Positions 1 to 64,000 of a stretch of 64,000 nucleotides of DNA are shown in pieces. A model generated the notes under the pieces. That model was not told the origin of the DNA, did not search any database, and saw only the letters and a program-made list of their open reading frames with translations. The position numbers were made by a program, and so were the translations under genes. This stretch comes from Cystobacter ferrugineus. GTDB taxonomy: Bacteria; Myxococcota; Myxococcia; Myxococcales; Myxococcaceae. The DNA lies in contig NZ_MPIN01000008.1 in the NCBI RefSeq assembly GCF_001887355.1, positions 237,935-301,934 of the forward strand. Reading direction: 5' to 3'. The first letter of the stretch is position 1. The number at the start of each line of letters is the position of its first letter.

Positions 1-919
1 GGAGCGCCTTCACCACGGAGGCCAGGTCCATCGCGGGCGCGCCGCGCTCGGGCACCCGGAGGATCTCCGCCTGACGGGGCACGCGCACGGACTCCACGGA
101 GGCGAGCCGCTCGCCCTCGAGTTCCACGAGCAGCACCTGATGCACGTAGCTCGCCTCGGACAGCGACAGGGGCAGGGGCGAGCCGCTGTAGCGCACCCCC
201 TCGCGCCCGCCCACGCGCTGGGCCTTGTGCAGGTGCCCGAGCGCCACGTACGCCACGTCCTCGGGGAAGAGCTCCACCGGGAGCGCGTGCTGGTTGCCGC
301 CGAGGATCCGCCGCTCGCTCAGCTCGCTCAGCTCGGTGCCCACCATGTAGCAATGGCCCATGGCCACGAGTGCCTGTCCGGGCTCGCGCCGCGCCCGCGC
401 GCCATCGAGCACCTCGGCGTACACCGCGCGCACGCCCTCGATGAGCCGGTCGCCCACCTCTTCCGGGAGGAAGGGGAGATCCGCGGGCCGCAGGTAGGGC
501 ACCGCCGCCACCCACGCGCCGACCTGACCCCGGGCATCGTGCAGCGGCACCAGCAGCCGCTCCAGGCCCCGATCATCCCGGGAGCGCGTGAGACCGCCCA
601 CCACGCGCACGCCGAGCGCGGTGAGCAACGGGTCCGGCGCATCCAACCGCGCCGCCGAGTCGTGGTTGCCGCCGATGACGACGACGTCCAGCGTGGGGCA
701 GCGCTGGCGGGCCTGGGCGACGAACTCGTACCAGGCGGCCTGGGCTTCGGCGCTGGGGTTGGAGGTGTCGAAGATGTCACCGGCCACGAGCAGCGCGTCC
801 ACCTCGCGCGCCGCCAGGGTGTCGAGCAACCACGCGAGGAAGGCCGCGTGCTCGGCCTCGCGCGAGGTGTCGTACAATGAGTGTCCCAGGTGCCAGTCCG
901 ACGTGTGCAGCAGGCGCAT
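1..919 (-). CDS. sbcD: SbcD exonuclease subunit (C-terminus off the left edge)
   Basis: Nuclease subunit of the SbcCD (Mre11/Rad50-like) complex, which cleaves hairpins and trims DNA double-strand ends in the cytoplasm. It reads leftwards from ATG at 919 and leaves the window after about 306 residues, so its end is not seen. The N-terminus HTSDWHLGHSLYD is the first calcineurin-like phosphoesterase metal motif; LLVAGDIFDT (near residue 45), GGNHDS (near 81), GHCYMVG (near 186) and GHLHKAQ (near 226) supply the remaining metal and catalytic residues, in family order. The ATPase partner sbcC would be expected just beyond the left edge. It is divergent from the acyltransferase at 1168; the 248 bases between hold both promoters but I see no clear boxes. 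Confidence 0.93.
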   Translation of the reverse strand, partial: MRLLHTSDWHLGHSLYDTSREAEHAAFLAWLLDTLAAREVDALLVAGDIFDTSNPSAEAQAAWYEFVAQARQRCPTLDVVVIGGNHDSAARLDAPDPLLTALGVRVVGGLTRSRDDRGLERLLVPLHDARGQVGAWVAAVPYLRPADLPFLPEEVGDRLIEGVRAVYAEVLDGARARREPGQALVAMGHCYMVGTELSELSERRILGGNQHALPVELFPEDVAYVALGHLHKAQRVGGREGVRYSGSPLPLSLSEASYVHQVLLVELEGERLASVESVRVPRQAEILRVPERGAPAMDLASVVKAL

Positions 920-1167
920 ACCCCTCCAGGAGCGATGCGAGCGGGATGGGGGACCCCTTGCCTGCTCGCACGTTCAGGCAGCGCCAGTGTGCCCGTTGGC
1001 GCGCGTGGAGCCAAATATGGAGTTCCCCTCCCCCGTTCTCTCCCGCGCGGAGCAGGCGGGCAGGCGGCTTCGGGCGTGCGGTCCGGCGTCCGGGCGGGCA
1101 TCATGACGCGCCGCCTCCCGCTCCCCGGGGGGCCGATGTGCCCCCGCCGACCGCGAGACACCCAATA

Positions 1168-1923
1168 ATGAGGTACCTGGCCACCCTGTGGTTCTGGCTC
1201 GTCTTCCTGAGCACCGCCCCGTTCTGCACGGCGATCGGAGCGCTGATCTGGCTCGTCACCTGGCCCTTCGACCGGAACCGCAACGCGCTGCACGCCTTCG
1301 TGTGTGGCTGGTGCCACGTGCTCTACCTGTCGTGGCCGGGCTGGCGGGTGCGCATCGAGGGCCGCGAGCTGTTGCCTCCGGGGCCCTCGGTGCTCGTGGC
1401 CAACCACCAGTCCGCGTCGGACATCCTCGCGTCCATGGGGCTCAACCACCCGTTCAAGTTCGTCGCCAAGGAGGCGGTCTTCCGCACGCCGTGCGTCGGG
1501 TGGCTGATGCAGTTGATGGAGTACGTCCCGGTGAAGCGGGGCCATCCCCAGGCGATGGAGCGGATGCTGGAGGACTGCCGCGGGTGGCTGCGGCGGGGGG
1601 TGGCGGTGTTCATCTACCCGGAGGGCACCTACGCGCGCACGCGCGAGCCCCTGCCCTTCAAGCGCGGCGCCTTCCAACTGGCCATCGCGGAGCAGGTGCC
1701 CGTGGTGCCGGTGGTCATCGAGGGCACGACGGATGTCATCGCGGGGGATGGGCCGTTGATGGGGGCGAGCGCCCGGGTGCGGGTGCGCGTGCTGCCGCCG
1801 GTGCCGGCGCAGGCGCTCGGGGAGGATCCGGTGGAGCTGGCCGGACGCGTGCGCGACATGCACCTCGAGGCGCTGGGCCTGCGCGCGAAGCAGGGCGAGT
1901 CGCCCGAGCAGCGGGTGGCCTGA
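1168..1923 (+). CDS. 1-acyl-sn-glycerol-3-phosphate acyltransferase (PlsC family)
   Basis: Membrane-bound acyltransferase of 251 residues, probably acylating lysophosphatidic acid in phospholipid synthesis. An N-terminal hydrophobic segment (about residues 5-30) anchors it. NHQSASD near residue 79 is the H-x4-D catalytic motif, and YPEGTYART near 150 is the glycerolphosphate-binding EGT block; PVVPVVIEGT follows near 180. Length and motif spacing fit PlsC. The ATG at 1168 was chosen because MRYLATLWFWLVF starts directly with the membrane helix; upstream codons in frame do not look protein-like. It ends 10 bases before the convergent phzF-like gene. Other family members acylate ornithine lipids, so the exact substrate is open. 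Confidence 0.88.
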   Translation: MRYLATLWFWLVFLSTAPFCTAIGALIWLVTWPFDRNRNALHAFVCGWCHVLYLSWPGWRVRIEGRELLPPGPSVLVANHQSASDILASMGLNHPFKFVAKEAVFRTPCVGWLMQLMEYVPVKRGHPQAMERMLEDCRGWLRRGVAVFIYPEGTYARTREPLPFKRGAFQLAIAEQVPVVPVVIEGTTDVIAGDGPLMGASARVRVRVLPPVPAQALGEDPVELAGRVRDMHLEALGLRAKQGESPEQRVA

Positions 1924-1933
1924 GCCCGGGGGC

Positions 1934-2725
1934 TCACAACGTGATGTGGCCCTCGAGGTAGAGCACCGCCTGACCACCGATGCCCACGCGCTCGCCGCGA
2001 TCCTCGCACTGGAGCACGCCGCCGCGCGCGGAGAGCTGGTGGGCGAGCAACTGGCGCTTGCCCAGCACGCGTGCCCAGTAGGGCACCAGCGAGCAGTGCG
2101 CCGAGCCCGTCACCGGATCCTCCGGCACGCCCACGCGCGGCGCGAAGAAGCGCGAGACGAAGTCCGCCTCCGAGCCCCGCGCCGTCGGCACCACCGCGAA
2201 GTACTCCAGCGCGGCGAGCTTCGCCATGTCCGGCGCGAGCGCGCGCACCTGCTCCTCGGTGTCGAAGACGGCCACCAGGTCGCGCGTCACCAGGGTCTCG
2301 CGCGGCTCGGCGCCCAGGGCCTCGACGAGCCCCTCCGGCATCGCGCACGGCTCGGGCACCCAGGAGGGGAAGTCCATCTCCATCCACTCGCCCTCCTGCT
2401 GCGTCACCACCAGCGGACCCGAGCGGGAGTGGAACTCGGCCTTCTCCAGGCCTGGCGCCAGGCGCGTGAAGAGGATGTAGGCCGCGGCCAGCGTGGCATG
2501 GCCGCACAGGTCCACCTCCTGGGTGGGAGTGAACCAGCGGATCTGCCAGCCGCGCACCTCGTCGCGCAGCACGAAGGCCGTCTCGGAGAGGTTGTTCTCC
2601 GTGGCGATCGCCTGGAGCACCTCATCCGGCAGCCAGGCGTCCAGTGGACACACGGCGGCGGGGTTGCCGCCGAAGACCTGGGGAGAGAAGGCGTCGACCT
2701 GGTAGAGGCGCAGACGAGTGGGCAT
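1934..2725 (-). CDS. PhzF-family isomerase-like protein
   Basis: A 263-residue member of the PhzF family, whose founder isomerises an intermediate of phenazine synthesis; most members are uncharacterised epimerase/isomerase-like enzymes. MPTRLRLYQVDAFSPQVFGGNPAAVC is the family's standard opening; NNLSETAFVL carries the conserved Glu, DLCGHATLAAA and DPVTGSAHCSLVPYWA are the paired glycine/histidine signatures of the two lobes. Full length, no obvious defect. It sits alone with no phenazine genes nearby, so a phenazine role is not supported. It converges with the acyltransferase gene on its left. Confidence 0.9.
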   Translation of the reverse strand: MPTRLRLYQVDAFSPQVFGGNPAAVCPLDAWLPDEVLQAIATENNLSETAFVLRDEVRGWQIRWFTPTQEVDLCGHATLAAAYILFTRLAPGLEKAEFHSRSGPLVVTQQEGEWMEMDFPSWVPEPCAMPEGLVEALGAEPRETLVTRDLVAVFDTEEQVRALAPDMAKLAALEYFAVVPTARGSEADFVSRFFAPRVGVPEDPVTGSAHCSLVPYWARVLGKRQLLAHQLSARGGVLQCEDRGERVGIGGQAVLYLEGHITL

Positions 2726-2775
2726 TCGTGGCCCCTATCTACCCCACCCGGGGGGCCGTGCGAAGCCAGGGGGGC

Positions 2776-3582
2776 TCACTTGGAGGACGAGGTGAGGGCG
2801 CTGGCGAACTGCATGGCGTAGTTGACCTCCAGGCCCCCATCCACCACCAGTGTCTGGCCATTCACGTACGAGGAGCCCTCGGAGCACAGCCACTCGATGG
2901 CCTTGGCGATCTCATCCCCATCGGCCACGCGGCCCACGGGCACGGTGTCGCGCACCTTGGCCTCGAGCGTGGCCCAGGCATCGCCCATGTAGAAGCGGCT
3001 GGAGTCGGTGTCGATGTAGCCCGGGTTGACGGCGTTGACGCGGATGGCGCTCGGGGCCAGCTCGGCGGCGAGGTACTTCACCAGGATTTCCATGGCGCCC
3101 TTCATCGCGCCCAGGAAGCCATGGAAGGGCAGCGGCATGCGCGAGTCCATGCCGGACACCGCGACGATGCGGCCCTTGCGCCCCTCCATCAGCGGCACGG
3201 AGCGCTGGGCGCCCAACAGGAAGCTCTTCACCGTGACGTTGAAGGTCTTGTCCATCTGGTGGAGCTTCGTCTGCATGAGCGGCGTGAAGGCGGTGGAGGC
3301 GGCGTTGGCCACGAAGACGTCCAGTGCGCCGAACTCCTGCTGCACGAGGTCGAAGGCGGCATGGAGGCTGGCGGGCTCCAGTTGATCCGCGACGACGGTG
3401 CGGCAGCGCCGGCCGAGCGCCTCGACGTCACGGGCGAGCAGGGAAGCGGCCTCGGCGTCGCGCCGGTAGGTGGACACGATGTCATAGCCCGCCTTCGCGA
3501 GCCGCAGGGACAGCGCGCGGCCCACGCCTCGCGAGCCACCAGTGATGAGCGCCACGGGAGCAGTCGTCATACGGGCGGGCAT
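2776..3582 (-). CDS. SDR-family oxidoreductase, FabL-like, lacking the usual catalytic Tyr
   Basis: Short-chain dehydrogenase/reductase of 268 residues. The N-terminal [22 protein letters not shown] is the Rossmann TGxxxGxG cofactor loop, ANAASTAF is the NNAG-like motif, and [10 protein letters not shown] plus GQTLVVDGG are typical SDR C-terminal signatures. Similarity in layout to the enoyl-ACP reductase FabL is an inference. The active site is odd: after the serine of VAVSGMD the segment [15 protein letters not shown] retains the Lys but shows Phe/Leu and no Tyr where Y-x3-K (or Y-x6-K in FabL) is expected. The start at 3582 was chosen because GGAGGAG lies 8 bases upstream; an ATG at 3570 is an alternative. 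Divergent from the gene at 3620 with only 37 bases between. Confidence 0.82.
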
Positions 3583-3619
3583 AGCACCTTCTCCTCCAAG
3601 GGGTAGAGTGCGCTCCCAT

Positions 3620-4303
3620 ATGACTGTTCTCCCCGGACCCAAGTGGCTCTACCTGCACGGCTTCGCCTCGGGGCCCGAGTCCACCAAGGGCGTGAGGCTC
3701 GCCGCGCACTACGCCCGCCAGGGCATCCACCTGGAGCGGCTGAGCCTGCGCCAGCCCTCGCTCGAGCGCTTGAGCTTCGAGGCGATGGTGGGCACGGTGC
3801 GCGAGGCCATGGGGGGAGCGAGGGATCGGGCCATCCTCTTCGGCTCCAGCCTGGGAGGGCTGACCGCGTGCCACGTCGCGCAGGAGGACGCGCGGGTGTG
3901 CGCGCTCGTCCTGCTCGCGCCCGCCCTGAGCATCGCCCGGCAGATGCGGCGCACGGTGGGCGAGCCGGGCATGCGCCAGTGGCGCGAGACGGGCTGGTTG
4001 GAGATCCGCGACTACGCGGAGAAGCGACAGGCTCGGGTGCACGCCGGTCTCATCGAGGAGCTCGATGCCCTGGAGGCCCGCTCGGGAGGAGTGCCCGACG
4101 TGCGCGTGCCCACGCTCCTCATCCACGGCCGCCAGGACACCACCACCGAGATCTCCTACTCACGCGAGTGGGCCCAGGGCCGGCGCCACGTGCGGCTCGT
4201 CGAGGTGGACGATGGCCATGAGCTGGTGGCCTCGCTCGAGCGCATCGCCGCCGAAGCGGATGACTTCCTCCGCCCCTTCCTCGCCGGCCCGGCCGCCCGG
4301 TAG
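3620..4303 (+). CDS. YqiA-like alpha/beta hydrolase (UPF0227-type esterase)
   Basis: Predicted cytoplasmic serine hydrolase of 227 residues. [16 protein letters not shown] near residue 12 is the oxyanion/HG region characteristic of the YqiA esterases, [11 protein letters not shown] near 75 holds the nucleophile Ser (G-x-S-x-G), [14 protein letters not shown] carries the acid Asp and DDGHEL near 200 the catalytic His. The complete triad suggests it is active, on an unknown acyl substrate. Start at ATG 3620; longer in-frame starts would overlap the divergent SDR gene. A short inverted repeat follows the stop codon. Confidence 0.85.
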
Positions 4304-4334
4304 ACAGGCTTCGGATTTCCCGGCGGCCATTGGA

Positions 4335-4352
4335 ATGACGCGGGTGCGTCAT
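4335..4352. terminator. Small hairpin after the YqiA-like gene
   Basis: ATGACGC and GCGTCAT form a perfect 7-bp inverted repeat around a 4-base loop, followed by TCTCTTT. It lies between the stop codon at 4303 and the next start at 4370, so it may be a weak terminator for the upstream gene, or an operator for the downstream one. Confidence 0.4.
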
Positions 4353-4369
4353 CTCTTTGTGCACCCACG

Positions 4370-6301
4370 ATGCACAAAGCCAATCCGTTGATTTCGTCCG
4401 CTTGTCTGCTGGGCGTGCTGCTGGTCACGGCCTGTGAGCAGTCTTCCCCCCCGGTGGCGAAGGAGCCACCCGTCACGGAGCCCGCCCCCGCGGCGCCTCG
4501 CGATGACGTGGGTTCCGAGAAGAGCGAATCCCTTCCACCGGGAGCGATCACCGGCACCCCCACGCCGGGCTTCTCCGCGAGCAATTGCCAGGAGATGACC
4601 ACCCAGAGCGCGTCCGCGAGTGGTGATGACGGCGCGGGCAGCGTGGCCGCCAATACCCAGGACGACAACCTGGGCACGCGTTGGAGCGGACCGGGCAAGG
4701 GCGCCTGGCTCACACTCGACCTGGGCAGCGCGCAATCCCTCTCGGGCGCCGCCATTGCCTGGCACCAGGGCAGCACGCGCCAGAACCACTTCACGCTCGC
4801 CACCTCCACGGATGGCACCACCTTCACCCAGGCGTACGCCGGGGACAGCGCCCTGACGAACGAGGCCCAGACGTACGCCTTCCCCAGCGCGCGCCAGGCG
4901 CGCTACGTGCGCGTCACCGTCAATGGCAACACCGTCAATGACTGGGCCTCCATCGCCGAGGCGCGCGCGTGTGCCGGAGGAGGGACGACGCCCACTCCCA
5001 CTCCCGCGCCCACCACGGACTCGGGCCCGGCGCTGCCCCGCCAGCCGTACCTGCAGAGCGTGGGCACCACCAGCGCGCTCGTGGCCTTCCGCACCAGCAC
5101 CTCCTGCACGCCCTTCGTGCGCTTCGGCGAGGGGGCGTACCTGACGCGCTCGGCCTCGGCCACGGTCACGGGCTACCGTCACGCGGTGAAGCTGGACGGA
5201 CTGTCCCCGGGCCGCACGTACAGCTACGTGGTCGAGGCGTGTGGCTCGGTCACGGGCGTGCGGACCTTCCAGACCGCCACGGGCCCGGACGCCACGCGCG
5301 TGCACTTCACCGCCATGGGGGACTTCGGCACGGGCGGCTCGCAGCAGCGCAAGGTGCTCCAGGTGCTCACGCCTGAGCGCGCGGGCGAGTTCCTCCTCAC
5401 GCTCGGCGACAACGCGTACTCCTCCGGGACGGAGGCTGAGTTCCAGAGCAACATGTTCACCCCCATGGCGGCCCTGCTGCGGCGCACGCCCCTGTTCCCC
5501 ACCCCGGGCAACCACGAGTACCTCACCAACAACGCCCAGCCCTACCTGGACAACTTCTACCTGCCGGCCAACAACTCCGCGCGCACCGAGCGCTACTACT
5601 CGTTCGACTGGGGTCCGGTGCACTTCGTCTCGCTCGACTCCAACTGCCTGAGCTACCCCACCACCGAGTGCACCAAGGCCATCCAGCAGGACTGGGTGGC
5701 CAAGGATCTCGCCGCCACCACGCGGCCCTGGAAGATCGTCTTCTTCCACCATCCACTCTGGTCCAGCGGCGATCACGGCTCGAGCACGTCCATGCGCAAG
5801 GCGTTCGCCGCCACCTTCGAGCAGTACGGCGTGGACCTGGTGCTCACCGGGCATGATCACAACTACGAGCGCTCCAAGCCGATGAAGGGCGACGCGGTGG
5901 CGGCCTCGGGCACGCGGGGCATTCCCTACCTCGTGGTGGGCAGCGGCGGCGCCACCATCCGTCCCTTCGAGACCTCGCAGCCGAGCTGGTCCGCCTTCCG
6001 CGACGACACCAACATGGGCTACCTCGACGTGACGGTGGATGGCGGCACGCTGACGGCGAAGTTCATCACCTCCAGCAACACCGTGCGCGACAGCCTCACG
6101 CTGACCAAGACGGTGAGCGCCAACGCGAAGGCCGCCCTGAGCACCGCGACGCCGGCGTCGGACACGCCGCCGGGCCCGGTGGACAGCCCCTACCAGCAGC
6201 CCGCGTTCCTCAAGCAAGGGCCGGTGCCTCCCGCCGACACCGCGGAGTCCGTGGCGGACCAGCCCGAGCCCGCGCACCAGTTCGTTCACGATCAGCCGTG
6301 A
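4370..6301 (+). CDS. Lipoprotein purple acid phosphatase with N-terminal discoidin (F5/8 type C) domain
   Basis: Exported metallophosphoesterase of 643 residues that should hydrolyse phosphate esters at the cell surface. The signal peptide ends in a lipobox (LLVTAC, Cys near residue 22), followed by a Pro-rich spacer. Residues about 65-205 form a discoidin-like domain (NTQDDNLGTRWSGPGKG, a putative carbohydrate or ligand binder). After a TPTPTP linker comes a fibronectin-like purple acid phosphatase N-domain (LPRQPYLQSVGTTSALVAFRT), then the catalytic domain with GDFGTGG near 317, LGDNAYSSG near 344, GNHEYL near 380, FFHHPLWSSG near 458 and GHDHNYERS near 493. All metal ligands are present. 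The tail after residue 580 is low complexity. Confidence 0.9.
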   Translation: MHKANPLISSACLLGVLLVTACEQSSPPVAKEPPVTEPAPAAPRDDVGSEKSESLPPGAITGTPTPGFSASNCQEMTTQSASASGDDGAGSVAANTQDDNLGTRWSGPGKGAWLTLDLGSAQSLSGAAIAWHQGSTRQNHFTLATSTDGTTFTQAYAGDSALTNEAQTYAFPSARQARYVRVTVNGNTVNDWASIAEARACAGGGTTPTPTPAPTTDSGPALPRQPYLQSVGTTSALVAFRTSTSCTPFVRFGEGAYLTRSASATVTGYRHAVKLDGLSPGRTYSYVVEACGSVTGVRTFQTATGPDATRVHFTAMGDFGTGGSQQRKVLQVLTPERAGEFLLTLGDNAYSSGTEAEFQSNMFTPMAALLRRTPLFPTPGNHEYLTNNAQPYLDNFYLPANNSARTERYYSFDWGPVHFVSLDSNCLSYPTTECTKAIQQDWVAKDLAATTRPWKIVFFHHPLWSSGDHGSSTSMRKAFAATFEQYGVDLVLTGHDHNYERSKPMKGDAVAASGTRGIPYLVVGSGGATIRPFETSQPSWSAFRDDTNMGYLDVTVDGGTLTAKFITSSNTVRDSLTLTKTVSANAKAALSTATPASDTPPGPVDSPYQQPAFLKQGPVPPADTAESVADQPEPAHQFVHDQP

Positions 6302-6371
6302 CGGTGCACTCCGCCCGTGTCCGGAGGGCTTGCCGGTTGGCAGGCCGTCCGGACGCGGCGAGGATGGGTGG

Positions 6372-7403
6372 ATGAACCGCATGCACTGGCTGGACGCGCT
6401 CTGCGCGAGATGGGTGGTGGCGCGCCAGCCGCGCTTCTTCGAGGACGGATGGGGCTCGTCCGCCCTCCTGGAGAAGCTCACCCGGGGACCCCAGGGCTTC
6501 GCCTTCCCGGAGCTGTCCGACGTGCGGATGAGCCCGCCGCGGCGCGAGGGGCACCTGCTCGTCCAGGAAGGACGCTTTCCCAGCCCCGCGGCCGTGGGCT
6601 CGCTGCCCGCCGCCTGCCAGGAGGCGCGCTTCCAGTTGCTGCTGCCCCACGGAGCCGGCCCGCTGCCTCCGGTGTGCGTCTTCCTCGCGTCCTCGGGAGA
6701 CGAGGGCTTCGGCCTGCGCCGCTTCATCGCCCGGAAGCTGGCCCGATCGGGCGTGGGCGCGCTGCTGCTGGAGAACCCCTTCTACGGCTCGCGCCGTCCG
6801 CCCTCCCAGAAGGGCCCCGCGGTGCGCACCGTGGCGGACCTGCTGCTCATGTTCCGCGCCACGGCGGTGGAGGCAACGGCGCTGCTCGGGTGGCTGCTCG
6901 CGCGGGGACACCCCAAGGTGGGCATCTGCGGCTACAGCATGGGGGGCAGCATCGCCGCCTACGCCGCCGCCCTGTTCCCCCTGCCCGTGGCCGTCATTCC
7001 CCTGGCCGCCGCCCACGCCGCGGCCCCCGTCTTCACCGAGGGCGCGCTGTCCGCCCTCCCCGACTGGGAGACCCTGGGCCGGCCCCTGGGAAGCACCGAG
7101 GCCGCGCGCCAACGGCTCCACGAGCTGCTCTCCGCGGCGTCCACCACCGTGCTGCCGCCCCTGCCCCACCCCAAGCGGGCCATCTTCATGGCCGCGCGCC
7201 AGGATGGCTTCGTCCCCGCCGCCTCCACCCTGCGCCTGCTGCAACACTGGCGGGGAGCCGAGATGCGCTACCTGTCCGGGGGACACCTGAGCGCCTTCGT
7301 CACCGGCCGCGGCGCCATCGTCCGCGCCATCCTCGATGCCTTCTCGCGCGTCGAGGCCCTTCAACTTCCCCCCGACGACGAGCCGCCGCCGGGTCCCCCG
7401 TGA
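6372..7403 (+). CDS. ABHD18-like alpha/beta hydrolase
   Basis: 343-residue protein of the ABHD18/DUF2048-type hydrolase family, function unknown. LENPFYGSRRP near residue 130 is the hallmark of this group; GICGYSMGGSIAAYAA near 185 gives the nucleophile Ser, FMAARQDGFVPA near 270 the acid region and LSGGHLSAFV near 300 the His. No signal peptide, so probably cytoplasmic. Start at ATG 6372, with GAGG about 8 bases upstream; a GTG-type start further upstream would add only Arg/Gly-rich sequence. The gene may be cotranscribed with the phosphatase 70 bases upstream. Confidence 0.8.
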   Translation: MNRMHWLDALCARWVVARQPRFFEDGWGSSALLEKLTRGPQGFAFPELSDVRMSPPRREGHLLVQEGRFPSPAAVGSLPAACQEARFQLLLPHGAGPLPPVCVFLASSGDEGFGLRRFIARKLARSGVGALLLENPFYGSRRPPSQKGPAVRTVADLLLMFRATAVEATALLGWLLARGHPKVGICGYSMGGSIAAYAAALFPLPVAVIPLAAAHAAAPVFTEGALSALPDWETLGRPLGSTEAARQRLHELLSAASTTVLPPLPHPKRAIFMAARQDGFVPAASTLRLLQHWRGAEMRYLSGGHLSAFVTGRGAIVRAILDAFSRVEALQLPPDDEPPPGPP

Positions 7404-7415
7404 GCCCGGGCTGAC

Positions 7416-8186
7416 TCAGCGCCCGTCTCCCGCCGCCTGTCCCTGCCCGTTCCCGCGCTCCCGTCCGCCCCCCCGCCGCTCCTCGCGGCGCATCTGCTCG
7501 TACTGGGCCTGCTGGGACTCATCGAGCAGCGCCTTGATCTGCGTGTCCGTCTGCTCGCGCAACTGCCGCAGCTCCTGACGCGTGTTGCGCTGCTCCCCGC
7601 CGCTCTGCATCGCCTGGAAGAGCTCCTGGCGCCGGGTGGACTCGTTCTCCAGGTGGCGCAGGACGTCGCGCTCCTGACTGGAGCTCAACCGCGCCTCGGT
7701 GGCGAAGCGGCGCACGCGCTCGGCCTGCTGCGCCTGCGCCTGCGCCATGTTCTGCACCATCCGCTCCTGACGTTGCTGCCGCTGCTCGGTGCGCATCTCG
7801 TCCTGCACCGAGCGCATCATGCCCTTGAGGTACTCGCGTCCGCCCTCGGACTGCAGCGCCTCGCCCGCCACCATGGAGCGCACTTCCGAACGGAGCTGCT
7901 CCACCTCCGTGGCCAGGGCCGGCGGAACGGCCGCGCTCCCATCCGCCCCCGCGACCGCCGGCCGCTGCTCCAGCAGCATCAACCGCCGCGACAGGCTCAG
8001 CGCGTTCTCCTCCAGCATCTTCACCCGGAGTTCCAGGTCCTTCACCGCTTGAGGAGCGGACGCGGGGGGCGGGGAAGCAGGCGGCGGGGCAACGGGCGCC
8101 TCGCTCTCTCCTCGAGGGCTCCAGAAGGCCACGGTGAGGGCCAGCAGGGACACGGCAAGGGACGCGGGGCCAAGAAACCGGTTCAT
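7416..8186 (-). CDS. Exported coiled-coil protein of unknown function
   Basis: 256-residue protein not assigned to a family. It opens with one hydrophobic segment (MNRFLGPASLAVSLLALTVAF), a membrane anchor or signal peptide, followed by an Ala/Pro-rich stretch. Residues about 48-75 (ELRVKMLEENALSLSRRLMLLEQ) and about 115-235 are strongly heptad-patterned and Gln/Glu/Arg-rich, so the protein should form an elongated periplasmic coiled coil. EARLSSSQERDVLRHLENESTRRQELFQAM resembles the helical repeats of Spy/CpxP or zinc-resistance chaperones (LTxxQ-like), but the match is too weak to name. The C-terminus is Gly/Arg-rich. It converges with the hydrolase at 7403. Confidence 0.75.
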   Translation of the reverse strand: MNRFLGPASLAVSLLALTVAFWSPRGESEAPVAPPPASPPPASAPQAVKDLELRVKMLEENALSLSRRLMLLEQRPAVAGADGSAAVPPALATEVEQLRSEVRSMVAGEALQSEGGREYLKGMMRSVQDEMRTEQRQQRQERMVQNMAQAQAQQAERVRRFATEARLSSSQERDVLRHLENESTRRQELFQAMQSGGEQRNTRQELRQLREQTDTQIKALLDESQQAQYEQMRREERRGGGRERGNGQGQAAGDGR

Positions 8187-8320
8187 ATGACTCCCAGACG
8201 GGTCGACGCTCCTTGTATTCGATGCCCTTGCCGGATGCATCCCGCGGCAAGGGGTGGGAGTGGACGGCACACGCAAGATGACCATGGGCGGAGACAGGTG
8301 GATGTGCTCCAGATCTCCCC

Positions 8321-9934
8321 ATGCGCTCGTTCTCCCGGCTCCTCCTCTCCAGTTGTCTGCTGTTGCTGACCCACTGTGCCCACTCGACGGGGCCCGCCCT
8401 GGCCAAGGGGCCCGCGCCCGTGGTCGAGACGGGCCGGGGACCCGTGCGGGGCCTCGCCTATGAAGATGGCAGCGCCGCCTTCCTCGGCATCCCCTTCGCC
8501 CAGCCCCCCACGGGCGAGCTCCGCTGGCGCGCTCCCGAGCCCGCCGCGGCATGGAGCACCCCGCGCGATGCGTCGCACTTCGGCCTCCCCTGCCCCCAGG
8601 CGGACCTGCGCAACGGCAAGCCCATCGAGGGCACCAGCGAGGACTGCCTCACCCTCAACGTGTGGACGCCCGCGCTCGAGCCCCAGAAGCCCGCGCCGGT
8701 GATGGTCTACATCCACGGCGGCGCCTTCACCCTCGGCTCGTCCCGGGATGAGCTGTACGACGGCTCGGCCCTGGCCCATGCGGGCGTGGTGGTGGTGAGC
8801 ATGAACTACCGGCTGGGCGCGCTGGGCTTCCTCGCCCACCCCGCGCTCGGCGCTGGAGCGCCCGCGGAGTCCTCGGGCAACTACGGCCTCATGGACCAGC
8901 GGCTCGCGCTCGAGTGGGTGCGCGACCACGTCTCCGCCTTCGGAGGAGACCCCACCAACGTCACGCTCTTCGGCGAGTCCGCGGGCGCCATCTCCGCGTG
9001 CCTGCAGATGCTCTCGCCCGCGGCGCAGGGCCTCTTCCACCGCGTCATCGCCGAGAGCGGCACCTGCTACCTGGGCACCACGCCGCTGAAGGATCCCGGC
9101 ACGCCCGAGCAGGAGGACAGCGCCGAGGAGCGCGGGGTGCGCTTCGCCCGCGAGGTGGGCTGCACGGAGGGAGACATCGCCGCGTGCCTGCGCACCCGGA
9201 CGCCCGAGCAACTGCTCGCGGCGAGCGGGGCCGCGCTCGATCTGATCAAGCCACGGGTGGGCTTCGGGCCGGTGGTGGATGGGAACGTCATCCCCGCGGC
9301 GCCGCGCCAGCTCCTCGCGGAAGGCAAGTACGCGAAGGTGCCCTTGATGCTGGGTGCCAACCGGGACGAGGGCACGATCTTCACCCTCCAGGCGAAGATC
9401 GACACGCCCGAGCAGTACGAGGCCGCGGTGAACGTGCGCGCGCCGGGCAATGCCGAGCCACTGCTGCGCGCCTATCCGGCGAAGGACTTCGCCTCGCCCA
9501 AGGCGGCCTTCAGCCGGCTGCTGGGGGACGCGATGTTCGTGTGCCCCACCCGCCGGCTCGCGCGCACGCTGGTAGAGCAGGGGCAGCCCGTGCATGCCTA
9601 TTTCTTCACCTACGAGCCCAAGAAGGCCTTTGGCAGCATCTTCGGCGGGTTCCTGAAACTGGGCGCGTACCACTCCGCCGAGCTGCCCTTCGTCTTCGGC
9701 CTGAGCCGGGGCCGCTTCGCCCTGGATTCCGACGCCGAGCGGGAGCTGTCCACGAAGCTCATCGGCTACTGGACCCGCTTCGCCACCGGGGGAAACCCGA
9801 ACGCCGAGGGCGCGGTGGAGTGGCCCGCGTACACGCGGGATGGGGAGAAGTACCTCGAGATCAACCTGGAGCTCGGGCACGGCTCGAACCTGAACGCCCA
9901 GCGCTGCGACGCGCTGGACTCGCTCGGGCTCTGA
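8321..9934 (+). CDS. Type-B carboxylesterase, lipoprotein
   Basis: 537-residue carboxylesterase/para-nitrobenzyl-esterase-type enzyme. A signal peptide ends at LLTHC (lipobox Cys near residue 19), so it should be lipid-anchored and act outside the cytoplasm. FLGIPFAQPPTGELRW is the family opening, MVYIHGGAF near 131 forms the oxyanion hole, LFGESAGAIS near 217 holds the nucleophile Ser, GANRDEGTIF near 344 the Glu and LGAYHSAELPFVFG near 448 the His. The triad is complete and length is normal. Substrate unknown. Confidence 0.92.
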   Translation: MRSFSRLLLSSCLLLLTHCAHSTGPALAKGPAPVVETGRGPVRGLAYEDGSAAFLGIPFAQPPTGELRWRAPEPAAAWSTPRDASHFGLPCPQADLRNGKPIEGTSEDCLTLNVWTPALEPQKPAPVMVYIHGGAFTLGSSRDELYDGSALAHAGVVVVSMNYRLGALGFLAHPALGAGAPAESSGNYGLMDQRLALEWVRDHVSAFGGDPTNVTLFGESAGAISACLQMLSPAAQGLFHRVIAESGTCYLGTTPLKDPGTPEQEDSAEERGVRFAREVGCTEGDIAACLRTRTPEQLLAASGAALDLIKPRVGFGPVVDGNVIPAAPRQLLAEGKYAKVPLMLGANRDEGTIFTLQAKIDTPEQYEAAVNVRAPGNAEPLLRAYPAKDFASPKAAFSRLLGDAMFVCPTRRLARTLVEQGQPVHAYFFTYEPKKAFGSIFGGFLKLGAYHSAELPFVFGLSRGRFALDSDAERELSTKLIGYWTRFATGGNPNAEGAVEWPAYTRDGEKYLEINLELGHGSNLNAQRCDALDSLGL

Positions 9935-9962
9935 GCGGCTCGACCCCAGGGGACGGCACGCA

Positions 9963-10577
9963 TCACCGGGTGGGGCGCCAGAAGAACGTGGTGCCCTCGA
10001 CCCCCGCCACGGTGAGCCGCTGGAAGCCCAGGCGCTCGTAGAAACGCACCGCCCGGGTGTTGTCGTTGCCCGTGCCCAGATGCAGGGAGGGGGCGCCCGC
10101 GGCCGCCGCGGCGGCGAGGAAGGTCTCCACGAGGCGCCGGCCATACCCGGCCCCCTGCGCATGGGGAAGCAGATCGACGTGCAGGTGCGCCGGGTGGGGA
10201 GCCAGCTCGGGCAGGAGCATCCGCTCGGGGTGGTGCAGCGTGGAGATGAGCCGATCATCCCGGGTGAGTGCCGGCTCGACCGGAGGGGGATGGCGGCCGG
10301 CCACGCGGGGCAGCCACCGGGCGCGCCAGGCCTTCACGAAGGACGGCGTATCAGCGGTGCCGAGCACGTACCCGACCGCGCGTCCGCCCTCGTCGAGCAC
10401 GAACGCGAGGTGCGGCTCGAGTTCGAGGTAGGGGCCTGCGTAGACGTCGGGGAGCAGCTCGTCGCTCCGGTAGTGGCCCCGGGCGTCCTGGCCGGACGCG
10501 CCCGTGCGCACGCAAATGTCATACACGGCGTCGCGATCGTTCGGGTGGTAGGGACGAAGATGCATGGGCGGGCTCAT
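9963..10577 (-). CDS. GNAT-family N-acetyltransferase
   Basis: About 204 residues of a GCN5-related acetyltransferase. MHLRPYHPNDRDAVYDICVRTG is a typical first strand/helix, HLHVDLLPHAQGAGYGRRLVETFL near 135-160 contains the acetyl-CoA-binding Q-x-x-G-x-G/A loop, and NDNTRAVRFYERLGFQ is the C-terminal signature. The first 120 residues include HYRSDELLPDVYAGPYLELEPHLAFVLDE, a layout seen in the acetyltransferase-like domain associated with O-GlcNAcase relatives. The start is uncertain: GTG 10583, ATG 10577 or ATG 10565 are all possible. Converges with the carboxylesterase gene; its acceptor cannot be inferred. Confidence 0.85.
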   Translation of the reverse strand: MSPPMHLRPYHPNDRDAVYDICVRTGASGQDARGHYRSDELLPDVYAGPYLELEPHLAFVLDEGGRAVGYVLGTADTPSFVKAWRARWLPRVAGRHPPPVEPALTRDDRLISTLHHPERMLLPELAPHPAHLHVDLLPHAQGAGYGRRLVETFLAAAAAAGAPSLHLGTGNDNTRAVRFYERLGFQRLTVAGVEGTTFFWRPTR

Positions 10578-10632
10578 GTCCACCGAGCCTACCCGATGGA
10601 GATGAAACCGAAGCTCGGTGGAATGGCCTGCC

Positions 10633-11985
10633 CTACCCGACGTCGGGCAGCTTCTTCATCGACGCCTCGATGGCCTCGTGTGGGTACTCGAAGTCCTCGA
10701 GCTGGCCGGCGAGGTACTGATCATAGGCCCCCAGATCGAAGTGGCCGTGGCCGGAGAGGTTGAAGAGGATCACCCGCTCGTGGCCCTCGGCGTCCGCGCG
10801 GCGGGCCTCCTCGATGGCCGCCTTGATCGCGTGCGAACTCTCCGGCGCGGGGAGGATGCCCTCGGTACTGGCGAAGAGCACGGCGGCCTCGAAGCAGGCG
10901 CGCTGGGGGTAGGCGACGGCCTCGACCAGCCCCGCGGCCACCAACTGGGACACCAGCGGACTGGCACCGTGGTAGCGCAGGCCGCCCGCGTGGATGCCCG
11001 GCGGCATGAAGTCGTGCCCCAGCGTGTGCATCTTCATCACCGGCGTCATCTTCACGGTATCGCCGAAGTCGTAGGCGTAGATGCCCCGCGTGAGGGTCGG
11101 ACAGCTCGTGGGCTCGGCGGCCACCAGCCGCACCTGCTTGCCGTGCATCTTGTCGCGCGCGAAGGGAAAGGCGATGCCCGCGAAGTTGCTGCCCCCGCCG
11201 TGACAGCCGATGACGACATCCGGGTACTCGCCGGCCAGCTTCATCTGCGCCTGGGCCTCCTGGCCCACCACCGTCTGGTGCAGGCACACGTGGTTGAGCA
11301 CCGAGCCGAGCGCGTACTTCGTGTCCTCGCGAGAGGCCGCGTCCTCCACGGCCTCGGAGATGGCGATGCCCAACGAGCCCTGGCTGTCCGGATGCTGGCC
11401 GCGGATGGCGCGCCCGGCGTTCGTCTTGTCCGTGGGCGAGGCGAACACCTCCGCGCCCCAGGTGCGCATGAGCGAGCGGCGATAGGGCTTCTGCTCGTAG
11501 CTGACCTTCACCATGTACACGGTGACGGCGAGCCCGAAGAGCTGCCCCGCGAAGGCCAGCGAGCTGCCCCACTGCCCCGCGCCGGTCTCCGTGGCCAGCC
11601 GCCGCACTCCCGCCTTCGCGTTGTAGAAGGCCTGGGCCACGGCGGTGTTGGGCTTGTGGCTGCCCGCGGGAGAGACGCCCTCGTACTTGTAATAGATGTG
11701 CGAGCGCGTCCCGAGCTTGCGCTCCAGCGCCACGGCGCGGAACAGCGGCGAGGGTCGCCAGAGGGCCAGCGCGGAGCGGACCTCCTCGGGGATGGGAATC
11801 TCCCGCTGGGCGCTCATCTCCTGCTCGATGAGCGGCATGGGGAACAGCGGCGAGAGATCTTCCGGCTTCACGGGCTGGAGCGTGCCCGGGTGCAGCACGG
11901 GGGCCGGCGGCGAGGGGAGATCCGGGATGATGTTGTACCAGTGACGGGGGATCTGCTCCTCGGGCAGCAGGTACTTCAGCGGCAT
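10633..11985 (-). CDS. TrpB2-type tryptophan synthase beta chain
   Basis: 450-residue PLP enzyme that joins indole and serine to make tryptophan. It belongs to the TrpB2 branch: it has the long N-terminal extension ([21 protein letters not shown]) and the block [14 protein letters not shown], whose Lys binds [14 protein letters not shown] is the phosphate-binding loop. TrpB2 proteins often stand alone without trpA, as here, and may salvage indole. ATG 11985 was chosen because AGGAGG lies 7 bases upstream; an upstream start would add ten residues. Confidence 0.93.
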
Positions 11986-12298
11986 GGGTGGACCTCCTGG
12001 GGAAGGGACGGCCATGAAATCTATCTACCCAGGCTGGAACTGTCTCAATCCAGCTCGATGCCCGTGATCGCGAGCCCCGTCTGCCCGAGCTGTTCTCCAT
12101 GGCGGCTGCCGCGACACCGGGCAGCCCTCGCGCCAGGGTGCGTCCCCACGTCATCCGGCGAACGCTTGGCCCGCGCCCCATACCACAGTGGACATTCACA
12201 TGCGGCTGGCGGTCGGCGCGCTCCCCGATATATGGCCGCGTCACGGACGCACGAGCACATCGCTTTATCACCCCTACATCCGGCATCCGGAGGGCGAC
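11986..12298. other. Divergent intergenic region, trpB2 / zwf
   Basis: 313 bases between the divergent trpB2 and zwf starts. It should hold both promoters. I see no convincing -35/-10 pair, operator palindrome or small gene; short open frames here have no protein-like composition. Confidence 0.5.
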
Positions 12299-13843
12299 AT
12301 GGACGACAAGGGCCTGCACATCGAGACCCATCCCCGCGAAGGAGATCCCCTGCTGCGCGCGGGGAAACCCGACCCCTGCATCATCGTGCTCTTCGGGGCC
12401 ACGGGAGACCTGGCCCAGCGCAAGCTCTTCCCCGCGCTCTTCGAACTGGCGCGCCAGGGCTCGCTGCCCGACAACTTCGCCGTCGTCGCCTTCAGCCGCT
12501 CGAAGCACAACGTGGACAAGCTGCGCGCCCAGGTGAAGGAGGGCCTGCAGAAGTACGCCCGCACCCAGCCGCTGGACGAGGCCACCTGGCAGAAGCTCTC
12601 CTCCAAGCTGGAGATGATGTCGGGCGCCTACGACGACCCCGAGTCCTTCATCCGCCTGCGCGAGCACCTGGACGACACGGCGAAGCGCCTCGGGACGAAG
12701 GGCAACCAGCTCTACTACCTGGCCACGCCCGCCTCCACGTTCTCCACCATCCTCAATGGTCTGGCCCAGTCCGGGCTGCTCTACCGCGAGGACGCCGAGG
12801 CGAAGAAGCCCTGGCGCCGCATCATCGTGGAGAAGCCCTTCGGGCGCGACCTGGAGAGCGCGAAGGCGCTCAACCGCGAGCTGGCCGCGGTGCTGGAGGA
12901 GAAGCAGATCTTCCGCATCGACCACTACCTGGGCAAGGAGACGGTGCAGAACATCCTCGTCTTCCGCTTCGCCAACGCCATCTTCGAGCCGCTATGGAAC
13001 CGCCAGCACATCGACCACGTGGAGATCACCGCGGCGGAGAAGGTGGGCGTGGAGGGGCGCGGAGGCTTCTACGACGAGACGGGCGTCATCCGCGACATGG
13101 TGCAGAACCACCTGTTGCAGGTGCTGGCCCTGTGCGCCATGGAGCCGCCAATTTCCTTCGGCGCGGAGGACATCCGGGACGAGAAGAACAAGGTGTTCCG
13201 CGCGCTGCGCTCCATCGAGGGCAGTGAGATCGCCCGCTCGGTGGTGCAGGGGCAGTACCAGGGCTACCTCGACGAGGAGGGCGTGTCGAAGGACTCCAAG
13301 GTGCCCACCTACGTGGCGTTCAAGGCCTATATCGACACGTGGCGCTGGCAGGGCGTGCCCTTCTACGTGCGCGCGGGCAAGAGCCTGAGCAAGCGCGTGA
13401 CCCAGGTGTCCATCCACTTCAAGTCCGTGCCGCACTGCCTCTTCAACACCAGCGACACCTGCCAGCGGCTGCAGCCCAACGTGCTCACGCTGCGCATCCA
13501 GCCGCGCGAGGGCATCGCGCTGAGCTTCGAGTCCAAGGTGCCCGGCGAGGACATCAACATCGCGGGCGTCACCATGGACTTCGACTACGCCCAGAGCTTC
13601 GACAAGCCGGTGCCGGAGGCCTACGAGCGGCTGATGCTCGACTGCATGCGGGGCAACCCCACCCTCTTCGCCCGCCAGGACAGCGTGGAGCAGGCCTGGG
13701 CCTGGGTCACCCCCATCATCGAGGCGCTGGAAGCGGGCAAGGGAGGCCCGATGCACACCTACGCGCCCGGCAGCGTGGGCCCGGATGCCGCGAGGGACTT
13801 GCTGTCGCGGGACGGCCGGCGCTGGATGGAGCTGAAGGGATGA
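12299..13843 (+). CDS. zwf: Glucose-6-phosphate 1-dehydrogenase
   Basis: First enzyme of the oxidative pentose phosphate pathway, oxidising glucose-6-phosphate to 6-phosphogluconolactone with NAD(P)+. 514 residues, normal for the family. [20 protein letters not shown] near residue 23 is the nucleotide-binding motif, [11 protein letters not shown] follows, and [13 protein letters not shown] near 205 is the classic active-site signature with the catalytic His. ATG 12299 has CCGGAGGG immediately upstream; a longer start at 12188 adds sequence that is not conserved-looking. The stop overlaps the next start (ATGA), so the following fusion gene is translationally coupled, keeping all three oxidative steps on one transcript. 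Confidence 0.96.
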
Positions 13844-15969
13844 GCCCCACGCCTCTAGTGGTACAGAAGGACGAGCTGGGCCGGCGGGGCGCGGAGTGGA
13901 TCGCCCGCGCCCTGCTCGAGGCCGTGGCGGGAGGCCAGCGCGCCAGCCTCGCCCTGTCCGGTGGAAGCACGACGGGGCAGGTGTACCGGGAGCTGGCGAA
14001 GCAGGACGTGCCCTGGGCGCTGGTGGACTTCTACTTCGTGGACGAGCGCTTCGTGCCGCCGGACAGCCCGGACAGCAACTACCTGCTGGCGAAGCAGACG
14101 CTGCTCGAGCCCCTGGGCATCCAGCCCCATCAGGTGTTCCGGATGCAGGGCGAGCGCGCGGACCGCGAGCAGGCGGCGCGCGACTACGAGAAGCTGCTGC
14201 CCGAGGTGCTGGACGTGGTGGTGCTGGGCATGGGAGAGGATGGCCACACGGCCTCGCTCTTCCCCGGCCACGCCGCGCTCCAGGAGAAGGAGCGGCGGGT
14301 GCTCGCGGTGGTGGGCCCCAAACCGCCCCCGTGGCGCATGACGCTGACGCTGCCCGTGCTCCAGTCCGCCCGGAAGGTGCTGGGGCTGGTGAGTGGCGCG
14401 GGCAAGCAGGACATCGTGCGCCGCTTCCGCGCGGGCGAGGACCTGCCGGCGGCGCGGGTGAAGCAGACGCAGTGGATGATGGATGAGGCCGCGGCGGGGC
14501 AGACGCCCGAGCCCTCGGCGAACACCGGAGCCAAGGACATGAGCACGACGACACAGCCCCTCGCGCAGTTCGGCGTGGTGGGCATGGGGGTGATGGGACA
14601 GAGCCTCGCGCTCAACGTGGCGGACCGGGGCTTCCGCGTCGCCGTCTGGGACATCGAGCCCAAGCGCTTCGAGGACCTGCGCCACAAGGGCGCGCCACCG
14701 AGCCTCCAGGGCCACGCCGCGCTGGAGGACTTCGTGGGCGCGCTGGAGCGGCCCCGCCGCATCCTGATGATGGTGACGGCCGGAGCGCCGGTGGACTCGG
14801 TGATGGAGCGCCTGGCGCCGCTGCTCGCGCCGGGGGACATCGTCCTGGACGGCGGCAACTCCTGGTTCCAGGACACCCGGCGGCGCGAGGCGGCGTGGAA
14901 GCAGAAGGGGCTGCACTTCCTCGGTGTGGGCGTGTCCGGCGGCGAGGAGGGCGCGCGTCATGGCCCCTCGCTCATGCCCGGCGGCCCGGCCGAGGCGTAC
15001 GCGCTGGTGCGTCCGGTGCTCGAGGCCATCGCCGCCCGGAGCGAGGAGGGCGTGTGCGTCACCCACGTGGGCCCGGATGGCGCGGGCCACTTCGTGAAGA
15101 TGGTGCACAACGGCATCGAGTACGCCGACATGCAACTGCTCGCGGAGACGTATGACCTGTTGCGCCGCGGGCTCGGGATGTCGGCGGACGCACTCGCGGG
15201 GCTCTTCGAGCAGTGGAACCAGGGCATCGCCGAGTCCTTCCTCCTGGAGACGACGATCCGGGTGCTGCGCAAGAAGGACGCGGAGACGGGCAAGCCGCTG
15301 GTGGAGCAGGTGCTGGACAAGGCGGGCCAGAAGGGCACGGGCAAGTGGACGGTGCAGGTGGCGCTCGACCTGGGCGTGTCCGTGCCGTCCATCGCCGGAG
15401 CGCTCGACGCGCGCAACCTGTCCTCGCTGAAGGAGGAGCGCGTGGCGGCGGGCCGCGTGCTGGCCGCGCCCCAGGGCGAGGCACTCAGCGCGGAGGAGAA
15501 GGCGAACCTGGCGGCGTGGGCGCATGACGCGCTGTACGCGGCCCGGGTGGCCACGTACGCACAGGGCCTGCGCCTCATCCAGGCGGCGAGCCAGGAGTAC
15601 AAGTGGAACGTGTCGCTCTCGGAGATGGCGCGCATCTGGCGGGCCGGCTGCATCATCCGCGCGCGGCTGCTCACGCCCCTGCGCGAGGCCTTCGAGAAGA
15701 CGCCGGACCTGAAGAACCTGATGGTGGCCGAGGGGCTGGCGCCGGTGCTCGAGAAGATGGCGCCCGCGTGGCGGCGCACCGTGGGAGTGGCCACGCGGCT
15801 GGGCATCCCCGTGCCGGTGCTCGGCGCGAGCCTCGCCTACTTCGACAGCTACCGCAGCCCGGAGCTGCCGCAGAACCTCACCCAGGCCCAGCGTGACGCC
15901 TTCGGCGCCCACACCTACCAGCGCCGCGACCGGCCCGACGCCGGCTTCATCCACTCCGACTGGAGTTGA
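13840..15969 (+). CDS. Fused 6-phosphogluconolactonase / 6-phosphogluconate dehydrogenase
   Basis: A single 709-residue ORF encodes two consecutive pathway enzymes. Residues about 1-225 are a 6-phosphogluconolactonase: [31 protein letters not shown] and [16 protein letters not shown] are its three signatures. After a short Ala/Glu/Pro linker, residues about 239-709 are a decarboxylating 6-phosphogluconate dehydrogenase: [20 protein letters not shown] (NADP-binding), [19 protein letters not shown] and [21 protein letters not shown] are its substrate and catalytic signatures. Each half is of normal length. The junction holds an in-frame ATG at 14539 with GGAG/AAGGA just upstream, so a separate Gnd could also be made by internal initiation. 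The ORF start overlaps the zwf stop. Its last 37 codons are duplicated at 17500. Confidence 0.93.
15854..15965 (+). repeat. gnd 3'-end repeat, copy A (the native gene end)
   Basis: These 112 bases, the last codons of the gnd part of the fusion gene, reappear at 17500-17611 with a single mismatch (position 15907 G versus C). Between the copies lies a two-gene lipoprotein module. A downstream tRNA-like T-arm is duplicated together with it. This is the pattern left by insertion into, or unequal recombination at, a gene 3' end. Confidence 0.93.
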
Positions 15970-15980
15970 TGCCTCCCCCC

Positions 15981-16057
15981 GGAGGCTCCTCGTCGTGGGG
16001 AACTCCGGGGCACGGCTTGGCCGTCGTCGGCGGCGGGTTCGATTCCCGCCGCCTCCA
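15981..16057 (+). other. tRNA-like element, copy A (degenerate or partial tRNA)
   Basis: Directly after gnd, a 77-base stretch begins GGAGGC and ends GCCTCCA, so its ends can pair like an acceptor stem, and it contains a textbook T-arm (GCGGG, loop TTCGATT, CCCGC). The middle does not fold into a normal D-arm plus anticodon arm: instead ACGGC-TTG-GCCGT forms a 5-bp hairpin, and no usable anticodon loop is visible. CCA is not encoded. I read it as a tRNA relic or tRNA-mimicking element; such T-arm/acceptor ends are common integrase attachment sites. GCCTCC/GGAGGC at 15971-15986 also forms a hairpin that could end gnd transcription. Confidence 0.5.
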
Positions 16058-16070
16058 CGGTTACTTCTAT

Positions 16071-16694
16071 ATGAGCATCAAAACGATGGTCCGAAAGCTC
16101 ATGGCGTTGAGCTTATGTCTTCTCCTTGGCTCATGTAGCGCCACCCGACCGATGGTCGCGGGCCCATCCGGGCCTCAGGACCTGCCCAGGTACGTGCTCG
16201 TCATCGAGAATACGGCAGATGGGCAGGCGACCCATGCCTGGAAACCCGCCAAGGACTTCAACCTGACGGAGTACCGGAATCTGGCGAGCGTCCGGGCCAA
16301 CGAGGATCGCATCGTCCGGGTCTCACTCGATGCGGCGGAATGCGAACGTCAGTATGACATTTGCGTTCCGGAGTGCCAGGCCAGCACGAGAATCCATCAA
16401 GTCGACAAATACATATACGATACCAAGCAGTACGGTCCCTGGCGGACTGGAAAATGGAGCTACTGCAGGACCGCTTGCATGAAGCAGCTTGCCAATTGCC
16501 TGGGAGAGGCGGGACGTGAGCCTGTGAAGTTCGAAGCCATCGACACCGCGGTCGATTGGCTCGAACGCCACCAGAATGAGCTTGCGCTCGGAGCCGTAGT
16601 CGTCATCGCGGGGGTGGCTTTCTCTGTTGCCGCCTGTAGTGGAGGCATCGTGCTACTCACTCCCGTCTTGCTCTTCGCCGAGGGTCCACAATGA
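16071..16694 (+). CDS. Lipoprotein with C-terminal membrane segment; candidate toxin, module 1
   Basis: 207-residue protein of no family I recognise. A signal peptide ends at LLLGSC (lipobox), followed by ATRPMVAGPSGPQDLPRYVLV. The middle (about residues 85-150) has at least six Cys (CERQYDICVPEC, CRTACMKQLANC), probably disulphide-bonded outside the cytoplasm. The C-terminus, after DTAVDWLERHQNELALGA, is a long hydrophobic Gly/Val/Ala segment that could insert into a membrane. It is a clear paralogue of the lipoprotein at 19966-20652. It overlaps its partner gene by ATGA. A lipoprotein followed by a tightly coupled cytoplasmic protein recalls the SitA/SitI kin-discrimination cassettes of myxobacteria; that function is inference. 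Start could also be ATG 16086. GC is visibly lower than around. Confidence 0.78.
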   Translation: MSIKTMVRKLMALSLCLLLGSCSATRPMVAGPSGPQDLPRYVLVIENTADGQATHAWKPAKDFNLTEYRNLASVRANEDRIVRVSLDAAECERQYDICVPECQASTRIHQVDKYIYDTKQYGPWRTGKWSYCRTACMKQLANCLGEAGREPVKFEAIDTAVDWLERHQNELALGAVVVIAGVAFSVAACSGGIVLLTPVLLFAEGPQ

Positions 16695-17500
16695 CGATAG
16701 GGGAGATTCTCAGCTTCGAGGCTCCACGGCTCATCGGGAGGTATCTGACGGAGCAGACTTCTGCCGAGGAGAGAGAACTGCTCCTGGTGGCGAGAGATGC
16801 CTTGTTGTTCATCTCCGAGCTTGGTCAGGACTACCGCTTCGAGGATTATCGCCGGAGCCCCGACTCCCCTCTCTCGTCCTCCGAGGGAGGGGCATCCATC
16901 AAGACTCCCCTGGGTGAAGCGGCAGGGCTCATGGTCCGGCTCCGAGGGGAACTCCACTCACCGGAGGAGAAGGAGCTGGCGTCAGTCCTCATCGACGCAC
17001 TCAACTTCATCGCCTCGACCGGCCAGCACACGGCGTTCGAGGCGTTTCGCCGCGATGCTCTCGCCGCCAGGCCGCCGCACGTCGTCGCATCTTTCAGGAC
17101 GCGCGAGGAGGCGGAAGCCTGGCTCGACAATCAGCCCGAGCCTCCGGCTCAAGGACAGGTGTTGGTCTCGGGTGAATACTATCAGTTCTACTATTTCCGC
17201 GAGCTGAACCGCCGGGGGCTCCGACCGCAGTTCACCCTGGAGATGCTCATCCGGCAATTGATGGAGGAGGGGCCGCCTGCCACCGTGGCCTCCTTTGTCT
17301 CTCATGAGGAAGCAGAGGACTGGCTGGCGAAGCAGCTCGCGCCACCGACACATGCCTTCATCTTGATTGCTGGGGAGTACCATCTCGCGGTCTTCCACGA
17401 GAACATCCACCACCGTGCCATCCATCCCATCTCCATCGTCGAGAGGCTTGAGAAGTGGGAGCGGGCGCAGGGGACACGAGACAGGCCGGTTGACGCATAG
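16691..17500 (+). CDS. Cytoplasmic partner with repeated domain; candidate immunity protein, module 1
   Basis: 269-residue soluble protein with no signal or membrane segment, family not recognised. The N-terminal half is helical with two related stretches (FISELGQDYRFEDYRR and FIASTGQHTAFEAFRR). The C-terminal half holds two copies of a roughly 55-residue repeat: VASFRTREEAEAWLDNQPEPP...VLVSGEYYQFYYF and VASFVSHEEAEDWLAKQLAPP...ILIAGEYHLAVFH. Its start codon overlaps the lipoprotein stop, so the two are made together. The protein is a paralogue of the one at 19124-19969. Placement and coupling suggest an immunity or chaperone role for the lipoprotein. The gene ends exactly where the duplicated gnd fragment begins. 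Confidence 0.78.
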   Translation: MTIGEILSFEAPRLIGRYLTEQTSAEERELLLVARDALLFISELGQDYRFEDYRRSPDSPLSSSEGGASIKTPLGEAAGLMVRLRGELHSPEEKELASVLIDALNFIASTGQHTAFEAFRRDALAARPPHVVASFRTREEAEAWLDNQPEPPAQGQVLVSGEYYQFYYFRELNRRGLRPQFTLEMLIRQLMEEGPPATVASFVSHEEAEDWLAKQLAPPTHAFILIAGEYHLAVFHENIHHRAIHPISIVERLEKWERAQGTRDRPVDA

Positions 17501-17611
17501 CAGCCCGGAGCTGCCGCAGAACCTCACCCAGGCCCAGCGTGACGCCTTCGGCCCCCACACCTACCAGCGCCGCGACCGGCCCGACGCCGGCTTCATCCAC
17601 TCCGACTGGAG
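17500..17611 (+). repeat. gnd 3'-end repeat, copy B
   Basis: 111 of 112 bases match 15854-15965. The copy is cut off from any gnd gene and has lost the stop codon (TGGAGC in place of TGGAGTTGA), so it is a relic. The near-identity suggests a recent event or continuing gene conversion. Confidence 0.93.
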
Positions 17612-17629
17612 CTGGGGCCCCACCCCGCC

Positions 17630-17713
17630 CCGGAGTCTCCTCTTCGTGGGGAGTTCCGGGACACGCCGCCTGGCCCGTCGTCGGCGACGGGTTCGATTCC
17701 CGCCACTTCCACT
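17630..17713 (+). other. tRNA-like element, copy B
   Basis: Follows gnd copy B as copy A follows the native gnd. Aligned with 15980-16057 it is roughly 80 percent identical, keeps the loop GGGTTCGATTCCCGCC, but the acceptor-like ends have diverged (GGAGTCT / ACTTCCA) and no longer pair well. The lower identity here than in the gnd part suggests the RNA-like segment is not under the same constraint, or that a hybrid site formed on insertion. Confidence 0.45.
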
Positions 17714-17860
17714 GGAAGTTACCCGCCGCGCTGAGCTCGGAGGCTCACCCCACGCTGCGTGAGATGTCGCCCGAGGTGATGGTGGGATAATATGCCGGGC
17801 GCGTGGCTGACCCTTTTGATCCAAGGTGGCACCGTGGGCATTTCGAGGCAATTCGCGTGG

Positions 17861-18307
17861 ATGTCCGCGCTCCTGCGGTTGCTGGGGGTGTTTCCGCCAG
17901 TTCTCTCGGGATGCAGCATCAATCAGTACCAACCCAGCCACTTCCAATTCACCACCATCGTCGAAAAAACCGAAGCAGGAGCAGATGGCTGGCGTGCCGC
18001 GTGTATTCATGCAACCGTAGTAAATAAATCGACCTTGGAGCCTTATTTCTGCAAGTTCGGAGTGGGAATGCCCATCGCGACCGAAAAGTTTGGATTGATG
18101 TCCGAGCCGCTTGCTCAGCGAATCGCCGTCGATTGTGCCAACCAGGCTTTGAGGGAAGTGATCGCCTCCCCCACATCTCCACTTCCTGGCCTCGTCTGTA
18201 GGCAATTCACGAGCACCTTCAACGTCGTTTTGAATCGCGCCGTGCTTGGCTCGAGAGCAACAGCCTGGTGTGAAGAGGAAACAAAGCCCATCCGAGTTGA
18301 CTTCTAA
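17861..18307 (+). CDS. Small lipoprotein; candidate toxin or effector, module 2
   Basis: 148-residue protein of unknown family. The N-terminus MSALLRLLGVFPPVLSGC is a signal peptide with lipobox, followed by SINQYQPSHFQFTT. The mature part carries several Cys and an amphipathic pattern (SEPLAQRIAVDCANQALREV). It is not visibly similar to the module 1 and 3 lipoproteins. The ATG at 17861 was chosen because it begins directly with the signal peptide; no strong ribosome site is seen, and GTG codons upstream are alternatives. Four bases separate its stop from the next gene, so the two form a unit like the flanking modules. AT-richer than the core genes. Confidence 0.68.
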   Translation: MSALLRLLGVFPPVLSGCSINQYQPSHFQFTTIVEKTEAGADGWRAACIHATVVNKSTLEPYFCKFGVGMPIATEKFGLMSEPLAQRIAVDCANQALREVIASPTSPLPGLVCRQFTSTFNVVLNRAVLGSRATAWCEEETKPIRVDF

Positions 18308-18311
18308 GCCC

Positions 18312-18908
18312 ATGCCAATTTCAGCGGAAGAGTTGCTTTCTGTCGTTCGGAAATACTGGCGTTCGGACCATGAGTTTGATGGCAAGTTGGAAAGGAGCCC
18401 CGAGCTAGAGAGGTTCCAGGCTTTGTGGAAACAAGAACTCAAGAGGCTGGATCAATGGCGCGTGCTCATGCGAGATCTCAGGGCGGCGCTTCCACAATTC
18501 GAGATCGGACATGCCACGGCCACCTCTACTTCCTGTTTCCGATGTACCGTGTTTACGGATCGGCAGCCCGTGGAGGCGAGTCATGAGGATGGGCCGCGGG
18601 AGCGCCGCTGGGGGGTTGTCGGCTGCCTCAGCATCCTGGCGCCTATCTATACGGTATATGGCCTGCAGTACGACTACAAAGGTAAAGACGTGATCGCCGC
18701 CAAAGTCTTTTTCGATCCGCTTCCGCCCGAGATGCAGGCGCTCGCGGAGGTCGTTGGCAGGAAGATCGAGGCAATGTTCGGGGCTGAGGCCCTTCCTCGC
18801 GAACTCGCCGAAACTCGAATCCCGCTCATCGTGGATCTACTGGAGCCGCCTGCTACCACGCTCTTCCATGCGCTCTTCGCGACTGCTCCTGAAAACGTGG
18901 CTGTGTAG
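18312..18908 (+). CDS. Soluble hypothetical protein; candidate partner of the module 2 lipoprotein
   Basis: 198-residue protein, family not recognised. No signal peptide or membrane helix. The N-terminal third is charged and helical (SPELERFQALWKQELKRLDQW); the centre has a strand-rich part (GCLSILAPIYTVYGLQYDY), and the end has a helix followed by FDPLPPEMQALAEVVGRKIEAMFG. The gene starts 4 bases after the lipoprotein stop. By position it is the equivalent of the partner proteins in modules 1 and 3 but is not homologous by eye, which is what a polymorphic cassette array would show. Confidence 0.7.
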   Translation: MPISAEELLSVVRKYWRSDHEFDGKLERSPELERFQALWKQELKRLDQWRVLMRDLRAALPQFEIGHATATSTSCFRCTVFTDRQPVEASHEDGPRERRWGVVGCLSILAPIYTVYGLQYDYKGKDVIAAKVFFDPLPPEMQALAEVVGRKIEAMFGAEALPRELAETRIPLIVDLLEPPATTLFHALFATAPENVAV

Positions 18909-18950
18909 GCAACAGCGATAGCAAAATCGACCCCCTGGCGACACTAAAAC

Positions 18951-18992
18951 TGGGCTTGATCCAGTGACGTGGCTCTCCTGCAGTTTGTGTGC
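18951..18992 (-). repeat. 42-base dispersed repeat, copy 1
   Basis: 37 of 42 bases match the reverse complement of 49753-49794. The core GGAGAGCCAC also recurs at 19061-19074 in the opposite direction, so the two local copies could fold back on each other. On the minus strand the sequence reads like a worn tRNA variable/T-arm region (GAGCCACGTCACTGGATCAA), but I cannot fold a tRNA from it. Confidence 0.6.
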
Positions 18993-19060
18993 ATCCCACG
19001 CGCATTCAGTTGGCTGCACGAGAGAAGCTTGCCTGCCCACAGCGGGTGAAGCACATGAGG

Positions 19061-19074
19061 TGCGGGAGAGCCAC
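19061..19074 (+). repeat. Partial copy of the dispersed repeat, opposite orientation
   Basis: TGCGGGAGAGCCAC is identical to 49763-49776 and matches 13 of 14 bases of the reverse complement of 18970-18983. CACTAAAAC occurs both just after it (19072) and just before the first copy (18942). These pieces fill the gap between modules 2 and 3. Confidence 0.5.
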
Positions 19075-19092
19075 TAAAACGGCTCAGGCTCA

Positions 19093-19118
19093 CGGCGCCA
19101 GCCTCGCCTACTTCGACA
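19093..19118 (+). repeat. Third, short gnd fragment
   Basis: 25 of 26 bases match 15822-15847 inside gnd (the SLAYFD codons), a part just upstream of the 112-base repeat. It lies 6 bases from the end of module 3. This marks a further junction of the array with gnd-derived sequence. Confidence 0.7.
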
Positions 19119-19123
19119 TATAG

Positions 19124-19969
19124 CTACTCATCGGCTCCATCTGACGGAGCCGCGGCCTCCAGGGCCGTATCGAGTTCCACGGCCCTCTTGCGTTCCTCCC
19201 AGTCTTTCAGGGCTGACGCCACGTGGTGGAGGGAGTGACGCTTCAGCCTCGGGTGATGCACCGCGAAGTAGTGCTCCCCGGCGATTGCCACGAAGGCATA
19301 GGGATTGGCTGGGTGGCTCATCAACCATTCCTCCGCCTCCACGCGTGTGGCGAACGAAGGAGTCCGCGGGGGGATTCCCCTGGCGGTCAGCGCCTCCAGC
19401 GCCGGCTCTATGCAATATTCGCGATACATCCCGCGCGTATTGTCCTCACGCGTATACCAGAATTGGTAATACGCATCGCCGATGAGGATGCGAACCGGGC
19501 TTGGTGGTTCCGCGACGCTCTTCATCCAGGCCTCGGCTTCCTCATGGCTGGTGAAGTGCGCGATGGCCATCGGGGCATGGTCCAGTTGATTGATGAAGTA
19601 GTCCTCGGCCTCATCGAGCTGTCCAGTCCCGGCGATGAAGTCGAGGAGGGCGATGAGAAGGCGCACATGCTGCTTCTGTTCGGGCTCGGGTGTTTCGTCC
19701 AGGGTCTTGAGCAGCAGTTCCACCGCCAGTTCCGCGAGCGTCCCCTCGTGCTTGCCCAGACGTGCGCTGACGGGGGAACGTTCCGCTGGAACCTTGCCCT
19801 CGAGTGAGTCTTCAAATCGGTAGATCTGGCCAGTAATGAGGACGAAGTGGCTGAGTGCGCGTACATAGCGCCAGAGCTTCTCTTCGTCCTGTCGACCCTT
19901 CGCCTCCGCTGCTCGCCGCCGGGTCCCGATGAAAAGCGTCGCGCCTGCAAGCTCCTCGAAGATTGTCAC
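19124..19969 (-). CDS. Cytoplasmic partner with repeated domain; candidate immunity protein, module 3
   Basis: 281-residue paralogue of the protein at 16691-17500. It shares the opening (VTIFEELAG versus MTIGEILSF), the FVLITGQIYRFED / FIAGTGQLDEAED pair in the N-terminal half and the two C-terminal repeats (AHFTSHEEAEAWMKSVAEPP...ILIGDAYYQFWY and PSFATRVEAEEWLMSHPANP...VAIAGEHYFAVHH). The GTG start at 19969 overlaps the lipoprotein stop (GTGA), matching the ATGA overlap of module 1; a GTG at 19975 is less likely. No signal peptide. The sequence differs from its paralogue throughout, so the pair has diverged in parallel with its lipoprotein. Confidence 0.77.
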   Translation of the reverse strand: MTIFEELAGATLFIGTRRRAAEAKGRQDEEKLWRYVRALSHFVLITGQIYRFEDSLEGKVPAERSPVSARLGKHEGTLAELAVELLLKTLDETPEPEQKQHVRLLIALLDFIAGTGQLDEAEDYFINQLDHAPMAIAHFTSHEEAEAWMKSVAEPPSPVRILIGDAYYQFWYTREDNTRGMYREYCIEPALEALTARGIPPRTPSFATRVEAEEWLMSHPANPYAFVAIAGEHYFAVHHPRLKRHSLHHVASALKDWEERKRAVELDTALEAAAPSDGADE

Positions 19970-20652
19970 CTGCACACCTCCGCGAGCTGGATTTCGGAGA
20001 GCATTCCCGGGGAGCGTTCCGCCATGACCAGGAGTGGCGTCAGAACGAGTACCGCGCCTCCCGAACCAGCGACCACGACGGCGAAGGCGACACCGGCAAT
20101 GACCACGACGGTGCCCACGGCAAGCTCCATGCGATGCTTCTTGAGCCAGTCAATGGCGGGTTCTACCGCATCGAACTCGGCTGCGTACTCCTCTGCCCAC
20201 TCGCCGCGGCCCTTCGTGCATTCAACAAAAGCATCCATGCAGTTTTCCGGACACCACCACCCCCTGGCAATGCGCCACGGTTGCCCCCTGGTGTCCAGGT
20301 ATTTGCGGCGACCAATCGCGAATGGCCCGCCACTCTTGAGACAGTCCTGTTCGCACTGTGCACGCCGTCCCTCACAATACGCATTCAAGCCCGACGAGGA
20401 GACCCGCACGATGTCTCGACGGACGTTCATCGTGCTCATGGCGTGCTGGAACTTCGTCGGATCGAATTCCTTCAGCGGAATCCAGGCATGCTCTACCTGA
20501 CCATCTGCTCGTCGCTCGAGAACAATCACGTACCTGGCCAGGTCCCGGGGACCGGTTGGTCCGACCACCGGGGGACGCGCCGCACTACAGGAAACAAGTA
20601 CGAAGGCAAGGCTCACCGCCATCGCCCGCTGCGTCACCGACACCGTTCTCAT
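19966..20652 (-). CDS. Lipoprotein with C-terminal membrane segment; candidate toxin, module 3
   Basis: 228-residue paralogue of the module 1 lipoprotein. Signal peptide with lipobox (LAFVLVSC), then SAARPPVVGPTGPRDLARYVIVL, closely matching the module 1 sequence. The Cys-rich middle (CEGRRAQCEQDC, CPENCMDAFVEC) differs in detail, while the end is again conserved: AIDWLKKHRMELAVGTVVVIAGVAF leads into a long hydrophobic segment. Conserved ends around a variable centre fit a polymorphic effector. The module is inverted relative to modules 1 and 2. ATG 20652 is preceded by GGGAG, 11 bases away. Confidence 0.77.
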   Translation of the reverse strand: MRTVSVTQRAMAVSLAFVLVSCSAARPPVVGPTGPRDLARYVIVLERRADGQVEHAWIPLKEFDPTKFQHAMSTMNVRRDIVRVSSSGLNAYCEGRRAQCEQDCLKSGGPFAIGRRKYLDTRGQPWRIARGWWCPENCMDAFVECTKGRGEWAEEYAAEFDAVEPAIDWLKKHRMELAVGTVVVIAGVAFAVVVAGSGGAVLVLTPLLVMAERSPGMLSEIQLAEVCR

Positions 20653-20717
20653 GAGGGCAGCATCTCCCGAATGGCTCCACAGCGGAACCACCTGGAGCAT
20701 TTCTCCTGTGCCTCTGT

Positions 20718-21656
20718 CTACTGTGGAGACTGATGTCCCAGGCGCACGGAGATCGCGGGGTGCTCGCGCACCAGCGCACGGAGCGCGGCCAGGCTCTTCG
20801 CGTTGGCGGCATGATCCGCCGTGAAGGTGCCGGGCTCGACGTCGTGCTCCCAGCCCCACACGGTGTGCGAGGTATCCCCGGTGAAGAGCACCGGCCCCTC
20901 GGTCGTGCGCGCCAGGTACGCGGTGCTGCCCGGGGTGTGGCCCGGCGTCCACAGCGCATAGAACGAGCCATCCCCGAAGACATCGACGACCCCCGCGAAG
21001 CGCCCATCCGCATCGGCGGTGAAGCCCCACTCGCTCACGGGAGGCAGCCCGGCGAGCGCCCGATCAATGCTGCCGCGGGTGAAGACGTTGAGGACTCCGC
21101 GAGGCGTCGTCTCGCCGGGGCCCGCGTAGAGGGGCGTCGTCTTCGGCAGATCCGGTGCGCCGGAGACATGATCCAGGTGCAGGTGCGTGAAGAAGACGCC
21201 CGCGACCGGCTCGGACCGTGCCGAGAGCCAATCACCCAGGGGCTGCGCGAAATCCATCTTCTCGGCATGCAGCTCGCGGGCGACGAGGCCCCGGATCGCG
21301 GCCTTGTCCGGTGCGTCGCGCAGCGCACGCTCCACGCCCGTGTCGATGAGGAAGGTGCCGAAGCGCGGATGCTGGATGACATGGAAGTCCACTTCGATGG
21401 GCTCGTCGCCGTCGGTGAGGCCGGCCTGCTTCGCCTGGGGGTGTTCCAGGTTGATGAGCCCCGCGCGCGGCACCGCCCACCGTGTCGAGCGCACGGTCCG
21501 CGCCTCGATGGGACCCGGCTGGTCGATGACGGCGAGGAGCTCGCTCGACCGGCTCGCGCGGCCGAGCGCGGAGGCCTGGGTGAGGTGCGACGTGGCCGTG
21601 CAGCCGGCCAGGGTCAGCGTCGCGGCGAGGCAGAGGAGGCGGGAGGAGTGGCTCAT
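20718..21656 (-). CDS. MBL-fold metallohydrolase lipoprotein
   Basis: 312-residue metallo-beta-lactamase-fold enzyme. Signal peptide with lipobox (LTLAGC, Cys near 19), so probably anchored to the outer membrane. FFTHLHLDHVSGAPDL near residue 155 is the H-x-H-x-D-H zinc motif, WTPGHTPGST near 240 and FTGDTSHTVW near 260 supply further ligands. The layout resembles quorum-quenching lactonases and related hydrolases, but the substrate cannot be told. Divergent from a LysR gene with about 90 bases between, so the LysR protein may control it. Confidence 0.88.
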   Translation of the reverse strand: MSHSSRLLCLAATLTLAGCTATSHLTQASALGRASRSSELLAVIDQPGPIEARTVRSTRWAVPRAGLINLEHPQAKQAGLTDGDEPIEVDFHVIQHPRFGTFLIDTGVERALRDAPDKAAIRGLVARELHAEKMDFAQPLGDWLSARSEPVAGVFFTHLHLDHVSGAPDLPKTTPLYAGPGETTPRGVLNVFTRGSIDRALAGLPPVSEWGFTADADGRFAGVVDVFGDGSFYALWTPGHTPGSTAYLARTTEGPVLFTGDTSHTVWGWEHDVEPGTFTADHAANAKSLAALRALVREHPAISVRLGHQSPQ

Positions 21657-21745
21657 GGGCGTGTTCCCTTCGTGCGAAAGGCGGGTGTTGAGCGAAGGTG
21701 ACCCATGCGAGAATGGATGAGAATCCGTTGAATTTGCATGGAGCC

Positions 21746-22657
21746 ATGCGGAAATGGATGGGTCGAATGGGCCTTGCCTGGGATGACGTGCAGCTCTTCC
21801 TCGCCATCGCCGAGACGGGAAGCCTCTCGGCGGCGAGCAAGCGGCTGAAGGTGGGGCAACCCACGGTGAGCCGGCGGCTGGCGGACCTGGAGTACCGGCT
21901 GGGGGCGCAGCTCTTCCAGCGACAGGTCGCGGGCGCGGTGCTGACGAGCGCGGGAGAACGGCTCCTGGAACCCGCGAGGCACATGGCCGAGTGGGCCGCC
22001 GAGGTGGAGCGTGCCGCCGAACTCACGGGGAGCGCGCCGGGTCCACGGGGGGTGGTGCGGGTGACCGCGGCGCCCGGCATGGCCTTCGAGTTCGTCGCGC
22101 CGCTCGCGGCGGTGGTGCGCGAGCGCTACCCGGAACTGCGGCTCGAGGTGCTCTCGGCGGTGGAGCGCCTCGATCTGACCCGAGGGGAGGCCGACCTGGC
22201 CTTGCGGCTCCAACCCGTCATCTCGAACGAGCTCGTGGTCCTGGGGAGCGTCACCGCTCCCAACGCGGTGATGGTGGCGAAGTCCTACGCGGCGCGGCTG
22301 CCCCGCAGGCCGAAGCTGCACGAACTCGACTGGATTGCCTGGTCCCCCCCGTTCGACGACGTGCCTCCCAATCCGCAGCTCAAGTCCCTCATCCCCGACT
22401 TCCGGCCGGTCTTCACCTCCGACAACTACCTGGTGCAGTGGCGAGCTTGCGAGGCGGGTCTGGGCGCGATGATCTTCGGCCGCGTGCGCTACCGCTTCTC
22501 GTTGTTCTCGAAGCTCGTGCCCCTCGACATCGATCTGGGCCCTCATGGTCAGTCGACCACGCATCTGGTCTGCGCGAAGAGCGCGCTCGCGCTGCCTCGC
22601 GTGCGGGCCGTGGCGGATCTCATTCTGGAGGAATTCACCCGGCCCACGCGCCTGTGA
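21746..22657 (+). CDS. LysR-family transcriptional regulator
   Basis: About 303 residues. The N-terminal winged helix-turn-helix is clear (DVQLFLAIAETGSLSAASKRLKVGQPTVSRRLADLEYRLGAQLFQR), followed by a substrate-binding-protein-like effector domain (GVVRVTAAPGMAFEFVAPLAAVVRERYPELRLEVL). Several starts are possible (ATG 21713, 21746, 21758, 21767); family length would be met by any of the last three. Being divergent from the MBL-fold lipoprotein gene, it is likely to bind the shared region, as LysR regulators usually do. Its inducer is unknown. Confidence 0.9.
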   Translation: MRKWMGRMGLAWDDVQLFLAIAETGSLSAASKRLKVGQPTVSRRLADLEYRLGAQLFQRQVAGAVLTSAGERLLEPARHMAEWAAEVERAAELTGSAPGPRGVVRVTAAPGMAFEFVAPLAAVVRERYPELRLEVLSAVERLDLTRGEADLALRLQPVISNELVVLGSVTAPNAVMVAKSYAARLPRRPKLHELDWIAWSPPFDDVPPNPQLKSLIPDFRPVFTSDNYLVQWRACEAGLGAMIFGRVRYRFSLFSKLVPLDIDLGPHGQSTTHLVCAKSALALPRVRAVADLILEEFTRPTRL

Positions 22658-22676
22658 TGGCGGGCTCCTCCCGGGC

Positions 22677-23110
22677 TCACCGCTCCGAGAGGGTCGTGCC
22701 TGAAAGGCGTTCGCTCAGGATCCAGAGGCGCCGGGCCGCTTCGGGATCGACGGCATAGGGCATCACGCCGGTCTGCCGCGCCGATCCCTGGAGCTCCCCA
22801 CGGGCAGTGGCCTTCTCATCTTCCACCCGGGCGATGTCACAGTTCTCGCAGTAGACGCCTCCCAGACCGTCGAGCCGCGGACTCGTCGCGCACCAGACGC
22901 TGGTCGCGGCTCCCTGCTCGACCGTCTTGATGTTCCTCGATGGGTCGACAATGGGCTTGCCGTGCGCGTCGAGGACGCCAGCCGCCTGGAGATCTTCGCG
23001 CGAGAGATGTCTGCCGAGACCCGTGGCCACGATGCTACCCGGGTGGAAGGAAAAGGCACGCACCCCATACGACTCGCCACGCGCGTCCAACTCGAGCGCG
23101 AAAAGCCGGG
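22677..23110 (-). pseudogene. Truncated SDR-family dehydrogenase (C-terminal part only)
   Basis: The sequence reads as the last half of a retinol-dehydrogenase-like SDR: LFALELDARGESYGVRAFSFHPGSIVATGLGRHL, then TVEQGAATSVWCATSPRLDGLGGVYCENCDIA. The Rossmann N-terminus and Ser/Tyr active site are absent; upstream codons (to 23246) have unrelated composition and a run of Pro. It is therefore a relic left by deletion or insertion. About 285 bases from here to the next gene at 23397 hold nothing recognisable. Confidence 0.72.
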
Positions 23111-23396
23111 TGCATCTCTCGGAGTTCGTCAGACGCCCGCGCCCGGACATCACAGATATGGATGCCTTGTGTTCTTCGAGATCAAGCCAGACTCGGCCCC
23201 CTCGAACTCGCGTCTGAGATTGGAGGGGGGGTGGGGGCGCCTTCACCCTCGACGACAGGTGGAGTGAAACCCTCCATCACTCATACTTCATTCAAATCTT
23301 CGTATCCTCTCCAGGTGTTTGACGTTATCTTGCTTTCGCTGGACCATCAGGGATTTCAGGTTTTTTTAGACTCCAAGAAAGCAGGAACCAATCAGC

Positions 23397-25052
23397 ATGA
23401 AACATCTCGAATTCGGGCTGCCGGTGCGTCCTTTCATGGGTGCGCTCATGTGTACTCTCTCGCTCGCGGTGGGCTGTGGTTCGGTGGAGGAACTGGAAGC
23501 GGAGCGGGGTGCACTCGGAAAAAACCAGGGCAAGGTTGTCTATGGAACAGATGACCGGACGGATGTCTATGTCCATCCGGACGCCACGCTGCGCGCGCGG
23601 GCCCAGCAGTCCACGGTGGGCCTGGTGCACCCGGAGTTCATCAACCTGACGGACCCCAACAACGTCACCTTCCCGGGCCCGACGCTGGGCGAGGGCCTCA
23701 ACCTCTGCACCACCGAGCGCTTCTGGAATGATCGGCGGGCGGCTTTCTGTTCCGGCTCGCTCATCGGTGACGACCTGGTGCTCACCGCGGGTCACTGTGT
23801 CGGAAACGCCGCGGAATGCGCCAACACCCGCATCGTCTTCAACTACTACCGGTCCGGTGAAGGGGAGATGCAGCGAGTCACCTCCGCGGACGTCTTCCAG
23901 TGCGCCTCCATCGTGGCGCGTCAGCATGGCAACCGGCTGGACGAGCAGTACCTGGACTACGCCATCGTGCGCCTGGATCGGCCGGCCACGCCGCGCTTCA
24001 CCCCGGCGCCGGTCCGCACGGGCAACACCCCGCTGAGCGTCGGGCAGAACGTGGCCGCCATCGGCAGCAGCAACGGGATTCCCTTCAAGATCGACTCCGG
24101 TGGCTCGGTGCGCGACACGCGCGCGGGGAGCCTGGACTTCTTCGTGGCCACCTCGGACACCTTCGCTGGCAATTCGGGCTCGGCCGTCTACGAGACGAAC
24201 AGCTACTCGGTGGCGGGCATCATCGTGCGCGGTGATGCGGACTACGTCGCCAATGGCACCTGCAAAGTCGTCAACAGGTGCGGCGAGACGGAGTGCTTTG
24301 GCACGGAGGCCACGTATATCTACCCGGCCCTGCGCGGCTTGTGCGCCGAGATCAACAACAGTGATCCGCGGCTGTGCGCCGGAATGCCCCCGCCTCCGGT
24401 CCGCCCGGCCAACTCGTTCACCTACAGCACGAGCGACACCAACAACGGTCAGAAGAACACGGTGGACAAGGTGATCACCCTCGGCAAGGGGGACGTGGTG
24501 CAGGTGGGCACCTGCGGCCTGGAGGGCGCCACGGAGAACGGACCCACCTCACTCCGTCTCGTCAATGCCGCGGGGGTTCAGGTCGCCAACGGTGGGTGCA
24601 GCTTCAAGCACCGGGCGACCGAATCCGGCGATTACACCATTCGCGCGGGCTGCAGCAGCAGCTGGAGCTGCGGGGGCACCGTGGTCTGGAAGCAGACCTT
24701 GAATGCCAACCTGGTCCGAGGCACGTTCAATTTCAACGTCAGCAACACCGACAGCGCCACGAGGAATACCGCCAACCAGAACGTGACGCTGTCCTACGGT
24801 CAGACCATCGATTTCGGCACCTGTGGCACCGATGGGACCGTCCCCGGCAACGGCGATACCGTCATGCGCCTGGTCGACGTGGCGTCGGGCTCCGTGGTGG
24901 TCGAGCACGATGACGCCCACGGCGACTGCGGAAGCCTCTCGCACGCCATCTACACCTCGAACATCGTGGGCGATAACAGGCCGCATCAGATCCGTATCGG
25001 CTGCTTCCGTGACACCCAGTGCAGCGGTACGGCCGCCTACGTCATCTACTGA
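23397..25052 (+). CDS. Trypsin-like serine protease, secreted lipoprotein with duplicated C-terminal domain
   Basis: 551-residue S1-family protease. The signal peptide has a lipobox-like LAVGC. The protease domain spans about 45-315 with SGSLIGDDLVLTAGHC (His near 132), DYAIVRLDRP (Asp near 187) and FAGNSGSAVY (Ser near 258), a complete triad. The rest is two copies of a roughly 105-residue module: FTYSTSDTNNGQKNTVDKVITLGKGDVVQVGTCG and FNFNVSNTDSATRNTANQNVTLSYGQTIDFGTCG, each with paired Cys. These resemble the pre-peptidase C-terminal beta domains found on secreted bacterial proteases. Probably acts on extracellular protein, as expected of a predator. Confidence 0.9.
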   Translation: MKHLEFGLPVRPFMGALMCTLSLAVGCGSVEELEAERGALGKNQGKVVYGTDDRTDVYVHPDATLRARAQQSTVGLVHPEFINLTDPNNVTFPGPTLGEGLNLCTTERFWNDRRAAFCSGSLIGDDLVLTAGHCVGNAAECANTRIVFNYYRSGEGEMQRVTSADVFQCASIVARQHGNRLDEQYLDYAIVRLDRPATPRFTPAPVRTGNTPLSVGQNVAAIGSSNGIPFKIDSGGSVRDTRAGSLDFFVATSDTFAGNSGSAVYETNSYSVAGIIVRGDADYVANGTCKVVNRCGETECFGTEATYIYPALRGLCAEINNSDPRLCAGMPPPPVRPANSFTYSTSDTNNGQKNTVDKVITLGKGDVVQVGTCGLEGATENGPTSLRLVNAAGVQVANGGCSFKHRATESGDYTIRAGCSSSWSCGGTVVWKQTLNANLVRGTFNFNVSNTDSATRNTANQNVTLSYGQTIDFGTCGTDGTVPGNGDTVMRLVDVASGSVVVEHDDAHGDCGSLSHAIYTSNIVGDNRPHQIRIGCFRDTQCSGTAAYVIY

Positions 25053-25198
25053 CGCGAGGCCACGGCGCTCGCCCCGATGAAGACGTCGGGGCGGGCCCGG
25101 TTCTGGCCACCGGCAACGCCTTCGGCAACTGACCGCATCAAGGGGCGCCGGATCCGCTAGCATATCCCGGTAACGGTCCATTTCTCCCGGGAACCCCC

Positions 25199-27667
25199 AT
25201 GACCGAATCCATCGACCAGGGCCGCGAGAGCCTCGTCCTCGCCCATGGCTTGCGCGTGCGCCTGCGCCATGAGCCCCGCCTGCGTCGTGCCGCCGCCTGG
25301 CTGCGGGTCGAGGCCGGCAGCCACGACGTCGACGCGCGGTGGCCGGGGCTGGCGCACTTCCTCGAGCACCTGGTGTTCCTCGGCACGGAGCGCTTCCCGC
25401 GCGAACAAGGGTTGATGGCCTTCGTCCAGCGCCATGGTGGACAGGTCAACGCGCGCACCAGCGAACGCACCACCGACTATTTCTTCGAGTTGCCCCAGGC
25501 GGTGTTCGGCGAGGGCCTGGAGCGGCTGTGCGACATGCTGGCCCGGCCGCGCCTGGCCATCGAAGACCAGCAACGCGAGCGCGAAGTGCTTCATGCCGAG
25601 TTCATCGCCTGGTCGCGCGACACCCAGGCCCAGCACCTGTTCGGCCTCGCCGGCGGAGTCTCGGCCCGCCATCCGCTGCGCGCCTTCCATGCCGGCAACC
25701 GCGACAGCCTGCCGGTGGCCAGCCCCGAGTTCCAGCAGGCGCTGCACGACTTCCACCAGCGCTACTACCGCACCGGGCAGATGACCTTGCAATTGGTCGG
25801 GCCGCAGCCGCCGCGGATTCTCGCGGGGCTGGCCAGGGACGCCGATGCCGCACTGGCCGCGGGCCCGCGCAGCGCCAATGCGCCCGTGGAGACGCTGCTG
25901 GGCGACCCGGGAGAGGCGCCGCCGGCCAGCGACCCGCAACGGCTCAACCTGCTGTTCGCCTGTGACGGCCTGCCGCCCGGCACGGACGAGGCGCTGCGTT
26001 TCCTGGAACTATGGGCGGGATCCGCCCATCCCGGCGGCCTGCTGGCCGAACTGCGACGCCTGGGCTGGGCCCAGAGCCTGTCGCTGAGTCCGCTGTACCA
26101 GTACGCCGACCAGGCCCTCGTCAACTTCGAAGTGCAGCTGACCGAGGCCGGACGGCAATCCCGGGCGGCGGCCCAGGCACTGTGCTTCGACTGGCTGAAG
26201 TACTTCCAGTCCCATGCCGGTTGGGAGCCCCTGCGCGAGGAGTATCGCCTGCTGCGCGGCCGCCAGTCGCGGACCGAGGGTGCGCTGGAGCTGGCCCGGC
26301 GCCTGGCCCATGGACAACTTCCGGAACTGCCGGACGAATCCGTCCCGGCCCTGCGGGCATTGCTCGAACGTTTCACGCCCCAGGCACTGCTCGCACCCGG
26401 CGCCCAGGCGCTGGACGAACCGCCCCGGCTGCCGCCGTTCGGTCCCTGGCGCCTGCCGCCGCGCAACCGTTTCCTGCGCGGCCAGCGCCAGCCGACCCAG
26501 GCCAGCCCGCGAATCGCGGCCCTGGCGCATGGCGAGCCCGAACCGAATCGCGGACTGGAGGGCGCCGTGCACCTGCGCTGGCGCCTGGCCAACCGGCATC
26601 ACGCCGCGCTGTGGCACATGCTCGACGCCAGCCTGCGCCGGCTCGGCGAGGAAGCCCGCCAGGCTGGCGTGCAACTGGAATTCTCACGCCTGGGTCCGGA
26701 CTGGCAGTTGCGCCTGTGCGGTGTACGCGAGCCGCTCCCGGCGATCCTCGAACAGGCAGTGGAATTACTGCAACGCCCGGCACCGGAGAGCTGGCGCCAG
26801 GCCAGCCCACCCCCACGCCAGCAGGTACCGATCCGCGAGTTGCTCGCCCAGTGGCCCGAGCATGGCCTGGGCCACTACCGCCCGGCGCGCAACGACAGCA
26901 GCGAACTGCACCCCGAAGCGCTGCAACGGCTGTGGCAGCAGGCGCGCTGGGATGGTCTGGTACTGGACTTCGACGATGCCGACCGGCTCGCCCTCGACGC
27001 CGTGGCGGCGCGCTTGCCGGGCAGTGCCTCGAACGATCTTCTCCAACCGTCCACACTGCCCGACCGAGCAAGCTGGAGCCAGGTGGCCTGCGGTTCAGAC
27101 GAGCACGCACTGCTCGTGTGGTGTCCGGCACCGAGCGTGTCGATCGAGGACGAAGCGGCCTGGCGCGCACTCGCCCAATTGCTCCAGGCGCCGTTCTACC
27201 AGCGCCTGCGCACCGAGCTACAGTTGGGCTATGCGGTGTTCAGCGCATTCCGCCAGCTCGCCGGCCGCCCTGGACTGTTGTTTGGTGTGCAGTCGCCCGG
27301 CAGCGACTGTGCGGCCTTGTGGGGGCACATCGCCGAATTCCTCAATGCCCTGCCCGAGCGCCTCGCGCAATGGCCGGGGACAAGACTGCGCGAGCAATGC
27401 GCGGCGCTGGCCGACAGCCTCGACGGCGGCAACCTCGGACTGGCGCAGCGACTCGAGATGCAGTGGCAAGGAAGATTGGCCGGCCGTTCGTCGGATTATT
27501 CCAACACATTGAGAGAATCTTATTCCAACACCTTGAGAGAATCGGTCGTTCAACTGGAGGGGCCGGCGCTGGTCGAGGCGGCGCATCGGCTGCTGGCCAG
27601 CCAGGTGAGGTGGACCGCGCTGGCGACCGGGCCTTGCCCGGGTGCGTCTTGGTATGAGGCAGTCTGA
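25199..27667 (+). CDS. pqqF: PqqF, zinc peptidase of PQQ biosynthesis
   Basis: 822-residue M16-family (insulinase-like) metallopeptidase thought to process the peptide PqqA or its crosslinked product during PQQ synthesis. HFLEHLVFLGTERFP near residue 53 is the inverted H-x-x-E-H zinc motif, and REREVLHAEF near 133 supplies the distal Glu. LRVRLRHEPRLRRAAAWLRVEAGSHD is typical of the Pseudomonas PqqF N-terminus. It is first in a pqqFABCDE order as in pseudomonads. Start at ATG 25199; the 146 bases upstream mix the end of the protease region with the presumed promoter. A 24-base tandem duplication lies near its C-terminus (see 27497). Confidence 0.93.
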   Translation: MTESIDQGRESLVLAHGLRVRLRHEPRLRRAAAWLRVEAGSHDVDARWPGLAHFLEHLVFLGTERFPREQGLMAFVQRHGGQVNARTSERTTDYFFELPQAVFGEGLERLCDMLARPRLAIEDQQREREVLHAEFIAWSRDTQAQHLFGLAGGVSARHPLRAFHAGNRDSLPVASPEFQQALHDFHQRYYRTGQMTLQLVGPQPPRILAGLARDADAALAAGPRSANAPVETLLGDPGEAPPASDPQRLNLLFACDGLPPGTDEALRFLELWAGSAHPGGLLAELRRLGWAQSLSLSPLYQYADQALVNFEVQLTEAGRQSRAAAQALCFDWLKYFQSHAGWEPLREEYRLLRGRQSRTEGALELARRLAHGQLPELPDESVPALRALLERFTPQALLAPGAQALDEPPRLPPFGPWRLPPRNRFLRGQRQPTQASPRIAALAHGEPEPNRGLEGAVHLRWRLANRHHAALWHMLDASLRRLGEEARQAGVQLEFSRLGPDWQLRLCGVREPLPAILEQAVELLQRPAPESWRQASPPPRQQVPIRELLAQWPEHGLGHYRPARNDSSELHPEALQRLWQQARWDGLVLDFDDADRLALDAVAARLPGSASNDLLQPSTLPDRASWSQVACGSDEHALLVWCPAPSVSIEDEAAWRALAQLLQAPFYQRLRTELQLGYAVFSAFRQLAGRPGLLFGVQSPGSDCAALWGHIAEFLNALPERLAQWPGTRLREQCAALADSLDGGNLGLAQRLEMQWQGRLAGRSSDYSNTLRESYSNTLRESVVQLEGPALVEAAHRLLASQVRWTALATGPCPGASWYEAV
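27497..27544 (+). repeat. 24-base tandem duplication inside pqqF
   Basis: Units 27497-27520 and 27521-27544 match at 22 of 24 bases and encode YSNTLRES twice. The unit is much richer in A and T than the surrounding pqqF sequence. It keeps the frame and sits about 40 codons from the end, so PqqF probably tolerates it. Confidence 0.85.
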
Positions 27668-27820
27668 CCCTTGCCAGGAATGCGTAAGAACCATCAATAA
27701 ATTTAAGGCCGCAGTGGGGGAGAATCAGTAACATACGGCCCAAGCATCGGGACATCTCCACCGGGAGGTGGCCTGGATGTGAAGCCGAAGTTGCAACCAC
27801 CCTGAGAAGGAGCATCTCCT

Positions 27821-27892
27821 ATGTGGACCAAGCCTGCTTACACCGACCTGCGCATCGGCTTCGAAGTCACCATGTACGTTTCCAACCGCTGA
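27821..27892 (+). CDS. pqqA: PqqA, PQQ precursor peptide
   Basis: 23-residue ribosomal peptide whose Glu and Tyr side chains are joined by PqqE and become the PQQ skeleton. The peptide begins MWTKPAYTDLRIGFEV and has the invariant E-x-x-x-Y pair (E15, Y19). GAGAAGGAG lies 7-8 bases before the ATG, a strong ribosome site that fits the high expression pqqA needs. The 150-base gap from pqqF probably holds a second promoter (AATAAATTTAAGG region near 27700), although no clean sigma-70 boxes can be claimed. Confidence 0.97.
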   Translation: MWTKPAYTDLRIGFEVTMYVSNR

Positions 27893-27907
27893 GCCGTCCC
27901 GCAGTAC

Positions 27908-27938
27908 AACGCCTCGGTTCGCCGGGGCGTTCTTGTTT
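27908..27938 (+). terminator. Hairpin attenuator between pqqA and pqqB
   Basis: Arms 27908-27917 and 27922-27931 pair over 10 bp (one G-T) around a TTCG tetraloop and are followed by TCTTGTTT. This is a good intrinsic terminator. Placed between pqqA and pqqB it would cut most transcripts after pqqA, giving the excess of precursor peptide known for pqq operons. Confidence 0.82.
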
Positions 27939-27962
27939 GAGCCGCCGCACGATTGAGTGGTT

Positions 27963-28874
27963 ATGTACATTCAGATTCTAGGTTCAGCCGCCGGCGGTGG
28001 TTTCCCACAGTGGAACTGCAACTGCGCCAACTGCAAGGGTTACCGCGACGGTACCCTGCGAGCCCAGGCCCGCACCCAGTCCTCCATTGCCCTGTCCGAT
28101 GACGGCGTGCACTGGATCCTGTGCAACGCCTCGCCCGACATTCGTGCTCAATTGCAGTCCTTCGCACCGATGCAACCGGCCAGGGCCCTGCGCGACACCG
28201 GCATCAATGCGATCATCCTGCTCGACAGCCAGATCGACCACACCACCGGCCTCTTGAGCCTGCGTGAAGGCTGCCCGCATCAGGTCTGGTGCACCGACAT
28301 GGTCCACCAGGACCTGACCACCGGCTTCCCGCTGTTCAAGATGCTCAGCCACTGGAACGGTGGCCTTCAGTGGAACCGCATCGAACTCGAAGGCAGCTTC
28401 ACCATCGAAGCCTGCCCGAACCTGAAGTTCACCCCCTTCCCGCTGCGCAGCGCCGCGCCGCCCTATTCGCCGCACCGTTTCGACCCGCACCCGGGCGACA
28501 ACCTGGGCCTGGTGGTCGAGGACCTGCGCACGGGTGGCAAGCTGTTCTATGCGCCTGGCCTGTACCAGGTCGACGACGCGCTCAAGCAGCACATGGCCGA
28601 CGCCGACTGCCTGCTGGTCGACGGCACGCTGTGGTCGGACGACGAGATGCAGCGCCGCGGCGTCGGCACCCGTACCGGCCGCGAGATGGGCCACCTGTGC
28701 CAGGCCGGTCCCGGCGGCATGCTGGAACTGCTCGACGGCTTCGAGAAGCCGCGCAAGGTGCTCATCCACATCAACAACACCAACCCCATCCTCGACGAAG
28801 ACTCGCCCGAGCGTGCCGAGGTCGAGCGCCGGAGCGTGGAAGTCGCCTTCGACGGCATGAGCATCGAGCTGTAG
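27963..28874 (+). CDS. pqqB: PqqB, MBL-fold protein of PQQ biosynthesis
   Basis: 303 residues, the usual PqqB length. [21 protein letters not shown] is the family opening; [25 protein letters not shown] follows. PqqB is a metallo-beta-lactamase-fold protein held to hydroxylate a tyrosine-derived intermediate after the crosslink is made. The ATG at 27963 was chosen over a GTG two codons upstream because it fits the conserved N-terminus. Eight bases separate it from pqqC. Confidence 0.96.
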
Positions 28875-28882
28875 GAGTGACC

Positions 28883-29638
28883 ATGAGCGACAAGACACCG
28901 CTGACCCGCGCCGAATTCGAACAGGCCCTGCGCGCCAAGGGCGCCTACTACCACATCCACCACCCCTATCACGTGGCGATGTACGAGGGCCGCGCGACCC
29001 GCGAGCAGATCCAGGGCTGGGTCGCCAACCGCTTCTACTACCAGGTCAACATCCCGCTGAAGGATGCCGCGATCCTGGCCAACTGCCCGGACCGGGAGAT
29101 CCGCCGCGAGTGGATCCAGCGCCTGCTCGACCACGACGGCGCCCCTGGCCAGGACGGCGGCATCGAGGCCTGGCTCCGCCTCGGCCAGGCCGTGGGCCTG
29201 GATCCCGACCAGCTACGCTCCCAGGAGCTGGTGCTGCCCGGCGTGCGCTTCGCGGTCGACGCCTACGTCAACTTCGCCCGCCGCGCTAGCTGGCAGGAAG
29301 CGGCCAGCAGCTCGCTGACCGAGCTGTTCGCCCCGCAGATCCACCAGTCGCGCCTGGACACCTGGCCGCGGCACTACCCCTGGATCGATCCGAGCGGCTA
29401 CGAGTACTTCCGCACCCGCCTGGGCCAGGCCCGGCGCGACGTCGAGCACGGCCTGGAGATCACCCTCGCCCACTACACCACCTACGAGGACCAGCAGCGC
29501 ATGCTGGAGATCCTGCAGTTCAAGCTGGATATCCTCTGGACCATGCTCGACGCCATGAGCATGGCCTACGAGCTGAACCGCCCGCCCTACCACACCGTCA
29601 CCAACCAGCGCGCCTGGCACAAGGGGATCGCCCTATGA
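28883..29638 (+). CDS. pqqC: PqqC, pyrroloquinoline-quinone synthase
   Basis: Cofactorless oxidase that performs the last ring closure and eight-electron oxidation giving PQQ. 251 residues, complete. [46 protein letters not shown] contains the conserved His and Tyr active-site residues; [23 protein letters not shown] is the C-terminal signature. TAGGAG lies just upstream of the ATG. Its stop overlaps the pqqD start (ATGA), so the two are coupled. Confidence 0.97.
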
Positions 29639-29910
29639 GTTTCGATCGCAACCTGACGCCCCGCTGGCGTCACGGCTATCGGTTCCAGTACGAGCCGGCC
29701 CAGAAAGCTCACGTCCTGCTCTACCCTGAAGGAATGATCAAGCTCAACGAGAGCGCCGCCGCCATCGGCGGTCTGATCGACGGCGCCCGCTCCGTGAAGG
29801 TGATCATCGACGAGCTGGACCAGCGCTACCCCGGCGTCCCCGAGCTCGGTGAAGACGTCGAGCAATTCATGGAGGTCGCCCGTGCACAGCACTGGATCGA
29901 ACTTGGCTGA
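29635..29910 (+). CDS. pqqD: PqqD, PqqA-binding chaperone
   Basis: 91-residue peptide chaperone that presents PqqA to the radical SAM enzyme Pqq[37 protein letters not shown] is the conserved RiPP-recognition-element fold. Start overlaps pqqC; the 3' end overlaps the pqqE start by 29 bases, fitting the stoichiometric PqqD-PqqE partnership. Confidence 0.96.
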
Positions 29911-31045
29911 AGTCCCGCCGAAGCCCGCCGTCGGCCTGCCGCTCTGGCTGCTCGCCGAGCTCACCTACCGCTGCCCGCTGCAGTGCCCCTACTGCTCCAA
30001 CCCCCTGGACTTCGCCGCCCAGGGAAAGGAGCTGACCACCGAGGAGTGGTTTTCCGTGCTGCGCCAGGGCCGCGAGATGGGCGCGGCGCAGCTTGGCTTC
30101 TCCGGTGGCGAACCCCTGGTACGCCAGGACCTGGCCGAACTGATCGGCGAGGCCCGGCGCCTGGGTTACTACACCAACCTGATCACCTCCGGCATCGGAC
30201 TGACCGAGCAGAAGATCCGCGCCTTCAAGGACGCGGGGCTGGACCACATCCAGATTTCCTTCCAGGCCAGCGACGCGCAGGTCAACGACATGCTCGCCGG
30301 GTCGAAGAAAGCCTTCGACCAGAAGCTCGAGATGGCGCGCATGGTCAAGGCCCATGGCTACCCCATGGTGCTGAACTTCGTCACCCACCGGCACAACATC
30401 GACAACATCGATCGCATCATCGAGTTGTGCGTGGCGCTGGAGGCGGACTTCGTCGAGCTGGCCACCTGTCAGTTCTACGGCTGGGCCCAGCTCAACCGCG
30501 TCGGCCTGCTGCCGACCCGCGAACAGCTCGAGCGCGCCGAACGCATCACCAACGAATATCGCGCCAGGCTCGCCGCCGAGGGCAACCCGGTCAAGCTGAT
30601 CTTCGTCACCCCCGACTATTACGAAGAGCGGCCCAAGGCCTGCATGAAAGGCTGGGGCAGCATGTTCCTGACCGTCACCCCGGACGGCACCGCGCTGCCG
30701 TGCCATGGCGCGCGCCAGCTACCGGTGGCGTTCCCCAACGTGCGCGATCACAGCCTGCACCACATCTGGTACGACTCCTTCGGCTTCAACCGCTTCCGCG
30801 GCTACGAGTGGATGCCCGAGCCGTGCCGTTCCTGCGACGAAAAGGAAAAGGACTTCGGCGGCTGCCGTTGCCAGGCTTTCATGCTGACGGGCGATGCCAG
30901 CAACACCGATCCGGTGTGCGGCAAGTCTCCACGCCACGACGTCATTCTCAAGGCCCGCGAAGAAGCCAGAACCGCCACCGCGGGCATCGGGCAACTGACA
31001 TTTCGCAATGCACGGAACTCGCACCTCATCACCAAGAAGGGCTGA
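29882..31045 (+). CDS. pqqE: PqqE, radical SAM enzyme
   Basis: 387-residue radical SAM protein that links Glu and Tyr of PqqA. CPLQCPYC near residue 30 is the C-x3-C-x2-C iron-sulphur motif, and the C-terminal half has auxiliary-cluster cysteines ([42 protein letters not shown]). The GTG at 29882 was chosen: GGAGG lies 6 bases upstream, and the true conserved region ([18 protein letters not shown]) starts soon after. An ATG at 29849 also exists within pqqD but lacks such a site. Confidence 0.95.
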
Positions 31046-32858
31046 GTCCTTCAGCGCCGCCCAGGCCGTTGCCGCCGCCACCGACTTCGCCGAACTGCGG
31101 GTCGGCCCCGGAGGGCTGTACTACAACGAATTCCGTCCCCAGGACGCCCATTGCCGGATCTGGCGCTGGCGCGACGGTGACGAGCCGCGCTGCCTGACGC
31201 CGGAGGGCTTCAGCGTGCGCAGCCGGGTCTACGAGTACGGCGGCGGCGCCTTCTGCCTGGGGCCGGATTGGCTGGTGTTCGTCAACGAGGCGGACCAGCA
31301 ACTCTATCGCCAGCCGCTCGACGGCGGCGATCCGGTCGCGCTGACCCGGGGCGAGCGGCGCCATGGCGACCTGCGCCAGGGGCGCGGCGTGGTGCTGGCC
31401 GTCGAGGAGACCCATGCCGAAGGCGCGGTGGAACACCGCCTGGTGGCCATCGGCCTGGAAGGCGGCGAACGCCTCGTACTGGCCGAAGGCGCCGACTTCT
31501 ATGCCGCGCCCGTGCAGAGCGCGGACGGCGAGCGCCTGGCCTGGATTGAATGGCAGCGCCCCCAACAGCCCTGGACGCGCACGCGGCTGTGCACGCTTCG
31601 ACGCCAGGCCGATGGCGGCTACGGCGACCCGCGGTGCGTGGCCGGCGACGGCGAGCAGGCCGAATCCCTGCAGCAACCGCGTTTCACCGCCGATGGCCGG
31701 CTCGGCTGCCTGTCCGACCGCAATGGCTACTGGCAACCCTGGATGGAAACCGCTGAAGGCTGGGCCGCGTTGCCAGCGATGCCGGCCGATCACGCCCCGG
31801 CGCCCTGGCAGGGCAGCGCCAGCACCTGGGCACCGCTGGACGGCGAGCGCTACCTGGCCACCTGGTTCGAGGACGGCTTCGGCCGTCTGAGCCTGTGTGA
31901 AGGAGATCGCCCGCGGGATTTCAGCTGCGGCTACACCCGTTTTCGCAGCCTGGACCTGGACACCCGCTATTTCTACGCCATCGTCGCCTCGTCGATCAGC
32001 GCCCCGGCGGTGCTGGCAATCGACCGCCAGACCCGCGGCGCTCAGGTCATCGCGGGCGGCGAATCGCCCCTGCCCGCCGAGTGCATCAGCCGTCCGCGGC
32101 CGATCCACTACCCCAGCGGCGGCGAAACCGCCCATGGCTTCTTCTATCCCGCCTGCGGCGAGGACAGCCGTCCGCCGCTGGTGGTGTTCATCCATGGCGG
32201 GCCGACCTCGGCCTGCTATCCGGTACTCGATGCGCGCATCCAGTACTGGACCCAGCGCGGCTTCGCCGTCGCCGACCTGAACTACCGCGGCAGCGGCAAC
32301 CATGGCCGCGCCTACCGTGAAAAGCTCCATGAGCAATGGGGCGTGGTGGACGTCGAAGATGCCTGCGCCGTGGTCGGCTACCTGGCCGAGCAAGGCCTGG
32401 TCGACGGCGGCAAGGCATTCATCCGCGGCGGCAGCGCTGGCGGCTACACCACGCTCTGCGCGCTGGCGTTCCACAAGGTATTTCGCGGTGGCGCCAGTCT
32501 GTACGGCGTCAGCGATCCCCTGGCCCTGGGCCGGGTGACGCACAAGTTCGAAGGCGATTACCTCGACTGGTTGATCGGCGACCCCGAGCGCGACGCCGAG
32601 CGCTACCGCGCACGGACGCCGCTATTGCATGCCGATCGCATCGAGGTGCCGGTGATCTTCTTCCAGGGCGAGCTGGATGCCGTGGTGGTACCGCGGCAGA
32701 CCCGCGACATGTTGCAGGCACTGCGAAGCCGGGGCGTGCGGGCCGAGGGGCATTTCTACCCGCGGGAGCGCCATGGCTTCCGCCAGGCGGCGAACCTGGC
32801 CCACGCCCTGGATGCCGAATGGCGCTTCTACCGGCACATCCTCGACGCTTCGCGATGA
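31008..32858 (+). CDS. S9 prolyl-oligopeptidase-family peptidase of the pqq operon
   Basis: 616-residue serine peptidase with a beta-propeller N-terminal half and an alpha/beta-hydrolase C-terminal half. [24 protein letters not shown] near residue 473 (nucleophile Ser), GELDAVV (acid) and RERHGFRQA (His) complete the triad. Its ATG lies inside the pqqE 3' end (38-base overlap), so it is the last gene of the operon. In Pseudomonas pqq clusters a peptidase of this family follows pqqE (often called pqqM); a role in trimming the PqqA product is plausible but unproven. Confidence 0.88.
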
Positions 32859-32969
32859 TGTAGACGGCATGGACGAAGGACGAATGCCCACGGCCGAATG
32901 GCAGTAGCCGATGTCGTTGTTGCGTCCATCGGCAGTCAGGCCCTTGGCCTTGCTGGCCAGGTGAGTGCT

Positions 32970-33014
32970 CCGGGCTCGTCGTGATCAGTCCAAAGGGGCG
33001 CACGACGAGCCCGG
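32970..33014. terminator. Perfect 14-bp inverted repeat at the end of the pqq block
   Basis: CCGGGCTCGTCGTG at 32970 and its exact reverse complement at 33001 flank a 17-base loop. It stands between the rightward pqq operon and the leftward kelch gene, where a bidirectional terminator is expected; no T-run follows, so Rho-independent action is uncertain. Confidence 0.5.
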
Positions 33015-33047
33015 CGGGTTCTTCACTTCATACGCACGCCGGGTGGC

Positions 33048-35441
33048 TCAGGGCGTGTAGAGGACAGAACTGGTGAGGGCTGGGTACCCACCCGTGACCA
33101 GCACCTTGCCATTGGGGAGCAGGGTCGCCGTGTGGGCGTGCCGGCCCTCGGGCATGCTCGTGGTATAGGCGGAGAGACCCGTCGATGGATCGAAAAGCTC
33201 CGAGAGGATGGATGTACTGCTGTTTCCTCCCGTCACGAGCAGCTTGCCAGAGTTGAGCCTCGTCACCGCGAGGTAGCTGCGGGTCTGGATCAGGTTGCCA
33301 ACGGGCGTCTGCGTGTAAAGCACCGGGTCGTACAACGAGAAGCCGCTACCCGAGGCCAGGAGCACCCGTCCGCTGGCCAGTAACTGGGCGTAGTTCCAGG
33401 AGCCCGTGAAGCCCGTTGCGATCGTCCAGGAGTCGAGCGACGGATCGTAGCGCTCGACGGCTGGTGTTCCTCCACCCAGGACCAGCACGTTGCCGGAGGA
33501 TTGCAGGAAGGCGAAATGGCCGAAGCGGCTACCGCTATTCATGCTCGCCAGCGGGAGCCAGCTATTGGTTGCCGGGTCATAGAGTTCCGGAATGGCTCCG
33601 CCGGACGAGGGGGAAGCGCCTCCGATGACCAGAACCTTGCCGTTGGGGAGCCGCGTCGCCGTGTGGCTGTAGCGCGCGAAGGTCATCGGCGCCGCCAAGG
33701 ACCAGGTGTTCGTGGCTGGATCGTAGATTTCCACTGAGTTGAGGCCGACGACAGAGTAGCCATCTCTACTGCTGTTGCCCCCGATAACCAGCACCTTGCC
33801 GGAGGGCAGCAGTGTCACTGAATGAAGGGCACGTGCCTGGGTCATGTTCCTCGCGGAGGACCAACTCCCCGTAGCCGGGTCGTAGAGTTCCGCCGAGGCC
33901 AGGGGATAGGTATTGCTATATCCTCCAATGACCAACACCTTGCCGGAAGGCAGCAAGGTCGCCGATTGGAAATACCGGCCGGCGAGCAGGTGACCGGTGG
34001 GCGTCCACAGAGCGACCGTTCCAGGTGTCGACGGATCGGTGCCGCCGTCCCCGTTGCCCGTGCCGCCGTCGCCGTGGCCCGTACCACCGTCCCCATTGCC
34101 CGTACCGCAGTCCGCGCCGCTCACCACCGGAACGTAGAAGGTGTGCGAGGCGGTGAACCCCCGGGTGTTGGTCACGGTGGCGGTGATGCTCGGCGGACCA
34201 CCCACGGGCGAGCACGTGGGGGCCGTCCAAACGACCTCGCTCGAGGAAAGGCTGTTCACATGCGCGCCCAGCGTTCCGGCGCTCGCGGCCCACGAGAAAG
34301 AGAGGGCACTCCCATCACCGTCCTCGGCCACCACGCGCAGCACGGCGGACCCTCCGCCCAGCACGGAGCTGGCGGACTGGTGGGTAAGAACGATGCGCGG
34401 AGGAAAGCTCGCCACGGGGCCGCTGCCCACGCAGAGGCGCAGGGTGCCCGGCGTGCTGCCACCCGCGGAATCCGTGACGATGACGGTGACGGGGCAGTTG
34501 CCGCAGGGGTCCCCCGCGGGCGCGGCGCTCGGAGTGAACTGGGCGGTGGCCAGATTCGAGTCCGTCCACGTGCCTGGGCAAGTGGAACTCCAGGCGTAGG
34601 ACAAGGAGTGAGCCTCGGCGTCCACGGCGGTCACCGTGAGGGTGGCCGTGCCACCCACGGCCACGGGTGAGTGCGACGTGGTGATGCGCTGCACGGTGGG
34701 CGAGCTGTTGAAGCTCACGCGTACCTCGGCGTTGCCATGGCCCGAGCCCGGAGTCGTGTCGATGACGGTGATCACCACGCTGATGGAGGACGATGCGCCG
34801 CGGGAGTCCGTGACGGTCAGCGTCACGGTGATGTCGCCCGCCGTCGCGGGGGCCGTCCACGTGGTGGACGTGGAGGTGCTGGTGCTGAAGCTACCGGCAG
34901 TGGCGCTCCAGGAGTAGGTGAGCGTGTCGGTGGGATCCGGGTCGTGGACGGTGGCGCTCAGGCTCACGCTGCCGCCTGGAAGCACCTGGCTGGCCGAGGC
35001 GATGAGTGAGTCGATGCAGGGTGCCGTGTTGTCGAACACGTCTCCGTTGGAGGCCACCGTCTGGAGGGTGAGGGCCACCACCTGTGTCGAGCCCTCCGCG
35101 ATGGGGACTCCCGTGGCCTCTCCTCGGAAGCGCAGCACGCCGGTCGCATCGAAGGCTTCGGCGGTGAAGGTCCGGTTGGGACCCGCGGGGATGCGGTACA
35201 TGGTCCCGCTCCAGGCCCCCTCTATCCGGGTGAGCGAGATGGATCTGGCGGCGAGGTCGGGTGCGTTGAGGGTGACCACGACCCGCGTGACATTGTCACC
35301 GGTGAGGGCCTGTGGAACGGAATTCACGAATTGCACGTCGCCCGCGGGCTCCTGCGACTCGGGATTCTGGGTACACCCCATGGCGGCCAACAGGAGGCAG
35401 CTCACGAGCCAGAGCATCCTCTGGTGCAGATGGCGTTTCAT
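33048..35441 (-). CDS. Large lipoprotein: Ig-like domains plus kelch beta-propeller
   Basis: 797-residue exported protein. The signal peptide ends at LLLAAMGC (lipobox). About residues 130-430 are several PKD/Ig-like domains (SATVHDPDPTDTLTYSWSATAGSF and relatives). A Gly/Asp/Thr spacer (repeats of GDGGTG) separates these from a kelch propeller of six to seven blades, each with LPSGKVLVIGG and a following ELYDPATGSW-type strand. Such proteins are common in myxobacteria and may bind sugars or act in surface adhesion; no catalytic residues of galactose oxidase can be claimed. The start at ATG 35441 begins the signal peptide. Confidence 0.88.
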   Translation of the reverse strand: MKRHLHQRMLWLVSCLLLAAMGCTQNPESQEPAGDVQFVNSVPQALTGDNVTRVVVTLNAPDLAARSISLTRIEGAWSGTMYRIPAGPNRTFTAEAFDATGVLRFRGEATGVPIAEGSTQVVALTLQTVASNGDVFDNTAPCIDSLIASASQVLPGGSVSLSATVHDPDPTDTLTYSWSATAGSFSTSTSTSTTWTAPATAGDITVTLTVTDSRGASSSISVVITVIDTTPGSGHGNAEVRVSFNSSPTVQRITTSHSPVAVGGTATLTVTAVDAEAHSLSYAWSSTCPGTWTDSNLATAQFTPSAAPAGDPCGNCPVTVIVTDSAGGSTPGTLRLCVGSGPVASFPPRIVLTHQSASSVLGGGSAVLRVVAEDGDGSALSFSWAASAGTLGAHVNSLSSSEVVWTAPTCSPVGGPPSITATVTNTRGFTASHTFYVPVVSGADCGTGNGDGGTGHGDGGTGNGDGGTDPSTPGTVALWTPTGHLLAGRYFQSATLLPSGKVLVIGGYSNTYPLASAELYDPATGSWSSARNMTQARALHSVTLLPSGKVLVIGGNSSRDGYSVVGLNSVEIYDPATNTWSLAAPMTFARYSHTATRLPNGKVLVIGGASPSSGGAIPELYDPATNSWLPLASMNSGSRFGHFAFLQSSGNVLVLGGGTPAVERYDPSLDSWTIATGFTGSWNYAQLLASGRVLLASGSGFSLYDPVLYTQTPVGNLIQTRSYLAVTRLNSGKLLVTGGNSSTSILSELFDPSTGLSAYTTSMPEGRHAHTATLLPNGKVLVTGGYPALTSSVLYTP
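34032..34112 (-). repeat. Short in-frame repeats encoding a GDGGTG spacer
   Basis: Four imperfect 18-24 base units inside the kelch lipoprotein gene encode GTGNGDGG/GTGHGDGG-type sequence. They form the flexible linker between the Ig-like and propeller parts and could change in number by slippage. Confidence 0.6.
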
Positions 35442-35991
35442 TGACAGTCCTGTGTCTGGATGGAAATGAACCATGCCGCGTCGACGCGGATATGGCGGGC
35501 GGAGCGTAGGGGCTCCTTCCGACGAAGCAAGTAACGGACCTGGGAAGACGGGCCGCCCGTTGTCGGCGAATACCTGGCGCCGTCCCTCGTGTGCTCGGGC
35601 TCCAAACCATCCGAACCAGGAATTCCTTTCATAACCTCCTGACGATCGCGATCCCGTTCAGGAAAGCCATCAGACTGATGCTCCCGGCCGATGGACAGGC
35701 CGCGCAGCCCTCCCTTCAGGCCCGTTGCACGAAACAAGACGGCCCGGTTCCGCGCCTCTCTCCTCCCCACGGAGGGGACCCTGGAAGATGTTGGCGGGAA
35801 GACCTACCCGCGAGGGCCCTCCTGCTCATCAGGAATCACAACCCACGACTCCCAGCGCAGGGGAAGGCCACCAGTGGATTCCCGCGCTCGTCCTCGTGTG
35901 ATGGCCAACGCGTCTGCCTCGCCGACGGGTGGGGCGCGCCGGGCCCTTCCTGTACACACCGTGGTGCTTCTACTCACCGGAGGAACATGTC
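35442..35991. other. Divergent intergenic region, kelch / SGNH genes
   Basis: 550 bases with no gene I can support. Open frames here have no signal peptide, domain or codon pattern. The right end carries CCGGAGG, the ribosome site for the gene at 35992. Promoters for both divergent genes should lie here. Confidence 0.5.
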
Positions 35992-36912
35992 TTGAGCGCA
36001 TGTCGAGTGCAGATTCTCTGCGCAGTAACCGCGGGGCTCCTGGCAGGTGTGGCGCGAGCCGAGCTCCCCACCAAGCAGTCCAACGTGGGAGACAGCATGT
36101 CCCAAGGCGCACTCGCGGATGGGTGGCCCGCGGATCGCCCGGAGCTGAGCTGGGTGCAGGGCACCTCCAGCAACGTCTACTCCATCTTCATGCGGTATCA
36201 GGAGCTCGTCCCCTCCTTCACCCAGCAGCCCGAGTCCGTCTCGGGCGCGGAGATGGTCGGCGGGAGCAACAACTTCGCGGTCCAGGCGTCGCGGGTCTGC
36301 GCGCAGGAGGAGAAGCCCCAGCATGTCCCCGTGCTCCTGGGCTCCAACGACGTGTGCAACCGGACGAGCTCCTCCAGCTCGGATGCTGCCGCGAACATGT
36401 ACTCGCTCGACACCTGGGTGAACGCGCTGCGCGCGGGGCTGGATCAGCTCGCGGCATGCCTCCCGCCGGGCGCGACGGTGCACGTGCTGAGCATCCCTCG
36501 GGTGGATTTCCTCTACGCCGCCGGGAATGCCAAGAGCCTGCATTGCCCCTACATCATCTGGCCCGCCGTGGGCATCTGCCGCATCGTCACCGCGGAGAAG
36601 AGCGGCGCCCGGCGAGCGCAGATCGGCGCCCGCATCAATGAGTACAACGCGGCGATCCGCGCCGAGGTCGATCTCTACGAGGCCAACGCCGACGGCCGCA
36701 ACCCGCGAGGCGTGCACTTCGTGGCGGACTGGCAGGGCTCCATCGAGGAGGGCTTCCAGAACACCTCGGTGGGCACATACGTCTTCCGCGCGTCGGACAT
36801 CAATGGCACCGACTGCTTCCACGCCAGCGTGTCGGCGCAGCGAAAGCTGGCGTGCGCGGTCTGGGCCACCAACCCGAATGGCGCGGGCGCCGTCGGGGAG
36901 TGTTTCGAGTAA
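35992..36912 (+). CDS. Secreted SGNH/GDSL-type hydrolase
   Basis: 306-residue exported esterase-like protein. VGDSMSQGALADGW just after the signal peptide is block I (nucleophile Ser in G-D-S-x-S), LLGSNDVCNR near residue 112 is the G-x-N-D block III, and NGTDCFHASVSAQRKLA near the end is the D-x-x-H block V. The start is a TTG at 35992 with GGAGG 8 bases upstream; it gives a standard signal peptide ending ARA before ELPTKQ. ATGs in the region are out of frame. Seems to lead an operon of three exported proteins. Confidence 0.82.
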   Translation: MSACRVQILCAVTAGLLAGVARAELPTKQSNVGDSMSQGALADGWPADRPELSWVQGTSSNVYSIFMRYQELVPSFTQQPESVSGAEMVGGSNNFAVQASRVCAQEEKPQHVPVLLGSNDVCNRTSSSSSDAAANMYSLDTWVNALRAGLDQLAACLPPGATVHVLSIPRVDFLYAAGNAKSLHCPYIIWPAVGICRIVTAEKSGARRAQIGARINEYNAAIRAEVDLYEANADGRNPRGVHFVADWQGSIEEGFQNTSVGTYVFRASDINGTDCFHASVSAQRKLACAVWATNPNGAGAVGECFE

Positions 36913-36939
36913 CGGCATCCAACCTTGGGGGGAATCACC

Positions 36940-37698
36940 ATGAAGAGCTTGTCTGTGTTGCTGTGGGGAATGGCCGTGGTGACGCTCGCTGGCTGCTCCA
37001 CCGAAACGCCTCCTCCGGAGAGAGCCGCCGGGGAGGCGCCAAGCATGGGGGTGAGCGAGTCGGAGCTGTCGGGCCTGCTGGCGCCGGAGCCGGGCGCCGC
37101 CGCGGCGGCGTATGAGGCGCGCACCGCCCGCTATCGCCTCTTCGGAGTCCAGCTCAGTCCCGTCCGGACCGAGTCCTTCGCGACGCTGGCGGACACGTCG
37201 ACCTGGGAGACGCGCAACCTGCACGTGGGGGAGCTGCTGGGCCGCAACCTCCGGGTGACAGCCATCACCTCCGCGGGGATCCAGCTCACGGGGCCCGAGG
37301 GCTCCCAACTGCTCCCGGTGGGCCGGGAGGTGTCCTTGCGCGTCATCCGCCACCGCTTCGACACGGCCGCCGTCCACGAGGGCCGGCTCCGCTGGAAGGT
37401 GAAAGGCAGCGTGGTGTCGCAGCTCCGCGGCCAGTACGGCCTGGGCGCACAGGCGGAGACCGTGACGGTGTTTCCGCAGCCCGCCATCCGGCTCACCCAC
37501 GTTCAGGAGAACGGAGTCTTCGCACGGCTCGGCCTCCACGAGGGAGACCTGCTCTTCCGCATGAATGGAGAGCCGCTCTCCCCTGACCAGCTCGGAGCCC
37601 TGGCCGATCGGCTGTCCACGCCCGGCGGCACGGTGAACCTCCAGGTGTTCCGCGAGGCCTCCTTCCAGACACTCACGTTCACGGTGGACCGCCCATGA
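36940..37698 (+). CDS. PDZ-domain lipoprotein (GspC-like layout)
   Basis: 252-residue lipoprotein (VVTLAGC lipobox). Residues about 65-140 contain a beta-rich part (YRLFGVQLSPVRTESFATLADTSTWETRNLHVGELLG...GIQLTGPEGSQLLPVG) resembling the homology region of type II secretion protein GspC. The C-terminus (VQENGVFARLGLHEGDLLFRMNGEPL) is a PDZ domain. No other secretion genes are nearby, so a direct T2SS role is speculative; it may instead help mature or hold the neighbouring exported enzymes. Starts 27 bases after the SGNH gene and overlaps the next start (ATGA). Confidence 0.75.
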   Translation: MKSLSVLLWGMAVVTLAGCSTETPPPERAAGEAPSMGVSESELSGLLAPEPGAAAAAYEARTARYRLFGVQLSPVRTESFATLADTSTWETRNLHVGELLGRNLRVTAITSAGIQLTGPEGSQLLPVGREVSLRVIRHRFDTAAVHEGRLRWKVKGSVVSQLRGQYGLGAQAETVTVFPQPAIRLTHVQENGVFARLGLHEGDLLFRMNGEPLSPDQLGALADRLSTPGGTVNLQVFREASFQTLTFTVDRP

Positions 37699-38846
37699 GC
37701 TCCGTGAACCGGCGACACTTCCTCCGGTGGTCCATGCTCGGGGGTGGAGCGCTCGCGCTGGGCCCCGCCTTCTGGCGGCGCGCCTATGCCTCCCCAGCCG
37801 GGCCCGGTCCCAGCCCCTACGGGCCCCTGTCCGACACACCCGACGGCAACGGCCTCCTGCTGCCCGCGGGCTTCAGCTCGCGGCTCCTCGCGCGTTCGGG
37901 CGCTCCCGTCCCGGGGACGAGCTACCCCTGGCACGTGAACCCGGACGGCGGCGCCTGCTTCGCCACGCCCGAGGGCGGCTGGGTGTACACCTCCAACTGC
38001 GAGTTCATCCCCGGCGGGACCTCGGCGATTCGCTTCAACGGGAACGGAGACATCGTCGACGCCTACAGCATCCTCTCCGGCACCCTGGTGAACTGCTCGG
38101 GCGGCCCCACGCCCTGGGGCACCTGGCTGTCCTGCGAGGAGTTCGACGGAGGCCGCGTCTTCGAGTGCGATCCGCAGCAACCCTCGCAGGGCGTGAGCCG
38201 TCCAGCCCTGGGCACGTTCGCCCACGAGGCGGTCGCGGTCGATCCGGACGGCCATCGCCTCTACCTGACGGAGGACCGGACCAACGGGCGCTTCTACCGT
38301 TTCACGCCCTCCTCATGGCCCTCGCTGTCGGGAGGCATCCTGGAGGCGGCCCGCTTCCGCTCGGATCCCTTCGCGGGCGGCCCGGTGAGCTGGGTACGGG
38401 TCTCCTCACTGCTGCCCGCCTCCCTGCAGCCCTCCGCGTTCCTGACCACGGTGTTCAACGGAGGCGAGGGGTGCTGGTACGACTCGGGCACCGTCTACTT
38501 CACCACCAAGGGCGACAACCGCGTCTGGGCCTACACCGTGGCCAACTCGCGCTTGGAGGTCCTCTACGACGATGACCTCTACCCGGGCTCGCCGCTGGGC
38601 GGCGTAGACAACGTGGTGGTCTCCCGGTCGGGCGATCTCTACATGGTCGAGGACGGAGGGGATCTCCAGGTGTGCCTCATCACCCCGGAGCGCATGGTGT
38701 CGCCCTTCCTTCAGGTGCTGGGCCAAGAGGGCTCGGAGCTCACGGGCCCCGCCTTCAGCCCGGATGGCCAGCGGCTCTACTTCAGCTCGCAGCGGGGGAA
38801 CAACGGGCTGGGCCTCACCTATGAGGTGACGGGCCCCTTCCGCTGA
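37695..38846 (+). CDS. PhoX-like exported phosphatase-family protein (DUF839 type)
   Basis: 383-residue protein with a twin-arginine signal (NRRHFLRWSMLGGGALALG). The mature part looks like the PhoX/DUF839 beta-propeller: NGLLLPAGFSSRLLARSG, CSGGPTPWGTWLSCEE, HEAVAVDPDGHRLYLTEDRTNGRFYRFTPS and GVDNVVVSRSGDLYMVEDGG are characteristic blocks. PhoX enzymes are calcium/iron-dependent alkaline phosphatases exported folded by the Tat system, which matches the signal seen. Last gene of the three-gene operon. Confidence 0.87.
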   Translation: MSSVNRRHFLRWSMLGGGALALGPAFWRRAYASPAGPGPSPYGPLSDTPDGNGLLLPAGFSSRLLARSGAPVPGTSYPWHVNPDGGACFATPEGGWVYTSNCEFIPGGTSAIRFNGNGDIVDAYSILSGTLVNCSGGPTPWGTWLSCEEFDGGRVFECDPQQPSQGVSRPALGTFAHEAVAVDPDGHRLYLTEDRTNGRFYRFTPSSWPSLSGGILEAARFRSDPFAGGPVSWVRVSSLLPASLQPSAFLTTVFNGGEGCWYDSGTVYFTTKGDNRVWAYTVANSRLEVLYDDDLYPGSPLGGVDNVVVSRSGDLYMVEDGGDLQVCLITPERMVSPFLQVLGQEGSELTGPAFSPDGQRLYFSSQRGNNGLGLTYEVTGPFR

Positions 38847-38912
38847 CAGCCCTCCTGCTCCGGTGCGCGGCCCTCGGGCGGCACCGGGGCGCGGGGGCCC
38901 CGCCGGAACAGT

Positions 38913-38939
38913 GACGTCAGTTCACCGGGGCCGGGCCAC
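38913..38939 (+). repeat. Left 27-base direct repeat of the Rhs island
   Basis: Identical over 27 bases to 47656-47682, where the same sequence is the stop and last six codons of the S9 peptidase gene. On the left there is no peptidase gene, only this tail (reading GPAPVN-stop on the minus strand). The interval between copies holds the PAAR/Rhs/immunity genes. The pattern resembles attL/attR around an inserted element. Confidence 0.9.
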
Positions 38940-39168
38940 GGCGGAAAGGTGTCAAAGGACTCGTTCCGCCCTCCCCCACAAGTCGTCTGACACGTGGAAG
39001 CGGGCTTGGGGGAGCGCTCCAGCCACGGAGGCAGGAAGCTCCGGCCCAGGCCCACCAACAAAAAGCGCCGGGGCTCCTTGAGGACGGCGACCACGGAGAC
39101 CATCTCGCGCCGTTCAAGCGGCCCCACTTTTTTGAAAGTCGTATCGTCCACCCAACCTGTTCGGTGCT
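38940..39168. other. Spacer between the left repeat and the immunity gene
   Basis: With 38847-38912 this makes a 322-base gap after the PhoX-like gene. Nothing recognisable is seen apart from the 27-base repeat. Confidence 0.5.
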
Positions 39169-39789
39169 CTAGAGGTTCCTATCAACAATCTCCCGAACAG
39201 TCTGGCTCTCCGCGTAGTACTTGGAGAGTTTGCCGCTTTTGTACAGCTCGGCGAGCGCGGGGTCGCGTGCCAGCCAGTATTCAAGGTCCATGGGCCAGCC
39301 CTCCTTCGCCACGCGGAGTGCCTTCTTGTCGTGCTCCAGCGTCCACTCCACCTCGTCCACAAGCGATTCAAGGAACTTGGAGATAGACGTCGTCAGCACC
39401 AGCACCCCTGGCTCACGCACATTGCGCAGGACTGCCACGGGATGTGTCCCCGCGCTACCGGGGAAATCCGACAAATAACCAAAGTGGGCTCCGGAAGACG
39501 TCCGCATGAAGCCAACGAAGCATCCCGCCAACAGGTCATTCGCTTTCCATAGATTGAGCGTGTTGTTCGCCACATCCCCAATCTCTCTATTCTTGCAACC
39601 AGCAAAACAACAATCCAACACGTTCATGCCATTCGTGAACTTGCAGAACGACACCAGTTCTGGATCCAGGTATCCTGGCAGGTTGCCTTCAGTGCGCATG
39701 ATCATCCGCAACTCCGCTCCCGGATAGAGCACCACCTTGTCCGATACCTTCGTCAGCGCACGGAATCGCTCGAGAAGCACAGCATCCAT
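39169..39789 (-). CDS. SUKH (SMI1/KNR4)-type immunity protein
   Basis: 206-residue soluble protein with the layout of SUKH-superfamily immunity proteins: a first helix, then YLDPELVSFCKFTNGMNVLDCCFAG (the acidic residues and FTNG turn typical of the fold), LWKANDLLAGCFVGFMRTSSGAHFGYLSD and a C-terminal helix DEVEWTLEHDKKALR. It starts two bases after the Rhs stop, the standard place for the immunity gene of a C-terminal toxin. It should bind and neutralise the nuclease domain. AT-richer than neighbours, as usual for exchanged toxin tips. Confidence 0.78.
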   Translation of the reverse strand: MDAVLLERFRALTKVSDKVVLYPGAELRMIMRTEGNLPGYLDPELVSFCKFTNGMNVLDCCFAGCKNREIGDVANNTLNLWKANDLLAGCFVGFMRTSSGAHFGYLSDFPGSAGTHPVAVLRNVREPGVLVLTTSISKFLESLVDEVEWTLEHDKKALRVAKEGWPMDLEYWLARDPALAELYKSGKLSKYYAESQTVREIVDRNL

Positions 39790-39791
39790 TC

Positions 39792-42700
39792 TTATCTTCC
39801 AATCGCGTTGATGTATCGAGCAATCTGCTTGTCCATCTTCATGGCGAACCTTACGACATCCGCTTGCGTCGCGTGCGGATTTTGTCTTGAAAAGGCATTC
39901 CACTGAGGCGTCACGATCTTCTGATGCACATCGCGTGGCAGGGCGTACAGATTCGACAGAGCGTGCTTGTCGCCTCGGAAGAGGCCATTCCGGAAATACA
40001 TTTGAGGAATCCGGTGATGTATATCCATCATCCCCTTGCCCACGAACTTATTGAACTTTGGGTATGCCTTGATGAAGTCGCGCACATAGCATGAGATCAG
40101 GCCCCAGGGATCTACCCAGCCAGTCGGGTCTGGGACGTAGTTCCAGGGCTCCAGACCGCCAGCTGATCCCATCGGATCCCTGCTGGTGTACTGCCTCAAA
40201 TCGGGATCGTAGTACCGAAAACGGTTGTAGTAGAGTCCCGTCTCAACGTCCTCGTACTGCCCAGGAAAGCGGAAAGGCGGAGCGTTGGCGACACCGGAAG
40301 TCTCCCGGAGGCGTCCAAACCCGTGGACATACCCCTCCCACACCACCTCTCCGCCAAAGCTCACCAGGGCATGGGGGGTGTCAAGATGGTCGCATTCGAC
40401 GAGATACACCTCGCCCTTTTCTATTTGCAGGAGCGGCTCGAAGCCATTCGGACGAAAGAAGTATTCGATTTCCTCGTCCTTGCCCGCTCGACAGGAAGTC
40501 GGACCGTCCTGCTGCTGGCAATGCCGGCGCTCTCCCAGCAGCACCTCCTCATCCCATAGGAAGTCGACCCGGTATGAACGGCCTTCCGCCTCGGTAACGA
40601 GCTTCTCGACCCTGCGCCCCAGGGGATCGTATTTGAAGTCCACGATTGACTCCATCCCCTCGGGTTTTCGCGGTATTCGAGAACCAGCCGAGCCTCGACG
40701 GGTTCCCACTGCACGGACGAGTTGGCTCAACGAATTATACGTGTATTCCCACCGTTCCCCCATGCCCTGCTTCTCGATGAGGTTTCCATCCTCATCGTAC
40801 TTCAGACGGAAGCCCTCCACGAACGTGTCTCGAACTCCCGCTCCCTCCGATGTTTTCGGAATGCCTGGTACGTTTCCCGCGCCATCGTACTGATAGAGCT
40901 CGAGTACACGATCCGGGAACTGCGTCGACAGCAGTCGGCCATCCACGTCACGCTGGTAGTGGATCTTGCCGAATTGCTCATCCCAAACGGACAGGAGTTG
41001 TCCAGAAATACCGTATGTGTATTGGCGGGAGAGCACCATGCGACCACGCACCAGGGTCTGGCTGTGTTGTAGAACTCCCTCCGGTGAGTATTCACGCTCG
41101 CTGGCAATGTCCCTGACCAGACTGCGTTTCGACTCACGCCCTTGCTTGTCATACTCCATCTTCAGCAATGTACCGCGCGGTCCATCCACACGGGACAGGC
41201 GGCCTTCGGCGTCATGCGCCAGACTGATCAGTGACCCGAAGGGGGACTGGCGGGAGATCCGGTTACCCACCGCATCGTAGGTACTCCGGACCACCGAGCC
41301 GTTGCAGGATTCCTCGAGGATCTGCCCGGTCTGGTCATACTTCCAGGTCACATCGGCGGCGTTGTTCCTCGCGCGCACGAGCCGGCCCAGTGCATCATAC
41401 TCGAAGTGCTCGCTCGATCCATCAGCGAGGATCCGCTGACGGATCCTTCCCGCGATGTCCCAATCAAACAGGATCCGCTGGCCACGTCCATTGATCTGGG
41501 CGATCAAGCGATTGGAAACATCATACTCATACTGGAGCCGACACCCATCAAAGGTCTGCTCGGTGCAGATCCTGCCATGAATGTCTCGGACGAATCGCCA
41601 TTCTTGTCCCAGGGCATTCGTGATCCGGGTCGGTTCTAGTTCCAGGTCGTATTCAAAGCACTGAAGCGCCCCGCTGGGAGCCCGGATGCTTGTCAGAACC
41701 CCCCGGGGCCCATAGGTATATTCCTGGGTCCGACCCTGCGGGTCCGTGGCACTGAGCACACTCCCTTCCGGGTCATACGTGAACCGGGACACCCGTTGTT
41801 GGGGGGCAATCACTTCAAGGAGATTCCCCTGGGCATCCCATCGCAACCATGTGTCCCCCCCGTGCACATCCGTCCGTTTTACCTGACGGCCCAGCGCGTC
41901 GTACAGGTAGCGTATTCCAACCCCCGTACGATCCACGAACTCGAGCAGATTTCCTTTCCCATCCCACTCCAGTTCCGCGATCTGCCCCTGCGGATCAACG
42001 ACCCGCTTGAGCAACCCGCGGCCATCCACTTCGTATTTCCAACAATGGCCCAGTGGGTCTACCGTCGAGGTCAGATTTCGGCGCTCATCGTAGGTCTGTG
42101 TCCACACCTGTCCCAAGGGGTCGATGATCTGGGTGACATTGCCCACATCGTCACGGCGCAGCGTGGTGGTCGCCCCCGCCGGGTTGGTCTCAGCCACCAG
42201 CCGTCCGTGCATATCATAGACATAAGAGGTCATCCCCCCGTTGGCATCCACCTCCATGAGCTTCCTGCCCTCCTCATCCCAGAGGAAACGAAGCTCGCCG
42301 CCAGAAGGCCTCACCTCTCTTGTCACCAGCCCCAGACTGTTCCACTCATAGACGGTGCTCGCGTCCCTGGAGTCCGTTACCTTCGTCTGCTGAAGATTTG
42401 TATCATATTGCAGCCTTCGCTCGTAGATCCGTCCATCGCCCCATGTGCGCAGGCACCGCGCATCCAGATCATCCCGATCGTACTCGAAATAGAAAGAGAA
42501 CCCTGTCCGGTCGGTCTCCTGAACGAGCAGGTGGTGACGGTAATCAAAGGTCGAGGCATGCCCCAGGGCATCGCGAACTTCGCTCAGATCCCCCTGCGGG
42601 CCATAACGATAACTGACCAGACAATGCGCTGTCCCAGAATCCGTGGATGGGGAGAGGGTTATCTCCAGGATGCGCCCTTCGGGATCGTGGCGGATGGAGA

Positions 42701-45700
42701 GCCGCCGTCCAGCACTGTCGCGGATGCCCGTGAGCCGGCCGTGCTCCCGATGAAAATCGATACCATTTCCGTTGCTGTCTTCGATACGAGCCAGGGGCAG
42801 GGTCAGAGAGGCATCCGGCTCGAGCCTGGCCACCTGCTCCCCCAGCGTGTCCTGACGGGGGAACAGGTAGCGGAGGCCCGATCGACTCTCCAACAGGTAG
42901 GCATGCTCCGTGACGTGCAGCGTGAGCTGCTCTTGTCCTCGCCGTGTCGGACGTCCGGGCCGTGGCGGTTCGAAGGACGTATAACGGCCATCCTCCAACC
43001 TTGCGACGACGACATCCCGACCCACCAGCAGGGCCAGATCCAAGCTGTGATGCCACCCATGCCCGAGTGGCCCCTGGTATGCCGAGCAACTATACCATAC
43101 CCGCGTCCACTTCAGCGGGAGTGGTCCTGGCAGTTCAAAATCCGTTCCCTCGGTGAAGACCTTGCCCGTGGCCACATCCACGGGGTGACCCACGCAGGTG
43201 GAGTACAGCCTGCTGACCAGATTCCAGACGCGCGAACTCGTCAGACCACTCAACAGGCGGCTCGCACCGGCGCGGAGTTGCCCGGCCAAACTGCTCATCC
43301 ATTGAGAATTCAAGAGACTTCTCAACGGAGCGCCCATGAACTTGCTCAGCCCGGAAAAAAGACCCTTGAGCAGCTGGCCTCCCACGAGCGCGATGAGCGC
43401 CGAGGCGGCGGCGCAAGACCAGCAGATATTGCTCCAGCCATTCGCGATCCCTTGGTGGATGACGTCGACAGCGAACACTGCGGCCGCCCCCAGTGCCGGA
43501 TTGACCGCGAAGGCGGCACCAACCACAGCGCCTTCCAAAGCGCCCACCCAGACGTTCTCTCCCTTCGCAGCGGCGATGACCCCTCCGATGACCGCTCCGA
43601 CGACCGCCCCCCCGAGGATGTGCCAGAAGCCACCCAGCGGGTCCGCCTTGTTCCAGGGATCGTTGGCACAGTAGCTGTAATGATTCGCGTCGGGCTTGAA
43701 CCAGTGGGGATCTCGCGTGAGATAGGATTTGAGGTACGGGCTATAGTAACGCCCGAAATTGTAGTACAATCCGCTTTCGGTGTCTTCGTACTGCCCCTGA
43801 AGCCGCCAGGGCTGGCGCACGCGGGCGATGGTCTCGTGGGCCTGACCGAAAGAGTCATAATGCGCCTGCCAGACGACGACTCCCTGTTCATCGAACACCC
43901 GGATGGGGCTACCACGCGCATCATGTTGCAACCAATAGGAGTGCCCCGCTTCCTCGAAGGAAACAGGAACCGTGCCTCCCGGCAGGTAGAAATAGGTTCT
44001 CCGTACCGCGACGGCGTCTGGTCCACTGACACACTCCTCCCAAAGCAACTGGTGCCCTGACCAGCAATAGCGCCACGTCCGGAGCCCATCCGTTTTGGAG
44101 ATGCGCCTGCCCAGGGCGTCGTAGGAGAATTGGAGGCGCAGGCCCGCTACCTGTAATTCTCGCAACAGGCTATCAGCGGAATAGCGGCACTCCAGCTCGC
44201 CTTGAGTGCCAGGCAACCGCAGCATGTTGCCCAATCGATCATATTCGATGGACACCCCTCCGCGCGCGAGCGGCTCGTCCATCAATCCGATGCGGAGTTC
44301 CACGTCATCGTCCCGAATGAGGTTGCCCTTGAGGTCGTAGAGGAAGGCTCGGGTCCTCAACGGCCCTCGGTCACCCACATCTTCATCGAGAAGGAGTCGG
44401 CCCTCCGGATCGTAGTGGAACCGGCGGGCCACGGACGGTTGCTGTTGCGCGGATGCGCCCTCATCCCGCATCGAGATCAGACGTTCGCACACATCGTACG
44501 CATAATGCTGCTCGCTCAGGAGGTGTCCCTGCGGATCCTGGACGCGTGCCTGCGTAAGCCGGCCGCCACGCTCATGCCGCTGGTCCTCTACGAGCCTGTT
44601 GCCGTAGACCAACCTCTGGACACTGCCCTCCGGTGTGTATTCGACACCGTACGCACGACTGCTTCCATCCCGAGCCTGACGAAGCCGGCCTACCTCGTCA
44701 TATTCATACTCGAAACGAAGCCCGCCCGAAGTGGCCATTCGTGTGAGATTTCCTGCCTCATCGTAGCCATAGGTGATGCGTTCATCACCCGAAACCTCCT
44801 CGATGAGCCGTCCCAGGGAGTCGTAGCGCTTACTCAGCGAGGTCTGCTCATCCTGAGCGGAGAGGACACGCCCGGAAGGATCGAACCGCAATTGGACCGA
44901 ACGCCCATCGGGCCAGTGAATGGCTCGCGGCGCCCCTCGTTCATCCAGTTCGCGCTGAACGCTCCGTCCGTCGCGCAGCGTTAAGGTGGAGGAATGACTG
45001 TCGGCATTGTGCGTGAAGGACTCCCGGGAGCCGTCGGGATGGCAGATGGCGCTCAAGCGGCCGTCGGCATCGCACTCATAGCGGCGCTGACGGCCCAATG
45101 GATCGATGACCGCGCGTAGAGTCCCCTTTGGAGTATAGTCGTAGCGTGTGGCGGCTCCGGCGCGGTCAATCACCTCGCGCGCCCAGGGTCCATCGCCATA
45201 GTCGAGGCGGGTAACGGTGGCATCCGGGTGCTGCACGCGGCGAAGGCGTCCCAACGAGTCGTTGGTGAACTGGTAATCCATCAGCCCAGGTCGTGTGAGC
45301 GCCGCCAAATGGCCGTTCTCGTCGTAGCGCATCTCCATGCGCTCGCCACCAGGGTACACGAGTGCGGCGAGTCGGCCCTGGACATCGGGCTCCAGTTCAC
45401 ACACCGCACCGGTGGCGAGAAGGAGGCGGCGGGGCAGTCCATCGGAGCCGAAGGAAAGCCGTGTCCGAAAGCCTCGCGCATCCGTGCACACGAGATCCCT
45501 GGTGGACGCATCCCGTTTAACGTTGTAGCCTTTCTCCTTGTAGTGAGACAGCAACATCTCCGGCACATGACCATGGGTCACTGGCCGGAGCGCAGCCAGA
45601 TGAGCTTCCCGGATGGCGAACCGCTCTCCAACGCTGCGGCGGGACGGGACCCCTACCGGAGCGTTGTCCCTGGCCGTCAAACACAACCGATGCGGCGGGA

Positions 45701-46157
45701 CGGAAGAACCAACCAGGATGAAGCTCTCCAGGGGACCAAAGAACTCGAGGGCCTCTTCCTCGCTGCAACTCTCGAGGAAGGGCCGCAGCAAGCGAGGGTC
45801 ATAGAACCGGAAGAGCCACTCGTCCCCCTGGGGTGAGCTGACAGTCAAGAACCTGCGCAAATGGGTTTCGACGGCTAGAAACCCAGCCTGACAGGTCAGG
45901 AAGATGCCCCAGGGCGCATTCCACAGTTCTTGCTCGATCCAAGCGAGCAGGGCGAGATCGACGCGTGCGAGGTAGGGGGCCTTGTCACCGAAGGTCTCGG
46001 CCGCCTGACCGCGGTACAGAACAGAGCCCTGTCCCTCACCAAGCCCAAGGATTCTGGCTGGCACACTCGGTGAGCCGCAGGCGTCGAGAACCGCATAGAG
46101 GCAACCGGCGGAGGCCGCTTGCCGTAGCGCCTCCTCCTTCAAAGGAAGAATCCGCAT
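39792..46157 (-). CDS. Double-module Rhs toxin with N-terminal DUF4123 and HNH-like C-terminal tip
   Basis: 2121-residue polymorphic toxin. Residues 1-about 130 are a DUF4123 domain (LYAVLDACGSP, SVLYRGQAA, PYLARVDL, WGIFLTCQAGFLAVETHLRRFL, FRFYDPRLLRPFL), normally a separate adaptor that loads T6SS effectors. YD repeats follow to a first Rhs core end near 797-822 (LYYNFGRYYSPYLKSYLTRDP). Residues 845-950 are Gly/Ala-rich and hydrophobic. A second start module (CVGHPVDVATGKVF, near 981) opens more YD repeats ending in a second core (LYYNRFRYYDPDLRQYTSRDP, near 1974) and DPTGWVDPWGL. The last 100 residues carry DIHHRIPQMYF and LSNLYALPRDVHQKI, an HNH-like nuclease. Upstream is PAAR, downstream the immunity gene. 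Confidence 0.92.
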   Translation of the reverse strand: MRILPLKEEALRQAASAGCLYAVLDACGSPSVPARILGLGEGQGSVLYRGQAAETFGDKAPYLARVDLALLAWIEQELWNAPWGIFLTCQAGFLAVETHLRRFLTVSSPQGDEWLFRFYDPRLLRPFLESCSEEEALEFFGPLESFILVGSSVPPHRLCLTARDNAPVGVPSRRSVGERFAIREAHLAALRPVTHGHVPEMLLSHYKEKGYNVKRDASTRDLVCTDARGFRTRLSFGSDGLPRRLLLATGAVCELEPDVQGRLAALVYPGGERMEMRYDENGHLAALTRPGLMDYQFTNDSLGRLRRVQHPDATVTRLDYGDGPWAREVIDRAGAATRYDYTPKGTLRAVIDPLGRQRRYECDADGRLSAICHPDGSRESFTHNADSHSSTLTLRDGRSVQRELDERGAPRAIHWPDGRSVQLRFDPSGRVLSAQDEQTSLSKRYDSLGRLIEEVSGDERITYGYDEAGNLTRMATSGGLRFEYEYDEVGRLRQARDGSSRAYGVEYTPEGSVQRLVYGNRLVEDQRHERGGRLTQARVQDPQGHLLSEQHYAYDVCERLISMRDEGASAQQQPSVARRFHYDPEGRLLLDEDVGDRGPLRTRAFLYDLKGNLIRDDDVELRIGLMDEPLARGGVSIEYDRLGNMLRLPGTQGELECRYSADSLLRELQVAGLRLQFSYDALGRRISKTDGLRTWRYCWSGHQLLWEECVSGPDAVAVRRTYFYLPGGTVPVSFEEAGHSYWLQHDARGSPIRVFDEQGVVVWQAHYDSFGQAHETIARVRQPWRLQGQYEDTESGLYYNFGRYYSPYLKSYLTRDPHWFKPDANHYSYCANDPWNKADPLGGFWHILGGAVVGAVIGGVIAAAKGENVWVGALEGAVVGAAFAVNPALGAAAVFAVDVIHQGIANGWSNICWSCAAASALIALVGGQLLKGLFSGLSKFMGAPLRSLLNSQWMSSLAGQLRAGASRLLSGLTSSRVWNLVSRLYSTCVGHPVDVATGKVFTEGTDFELPGPLPLKWTRVWYSCSAYQGPLGHGWHHSLDLALLVGRDVVVARLEDGRYTSFEPPRPGRPTRRGQEQLTLHVTEHAYLLESRSGLRYLFPRQDTLGEQVARLEPDASLTLPLARIEDSNGNGIDFHREHGRLTGIRDSAGRRLSIRHDPEGRILEITLSPSTDSGTAHCLVSYRYGPQGDLSEVRDALGHASTFDYRHHLLVQETDRTGFSFYFEYDRDDLDARCLRTWGDGRIYERRLQYDTNLQQTKVTDSRDASTVYEWNSLGLVTREVRPSGGELRFLWDEEGRKLMEVDANGGMTSYVYDMHGRLVAETNPAGATTTLRRDDVGNVTQIIDPLGQVWTQTYDERRNLTSTVDPLGHCWKYEVDGRGLLKRVVDPQGQIAELEWDGKGNLLEFVDRTGVGIRYLYDALGRQVKRTDVHGGDTWLRWDAQGNLLEVIAPQQRVSRFTYDPEGSVLSATDPQGRTQEYTYGPRGVLTSIRAPSGALQCFEYDLELEPTRITNALGQEWRFVRDIHGRICTEQTFDGCRLQYEYDVSNRLIAQINGRGQRILFDWDIAGRIRQRILADGSSEHFEYDALGRLVRARNNAADVTWKYDQTGQILEESCNGSVVRSTYDAVGNRISRQSPFGSLISLAHDAEGRLSRVDGPRGTLLKMEYDKQGRESKRSLVRDIASEREYSPEGVLQHSQTLVRGRMVLSRQYTYGISGQLLSVWDEQFGKIHYQRDVDGRLLSTQFPDRVLELYQYDGAGNVPGIPKTSEGAGVRDTFVEGFRLKYDEDGNLIEKQGMGERWEYTYNSLSQLVRAVGTRRGSAGSRIPRKPEGMESIVDFKYDPLGRRVEKLVTEAEGRSYRVDFLWDEEVLLGERRHCQQQDGPTSCRAGKDEEIEYFFRPNGFEPLLQIEKGEVYLVECDHLDTPHALVSFGGEVVWEGYVHGFGRLRETSGVANAPPFRFPGQYEDVETGLYYNRFRYYDPDLRQYTSRDPMGSAGGLEPWNYVPDPTGWVDPWGLISCYVRDFIKAYPKFNKFVGKGMMDIHHRIPQMYFRNGLFRGDKHALSNLYALPRDVHQKIVTPQWNAFSRQNPHATQADVVRFAMKMDKQIARYINAIGR

Positions 46158-46231
46158 GGAAGATACCTCCGACCCGCGTCGGTTCTTGCTATGTTGTTTG
46201 CTGCCGGGACCCGGGACAAGCCCTCACAGCC

Positions 46232-46594
46232 TCACTGACTTTCCATGCTCACGAAAGGCGCGGCGCCATCATGCGCGGCGCTCATCGCACTGTATCCTGA
46301 GTCGCCGATGATGACAGTCGCCGCGCCCGAAACAATCTGTCCGCCGTGGCAAAGCGTATCCCCCAGACGAGCAGCCTTCTGTCCCCCGATTATCACGGTG
46401 GGCGAGCCTGAACCTATCTTGGCTTTCGCCCCCACGCCCGTACACAACGATTCATCACCGATTCTGCTCGCGAGGCGGCCCTCGATGAGCACGGTGTTCT
46501 CACCCGTGACAATAGGCCCACCCACATGGGGGGTAGGCCCTGGATCGCTCATCGGACAGGTCTGCGTATCCCCAACACGTGCAGCAGGTGGCAT
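46232..46594 (-). CDS. PAAR-domain protein (T6SS spike tip)
   Basis: 120-residue PAAR protein that sharpens the VgrG spike and carries effectors. MPPAARVGDTQTCP, GPIVTGENTVLIEGRLASRIGD, GSPTVIIGGQKAARLGDTLCHGG and GAATVIIG give the repeated PAAR strands with zinc-binding Cys/His. ATG 46594 has AGGGGAG upstream. It lies 74 bases before the Rhs start, same strand, so the two are cotranscribed; with the DUF4123 domain inside Rhs this gives spike, adaptor and cargo in two genes. Confidence 0.92.
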   Translation of the reverse strand: MPPAARVGDTQTCPMSDPGPTPHVGGPIVTGENTVLIEGRLASRIGDESLCTGVGAKAKIGSGSPTVIIGGQKAARLGDTLCHGGQIVSGAATVIIGDSGYSAMSAAHDGAAPFVSMESQ

Positions 46595-46622
46595 CTGCTC
46601 CCCTTTCGGGCAAGGACGGCCA

Positions 46623-47290
46623 TCATGTGTAAAGGGTAACACTCATTGTGTGGGTTCTACTCATCGAGGCCTCCAGACTAGGAGAAAGTGGACACTTCAA
46701 AACTTGAGCAGGCGCCCCAGGCTCGCGTCGAGCTTGGCTGCGCATGAGGCCCAGGAGGCTGTCGATCCCCGGGTCACTCACCGACAGCCTGCGCGCCAGT
46801 TGCACGCGCAGCTCGGCCATGAGCGCGTCGCACCCGTGCACCCCCCAGCGTGACGCGGTGGAGCGGTGCACCCCATGCCTCCGCACCAGCTCGTCGATGG
46901 ACTAGCCCACCAGGAAGTGCTGGCGCAGCAGCACGCTCAGCCCGGGCTCGAGCGACGTGATGGCCGCCTCCAGCGCGGCATTGAAGTCGGCGCGGTAGTG
47001 GTGCTTGAGGAAGGCCAGCTCGGGGTGAGGGCCCGCCTTGACGGGCAGAGGGGAGTCGGACGAGGACGCCTCCTGGACGAGGACCTCGTGCCGCGGGTCC
47101 CGGAGGTTGAGCGCGGCGCGCACCGCGGCCACGCGCACCCAACTGGAAAACGAGCCCCGGCCCGAATAGCTCTCGATGCGGGGCCGCTCCCCCGCGGACG
47201 CCACCAGCAGTCGCTCGTGGAGGACGCCGGCGAGGAGGTGCCTCCGGCCCTGGGACTGCTCGGCGAGCGCCTGACGGGCACGGGCGTCCG
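46623..47290 (-). pseudogene. Sigma-70-family factor (myxobacterial type), interrupted by an amber codon
   Basis: The minus strand reads RIESYSGRGSFSSWVRVAAVRAALNL (region 2-like) and PHPELAFLKHHYRADFNAALEAAITSLEPGLSVLLRQHFLVG, then TAG at 46902-46904, then SIDELVRRHGVHRSTASRW, the region 4 recognition helix, in the same frame. Removing the one stop gives a continuous protein of the lineage-specific sigma type that myxobacteria pair with Ser/Thr kinases. The N-terminal part upstream of about 47290 is missing. The stop lies inside region 4, so the product would lack its promoter-reading helix. Confidence 0.7.
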
Positions 47291-47347
47291 GGTGGAGACT
47301 CCCTCCTACAGCGAGTGGGTCCGGCTCGGCGCGAGGCCCGCGTGTCC

Positions 47348-47653
47348 AAGCGGCTCCGGCGGCTGCTGCGCGGCCTATCCCCGCGTCTCGAGGATCGCTT
47401 CCCCTCCATGGACACCCTGCTCGAGGAACCGCGCCGCGAAGCGGTGGGGCCGCGGCGGCGGAGGGCGCTGGCGGGGGCGGCGCTGCTGGGCGCCGTGCTC
47501 GCGGCCCTCGGGCTCGTGTCCATGGGGGCCCAGGCCCGGTTGATGTGCGCTCGGACGGTGGAGAAAGGTGCTCCAGAATCGCGCGCCCCCTTCGCATCCT
47601 CCTCTCCTGCTTGGGGAACGGATGCCCTGGTGTGCATCCCCCTACTTCTCTAG
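47348..47653 (+). pseudogene. C-terminal remnant of a Ser/Thr protein kinase
   Basis: RLLRGLSPRLEDRFPSMDTLLEE is the usual end of a myxobacterial Ser/Thr kinase domain (G-L-S-P-x-x-x-x-R-F-P-S-M), followed by Arg-rich sequence and a transmembrane helix (RALAGAALLGAVLAALGLVSMG). The kinase lobes are absent. Together with the damaged sigma gene it is the residue of a sigma/kinase pair lost beside the Rhs island. Confidence 0.65.
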
Positions 47654-47655
47654 AG

Positions 47656-47682
47656 GACGTCAGTTCACCGGGGCCGGGCCAC
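47656..47682 (+). repeat. Right 27-base direct repeat of the Rhs island
   Basis: Identical to 38913-38939, same orientation. Here it is the 3' end of the intact S9 peptidase gene, six codons plus the stop and four bases beyond. An element inserted here would leave the gene functional, as integrases that target gene ends do. Confidence 0.9.
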
Positions 47683-49594
47683 TGGCCCTCAGGTGCGTAT
47701 CCAGGAAGCCGAGCATCCGCGAGTAGGCCTCCACCTCGTTCTTCTTCTTGGTGAAGCCGTGGCCCTCGTCTGGGAAGATGACGTACTCCACCGGGATGCC
47801 GTTCTTCTTCACCGCCTGCACGATTTCATCCGACTCGGGCTGGATGACGCGCGGATCATTGGCGCCCTGCAGGACGAGCAGCGGCTTGGAGATCTTCTCC
47901 GCGTGGAAGAGGGGTGAGATGTCGCGCAGCATCTGCTCCTGCTTCGCCGGGTCGCCGATCTCCTTGTAGAGGGCCTCACGCTGGCTCTCCCACCAGGGCG
48001 GGATGCTCTGGAGCGTGCGCAGCCAGTTGGAGACACCGAAGATGTCGATGCCCGCCTTGAAGGCATCCGGGTGGAAGGCGAGCGCGGCCAGCGTCATGTA
48101 GCCACCGTAGCTGCCACCGGCGATGCCGATGCGCTCGGCGTCCACGTAGGGCAGGCTGGCCAGGTACTTCCGGGCCTCGATGCAGTCCAGCAGTGGCTCG
48201 TGGCCGTGTTTCTGGTCATCCGCGGCGAAGAAGCTCTTGCCGTAGCCGGAGCTGCCGCGGTTGTTGATGCCCAGCACGACGTAGCCGTGGTTGACGAGGT
48301 ACTGGATGACCGGGGAATAGCCCTTGCGCGTCTGCCCCCCGGGGCCGCCGTGCACCCAGACAATGGCGGGTGCCTTGGCGTCGGCGCTGGCCTGGTGCGG
48401 TTTGAAGAGGATGTTGGGAATCTCCATCCCGTCGAAGGACTTGAAGCGCACCACCTGGGCCTCGACGAGATCCTCCGGGTCCATCTGCTTGTTCCTCGCG
48501 TCGGTGAGACGGCTGACCTTCTTCGTGCCGAAGTCGTAGACGAAGAGGTTCGACGGGGAGCGATCCCCATTGTGGTAGAAGGCCATCCGCTTCTCGCTGT
48601 CCGAGATGCGCACCGAGGTGATGTCCCCCGCGGGAAGCTGCGGCAGCGCCAGGAGCTTGCCTGTCTTCTGATCATGCACGCGGATGACGGTGCGGCCGTC
48701 CTCGTTGATGGCGGTGACGCGGAAGCCGCCCTTGCGCGAGAAGTACGTGTACATCACGTCCCAGTCGGCGCGCTCCACCTCCTCCACCACTCCGGTCGCC
48801 AGCGTGTAGCGAGCCACGCGCTTGAACTCGGAGCCCTGGTCCGTGAGGAAGTAGAGGGCGCTGGAGTTCGGGTCGAAGGAGCTCGCCTGGAAGAACGCGT
48901 CGCCCTGGTGCGGGGTGATGTGCGTGAGCTCCTTCTTCTCCACGTCGTAGAGGTGGATGTCCGAGTCGTTGGTGGTCCGCACCTTGTTGAAGGCGAGCCA
49001 CCTTCCATCGGGCGAGACCTCCTCGAGGGAGAGGCCGGTGTCGTTCTGGTAGACGAGCGTGCGCGCATACGTCTTCGCGTCGTAGCGGTAGAGGTCGAAG
49101 AACCGCGCGTCGCGCTCGTTGGTGAGGACGTAGAAGGCCGAGTCATCATCGCTCCAGCGCACGAACATGGCCTTCAGCTTGTCGCCGGGCGACAGGTCTC
49201 GCTCCTTGCCATCCGGAGTGCGCACGAAGAGGTGGTTGGCTTCGTTGCCCCCCTGGTCGCGCGTGAAGAGGATGCGCTCGTCCTTGGGGAAGAAGCTCAC
49301 GGCATAGGTGGAGTCCGTCTTCGAGCGGGTGAGCGCCTTCGCCTTCCCACCGCTGAGGGGCAAGGTGTATGCGTTGAAGATGCCACTCTCGTTGGAGGAA
49401 AAGAGGACGCGCTTTTCGTCCGGCGAGAAGGAGGCGCCGGAGAGCTTCGTCGTCGTCATGAACTGCTCGACGGTGTACTGCTTGGAGGGCCGGGGGACGG
49501 CCGGGGCCGGCGTCGCGTTGGGCGCAGCGAGTGCGAGGGCGGGCACGAGCGTGGCCGCGGCCAGTACTCGCACGAGGGTGGACCTGAGCTGCAT
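47660..49594 (-). CDS. Exported S9 prolyl-oligopeptidase-family peptidase
   Basis: 644-residue serine peptidase with a cleavable signal peptide (LRSTLVRVLAAATLVPALALA before APNATP). A beta-propeller (WSDDDSAFYVLTNERDARFFDLYRYDAKT and similar blades) covers the first 380 residues. The hydrolase domain has WVHGGPGGQTRKGYSP, GIAGGSYGGYMTLAALAFHP near 492 (nucleophile Ser), GANDPRVIQPES near 582 (Asp) and PDEGHGFTKKKNEVEAY near 612 (His). Complete and likely active on extracellular or periplasmic peptides. Its last codons are the 27-base repeat. Only distantly similar in pattern to the peptidase at 31008. Confidence 0.93.
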   Translation of the reverse strand: MQLRSTLVRVLAAATLVPALALAAPNATPAPAVPRPSKQYTVEQFMTTTKLSGASFSPDEKRVLFSSNESGIFNAYTLPLSGGKAKALTRSKTDSTYAVSFFPKDERILFTRDQGGNEANHLFVRTPDGKERDLSPGDKLKAMFVRWSDDDSAFYVLTNERDARFFDLYRYDAKTYARTLVYQNDTGLSLEEVSPDGRWLAFNKVRTTNDSDIHLYDVEKKELTHITPHQGDAFFQASSFDPNSSALYFLTDQGSEFKRVARYTLATGVVEEVERADWDVMYTYFSRKGGFRVTAINEDGRTVIRVHDQKTGKLLALPQLPAGDITSVRISDSEKRMAFYHNGDRSPSNLFVYDFGTKKVSRLTDARNKQMDPEDLVEAQVVRFKSFDGMEIPNILFKPHQASADAKAPAIVWVHGGPGGQTRKGYSPVIQYLVNHGYVVLGINNRGSSGYGKSFFAADDQKHGHEPLLDCIEARKYLASLPYVDAERIGIAGGSYGGYMTLAALAFHPDAFKAGIDIFGVSNWLRTLQSIPPWWESQREALYKEIGDPAKQEQMLRDISPLFHAEKISKPLLVLQGANDPRVIQPESDEIVQAVKKNGIPVEYVIFPDEGHGFTKKKNEVEAYSRMLGFLDTHLRASGPAPVN

Positions 49595-49752
49595 GCGTTC
49601 TCCGCGTTGGTGGGAAGTTGGGTGACCAACACCGTACGAAACACCCTCCTCCTGATTTCCCGCCAGTCCCCCCCTGAAAATCTTCCCGCCTTCCGGTCGG
49701 AGGACGGCCGCATCGCCTGGGCCTGGCATGCGACCCACCATCCGCATGGCGA

Positions 49753-49794
49753 GCACACAACATGCGGGAGAGCCACGTAACCGGATCAAGCCCA
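49753..49794 (+). repeat. 42-base dispersed repeat, copy 2
   Basis: 37 of 42 bases match the reverse complement of 18951-18992. It lies between the S9 peptidase start and the carrier-thioesterase end, next to the GAGAGCCACGTAACCGGATC block that resembles a worn tRNA T-arm. Confidence 0.6.
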
Positions 49795-49842
49795 TGCTGC
49801 CTTTGGAGACCCTGTGGCCCCTGTAGACCTCACCTCGGCCGC

Positions 49843-50940
49843 TCAGGACACGCCCGACTCCGCGATGGCGGCGCGGATCTCGTTCGCCACCACCTCCACG
49901 TGCGGCTCGGTCAAGAGCGACACATGGTTGCCCGGAACCACGCGCAGGCGCAGCGGCTGGGTCGAGACGTCCTCCCAGCCCTCGGTGAGCGTCTCGCAGA
50001 ACTTGCTGTCATGACCGCGCAGGAAGGTGAGCGGACCCTGGAAGCGCTCGGCTGGCTTGTAGTCGCCATGGCTGACCGCGCGGAACACAGCCAGGACGCG
50101 CTCGATGCGCTCGTCGGGCTCGTCCGGCGGATACACCCCGTGACTCCGGGCGAGGTGCATGAACCGCTCGATGCGCTGCCGCGGCTCGAGGGCGCGCATG
50201 TCCTCGCTCCTCAGCCCGAGTTCCTGACCGAACCAGTACCGGAAGTTCGCCGCGATGATGGCGTAGAACTCGGGGAGGTCGTCCAGGAAGGTCTCGTTCG
50301 GGATGCGGAGGCGGAAGAACTCGGGCGACCAGGCGTCGCACGCGACGAGCATGGCCACCTGTTCCCCACGGCGCCGCAGTTGCAGCGCCATCTCCAGCGC
50401 GACCATGCTGCCAGCGCAGTGGCCTCCCAGGAGGTAGGGGCCGTGCGGCTGCACGGTCCGCATGGACTCGATGTGGTCGGCCGCCATGTCCTCGATGCGA
50501 GTGAACGGGGGACGCTCTCCACAGAGTCCCCGGCTCTGAAGGCCGTACAAGGGCTGATCCGGCCCCATCCGGCGCGCGAGCGCGTGATAGTTGAACATGG
50601 AGCCCTCTCCTCCCGGCAGGAAGAAGAGGGGGCGCTTCGCGCCGTGCGGCTGGAGTGGAACGAGGGACTCCTCGTTGAGCTTCCTCGAGCGCGCGCGCAG
50701 GCGGCAACCGATGCGCTCGATCGTCGGCCCCTCGAGGAACGCCTCCAGCGTGAGCGGGGCATCGAACCGATGGGAGATCACGGCCCGGACGGTCTCCGCC
50801 GTGCTCCGGTCGCCCCCGAGCGCGAAGAAGTCATCCTTCGCTCCGAAGTCGTTCCGGCGCAGGACGCCTGACCAGATCTGCCAGAGCCGCAGCTCGTAGA
50901 AATCCCGGGGGGCCACGGAAGGGAAGTGCATGACGTTCAT
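49843..50940 (-). CDS. Carrier-like domain plus Cys-type thioesterase, copy 1
   Basis: 365 residues. Residues about 10-80 resemble a peptidyl/acyl carrier domain (LRLWQIWSGVLRRNDFGAKDDFFALGGDRSTAETVRAVI), but the usual G-G-x-S is G-G-D-R, with Arg at the phosphopantetheine site and Ser one place later. Residues about 95-360 are an NRPS/PKS-type thioesterase: LFFLPGGEGSMFNYHALARRMG, then GGHCAGSMVALEMAL near 172 with Cys as nucleophile, and VPGNHVSLLTEPHV near 335 with the His. Start overlaps the upstream gene (ATGA). Last gene of the operon. About 70 percent identical in pattern to the protein at 54597. Confidence 0.85.
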   Translation of the reverse strand: MNVMHFPSVAPRDFYELRLWQIWSGVLRRNDFGAKDDFFALGGDRSTAETVRAVISHRFDAPLTLEAFLEGPTIERIGCRLRARSRKLNEESLVPLQPHGAKRPLFFLPGGEGSMFNYHALARRMGPDQPLYGLQSRGLCGERPPFTRIEDMAADHIESMRTVQPHGPYLLGGHCAGSMVALEMALQLRRRGEQVAMLVACDAWSPEFFRLRIPNETFLDDLPEFYAIIAANFRYWFGQELGLRSEDMRALEPRQRIERFMHLARSHGVYPPDEPDERIERVLAVFRAVSHGDYKPAERFQGPLTFLRGHDSKFCETLTEGWEDVSTQPLRLRVVPGNHVSLLTEPHVEVVANEIRAAIAESGVS

Positions 50941-52904
50941 CTCTCGCGTGAAACCAGACGCATGGCCTCGGAGCGAGGATCACGCGGCAGAGGAAGGGGA
51001 TGTGACTGGACCGAGAGTTCCTGGTCGCGCACCTGGCGCTTAACCTGGATGGGCAGCACGCCGGAGACCGCTTCCCGCGCGACCACGCTCGCGATGAGGT
51101 GCGCGACGCGCGACCAGTCACAGTACCCGTGGATCGCCGCCCGCTGACGCAGCTGGATGGTGGGATTCACCGCCCGGCGCAGCGTGCTCAGCGCCCGCTC
51201 CAGCTCGGCACCGAGTGTGTCGACGAGGATTGGCAGCGGGGACTCCAGGTGCGTGGCGCATTGGGTGGCATACAGCCGCTCCAGTTGGAACGCATAGACC
51301 GCGCGCTCCATGGCCACCTCCGCGGTGACCGCGTCCACGGCGCCCTCCGGCCCCACCAGGGGATCCGGCGACATGAGCAGCGGCGGGATGCCGTTCGCCA
51401 ACGCGGCGCCGATGCTGCTCAGGCCGGGACGGCAGACAAAGGTCGTCCGAGGCTTGGCCCCCAAGGCCCGGAGGAACGTGCTCCAGTGCTCGTCGATCCA
51501 TCCGAGCAGCGTCACGTTCGTGAGCCGCGAGCGCTCGAGCCCGAGTGCCAGCCACGCGCGATCCTCCGCGTTCCCGCCCGCGAACAAGAAGTGGGCCTCC
51601 TCCATCTCCGTCGCCAGCGCCAGCATCGCGCGCCAGTGCCGGCGGCTGCACGTGGAGTAGCCATTACCCTGAGACACGAGGATGACGCCGCGCGGATCCT
51701 CGGGGGTGAAGAGGTGCTGGAGCGCGGGTGAGTGCTGGGCCAGGACGGCGCCGGCCCGCGCCGCGGCCTCTTCTGGGGAGAGCGCACTGGCCTGGCCCAG
51801 CGGCGGAATGACCACATAGGGGCGCGTGCCCGATTCCAAGGCGCTCCCGTCGCGCCAGTTGATGGCCTGATACCAGATGGTGCCGCGCTCCGGCACGCTG
51901 TCCATGAGCTCCCGGCTCGCGGCCTCGAAGTCGACCGAGGGGTTGCGCCGCGGATCGATGCCGCACGTGCGCAGCACGTCCTCGAGCTCGCGCCGCGAAT
52001 GGATCGCCGGCGCGGATGCCTCCAGGAGCTCGGCCATCCCCGGCGCCATCGGCGTCGGCCGGGCGGTCGGGCATGCCAGCCGCCGGAGCCACGCGAACTC
52101 CTCGAACGCATAGCGCACGGCATGCAGGGGGACTTCCTTCTGCTGCGCATGCTCGGCGAGCTGGTGCAGGATCCAGGTCTCCGGCCGGCAATCGTTCACG
52201 ATGGCGGTCGCGCTCGCGCTGACCCGGGCGAGTTCGCGATTGTCCGCGATCCACAAGAGGGCCGCCTCGCGGTTCAGGAGCGCCGGACGCGAGGGGTTGG
52301 CGACGTCGGCGGGCGAGATCGTCGCCGACTCCGCATCACTGTAATGGAGCGGAACCACCTGGAGCCCCGTCGCCGTGCCCCCAGCCTTGCGACGCGCGTA
52401 CGCCGCGTCCTCCTGCCGCCGGATCGCGGCGGTGAAGGGTTGCGGATCCGGGAGGCTGGCGAGGGCGCCGTGCACCGCCGGAACCCAGCCCGTCGTGTGC
52501 CCGAAGGCCTGCGCGACGTACATCACGCCCGGGGAAGCCGACACCCGGTGGGCCTTCACACGGAACCGACCCTCGCACCGGGGATCCGGCTCCGTGACAT
52601 AGAGCGGGACCCGGGCGTCCCGAATGGACGCGCCGTCGCGAGGAACGAGCATCGCCCGCCTCGCCTCGCGATCCGAGATCAGGAGGCCGTCCGCGCCAGC
52701 GGCCAGGGCGAACGCCGCCGCACCCTCGGCCGGCGGCGTGTTCTCGATCGACAGCGGCTGTCCCGCGACGGTGATCCGGGGCGGCTCGCCGGACGCGAGG
52801 TACATCACCGCGACGCGTCCGAACGAGAGCTCGACGGCATCACCGCGGCTCACCCAGGTCGGCTCATCCCGCGGGGGGAACACGAACCTCGATTCGGCCC
52901 TCAC
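50937..52904 (-). CDS. Unrecognised 655-residue protein, possibly glycosyltransferase-like
   Basis: No family can be named. The start is GTG at 52904, overlapping the decarboxylase stop (GTGA); without it the frame runs on as nonsense through the upstream gene. The N-terminal 150 residues are beta-rich (VELSFGRVAVMYLASGEPPRITVAGQPL). The centre may hold a first Rossmann-like lobe (YVAQAFGHTTGWVP; RVSASATAIVNDCRPETW). The C-terminal part (VILVSQGNGYSTCSRRHWRAMLALATEM, FLFAGGNAEDRAWL, VTLLGWIDEHWSTFLRALG, FVCRPGLSSIGAALANGIPPLLMS) looks like the nucleotide-sugar lobe of a GT-B glycosyltransferase. Coupled on both sides, so it belongs to the same pathway as the decarboxylase and thioesterase. 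Confidence 0.7.
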   Translation of the reverse strand: MRAESRFVFPPRDEPTWVSRGDAVELSFGRVAVMYLASGEPPRITVAGQPLSIENTPPAEGAAAFALAAGADGLLISDREARRAMLVPRDGASIRDARVPLYVTEPDPRCEGRFRVKAHRVSASPGVMYVAQAFGHTTGWVPAVHGALASLPDPQPFTAAIRRQEDAAYARRKAGGTATGLQVVPLHYSDAESATISPADVANPSRPALLNREAALLWIADNRELARVSASATAIVNDCRPETWILHQLAEHAQQKEVPLHAVRYAFEEFAWLRRLACPTARPTPMAPGMAELLEASAPAIHSRRELEDVLRTCGIDPRRNPSVDFEAASRELMDSVPERGTIWYQAINWRDGSALESGTRPYVVIPPLGQASALSPEEAAARAGAVLAQHSPALQHLFTPEDPRGVILVSQGNGYSTCSRRHWRAMLALATEMEEAHFLFAGGNAEDRAWLALGLERSRLTNVTLLGWIDEHWSTFLRALGAKPRTTFVCRPGLSSIGAALANGIPPLLMSPDPLVGPEGAVDAVTAEVAMERAVYAFQLERLYATQCATHLESPLPILVDTLGAELERALSTLRRAVNPTIQLRQRAAIHGYCDWSRVAHLIASVVAREAVSGVLPIQVKRQVRDQELSVQSHPLPLPRDPRSEAMRLVSRER

Positions 52905-54229
52905 CGGGAAACCTCGCTCGCGTAGGAATCCCGGTCGACCATGTCCTCGTAGGTCTCCGCGCGACGGACGAGCGTCTCGCGGCCCTGCTCCAGGAGCACG
53001 ATGCCCGGCTGTGGAAAACAGAAGGAGTTGGAGAAGGAGACCAGATAGGCCCCCGCGTCCATGACCGCGAGCGTGTCTCCGAGCTGGAGCCGGGGAAGTT
53101 CGATCGCGGTGCGCAGGCGGTCCATCGGGCTGCAGGTGGGGCCGTCGAGGGTGTACGTCTCGCTCGGCGAGTCGCCCCATCGCTCGACATGGAAGATCTC
53201 GTGATACTCGCGGTGCAGGATGTGGGCGATGCTCTCGCCAGCATCCAGGATCGCGTGCGCGGGCACCGCCCCGGCCTCGTTGAGGCTGTTGACCCGGCAC
53301 AGCAGCATCTGGGTATTTCCGGTCAGCGCCCGTCCAGGCTCCAGCAGGAGGCGGGGCATGGGACGGCCGACGCGACGGAAGTGGTCCTCGACCTGGCCGA
53401 CCAGCAGCGCGAGATAGTGTTCGATCGACAGCTTGCGGCGGACCTGCTCGTCGAGCGGGAGCGTCGAGGCGTCGAGGGGCAGCACCGTCGGGACCGCCAG
53501 GCTCCCGCCGAGGTCGAGCAACTCCACGGCGAGGCCAAGCCGGGCGTGGAGCGTGTCACAGAACTCCAGCACCTCGCGAACGAAGCCCTCCAGCGTCTCG
53601 GCGTCCTCGATGGCCACGCCCCGGTGCGCGTGCAACCCGACGACCCTCAGCGAGGAATGCGAGAGCGCCTCCTCGTAGGCCGCCAGCGCCTGCCCTCCGG
53701 CGATGGGGACACCGAACTTGCCCGACCAACTATCGGAGGTGGCCACGCGCAGGCCCACCGTGGGCCGCTTGCCGAGCTGCTCAGCCGCTTGGGCGACGAG
53801 CGCGATCTCCTCGCGATGATTCAGGTTGGTGAGCAGGAGATCGTTCTGGACGATCGTGCGCACCGCGCGCGGCGTCTTGCCCGGACCATTGTAGATGATC
53901 CGTCCGGGCGCGACGCCGAGCCGCAGGGCGAGCCAGAGCTCGTACGGGGAGACGACCTCGGCGCCCACGCCGAGCCCCAACAATCTCTGGAGCACGGCCG
54001 GAACGGGATTGGTCTTGTAGGAATAGAAGACCTCGACTCCTGGCGGCACCTGCTGGAAGCGCCGGACGTTCTCGTCGAGCCGGTCCGCGTCGACGACGAA
54101 GAGCGGGCTGCCCCAGCGGTCCGCCAGGCCCGCGAGCGACGTGCCCCGCAGACACAATCCGCCTTCGGCGCGGGTCAGACCCCATCTCTTGGGATGAAGG
54201 GATTGCGAAGCACCGACCGCATGAGTCAT
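52901..54229 (-). CDS. PLP-dependent decarboxylase, alanine-racemase fold (DAP/ornithine decarboxylase type)
   Basis: 442 residues. VEVFYSYKTNPVPAVLQRL near 65 holds the PLP Lys, LHAHRG is the position of the family H-x-G block, VELLDLGGSLAVP is the glycine loop for the phosphate, LLLEPGRALTGN the EPGR motif, TLDGPTCSPMD the substrate GPxCxxxD motif with its Cys, and VMDAGAYLVSFSNSFC the closing DAGAY. All key residues are present. Relatives include diaminopimelate decarboxylase and BtrK, which decarboxylates a carrier-bound amino acid in butirosin synthesis; next to carrier-thioesterases the second kind of role is attractive but unproven. ATG 54229 was chosen as first Met before conserved sequence; upstream GTGs are possible. 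Confidence 0.88.
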   Translation of the reverse strand: MTHAVGASQSLHPKRWGLTRAEGGLCLRGTSLAGLADRWGSPLFVVDADRLDENVRRFQQVPPGVEVFYSYKTNPVPAVLQRLLGLGVGAEVVSPYELWLALRLGVAPGRIIYNGPGKTPRAVRTIVQNDLLLTNLNHREEIALVAQAAEQLGKRPTVGLRVATSDSWSGKFGVPIAGGQALAAYEEALSHSSLRVVGLHAHRGVAIEDAETLEGFVREVLEFCDTLHARLGLAVELLDLGGSLAVPTVLPLDASTLPLDEQVRRKLSIEHYLALLVGQVEDHFRRVGRPMPRLLLEPGRALTGNTQMLLCRVNSLNEAGAVPAHAILDAGESIAHILHREYHEIFHVERWGDSPSETYTLDGPTCSPMDRLRTAIELPRLQLGDTLAVMDAGAYLVSFSNSFCFPQPGIVLLEQGRETLVRRAETYEDMVDRDSYASEVSR

Positions 54230-54596
54230 GCGTCCTTCGGAAACAACGACGGAAGATGAGGACACGGTCAACCCCTCGGGGCGAGCAGGGTGAAGAGAAA
54301 AGGGAGCGCGGAGGTGAAACGCGGAGACAAAACAGGCTCCTTCGGGTATAGGGAGGATGGGTTCACTCAGGGTCACTGAGAATTGTTTCCAGCGTGCGGT
54401 TCTGGAGATCAGAGAACGACAGAGGACCCGCCTGGGATTGTGCAGGGGGCCTTCCCGCTCCGACTCAGCACATGGGTTGTGGCCCGCCGCCAGGACAGCA
54501 AGGCCCGTACCAGTTTCAAGTGCTAGAAGCTCCTCGGACGCACCCGCCACGAGGCCAGGACTGACACGCCAATGACGCGTCACTGACGTGACAGAC
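54230..54596. other. Gap between the second thioesterase and the decarboxylase
   Basis: 367 bases without a gene. On the minus strand it may act as leader of the three-gene block. CAGCAAGGCCCGT at 54499 is shared with the hairpin at 55700, suggesting this gap and the region upstream of copy 2 derive from the same ancestral leader, duplicated with the thioesterase gene. Confidence 0.45.
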
Positions 54597-55685
54597 TCAG
54601 GACACGCCCGCCTCCGCGATGGCGGCGCGGATCTCATTCGCCACCGCTTCCACGTGTGGCTCGGTCAGCAGAGACACATGGTTGCCCGGCACCCGGCGCA
54701 GACGCAGGGGCTGGGTCGAGACGTCCTCCCAGCCCTCGGTGAGCGTCTCGCAGAACTTGCTGTCGACGGCACGAAGGAAGGTGATCGGCCCCTGGAAGCG
54801 CTCCGCGGGCTCGTAGCCCGAGTAGCAATAGGAGCGAAAGAGGGCCAGGACGCGTTCGATGCGCTCGTCGGGCTCGTCGGGCGCATAGGCTCCGTGCGCT
54901 CTGGCCAGCCGCATGAAGTGCGCGATTCGCTGCCGTGGTTCGAGGGCGCGCATCTCGTCGCTCTCGAGTTGCAGGTCCGCATCGAACCAGTACCGGAAGC
55001 CCGCCGCGATGATTGAGTAGAACTCGACGAGGTCGTCCAGGAAGGTCTCGTTCGGCATGCGGAGGCGAATGAGCGCGGGCGACCAGGCGTCGCACACGGC
55101 GAGCACGGCCACCTGTTCTCCGCGGCGTTGCAGTTGCAGCGCCATCTCCAGCGCGACCATGCCGCCAGAGCAGTGGCCCCCCAGGAGGTAGGGGCCGCGC
55201 GGCTGCACGGTCCGCATGGACTCGATGTGGTCGGCCGCCATGTCCTCGACACGACTGAACGGGGGACGCTCTCCATAGAGCCCCCGGGCCTGTAGCCCGT
55301 AGACGGGCTGATCCGGCGCCATCCGGCGCGCGAGCGCATAGGAGTTGAGGACGGTTCCCTCGCCACCGGGCAGGTAGAAGAAGGGACGCTTCGCGCCGTG
55401 CGGCTGGAGCGCAACGACGGGCTCCTCGTTGAGTCGCCGCGAGCGAGCACGGAGGTGACAGCCGAGACGCTCGATCGTCGGCGCCTCGAGGAAGGTCTCC
55501 ATCGGGAGGGACATGTCGAATCGAGCCCCGATCTCGGTGCGAACGGCCTCCGCCGTGGCTCGGTTGCCCCCGAGCGCGAAGAAGTCGTCCTTCATCCCGA
55601 AGTCGTCCCGGCGCAGGTGGTCCGACCAGAGCTGCCAGAGCCGCAGCTCGTAGACGTCTCGGGGAATTGCTGGCGTTTGGCTCAT
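54597..55685 (-). CDS. Carrier-like domain plus Cys-type thioesterase, copy 2
   Basis: 362 residues, a close paralogue of the protein at 49843. The carrier-like part (LRLWQLWSDHLRRDDFGMKDDFFALGGNRATAEAVRTEIG) has G-G-N-R-A-T: no Ser at or next to the phosphopantetheine position, so it cannot be loaded in the ordinary way. The thioesterase has FYLPGGEGTVLNSYALARRM, LLGGHCSGGMVALEMAL near 172 (Cys nucleophile) and VPGNHVSLLTEPHV (His). The ATG at 55685 was chosen; a longer frame up to 55904 codes for unlikely sequence. Followed by a 367-base gap and then the decarboxylase on the same strand. Confidence 0.85.
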   Translation of the reverse strand: MSQTPAIPRDVYELRLWQLWSDHLRRDDFGMKDDFFALGGNRATAEAVRTEIGARFDMSLPMETFLEAPTIERLGCHLRARSRRLNEEPVVALQPHGAKRPFFYLPGGEGTVLNSYALARRMAPDQPVYGLQARGLYGERPPFSRVEDMAADHIESMRTVQPRGPYLLGGHCSGGMVALEMALQLQRRGEQVAVLAVCDAWSPALIRLRMPNETFLDDLVEFYSIIAAGFRYWFDADLQLESDEMRALEPRQRIAHFMRLARAHGAYAPDEPDERIERVLALFRSYCYSGYEPAERFQGPITFLRAVDSKFCETLTEGWEDVSTQPLRLRRVPGNHVSLLTEPHVEAVANEIRAAIAEAGVS

Positions 55686-55699
55686 GATCTGTCTCATGC

Positions 55700-55724
55700 G
55701 GCACGGGCCAGCAAGGCCCGTGCC
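55700..55724. promoter_or_regulatory. Perfect 10-bp hairpin just upstream of thioesterase copy 2
   Basis: GGCACGGGCC at 55700 and its exact reverse complement at 55715 flank AGCAA. It stands 14 bases before the ATG of the leftward gene, within the leader and over the usual ribosome-site region. It could be an operator or a translation-limiting hairpin. Confidence 0.5.
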
Positions 55725-55968
55725 CGCGGCGAGCAGCAGGACCGCCAGGATCTTCAAGTCAGTCGGAAAGCCCGGGCACGCGATGGCCCGGAAGCTCCGC
55801 ATGGACTGCTCGATGGCCTGCTCCCGGTCGTGCGCCGGGCCCTGCCCGAGCAGGGGCAGCAGCTCGGGCTTGACGTGTGTACCTTGCCGGGCATGCAGGG
55901 ACACGATCCGACGAGTCGTCCGACCCCCTTCTCGGCCCCCCCTTCCTCACGCCTCGCGCCGGCTACCC

Positions 55969-56604
55969 TCACCAGGCTGATTCCCGAATGACACGGCAGA
56001 AGTTGCCGCGAATGAACAGCGGCTCCTTGTCCGCGATCACGTCCGCCTTGACGTTGCCGAAGGTGGTCCGCGGCTTGTGCTTGATGCCATCGTAGAACGC
56101 CTGAATGATGTCCTCCTTGAAGCGCTCGGTCCGAGGATGGGCGGCGACCACCGCCTCGCGCTCGTCGTCGGGGTACTCGGCGTAGGTCAGGCCCAGCACG
56201 TCCATCTCGACGCCGGCGGTGACCAGCGCGACCACCGGATGCATGTGCTCCGGGATACCCGGCGTCGTGTGAAGCGCGATCGCGGCCCACACCACGTCGA
56301 GGTCGGACGGAGAGATACCGCGACTCTTCAGGAAGTCGCGAGCGGCGTTGGCGCCGTCCACCTCGAAGCGCTCGTTCGGGCTGGAGTACGCAGGGGTCAG
56401 TCCCATGTCGTGGAACATCGCGCCCGCGTACAGAAGCTCCGGATCGAACTTCAGGCCCCGCCGCACACCGGCCAACGCGCCGAAATAGTAGACGCGGCTC
56501 GAGTGGTGGAAGAGCAGCGGCGACTCGGTGTCGCGGACAAGCTCGGTGATGTCTCGGACGAGCTGGGTATCGGGAACACGGACGCTTTCGAGTAGAGAGG
56601 TCAT
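55969..56604 (-). CDS. HD-domain phosphohydrolase/hydratase-like protein
   Basis: 211-residue HD-superfamily protein. LLFHHSSRVYYFGALAG (first His), LLYAGAMFHDMGLTPAY near 63 (the HD pair) and IALHTTPGIPEHMHPVVALVTAGVEMDVLG (downstream His/Asp) are the metal ligands in order. The pattern is close to HD proteins related to cyanamide hydratase, but nothing proves the substrate. ATG 56604 gives the natural start. Divergent from a GlxA-type regulator with 111 bases between, so likely under its control. The 283 bases to the next gene on the left hold only the 55700 hairpin. Confidence 0.83.
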   Translation of the reverse strand: MTSLLESVRVPDTQLVRDITELVRDTESPLLFHHSSRVYYFGALAGVRRGLKFDPELLYAGAMFHDMGLTPAYSSPNERFEVDGANAARDFLKSRGISPSDLDVVWAAIALHTTPGIPEHMHPVVALVTAGVEMDVLGLTYAEYPDDEREAVVAAHPRTERFKEDIIQAFYDGIKHKPRTTFGNVKADVIADKEPLFIRGNFCRVIRESAW

Positions 56605-56715
56605 CGGGATTCTCCTGGTTTGGCAGTCGATATCCAGGCAGACCACCGTGGCGTCCGATATCATCGTGATACGGCGAATCCGGACATCTTCCGGCAGCCG
56701 CGGACACCGACTGAA

Positions 56716-57693
56716 ATGCCCCGAGAAGTCGCCCTCGTCGCCATGCCCAACGTGCAGTTGCTGGACGTCTCGGGACCGCTCGACGTCTTCGCCGAGGCGA
56801 ACGCCCAGGCGAGGGCTCCCGCCTATCGTCTTCGCGTCCTCAGCGCGCGTCCGGGCCCCGTTCGAAGCTCCTCCGGCGTGCGCCTCATGCATGACGGCGT
56901 CGTGACCGAGACGGCCCCCGAGGGGATCGACACGCTTCTGGTCGCGGGTTCACCCCATGCGCCGGATGAGGTGCCCGATCCCCGCGTCGTCCGATGGCTT
57001 CGCGCCGCGGCCGCCGCCTCGCGGCGCTACGGCTCGGTCTGTACGGGGGCGTTCGTGCTGGCGCAGGCGGGGCTTCTCGACGGGAAGCGGGTCACGACCC
57101 ACTGGGCGGTCGCCGGCCGCCTGGTGGAACAATTCCCAACCATTACCGTCGATGCCGACGCCATTCACGTGCGGGACGGAAAGGTGTGGACGGCGGCGGG
57201 CGTCACGGCGGGCATGGACCTGTCCCTGGCCCTCGTCGAAAAAGACCTCGGACGGGAGACGGCGCGAAAGGTGGCGAGCCAGCTCGTGATGTTCTTCAAG
57301 CGTCCCGGCGGACAGACGCAGTTCAGCAGCAAAGGGGTGGCGGTTCCCGTGGGGCGATCAGCCCTCCAAGAGGTCCAGCGGTACGTCGCCGCTCACCCGG
57401 CCGAGGACCATCGCGTCGAACTCCTGGCCGATCGCATGGGCCTGAGCGCGAGGCACTTCGCGCGCCTCTTTCGCAAGGAAGTCGGTCTCACTCCGGCCGA
57501 ATGGGTGGAACAGATCCGAATCGCCGCCGCCCGGACGATGCTGGAGTCCGGGCAGTGGGCACCCAAGGAGGTGGCGGGAAAGTGCGGCTTCCACGACGTC
57601 GACACGCTCCGGCGCGCGTTCCTACGCCGAGTGGGCATCTCGCCATCTGAGTACCGCAAGCACTATGCGGGCACCGCGCGCCAGGCGCCGTGA
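56716..57693 (+). CDS. GlxA-family transcriptional regulator (DJ-1/PfpI plus AraC HTH)
   Basis: 325 residues. The N-terminal domain is DJ-1/PfpI-like: VALVAMPNVQLLDVSGPLDVFAEAN and SVCTGAFVLAQAGLLDGKRVTTHWA near 108 with the conserved Cys elbow. The C-terminal 100 residues are an AraC helix-turn-helix pair (LADRMGLSARHFARLFRKEVGLTPAEWVEQIRI; VAGKCGFHDVDTLRRAFLRRVGISPSEYRKHY). Such regulators usually activate a divergent gene in response to a small nitrogen compound; the divergent gene here is the HD protein. ATG 56716 begins directly at the conserved MPREVALVAMPN. Confidence 0.92.
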   Translation: MPREVALVAMPNVQLLDVSGPLDVFAEANAQARAPAYRLRVLSARPGPVRSSSGVRLMHDGVVTETAPEGIDTLLVAGSPHAPDEVPDPRVVRWLRAAAAASRRYGSVCTGAFVLAQAGLLDGKRVTTHWAVAGRLVEQFPTITVDADAIHVRDGKVWTAAGVTAGMDLSLALVEKDLGRETARKVASQLVMFFKRPGGQTQFSSKGVAVPVGRSALQEVQRYVAAHPAEDHRVELLADRMGLSARHFARLFRKEVGLTPAEWVEQIRIAAARTMLESGQWAPKEVAGKCGFHDVDTLRRAFLRRVGISPSEYRKHYAGTARQAP

Positions 57694-57769
57694 TCACGAA
57701 GCCCTCTTCGCGCCTGGCCGCGCTCGAACGCCGGCCGCGGCGATGCGGCTCGGCGGACGGAGCATGGCT

Positions 57770-58795
57770 TCACGCCGAGGCGCTTCTGCCCTCCAGATAA
57801 TCCATCGTTTCCCCATCGAGCCGAACATCGAGCGCGGCGAAGTTCTCCCGGAAATGGCTGAACCGACTGCCTCCCACTATCGGGATGATCGCCGGCTTGC
57901 GGTGCAGCATCCAAGCAAGCACCAGGGTGTTGCCATCGATGCCCAACCGCTTTCCCACCACCTCGAGCCGTTCGAGGCGCGCGGCGGAGTCAGGCGTATC
58001 GTAGAGGGACCAGTTGTAGTACGCGAGCCGCTTTTCCCTGCTCGCGTAGATACCCTTCAACAACGGCGAGTACGCGAGCAGGGTCATCGAGGGATTCTCC
58101 GCGAGGTAATCGAAGAACTCGCCGTCCGCATGAACCGCGACGCCCAGATTGGCGCCGGCGGCGGGCCGCAGGAAGCTATACTCCTGCTGGATCGCGATCG
58201 GCTGCGCCCAGCCGTTGCGCTCGCAGAGCGCGCGGATCCGCTCGAGCCGCCAGGTACGGACATTGCTGTATCCAAGATGGCGGATCACGCCGGAGGCAAC
58301 GAGTTCATTCAGCGTGCCGAGGGTTTCCTCGAGCGGCGTCTTGCGGTCATCGACATGGACATAATAGAGGTCGATGTAATCGGTCCGCAGACGGCGGAGA
58401 CTGTCCTGGACCGCGCCGAGGATGACCCGGCGCGACGCGCCCTCGTAATTCGACGGGACCTCCGCCCAGCGTGGGTTTCCGTCCGCGTCGCGGATCGCCC
58501 GCGGATCGCGAAGACGGGCGCCGCACTTGGTCGCGAGGAATATCCGCTCCCGGTTCTTCCGCGCATGCATCCACTCCCCGAGCATGGCCTCGCTCTCATC
58601 CCCGACATTCTCCCCCTTCCCAACCCACCAGGAGTAGCAATTCGCCGTATCGATGAAATTTCCGCCCTGCTCGGCGAAGGAGTCCAACGTGCGGAATGAT
58701 TCGTCCCTGTCCATGAGGGTTCCCATCGTCATGGCACCGAGACACACCCTGCTCACCTGCGTCCCCGTCCTTCCCAGCATCGTGTAATCAATCAT
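57770..58795 (-). CDS. Aldo/keto reductase
   Basis: 341-residue NAD(P)H-dependent oxidoreductase. MLGRTGTQVSRVCLGAMTMG is the standard opening; FIDTANCYSWWVGKGENVGDESEAMLGEWM carries the catalytic Asp and Tyr, FLATKCG the Lys and DLYYVHVDDRKTPLEETL the His, giving the complete tetrad. GYSNVRTWRLERIRAL and the later ARLERLEVVGKRLGIDGNTLVLAWML fit the cofactor side. ATG 58795 is preferred over 58801 because GGGAG lies 7 bases upstream. Substrate unknown; converges with the GlxA-type gene. Confidence 0.93.
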   Translation of the reverse strand: MIDYTMLGRTGTQVSRVCLGAMTMGTLMDRDESFRTLDSFAEQGGNFIDTANCYSWWVGKGENVGDESEAMLGEWMHARKNRERIFLATKCGARLRDPRAIRDADGNPRWAEVPSNYEGASRRVILGAVQDSLRRLRTDYIDLYYVHVDDRKTPLEETLGTLNELVASGVIRHLGYSNVRTWRLERIRALCERNGWAQPIAIQQEYSFLRPAAGANLGVAVHADGEFFDYLAENPSMTLLAYSPLLKGIYASREKRLAYYNWSLYDTPDSAARLERLEVVGKRLGIDGNTLVLAWMLHRKPAIIPIVGGSRFSHFRENFAALDVRLDGETMDYLEGRSASA

Positions 58796-58885
58796 TTCCA
58801 TTCTCCCTCTTCTGGTGTGTGCACACTCGCGCCCTCCCCCCTCCGTTCCTGGCGCCACATCAAACGAGTCCGACGTCATACCACT

Positions 58886-59335
58886 TCACGTCGCCGCGGG
58901 CCGGCGCCGGAAGAGCACGCTGGCGAGCTCCGTCATCACCACCTCGCCCTGCTGGTTGCGCACCTCCATGCGCGTCTTGACACTGCCGCGATCCGGCTTG
59001 CTGCGCGAGGGCGAGGCCTCGAGCACCTCGATGCGCGCGGAGAGCGTGTCCCCGGGCCGTACCGGCCGCAGCCAGCGCAGCTCGTCCAGTCCCGGCGAGC
59101 CCATGCTGGAGGAGTCCTCCAACACGGCGCGTACCAGCAACCGGTGGCAGATGGCCGCGGTCTGCCAACCGCTCGCGATGATGCTCCCGTAGATGGAGCG
59201 CCGGCCCGCCTCCTCGTCCATATGGAAGGGCTGCGGGTCGTACTGCCGCGCGAATGCGAGGATCTCCTCCCGCGTCACCTCGTACGTACCGAGCTCGTGC
59301 ACCTGACCCACCTGGAAGTCCTCGAAGTAGCGCAT
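58886..59335 (-). CDS. MaoC-like (hot-dog fold) hydratase/dehydratase
   Basis: 149-residue MaoC-family protein. YFEDFQVGQVHELGTYEVTREEILAFARQYDPQPFHMDEEAG contains the catalytic Asp/His pair (D-P-Q-P-F-H) of (R)-specific enoyl-CoA hydratases; GSIIASGWQTAAICHRLL is the second signature. It should hydrate an unsaturated acyl-CoA or acyl-carrier substrate. Divergent from the P450 gene about 190 bases away. Confidence 0.92.
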   Translation of the reverse strand: MRYFEDFQVGQVHELGTYEVTREEILAFARQYDPQPFHMDEEAGRRSIYGSIIASGWQTAAICHRLLVRAVLEDSSSMGSPGLDELRWLRPVRPGDTLSARIEVLEASPSRSKPDRGSVKTRMEVRNQQGEVVMTELASVLFRRRPAAT

Positions 59336-59527
59336 GTGTTTCCCTTGGGGGTGAAATGGACCCCCTCCTCGCCGCGTCCGTCCTTCTGGCATATCGCTAC
59401 GAGGCCCGCGGGCCCAGGCCCGACTCGCGGTCGAGCTTCTCCGCCTGAACCTCCCGTTGTGACATCCTCGCCGGACTCTCGAGGAGGCCAGCCCCATCAA
59501 GCATCCCGGAGACACACGGAGGACACC

Positions 59528-60715
59528 TTGGTCACGTATGACTTGTTCGCGCCCACCACCCAGGAAGAGCGCCATGCCATGTTCGCCCGGATGCGCGCCG
59601 AGCCAGGACTCTGCCGGGTCGAGCCCTTTGGCGCCTTCGCGGCTGCCCGTTACGAGGAGTCCTCCGCGCTCCTGAAGGATCCGCGGACGTTCTCGTCCGA
59701 GGCTCTCTCGGCGGCGGCGGAGCCGCCCTGGATCGGACCGAATCCGGTGGCGCAATCCCTGCTGACGAAGGATCCACCGGCGCACACCGGGCTGCGCGCG
59801 TTGCTCACCCGGGCGTTCGGCGCCCCGATGATCTCCCGGTTGGAGGTCCGGGTGCGCGAGACGAGCGAGCGTCTGGCCGACGCCGCCGTGCGCCAGGGCG
59901 AGGTGGATCTCGTCGACGCGTTCACCCACGTCGTGCCGCGCGACATCATCGGAGAGATGCTCGGCCTGGATCCAAGCCTCTTTCCGAACTTCAAGCGCTG
60001 GTCGCAGGGCATGGCGGCGATCACCTCCGCGGTGACCCCCGCGCAGCAGGAGGAGTGCCGGTCCGTGGTGCGGGAGATGAAGCTCGCCCTGACGGAGGTG
60101 CTCGAGACGCGCCGCCGTCATCCCGCGGAGGACATGGTGAGCGAGCTGCTCCAGGCGGAGGTGGACGGGCGGAAGCTCTCGGATGACGAACTCCTGTCCT
60201 TCCTCTTCCTGCTGCTGCCCGCGGGCGTGGACACGACGACGCAGTTGCTGGGCAATGCCATGCTGACCCTGGCGCGGCGGCCCGAGCAGTTGGAACAGGC
60301 CCGGGCGGACAAGGCCCATGTGCCACGGTTCATCGAGGAGGTGCTGCGCTACGAATCCCCCACGCAGCTCAGCTTCCGCCTGGCCACGCGGGACGTGGAG
60401 CTGTCGGGAACGCGGATTCCCGCGGGAAGCCTCGTGCTGGGCATCATCGGCTCCGCCAACCGGGACGAGCGCGTGTTCGAGCAACCCGACCTGTTCCTGC
60501 CGGGCCGGAGCAAGGGCAACCAGCACCTGACCTTCGGGTATGGCATCCACTTCTGCCTGGGCGCGCAGCTCGCCCGGTTGGAGGCGCGCGTCGCGCTGGA
60601 GGCGTTCGTCTCCCGGGTGAGGGGCATTGAGCTGCGCTCGTCCACCGTCGAGTGGATTGACAGCTTCGGGAGCCACGGCCCCGCGACGCTCCCGGTGCGG
60701 CTCCTGCCCGCCTGA
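59528..60715 (+). CDS. Cytochrome P450 (CYP107-like)
   Basis: 395-residue soluble bacterial P450 that hydroxylates or otherwise oxidises a small molecule, needing separate ferredoxin and reductase. LLPAGVDTTTQLLGNA near 230 is the I-helix oxygen-binding A-G-x-D-T-T, EEVLRYESPTQLSFR near 269 holds E-x-x-R, and FGYGIHFCLGAQLARLE near 336 the haem loop with Cys ligand. The start is a TTG at 59528, five bases after GGAGG; it gives VTYDLFAPTTQEERHAMFARMR, the right length. Upstream in-frame sequence is not P450-like. It may act in the same pathway as the nearby MaoC and thioesterase genes, which is only suggestion. Confidence 0.93.
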   Translation: MVTYDLFAPTTQEERHAMFARMRAEPGLCRVEPFGAFAAARYEESSALLKDPRTFSSEALSAAAEPPWIGPNPVAQSLLTKDPPAHTGLRALLTRAFGAPMISRLEVRVRETSERLADAAVRQGEVDLVDAFTHVVPRDIIGEMLGLDPSLFPNFKRWSQGMAAITSAVTPAQQEECRSVVREMKLALTEVLETRRRHPAEDMVSELLQAEVDGRKLSDDELLSFLFLLLPAGVDTTTQLLGNAMLTLARRPEQLEQARADKAHVPRFIEEVLRYESPTQLSFRLATRDVELSGTRIPAGSLVLGIIGSANRDERVFEQPDLFLPGRSKGNQHLTFGYGIHFCLGAQLARLEARVALEAFVSRVRGIELRSSTVEWIDSFGSHGPATLPVRLLPA

Positions 60716-60769
60716 AGTTTCACCAGGCGCGTTTCAATTCGCTTCCCATCTATTCGGCGGGCAACGCCT

Positions 60770-60960
60770 TTTCAAGATTGTTGTAGGGCCATTCGTTATG
60801 AGGGTTCCGCCGCGCCCATCGCCGTACTCAACTGCCACTGCCTCGACTGCCAGCACTCCAGCGGTACGGGGTTGTCCACCGTGGCCATCGTCCCCGCGGA
60901 CTCGCTGCGCCTGCTGCGCACCGTTGAAGCCAGACAATTCAAGACAACTTTTAGCTCGGC
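60770..60960 (+). pseudogene. GFA-like (formaldehyde-activating-enzyme family) fragment
   Basis: [38 protein letters not shown] matches the zinc-binding Cys pattern of Gfa-family proteins (CGAIRYE, then C-H-C-x-D-C). No clear start codon, the first C-x-C pair is incomplete, and the sequence loses all family character after about 60960. The remaining stretch to 61285 shows nothing else. The 570 bases between P450 and MCP thus hold one relic and the MCP promoter. Confidence 0.55.
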
Positions 60961-61285
60961 AGCCAAGGTCTCCTTCCTCGTGCCGAGCACGTCGCATGCA
61001 TCCGCCAGCTTGTTGGCATTACACACTGCCCCTGGGCGTCTACTGGCTCGGCTCGCTGCCAGGACGCAGGGGTCGCGTCACCAGCGGATTCGAACTCCAA
61101 GAACAATGAACCTGGCTCGAGCGGCGCTCCGCCCAGCGGTTTTGACTTCCGCAAAACGATATGCCCACTATGTAACACTACCCGTCGACGGGGACGGCCG
61201 GGCTCATCACCGCTCGACGACAGGCCACGGACTCCCTCCGTGGCCCGCATTGCGCAGGAAACGTTGGGGCATCAAGGGGCTGTCC

Positions 61286-62917
61286 ATGATGAATGACTGG
61301 CGTATCGGAACCCGTCTGTCCACGCTGGTGGTGCTGCTGTCCGCACTGCTGGTGGGAGTGGGATTGATGGGCGTGAGAGGCATGGGCATCACGGCCGCGG
61401 GCCTGGAGACGGTCTACAAGGATCGGGTGGTACCGCTGCGGCAGATCAAAGCCATCTCCGACATGTACGCGGTCAACATCGTGGACACCGCGCACAAGGT
61501 CCGCGCGGGCAGCGTCACCTGGGCCCAGGGACAGCGGCGGGTGGAGGAGGCACGGCACATCATCCAGGAGACCTGGAGCGGCTACCTCGCCACGGTGCTG
61601 GTGGACGAGGAGCAGCGCCTGGTCGAACGCATCACCCCGGAGATGAAGACGGCCAACGCGGCGGTGGAGCAGCTACGGGACATCCTCGTCCGGGAAGATG
61701 CGCAGCGGCTGGAGGCGTTCATCTCGCGCGAACTCTATCCAGCCATGGATCCGGTCTCCACGCTGCTCGACGAGCTGGGGGCGGTGCAGCTTCAGGTAGC
61801 GCAGCAGGAGTATGAGCGCTCTGTCAGCCGGTATACGGAGGTGCGTACCGCGGCCTTGGGCTGCATCGGGATGGGACTGCTGTCGGGGCTGGTGCTGGCC
61901 TTCTTCATCCTGCGCAGCATCACCCGCCCGCTGGCCGAGGCGGTGGAACTCGCGCAGCGGCTCGCCGCGGGGGACCTCACGGTCCGGGCCCGGCGCACCC
62001 AGCGGGACGAGGCTGGACGGCTGCTCGGCTCGATGAACGAGATGTCCGAGCGGTTGTGCGGCACCATCGGCGAGGTGCTCGAGGGGGCGCGCTCGCTCGC
62101 CGCCGCCAGCGAGCAGGTGTCCTCCACGGCCCAGGGCCTGTCGCAGGGCACCAGCGAGCAGGCCGCCAGTATCGAGGAGACGAGCGCCAGCCTCCAGCAG
62201 GTGACGGCGTCCATCGAGCGCAACGCGGAGAACAGCCATCAAGTGGCGCGGATGGCCACGTCCGGTGCCCAGGAAGCACAGGAGGGCAGCCGTGCGGTGA
62301 CCGCCACCGTGGAGGCGATGAGGACCATCACCGGGCGTATCACCGTTATCGAGGAGATCGCCTACCAGACGAACCTGCTGGCGCTGAACGCGGCCATCGA
62401 GGCGGCGCGAGCGGGTGAGCACGGCCGTGGCTTCGCGGTGGTGGCCGCCGAGGTGCGCAAGCTGGCCGAGCGCAGCCAGGCCGCCGCCAGGGAAATCCTC
62501 GGCATGGCGTCCGCGAGCGTCGAGCAGGCGGAGCGAACCGGCCAGGTGCTCGGCACGCTGCTGCCCTCCATCCAGACGACGGCGAGCCTCATCCAGGAAG
62601 CGGCCACCGCCTCTCGGGAGCAGAGCCTGGGCGCGGCGCAAATCTCCAAGGCCATGAGCCAGGTGGAACAGGTGACGCAGAGCAACTCCTCGGCGGCCGA
62701 GGAGCTCGCCGCCACGGCCGAGGAGCTCGCCGCGCAGGCGGAGGCGTTGCAGCAGGCGATGTCGGTGTTCCACACCCGCCCGAGCGAAGCGGGCCCGGTG
62801 CGGCACCTCCGTGGCTCCTCTTCCCATCGAGTGCCCCCGCGGACCCCGGTGCCACGCCCTCTCCATTCGCGGGAGTCCCCGCCGGAGGAGAACGAACACT
62901 TCCGGGCCATCTGCTGA
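61286..62917 (+). CDS. Methyl-accepting chemotaxis protein
   Basis: 543-residue transmembrane receptor signalling to CheA/CheW. TM1 is at about 10-32 and TM2 at 188-212; between them lies a four-helix-bundle sensor ([30 protein letters not shown]). HAMP follows ([22 protein letters not shown]), then the signalling coiled coil whose tip [44 protein letters not shown] (about 353-398) is the conserved CheA-binding hairpin. The C-terminal 50 residues are Pro/Arg/Ser-rich with no CheR-docking pentapeptide visible. ATG 61286 has AAGGGG 6 bases upstream. Confidence 0.95.
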
Positions 62918-63013
62918 GGCGTGGACTCCACACAGCGGTTGGTCCCCGCCAGCGCTCCGTTCGTCCCAGGGGGTGTGGCGACCGTCCCGGGCGCTTCGCT
63001 AGCCTGCCAGCCC

Positions 63014-64000
63014 ATGCACGAGCAGGACGAAGCGCTCACCGAGCCCGAAGAGGTCCCTCCCCTGCCCGCCTGGGCACTCTGGAGCGGGGCCCTGGGCTGG
63101 TGGCTGACGGACGCACTGGTCACGGTCAGCCAGGTGCGGCTGCTGCAATACGCGGGAGAGGAGCCCGCCAGCGAGGGACCGCTGTGGCGCATGGCCCTGG
63201 GCAGCTCGCTGCTGTGGGTTCCCATCACGGTGCTGTGCCTGCGTTTGTCCGAGTGGTTTCCACTCCACCGCCCCCGGTGGAGGCGCGCGGGCGCCGTGCA
63301 CCTCGCCACACTCGCCACCGTGGTGCTGGGGCGTGCGCTGTTCGTCGTCCTCACCCAGGACGTCTTCGGCTGGTACGCCCGCCCGCCGGGCTTCGGTACC
63401 GTGCTGGCGCAGAGCGTGGTCAACAACGTGCTGCCCTACGTGCTGATGACCGCCGGGGCCCACGCGCTGGGACTCGCCCGCCGCGCCCACGTGCGCCAGC
63501 AGCGCGCGTCGCGGCTGCAGGCCCGGCTCGCCGAGGCCCGGCTCCAGGTGCTCACCTCGCAGCTCCGGCCCCACTTCCTCTTCAATGCCCTCAACGCCGT
63601 GGCCGCCCTGGTGCACAAGGACCCCGACGCGGCGGAGCGCATGCTCGCGCGGCTGGGAGACCTGCTGCGCCATGGCCTGGAGTCCTCCGGACGCCAGGAG
63701 GTGACGTTGCGCGAGGAGCTGGACGCGCTCGCGCCCTACCTGGACATCGAGCGCACGCGCTTCGGCGAGCGGCTGGCGGTGGAGTGGCGGCTCGCCCCCG
63801 ACGTGCTCGACGCGCGCATTCCCCACCTGGCGCTGCAACTGCTCGTGGAGAACGCCATCCGTCACGGGCTCGCGCCCCGGGCCGAGCCCGGCCGGGTGCT
63901 CATCAGCGCCGCGCGGGATGGGGATTCGCTGCACGTGCAGGTGCGGGACGATGGCGTGGGCCTGCCTCCCTCGGGACTGCCCCGGCATGGCCGGGGCGTG
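63014..64000 (+). CDS. LytS/YehU-type sensor histidine kinase (cut by the right edge)
   Basis: The first 329 residues of a membrane histidine kinase; the end lies outside the window. Four hydrophobic segments span about 20-150 (WALWSGALGWWLTDAL; LLWVPITVLCL; HLATLATVVLGRALFVVLT; NNVLPYVLMTAGAHALGLA). LQVLTSQLRPHFLFNALNAVAALV near 182 is the phospho-accepting His of the His_kinase family (PF06580 type), and LQLLVENAIRHGL plus VQVRDDGVGLP are the N and G1 boxes. Such kinases usually pair with a LytTR regulator, expected just to the right. Start at ATG 63014. Confidence 0.92.
   Translation, partial: MHEQDEALTEPEEVPPLPAWALWSGALGWWLTDALVTVSQVRLLQYAGEEPASEGPLWRMALGSSLLWVPITVLCLRLSEWFPLHRPRWRRAGAVHLATLATVVLGRALFVVLTQDVFGWYARPPGFGTVLAQSVVNNVLPYVLMTAGAHALGLARRAHVRQQRASRLQARLAEARLQVLTSQLRPHFLFNALNAVAALVHKDPDAAERMLARLGDLLRHGLESSGRQEVTLREELDALAPYLDIERTRFGERLAVEWRLAPDVLDARIPHLALQLLVENAIRHGLAPRAEPGRVLISAARDGDSLHVQVRDDGVGLPPSGLPRHGRGV

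Follow-up and report, generated by a model that had tools for sequence, protein, structure and literature searches.

Stand-alone cysteine thioesterases with a carrier-like domain devoid of the phosphopantetheine-attachment serine, and their three-gene cassette in Cystobacter ferrugineus and related genomes

What may a thioesterase gain from a carrier domain lacking the residue by which carriers are loaded? This question is raised by two genes on the reverse strand of a 64,000-nucleotide stretch of the Cystobacter ferrugineus genome (contig NZ_MPIN01000008.1; the whole stretch analysed is referred to below as the window). Their products, TE1 (49843..50940, 365 aa) and TE2 (54597..55685, 362 aa), are 77% identical, and each is a stand-alone protein composed of a pseudo-carrier domain followed by a thioesterase domain with a Cys nucleophile. 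The pseudo-carrier domain spans aa 9-85 in TE1 (50686..50916) and aa 6-82 in TE2 (55440..55670), and the thioesterase domain spans about aa 91-365 (49843..50670) and about aa 91-362 (54597..55415), respectively, all on the same strand. Pfam assigned the two parts to the PP-binding family (PF00550; 29.0 bits in TE1 and 24.0 bits in TE2, cut-off 20.8) and to the type-I Thioesterase family (PF00975; 113.1 and 103.3 bits, cut-off 26.4). The closest solved structure for TE1 was the PCP-TE end of the AB3403 NRPS (4zxh; residues 9-355, E-value of 4.6e-33), and the PCP-TE of EntF was also among its structure-sequence matches. An Rfam scan of positions 49700-57000 gave no match.

The original prediction, according to which both proteins begin with a carrier-like domain bearing Arg at the phosphopantetheine position, was borne out by the Pfam matches and by the codons themselves. 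In TE1 the motif is encoded by ctc ggg ggc gac CGG agc acg (GGD-R-S), where Arg45 is the CGG at 50806-50808 and Ser46 is encoded at 50803-50805; in TE2 it is encoded by ctc ggg ggc aac CGA gcc acg (GGN-R-A), with Arg42 being the CGA at 55560-55562. It had also been claimed that TE2 has no Ser nearby, and indeed the closest ones are residues 21 and 59, with Thr44 being near.

A homolog search in 145 genomes of the order gave 12 places in nine genomes at E ≤ 1e-60, referred to here as the TE family. All 12 members matched both Pfam families (PP-binding at an E-value of up to 0.1). They are encoded by stand-alone genes of 360-366 aa (with the starts chosen here) and do not form the end of a larger, multidomain synthetase; longer starts are possible within their open frames, which measure 373-670 aa, but these frames are still too short for a synthetase module. 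At the Ser position we found Arg in ten members, His in one, Pro in one and Ser in none. In a profile search of 96 genomes of the bacterial family, the 12 members scored 665-758 bits, and the best other protein among the matches listed scored 245 bits. The next 20 matches in this ranking (in frames 587-7710 aa long) all have Ser followed by Leu, and Ser is likewise present in each of 11 lower-ranked matches located in shorter frames (436 to 1174 aa, several of them near contig ends), i.e., in 31/31 of the more distant PCP-TE matches checked when both control sets are pooled. The original prediction had called for a look at the same substitution in other genomes and would have been refuted by normal GGHS in all relatives; this is not what was observed, the 12 close relatives being without Ser and those 31 distant PCP-TEs having it. 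The same genome encodes 62 carrier domains including those of TE1 and TE2, and the other 60, the motifs of which were assigned by hand, have Ser (57), Thr (2) or Trp (1) at this position. Thus, Arg at the Ser position is more than chance and not a sequencing slip. Because the attachment Ser is lost, the domain would not be loaded by a phosphopantetheinyl transferase, and we strongly infer from the sequences that no phosphopantetheine is present on the carrier domain of TE1 or TE2. The absence of Ser from all 12 members supports the earlier statement that these cannot be ordinary loaded carriers.

Unusual carriers were also noticed elsewhere in this genome. A KR-type protein of 648 aa ends in a Ser-less one (GGD-W-R) at its C-terminus (L113:7843-9789; G000:C9:306011-306199), and tandem Thr-for-Ser carriers (LGIDTVKQ, twice) are placed at the end of an 1817-aa protein (L114:4121-9574; G000:C19:68642-69244), which also has ketosynthase and acyltransferase domains and the layout of which is PUFA-synthase-like.

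In the phylogenetic tree the 12 members form one clade (support 99/97) on a long stem, as judged with three outgroup rows only, which are long-branched. As the members are thus united, a single ancestral loss is the simplest reading, and Ser was most simply lost once, before the family spread. Beyond the phylum, a contig scan with short peptide patterns indicated three loci (L033, L034 and L035). L034 encodes a PCP-TE in which the motif is a normal GGDS and the nucleophile is Cys, and L033 is a thioesterase part located at a contig edge; L035 was rejected as a relative, its match being 19 residues long and taken as chance. Among plasmid records, 146 were matched by TE2, all at less than 60% identity, and the best ten of these 146 showed 33-35% identity and were annotated mostly as NRPSs. 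In open-licence papers we recognised no description of this pseudo-carrier thioesterase family, which does not imply its absence from print; the single relevant precedent among them was that of TomB (PMC11186497), discussed below.

Turning to the thioesterase part, its nucleophile is Cys in a GHCxG motif (GHCAGS in TE1). In the family alignment, Cys172, Asp199, Asp308 and His336 (TE2 numbering) are invariant in all 12 members; the candidate catalytic residues of TE1, numbered by adding 3, are Cys175, Asp202 or Asp311, and His339. Asp199 is located 27 residues after Cys, a spacing which we take to be EntF-like, and Asp308 is located 28 residues before His. As the EntF-like and the later position both hold an invariant Asp, both are treated as candidate acids and the role is assigned to neither. 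In ObiF and SulM, the published residue numbers place the acid 30 residues before His (PMC6668435, PMC11298585). The invariance of these residues is consistent with a thioesterase that is probably active. A Cys nucleophile is also present in L034 and in AB3403, and Ser occupies this position in three PCP-TEs of the same genome; on these sequences, the Cys nucleophile is not special to the TE family.

What does the pseudo-carrier domain keep, and what does it change? Leu-Gly-Gly ahead of the Ser position and Ala at +3 are invariant (12/12), and Glu at +4 (Glu46 in TE2) is present in all 12 members vs none of the 60 other carriers of the genome. Over the same 66 pairs, median NG86 omega values of 0.38 (carrier part) and 0.365 (thioesterase part) were obtained. 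These are crude estimates for GC-rich genes and non-independent pairs, and they suggest that the two parts are under selection of about equal strength. A model of TE2 built from four sequences was of middling quality as a whole (pLDDT 65.4, pTM 0.59); in its carrier part four helices are predicted, with block-mean pLDDT of 72-90 over aa 11-80. The comparison of this model with known structures, proposed by the original prediction as a check, bore mainly on the thioesterase part: five PCP-TE entries (4zxh, 3tej, 5ja1, 5ja2 and 8w2d) align from the carrier part on, at rmsd values of 8.8-13.1, and therefore give no separate test of the carrier fold. Together, these data suggest that the pseudo-carrier has retained its sequence signature under selection and probably also its four-helix fold. 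The Glu at +4, the Cys nucleophile and the three-gene cassette presented below go beyond the original prediction.

Between TE2 and TE1, two further genes are placed on the reverse strand. One (52901..54229) encodes a fold-type-III PLP decarboxylase, diaminopimelate-decarboxylase-like (DC), the start of which is uncertain as the open frame extends to 54637. The other (50937..52904) encodes an orphan partner protein of 655 aa (UNK), whose GTG start overlaps the DC stop by four bases; its stop, in turn, shares four bases with the ATG of TE1. All three cassette genes are found together in each of the nine genomes having TE or UNK, and a search of 195 genomes from the phylum located UNK in nine, which are those that have TE. 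The gene order is TE-DC-UNK-TE in the window, TE-DC-UNK in G075, DC-UNK-TE in five genomes (G044, G046, G069, G077 and G059) and DC-UNK-TE-TE in two (G097 and G104). The overlap of the DC stop with the UNK start amounts to four bases in eight of the nine genomes and to one base in the remaining locus, L042. A four-base overlap of the UNK stop with the TE start is possible in seven of the eight genomes with TE after UNK (G044 is without it), and in six of those seven TE was aligned from a later start.

The distribution of the cassette is patchy within genera (e.g., two of the four genomes in the genus of the window). Flanking genes, compared over 20-kb stretches lying unevenly around the cassette, are common only to L041 and L043. 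For an S9 peptidase encoded in a flank in the window, a match of 27% lies close to the cassette of L037, and the ten flanking frames scanned belong to unrelated families or to none. The cassette of G104 has a DDE transposase gene (L039:15462-17084) about 1 kb upstream, which is in line with horizontal movement. The cassette seems to be a compact pathway moving as a unit between related genomes.

Other genes in the neighbourhood are mentioned here for completeness. An HD-domain protein (55969-56892), which resembles the cyanamide hydratase family weakly and below the cut-off, adjoins the cassette in the window, and no match to it was found in the eight other cassette loci. Reading by eye also indicated a 2121-aa RHS/YD-repeat protein (39792-46157) with an HNH-like C-terminal tail and, adjoining it, a PAAR-like protein (46232-46642).

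With regard to the two partners, DC scored 224.2 bits against the LysA model TIGR01048, below its cut-off of 297.9, and the genome holds another lysA above it (497.9 bits); by these scores, the cassette decarboxylase is distinct from the housekeeping LysA. UNK, scanned with its upstream extension, gave no Pfam, NCBIfam or PDB-sequence match at the thresholds used. Over its nine members, only chance-level Pfam matches were obtained at E-values of up to 10 (the best being 0.037), a profile search of PDB sequences up to the same E-value returned no match, and neither did a search of 72,556 plasmid records at E-values of up to 1. A GT-B (MurG-like) fold, suggested by one sequence stretch, was rejected: hhalign against E. 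coli MurG gave a probability of 1.5%, and the Pfam and PDB-sequence profile searches lent this fold no support either. A single-sequence AlphaFold model of UNK had a pLDDT of 39.3 and was not usable.

How, then, could a carrier fold that is not loaded serve a thioesterase? Since the loss of Ser is common to the whole family found and this family travels with two partner genes, the pseudo-carrier is probably a docking or structural part and not a carrier. We consider that there is about an even chance that TE1 and TE2 are NRPS-derived, trans-acting Cys thioesterases, the carrier domain of which was turned into a non-loaded docking or adaptor domain, and that they belong to a mobile cassette. 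Judging by similarity and the tree, they would come from the C-terminal PCP-TE end of an NRPS and would now be encoded by a free-standing gene. The PCP part has lost its phosphopantetheine Ser while retaining its signature, and would most likely act as a fixed docking or adaptor domain bringing the thioesterase to its partner. This partner may be a true acyl carrier encoded elsewhere in the genome or may be the two cassette partners; no carrier is encoded within the cassette. The acyl group of an incoming thioester would be taken over by the Cys of GxCxG and transferred to water or to an amine; speculatively, this amine could be what the adjacent PLP decarboxylase produces.

As a candidate partner, the stand-alone carrier L093, the sole one examined in this way, was searched for in 26 chosen genomes, nine of them with the cassette. 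It was present in two of these nine (G000 and, weakly, at 7e-9, G097) and in two of the 17 others (G073 and G074), and therefore does not co-occur with the cassette. A broader proposal, which we regard as rather unlikely, is that the family represents a new class of off-loading enzymes, in which a free-standing Cys thioesterase uses a permanently unloaded carrier fold as a receptor; either a carrier in trans or CoA would be selected by it as donor of the acyl group, and DC would supply the amine, so that, together with DC and a protein of unknown fold, a small mobile pathway would operate outside any NRPS.

The main rival of the docking role is that the domain is a structural relic, which would only stabilise or cap the thioesterase and recruit nothing, while the thioesterase would act alone on a soluble acyl-CoA or ester. 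We view this as possible, if clearly the less probable reading. A large share of the invariant residues (LGG, FF, P) is what a PCP fold typically has, the substituting residue varies (R, H, P), and the one carrier tested does not track the cassette. However, the domain is under selection similar to that of the thioesterase, and the invariant Glu46 is new on the helix which normally bears Ser; even so, maintenance of the fold could by itself account for the residues that are retained.

Another explanation, improbable in our opinion, assumes that the domain docks on its own thioesterase, where the residue at the Ser position would sit at the mouth of the pantetheine tunnel, block the cis route and favour an incoming phosphopantetheine or CoA arm. 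The presence of Arg in ten members and of His in one would fit such an active-site gate, and in the SulM PCP-TE complex pantetheine reaches the thioesterase by a tunnel (PMC11298585), at whose mouth the Ser position would be expected. Pro in one member speaks against it, the TE2 model gives no reliable domain arrangement at its pTM, and, as the substituting residue varies, an Arg-specific mechanism is unsupported; since His and Pro occur, none of the readings requires Arg as such.

Loading at another residue, i.e., Ser46 in TE1 and a nearby Thr or Ser in the others, appears very unlikely. Hydroxyl residues do occur there: at +1 the 12 members have A, S, D, G, G, A, A, T, A, A, A and A, and at +2 they have T, T, T, T, T, R, K, R, S, R, S and G (Thr in five, Ser in two). 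Nevertheless, no hydroxyl position is common to the family, and the usual hydrophobic residue at +1 is gone (59 of the 60 other carriers of the genome have a hydrophobic residue or Ala there). The suggestion that TE1 may use its shifted Ser is not supported by this comparison, since Ser at +1 is unique to TE1 among the 12 members, the other 11 having A, D, G or T. Finally, a dead pseudogene pair or a sequencing error, for which the missing Ser alone would speak, can practically be set aside given 12 copies in nine genomes with no inner stops, invariant catalytic residues and omega of about 0.37.

A missing attachment Ser is easily dismissed as a sign of a broken carrier. Because its loss is common to the whole family found and the domain appears to be maintained by selection, TE1, TE2 and their relatives offer a natural way of testing whether thioesterases can use a carrier fold as an adaptor and nothing else, which has been demonstrated for the condensation domain of TomB. 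The cassette also draws attention to UNK as a 655-aa orphan whose function may be approached via its two enzyme partners.

The docking role is favoured by analogy with its nearest precedent, the BN domain of TomB (tomaymycin NRPS), which is PCP-like in its fold, carries RCEHPA where the Ser motif would be and is essential for recruitment of the donor PCP (PMC11186497). Accordingly, the part of the original prediction naming docking domains has gained a precedent, while the role itself would still be a matter of interpretation. The likeness consists in a PCP-like four-helix domain without the attachment Ser ahead of a catalytic domain, which describes TE1 and TE2 as well (the fold being assigned by family match and a middling model). 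The BN domain precedes a condensation domain and has the whole motif replaced, whereas the domain of TE1 and TE2 precedes a thioesterase and keeps LGG; BN has been demonstrated to bind a donor PCP. Among PDB sequences, the TE2 carrier part matched the TomA PCP (8qpy) at an E-value of 0.051, and the BN entries 8QSX, 8QNF and 8RZ6 were not listed at E-values of up to 1, a result that presupposes their presence in the database searched. TomB is thus an analogy, as the catalytic partner and the replacement sequence are different and no sequence link was found.

The C-terminal PCP-TE didomains of AB3403 (4zxh), EntF (3tej) and SulM (8w2d) share the domain order of TE1 and TE2, but they are ends of large synthetases and have Ser (GGHSL in 4zxh), whereas TE1 and TE2 stand alone and are without it. 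Within the active site, TE1 and TE2 have Asp at both the presumed EntF-like and the later position, whereas the acid of ObiF and SulM is placed on a later strand or loop. These two GxCxG thioesterases resemble TE1 and TE2 in having the Cys nucleophile, His and Asp (PMC6668435, PMC11298585), a likeness which implies no lactone or lactam chemistry. As for the decarboxylase of the cassette, it aligns over its full length with members of the diaminopimelate decarboxylase/N-citrylornithine decarboxylase family (2p3e, 1twi and 7kh2).
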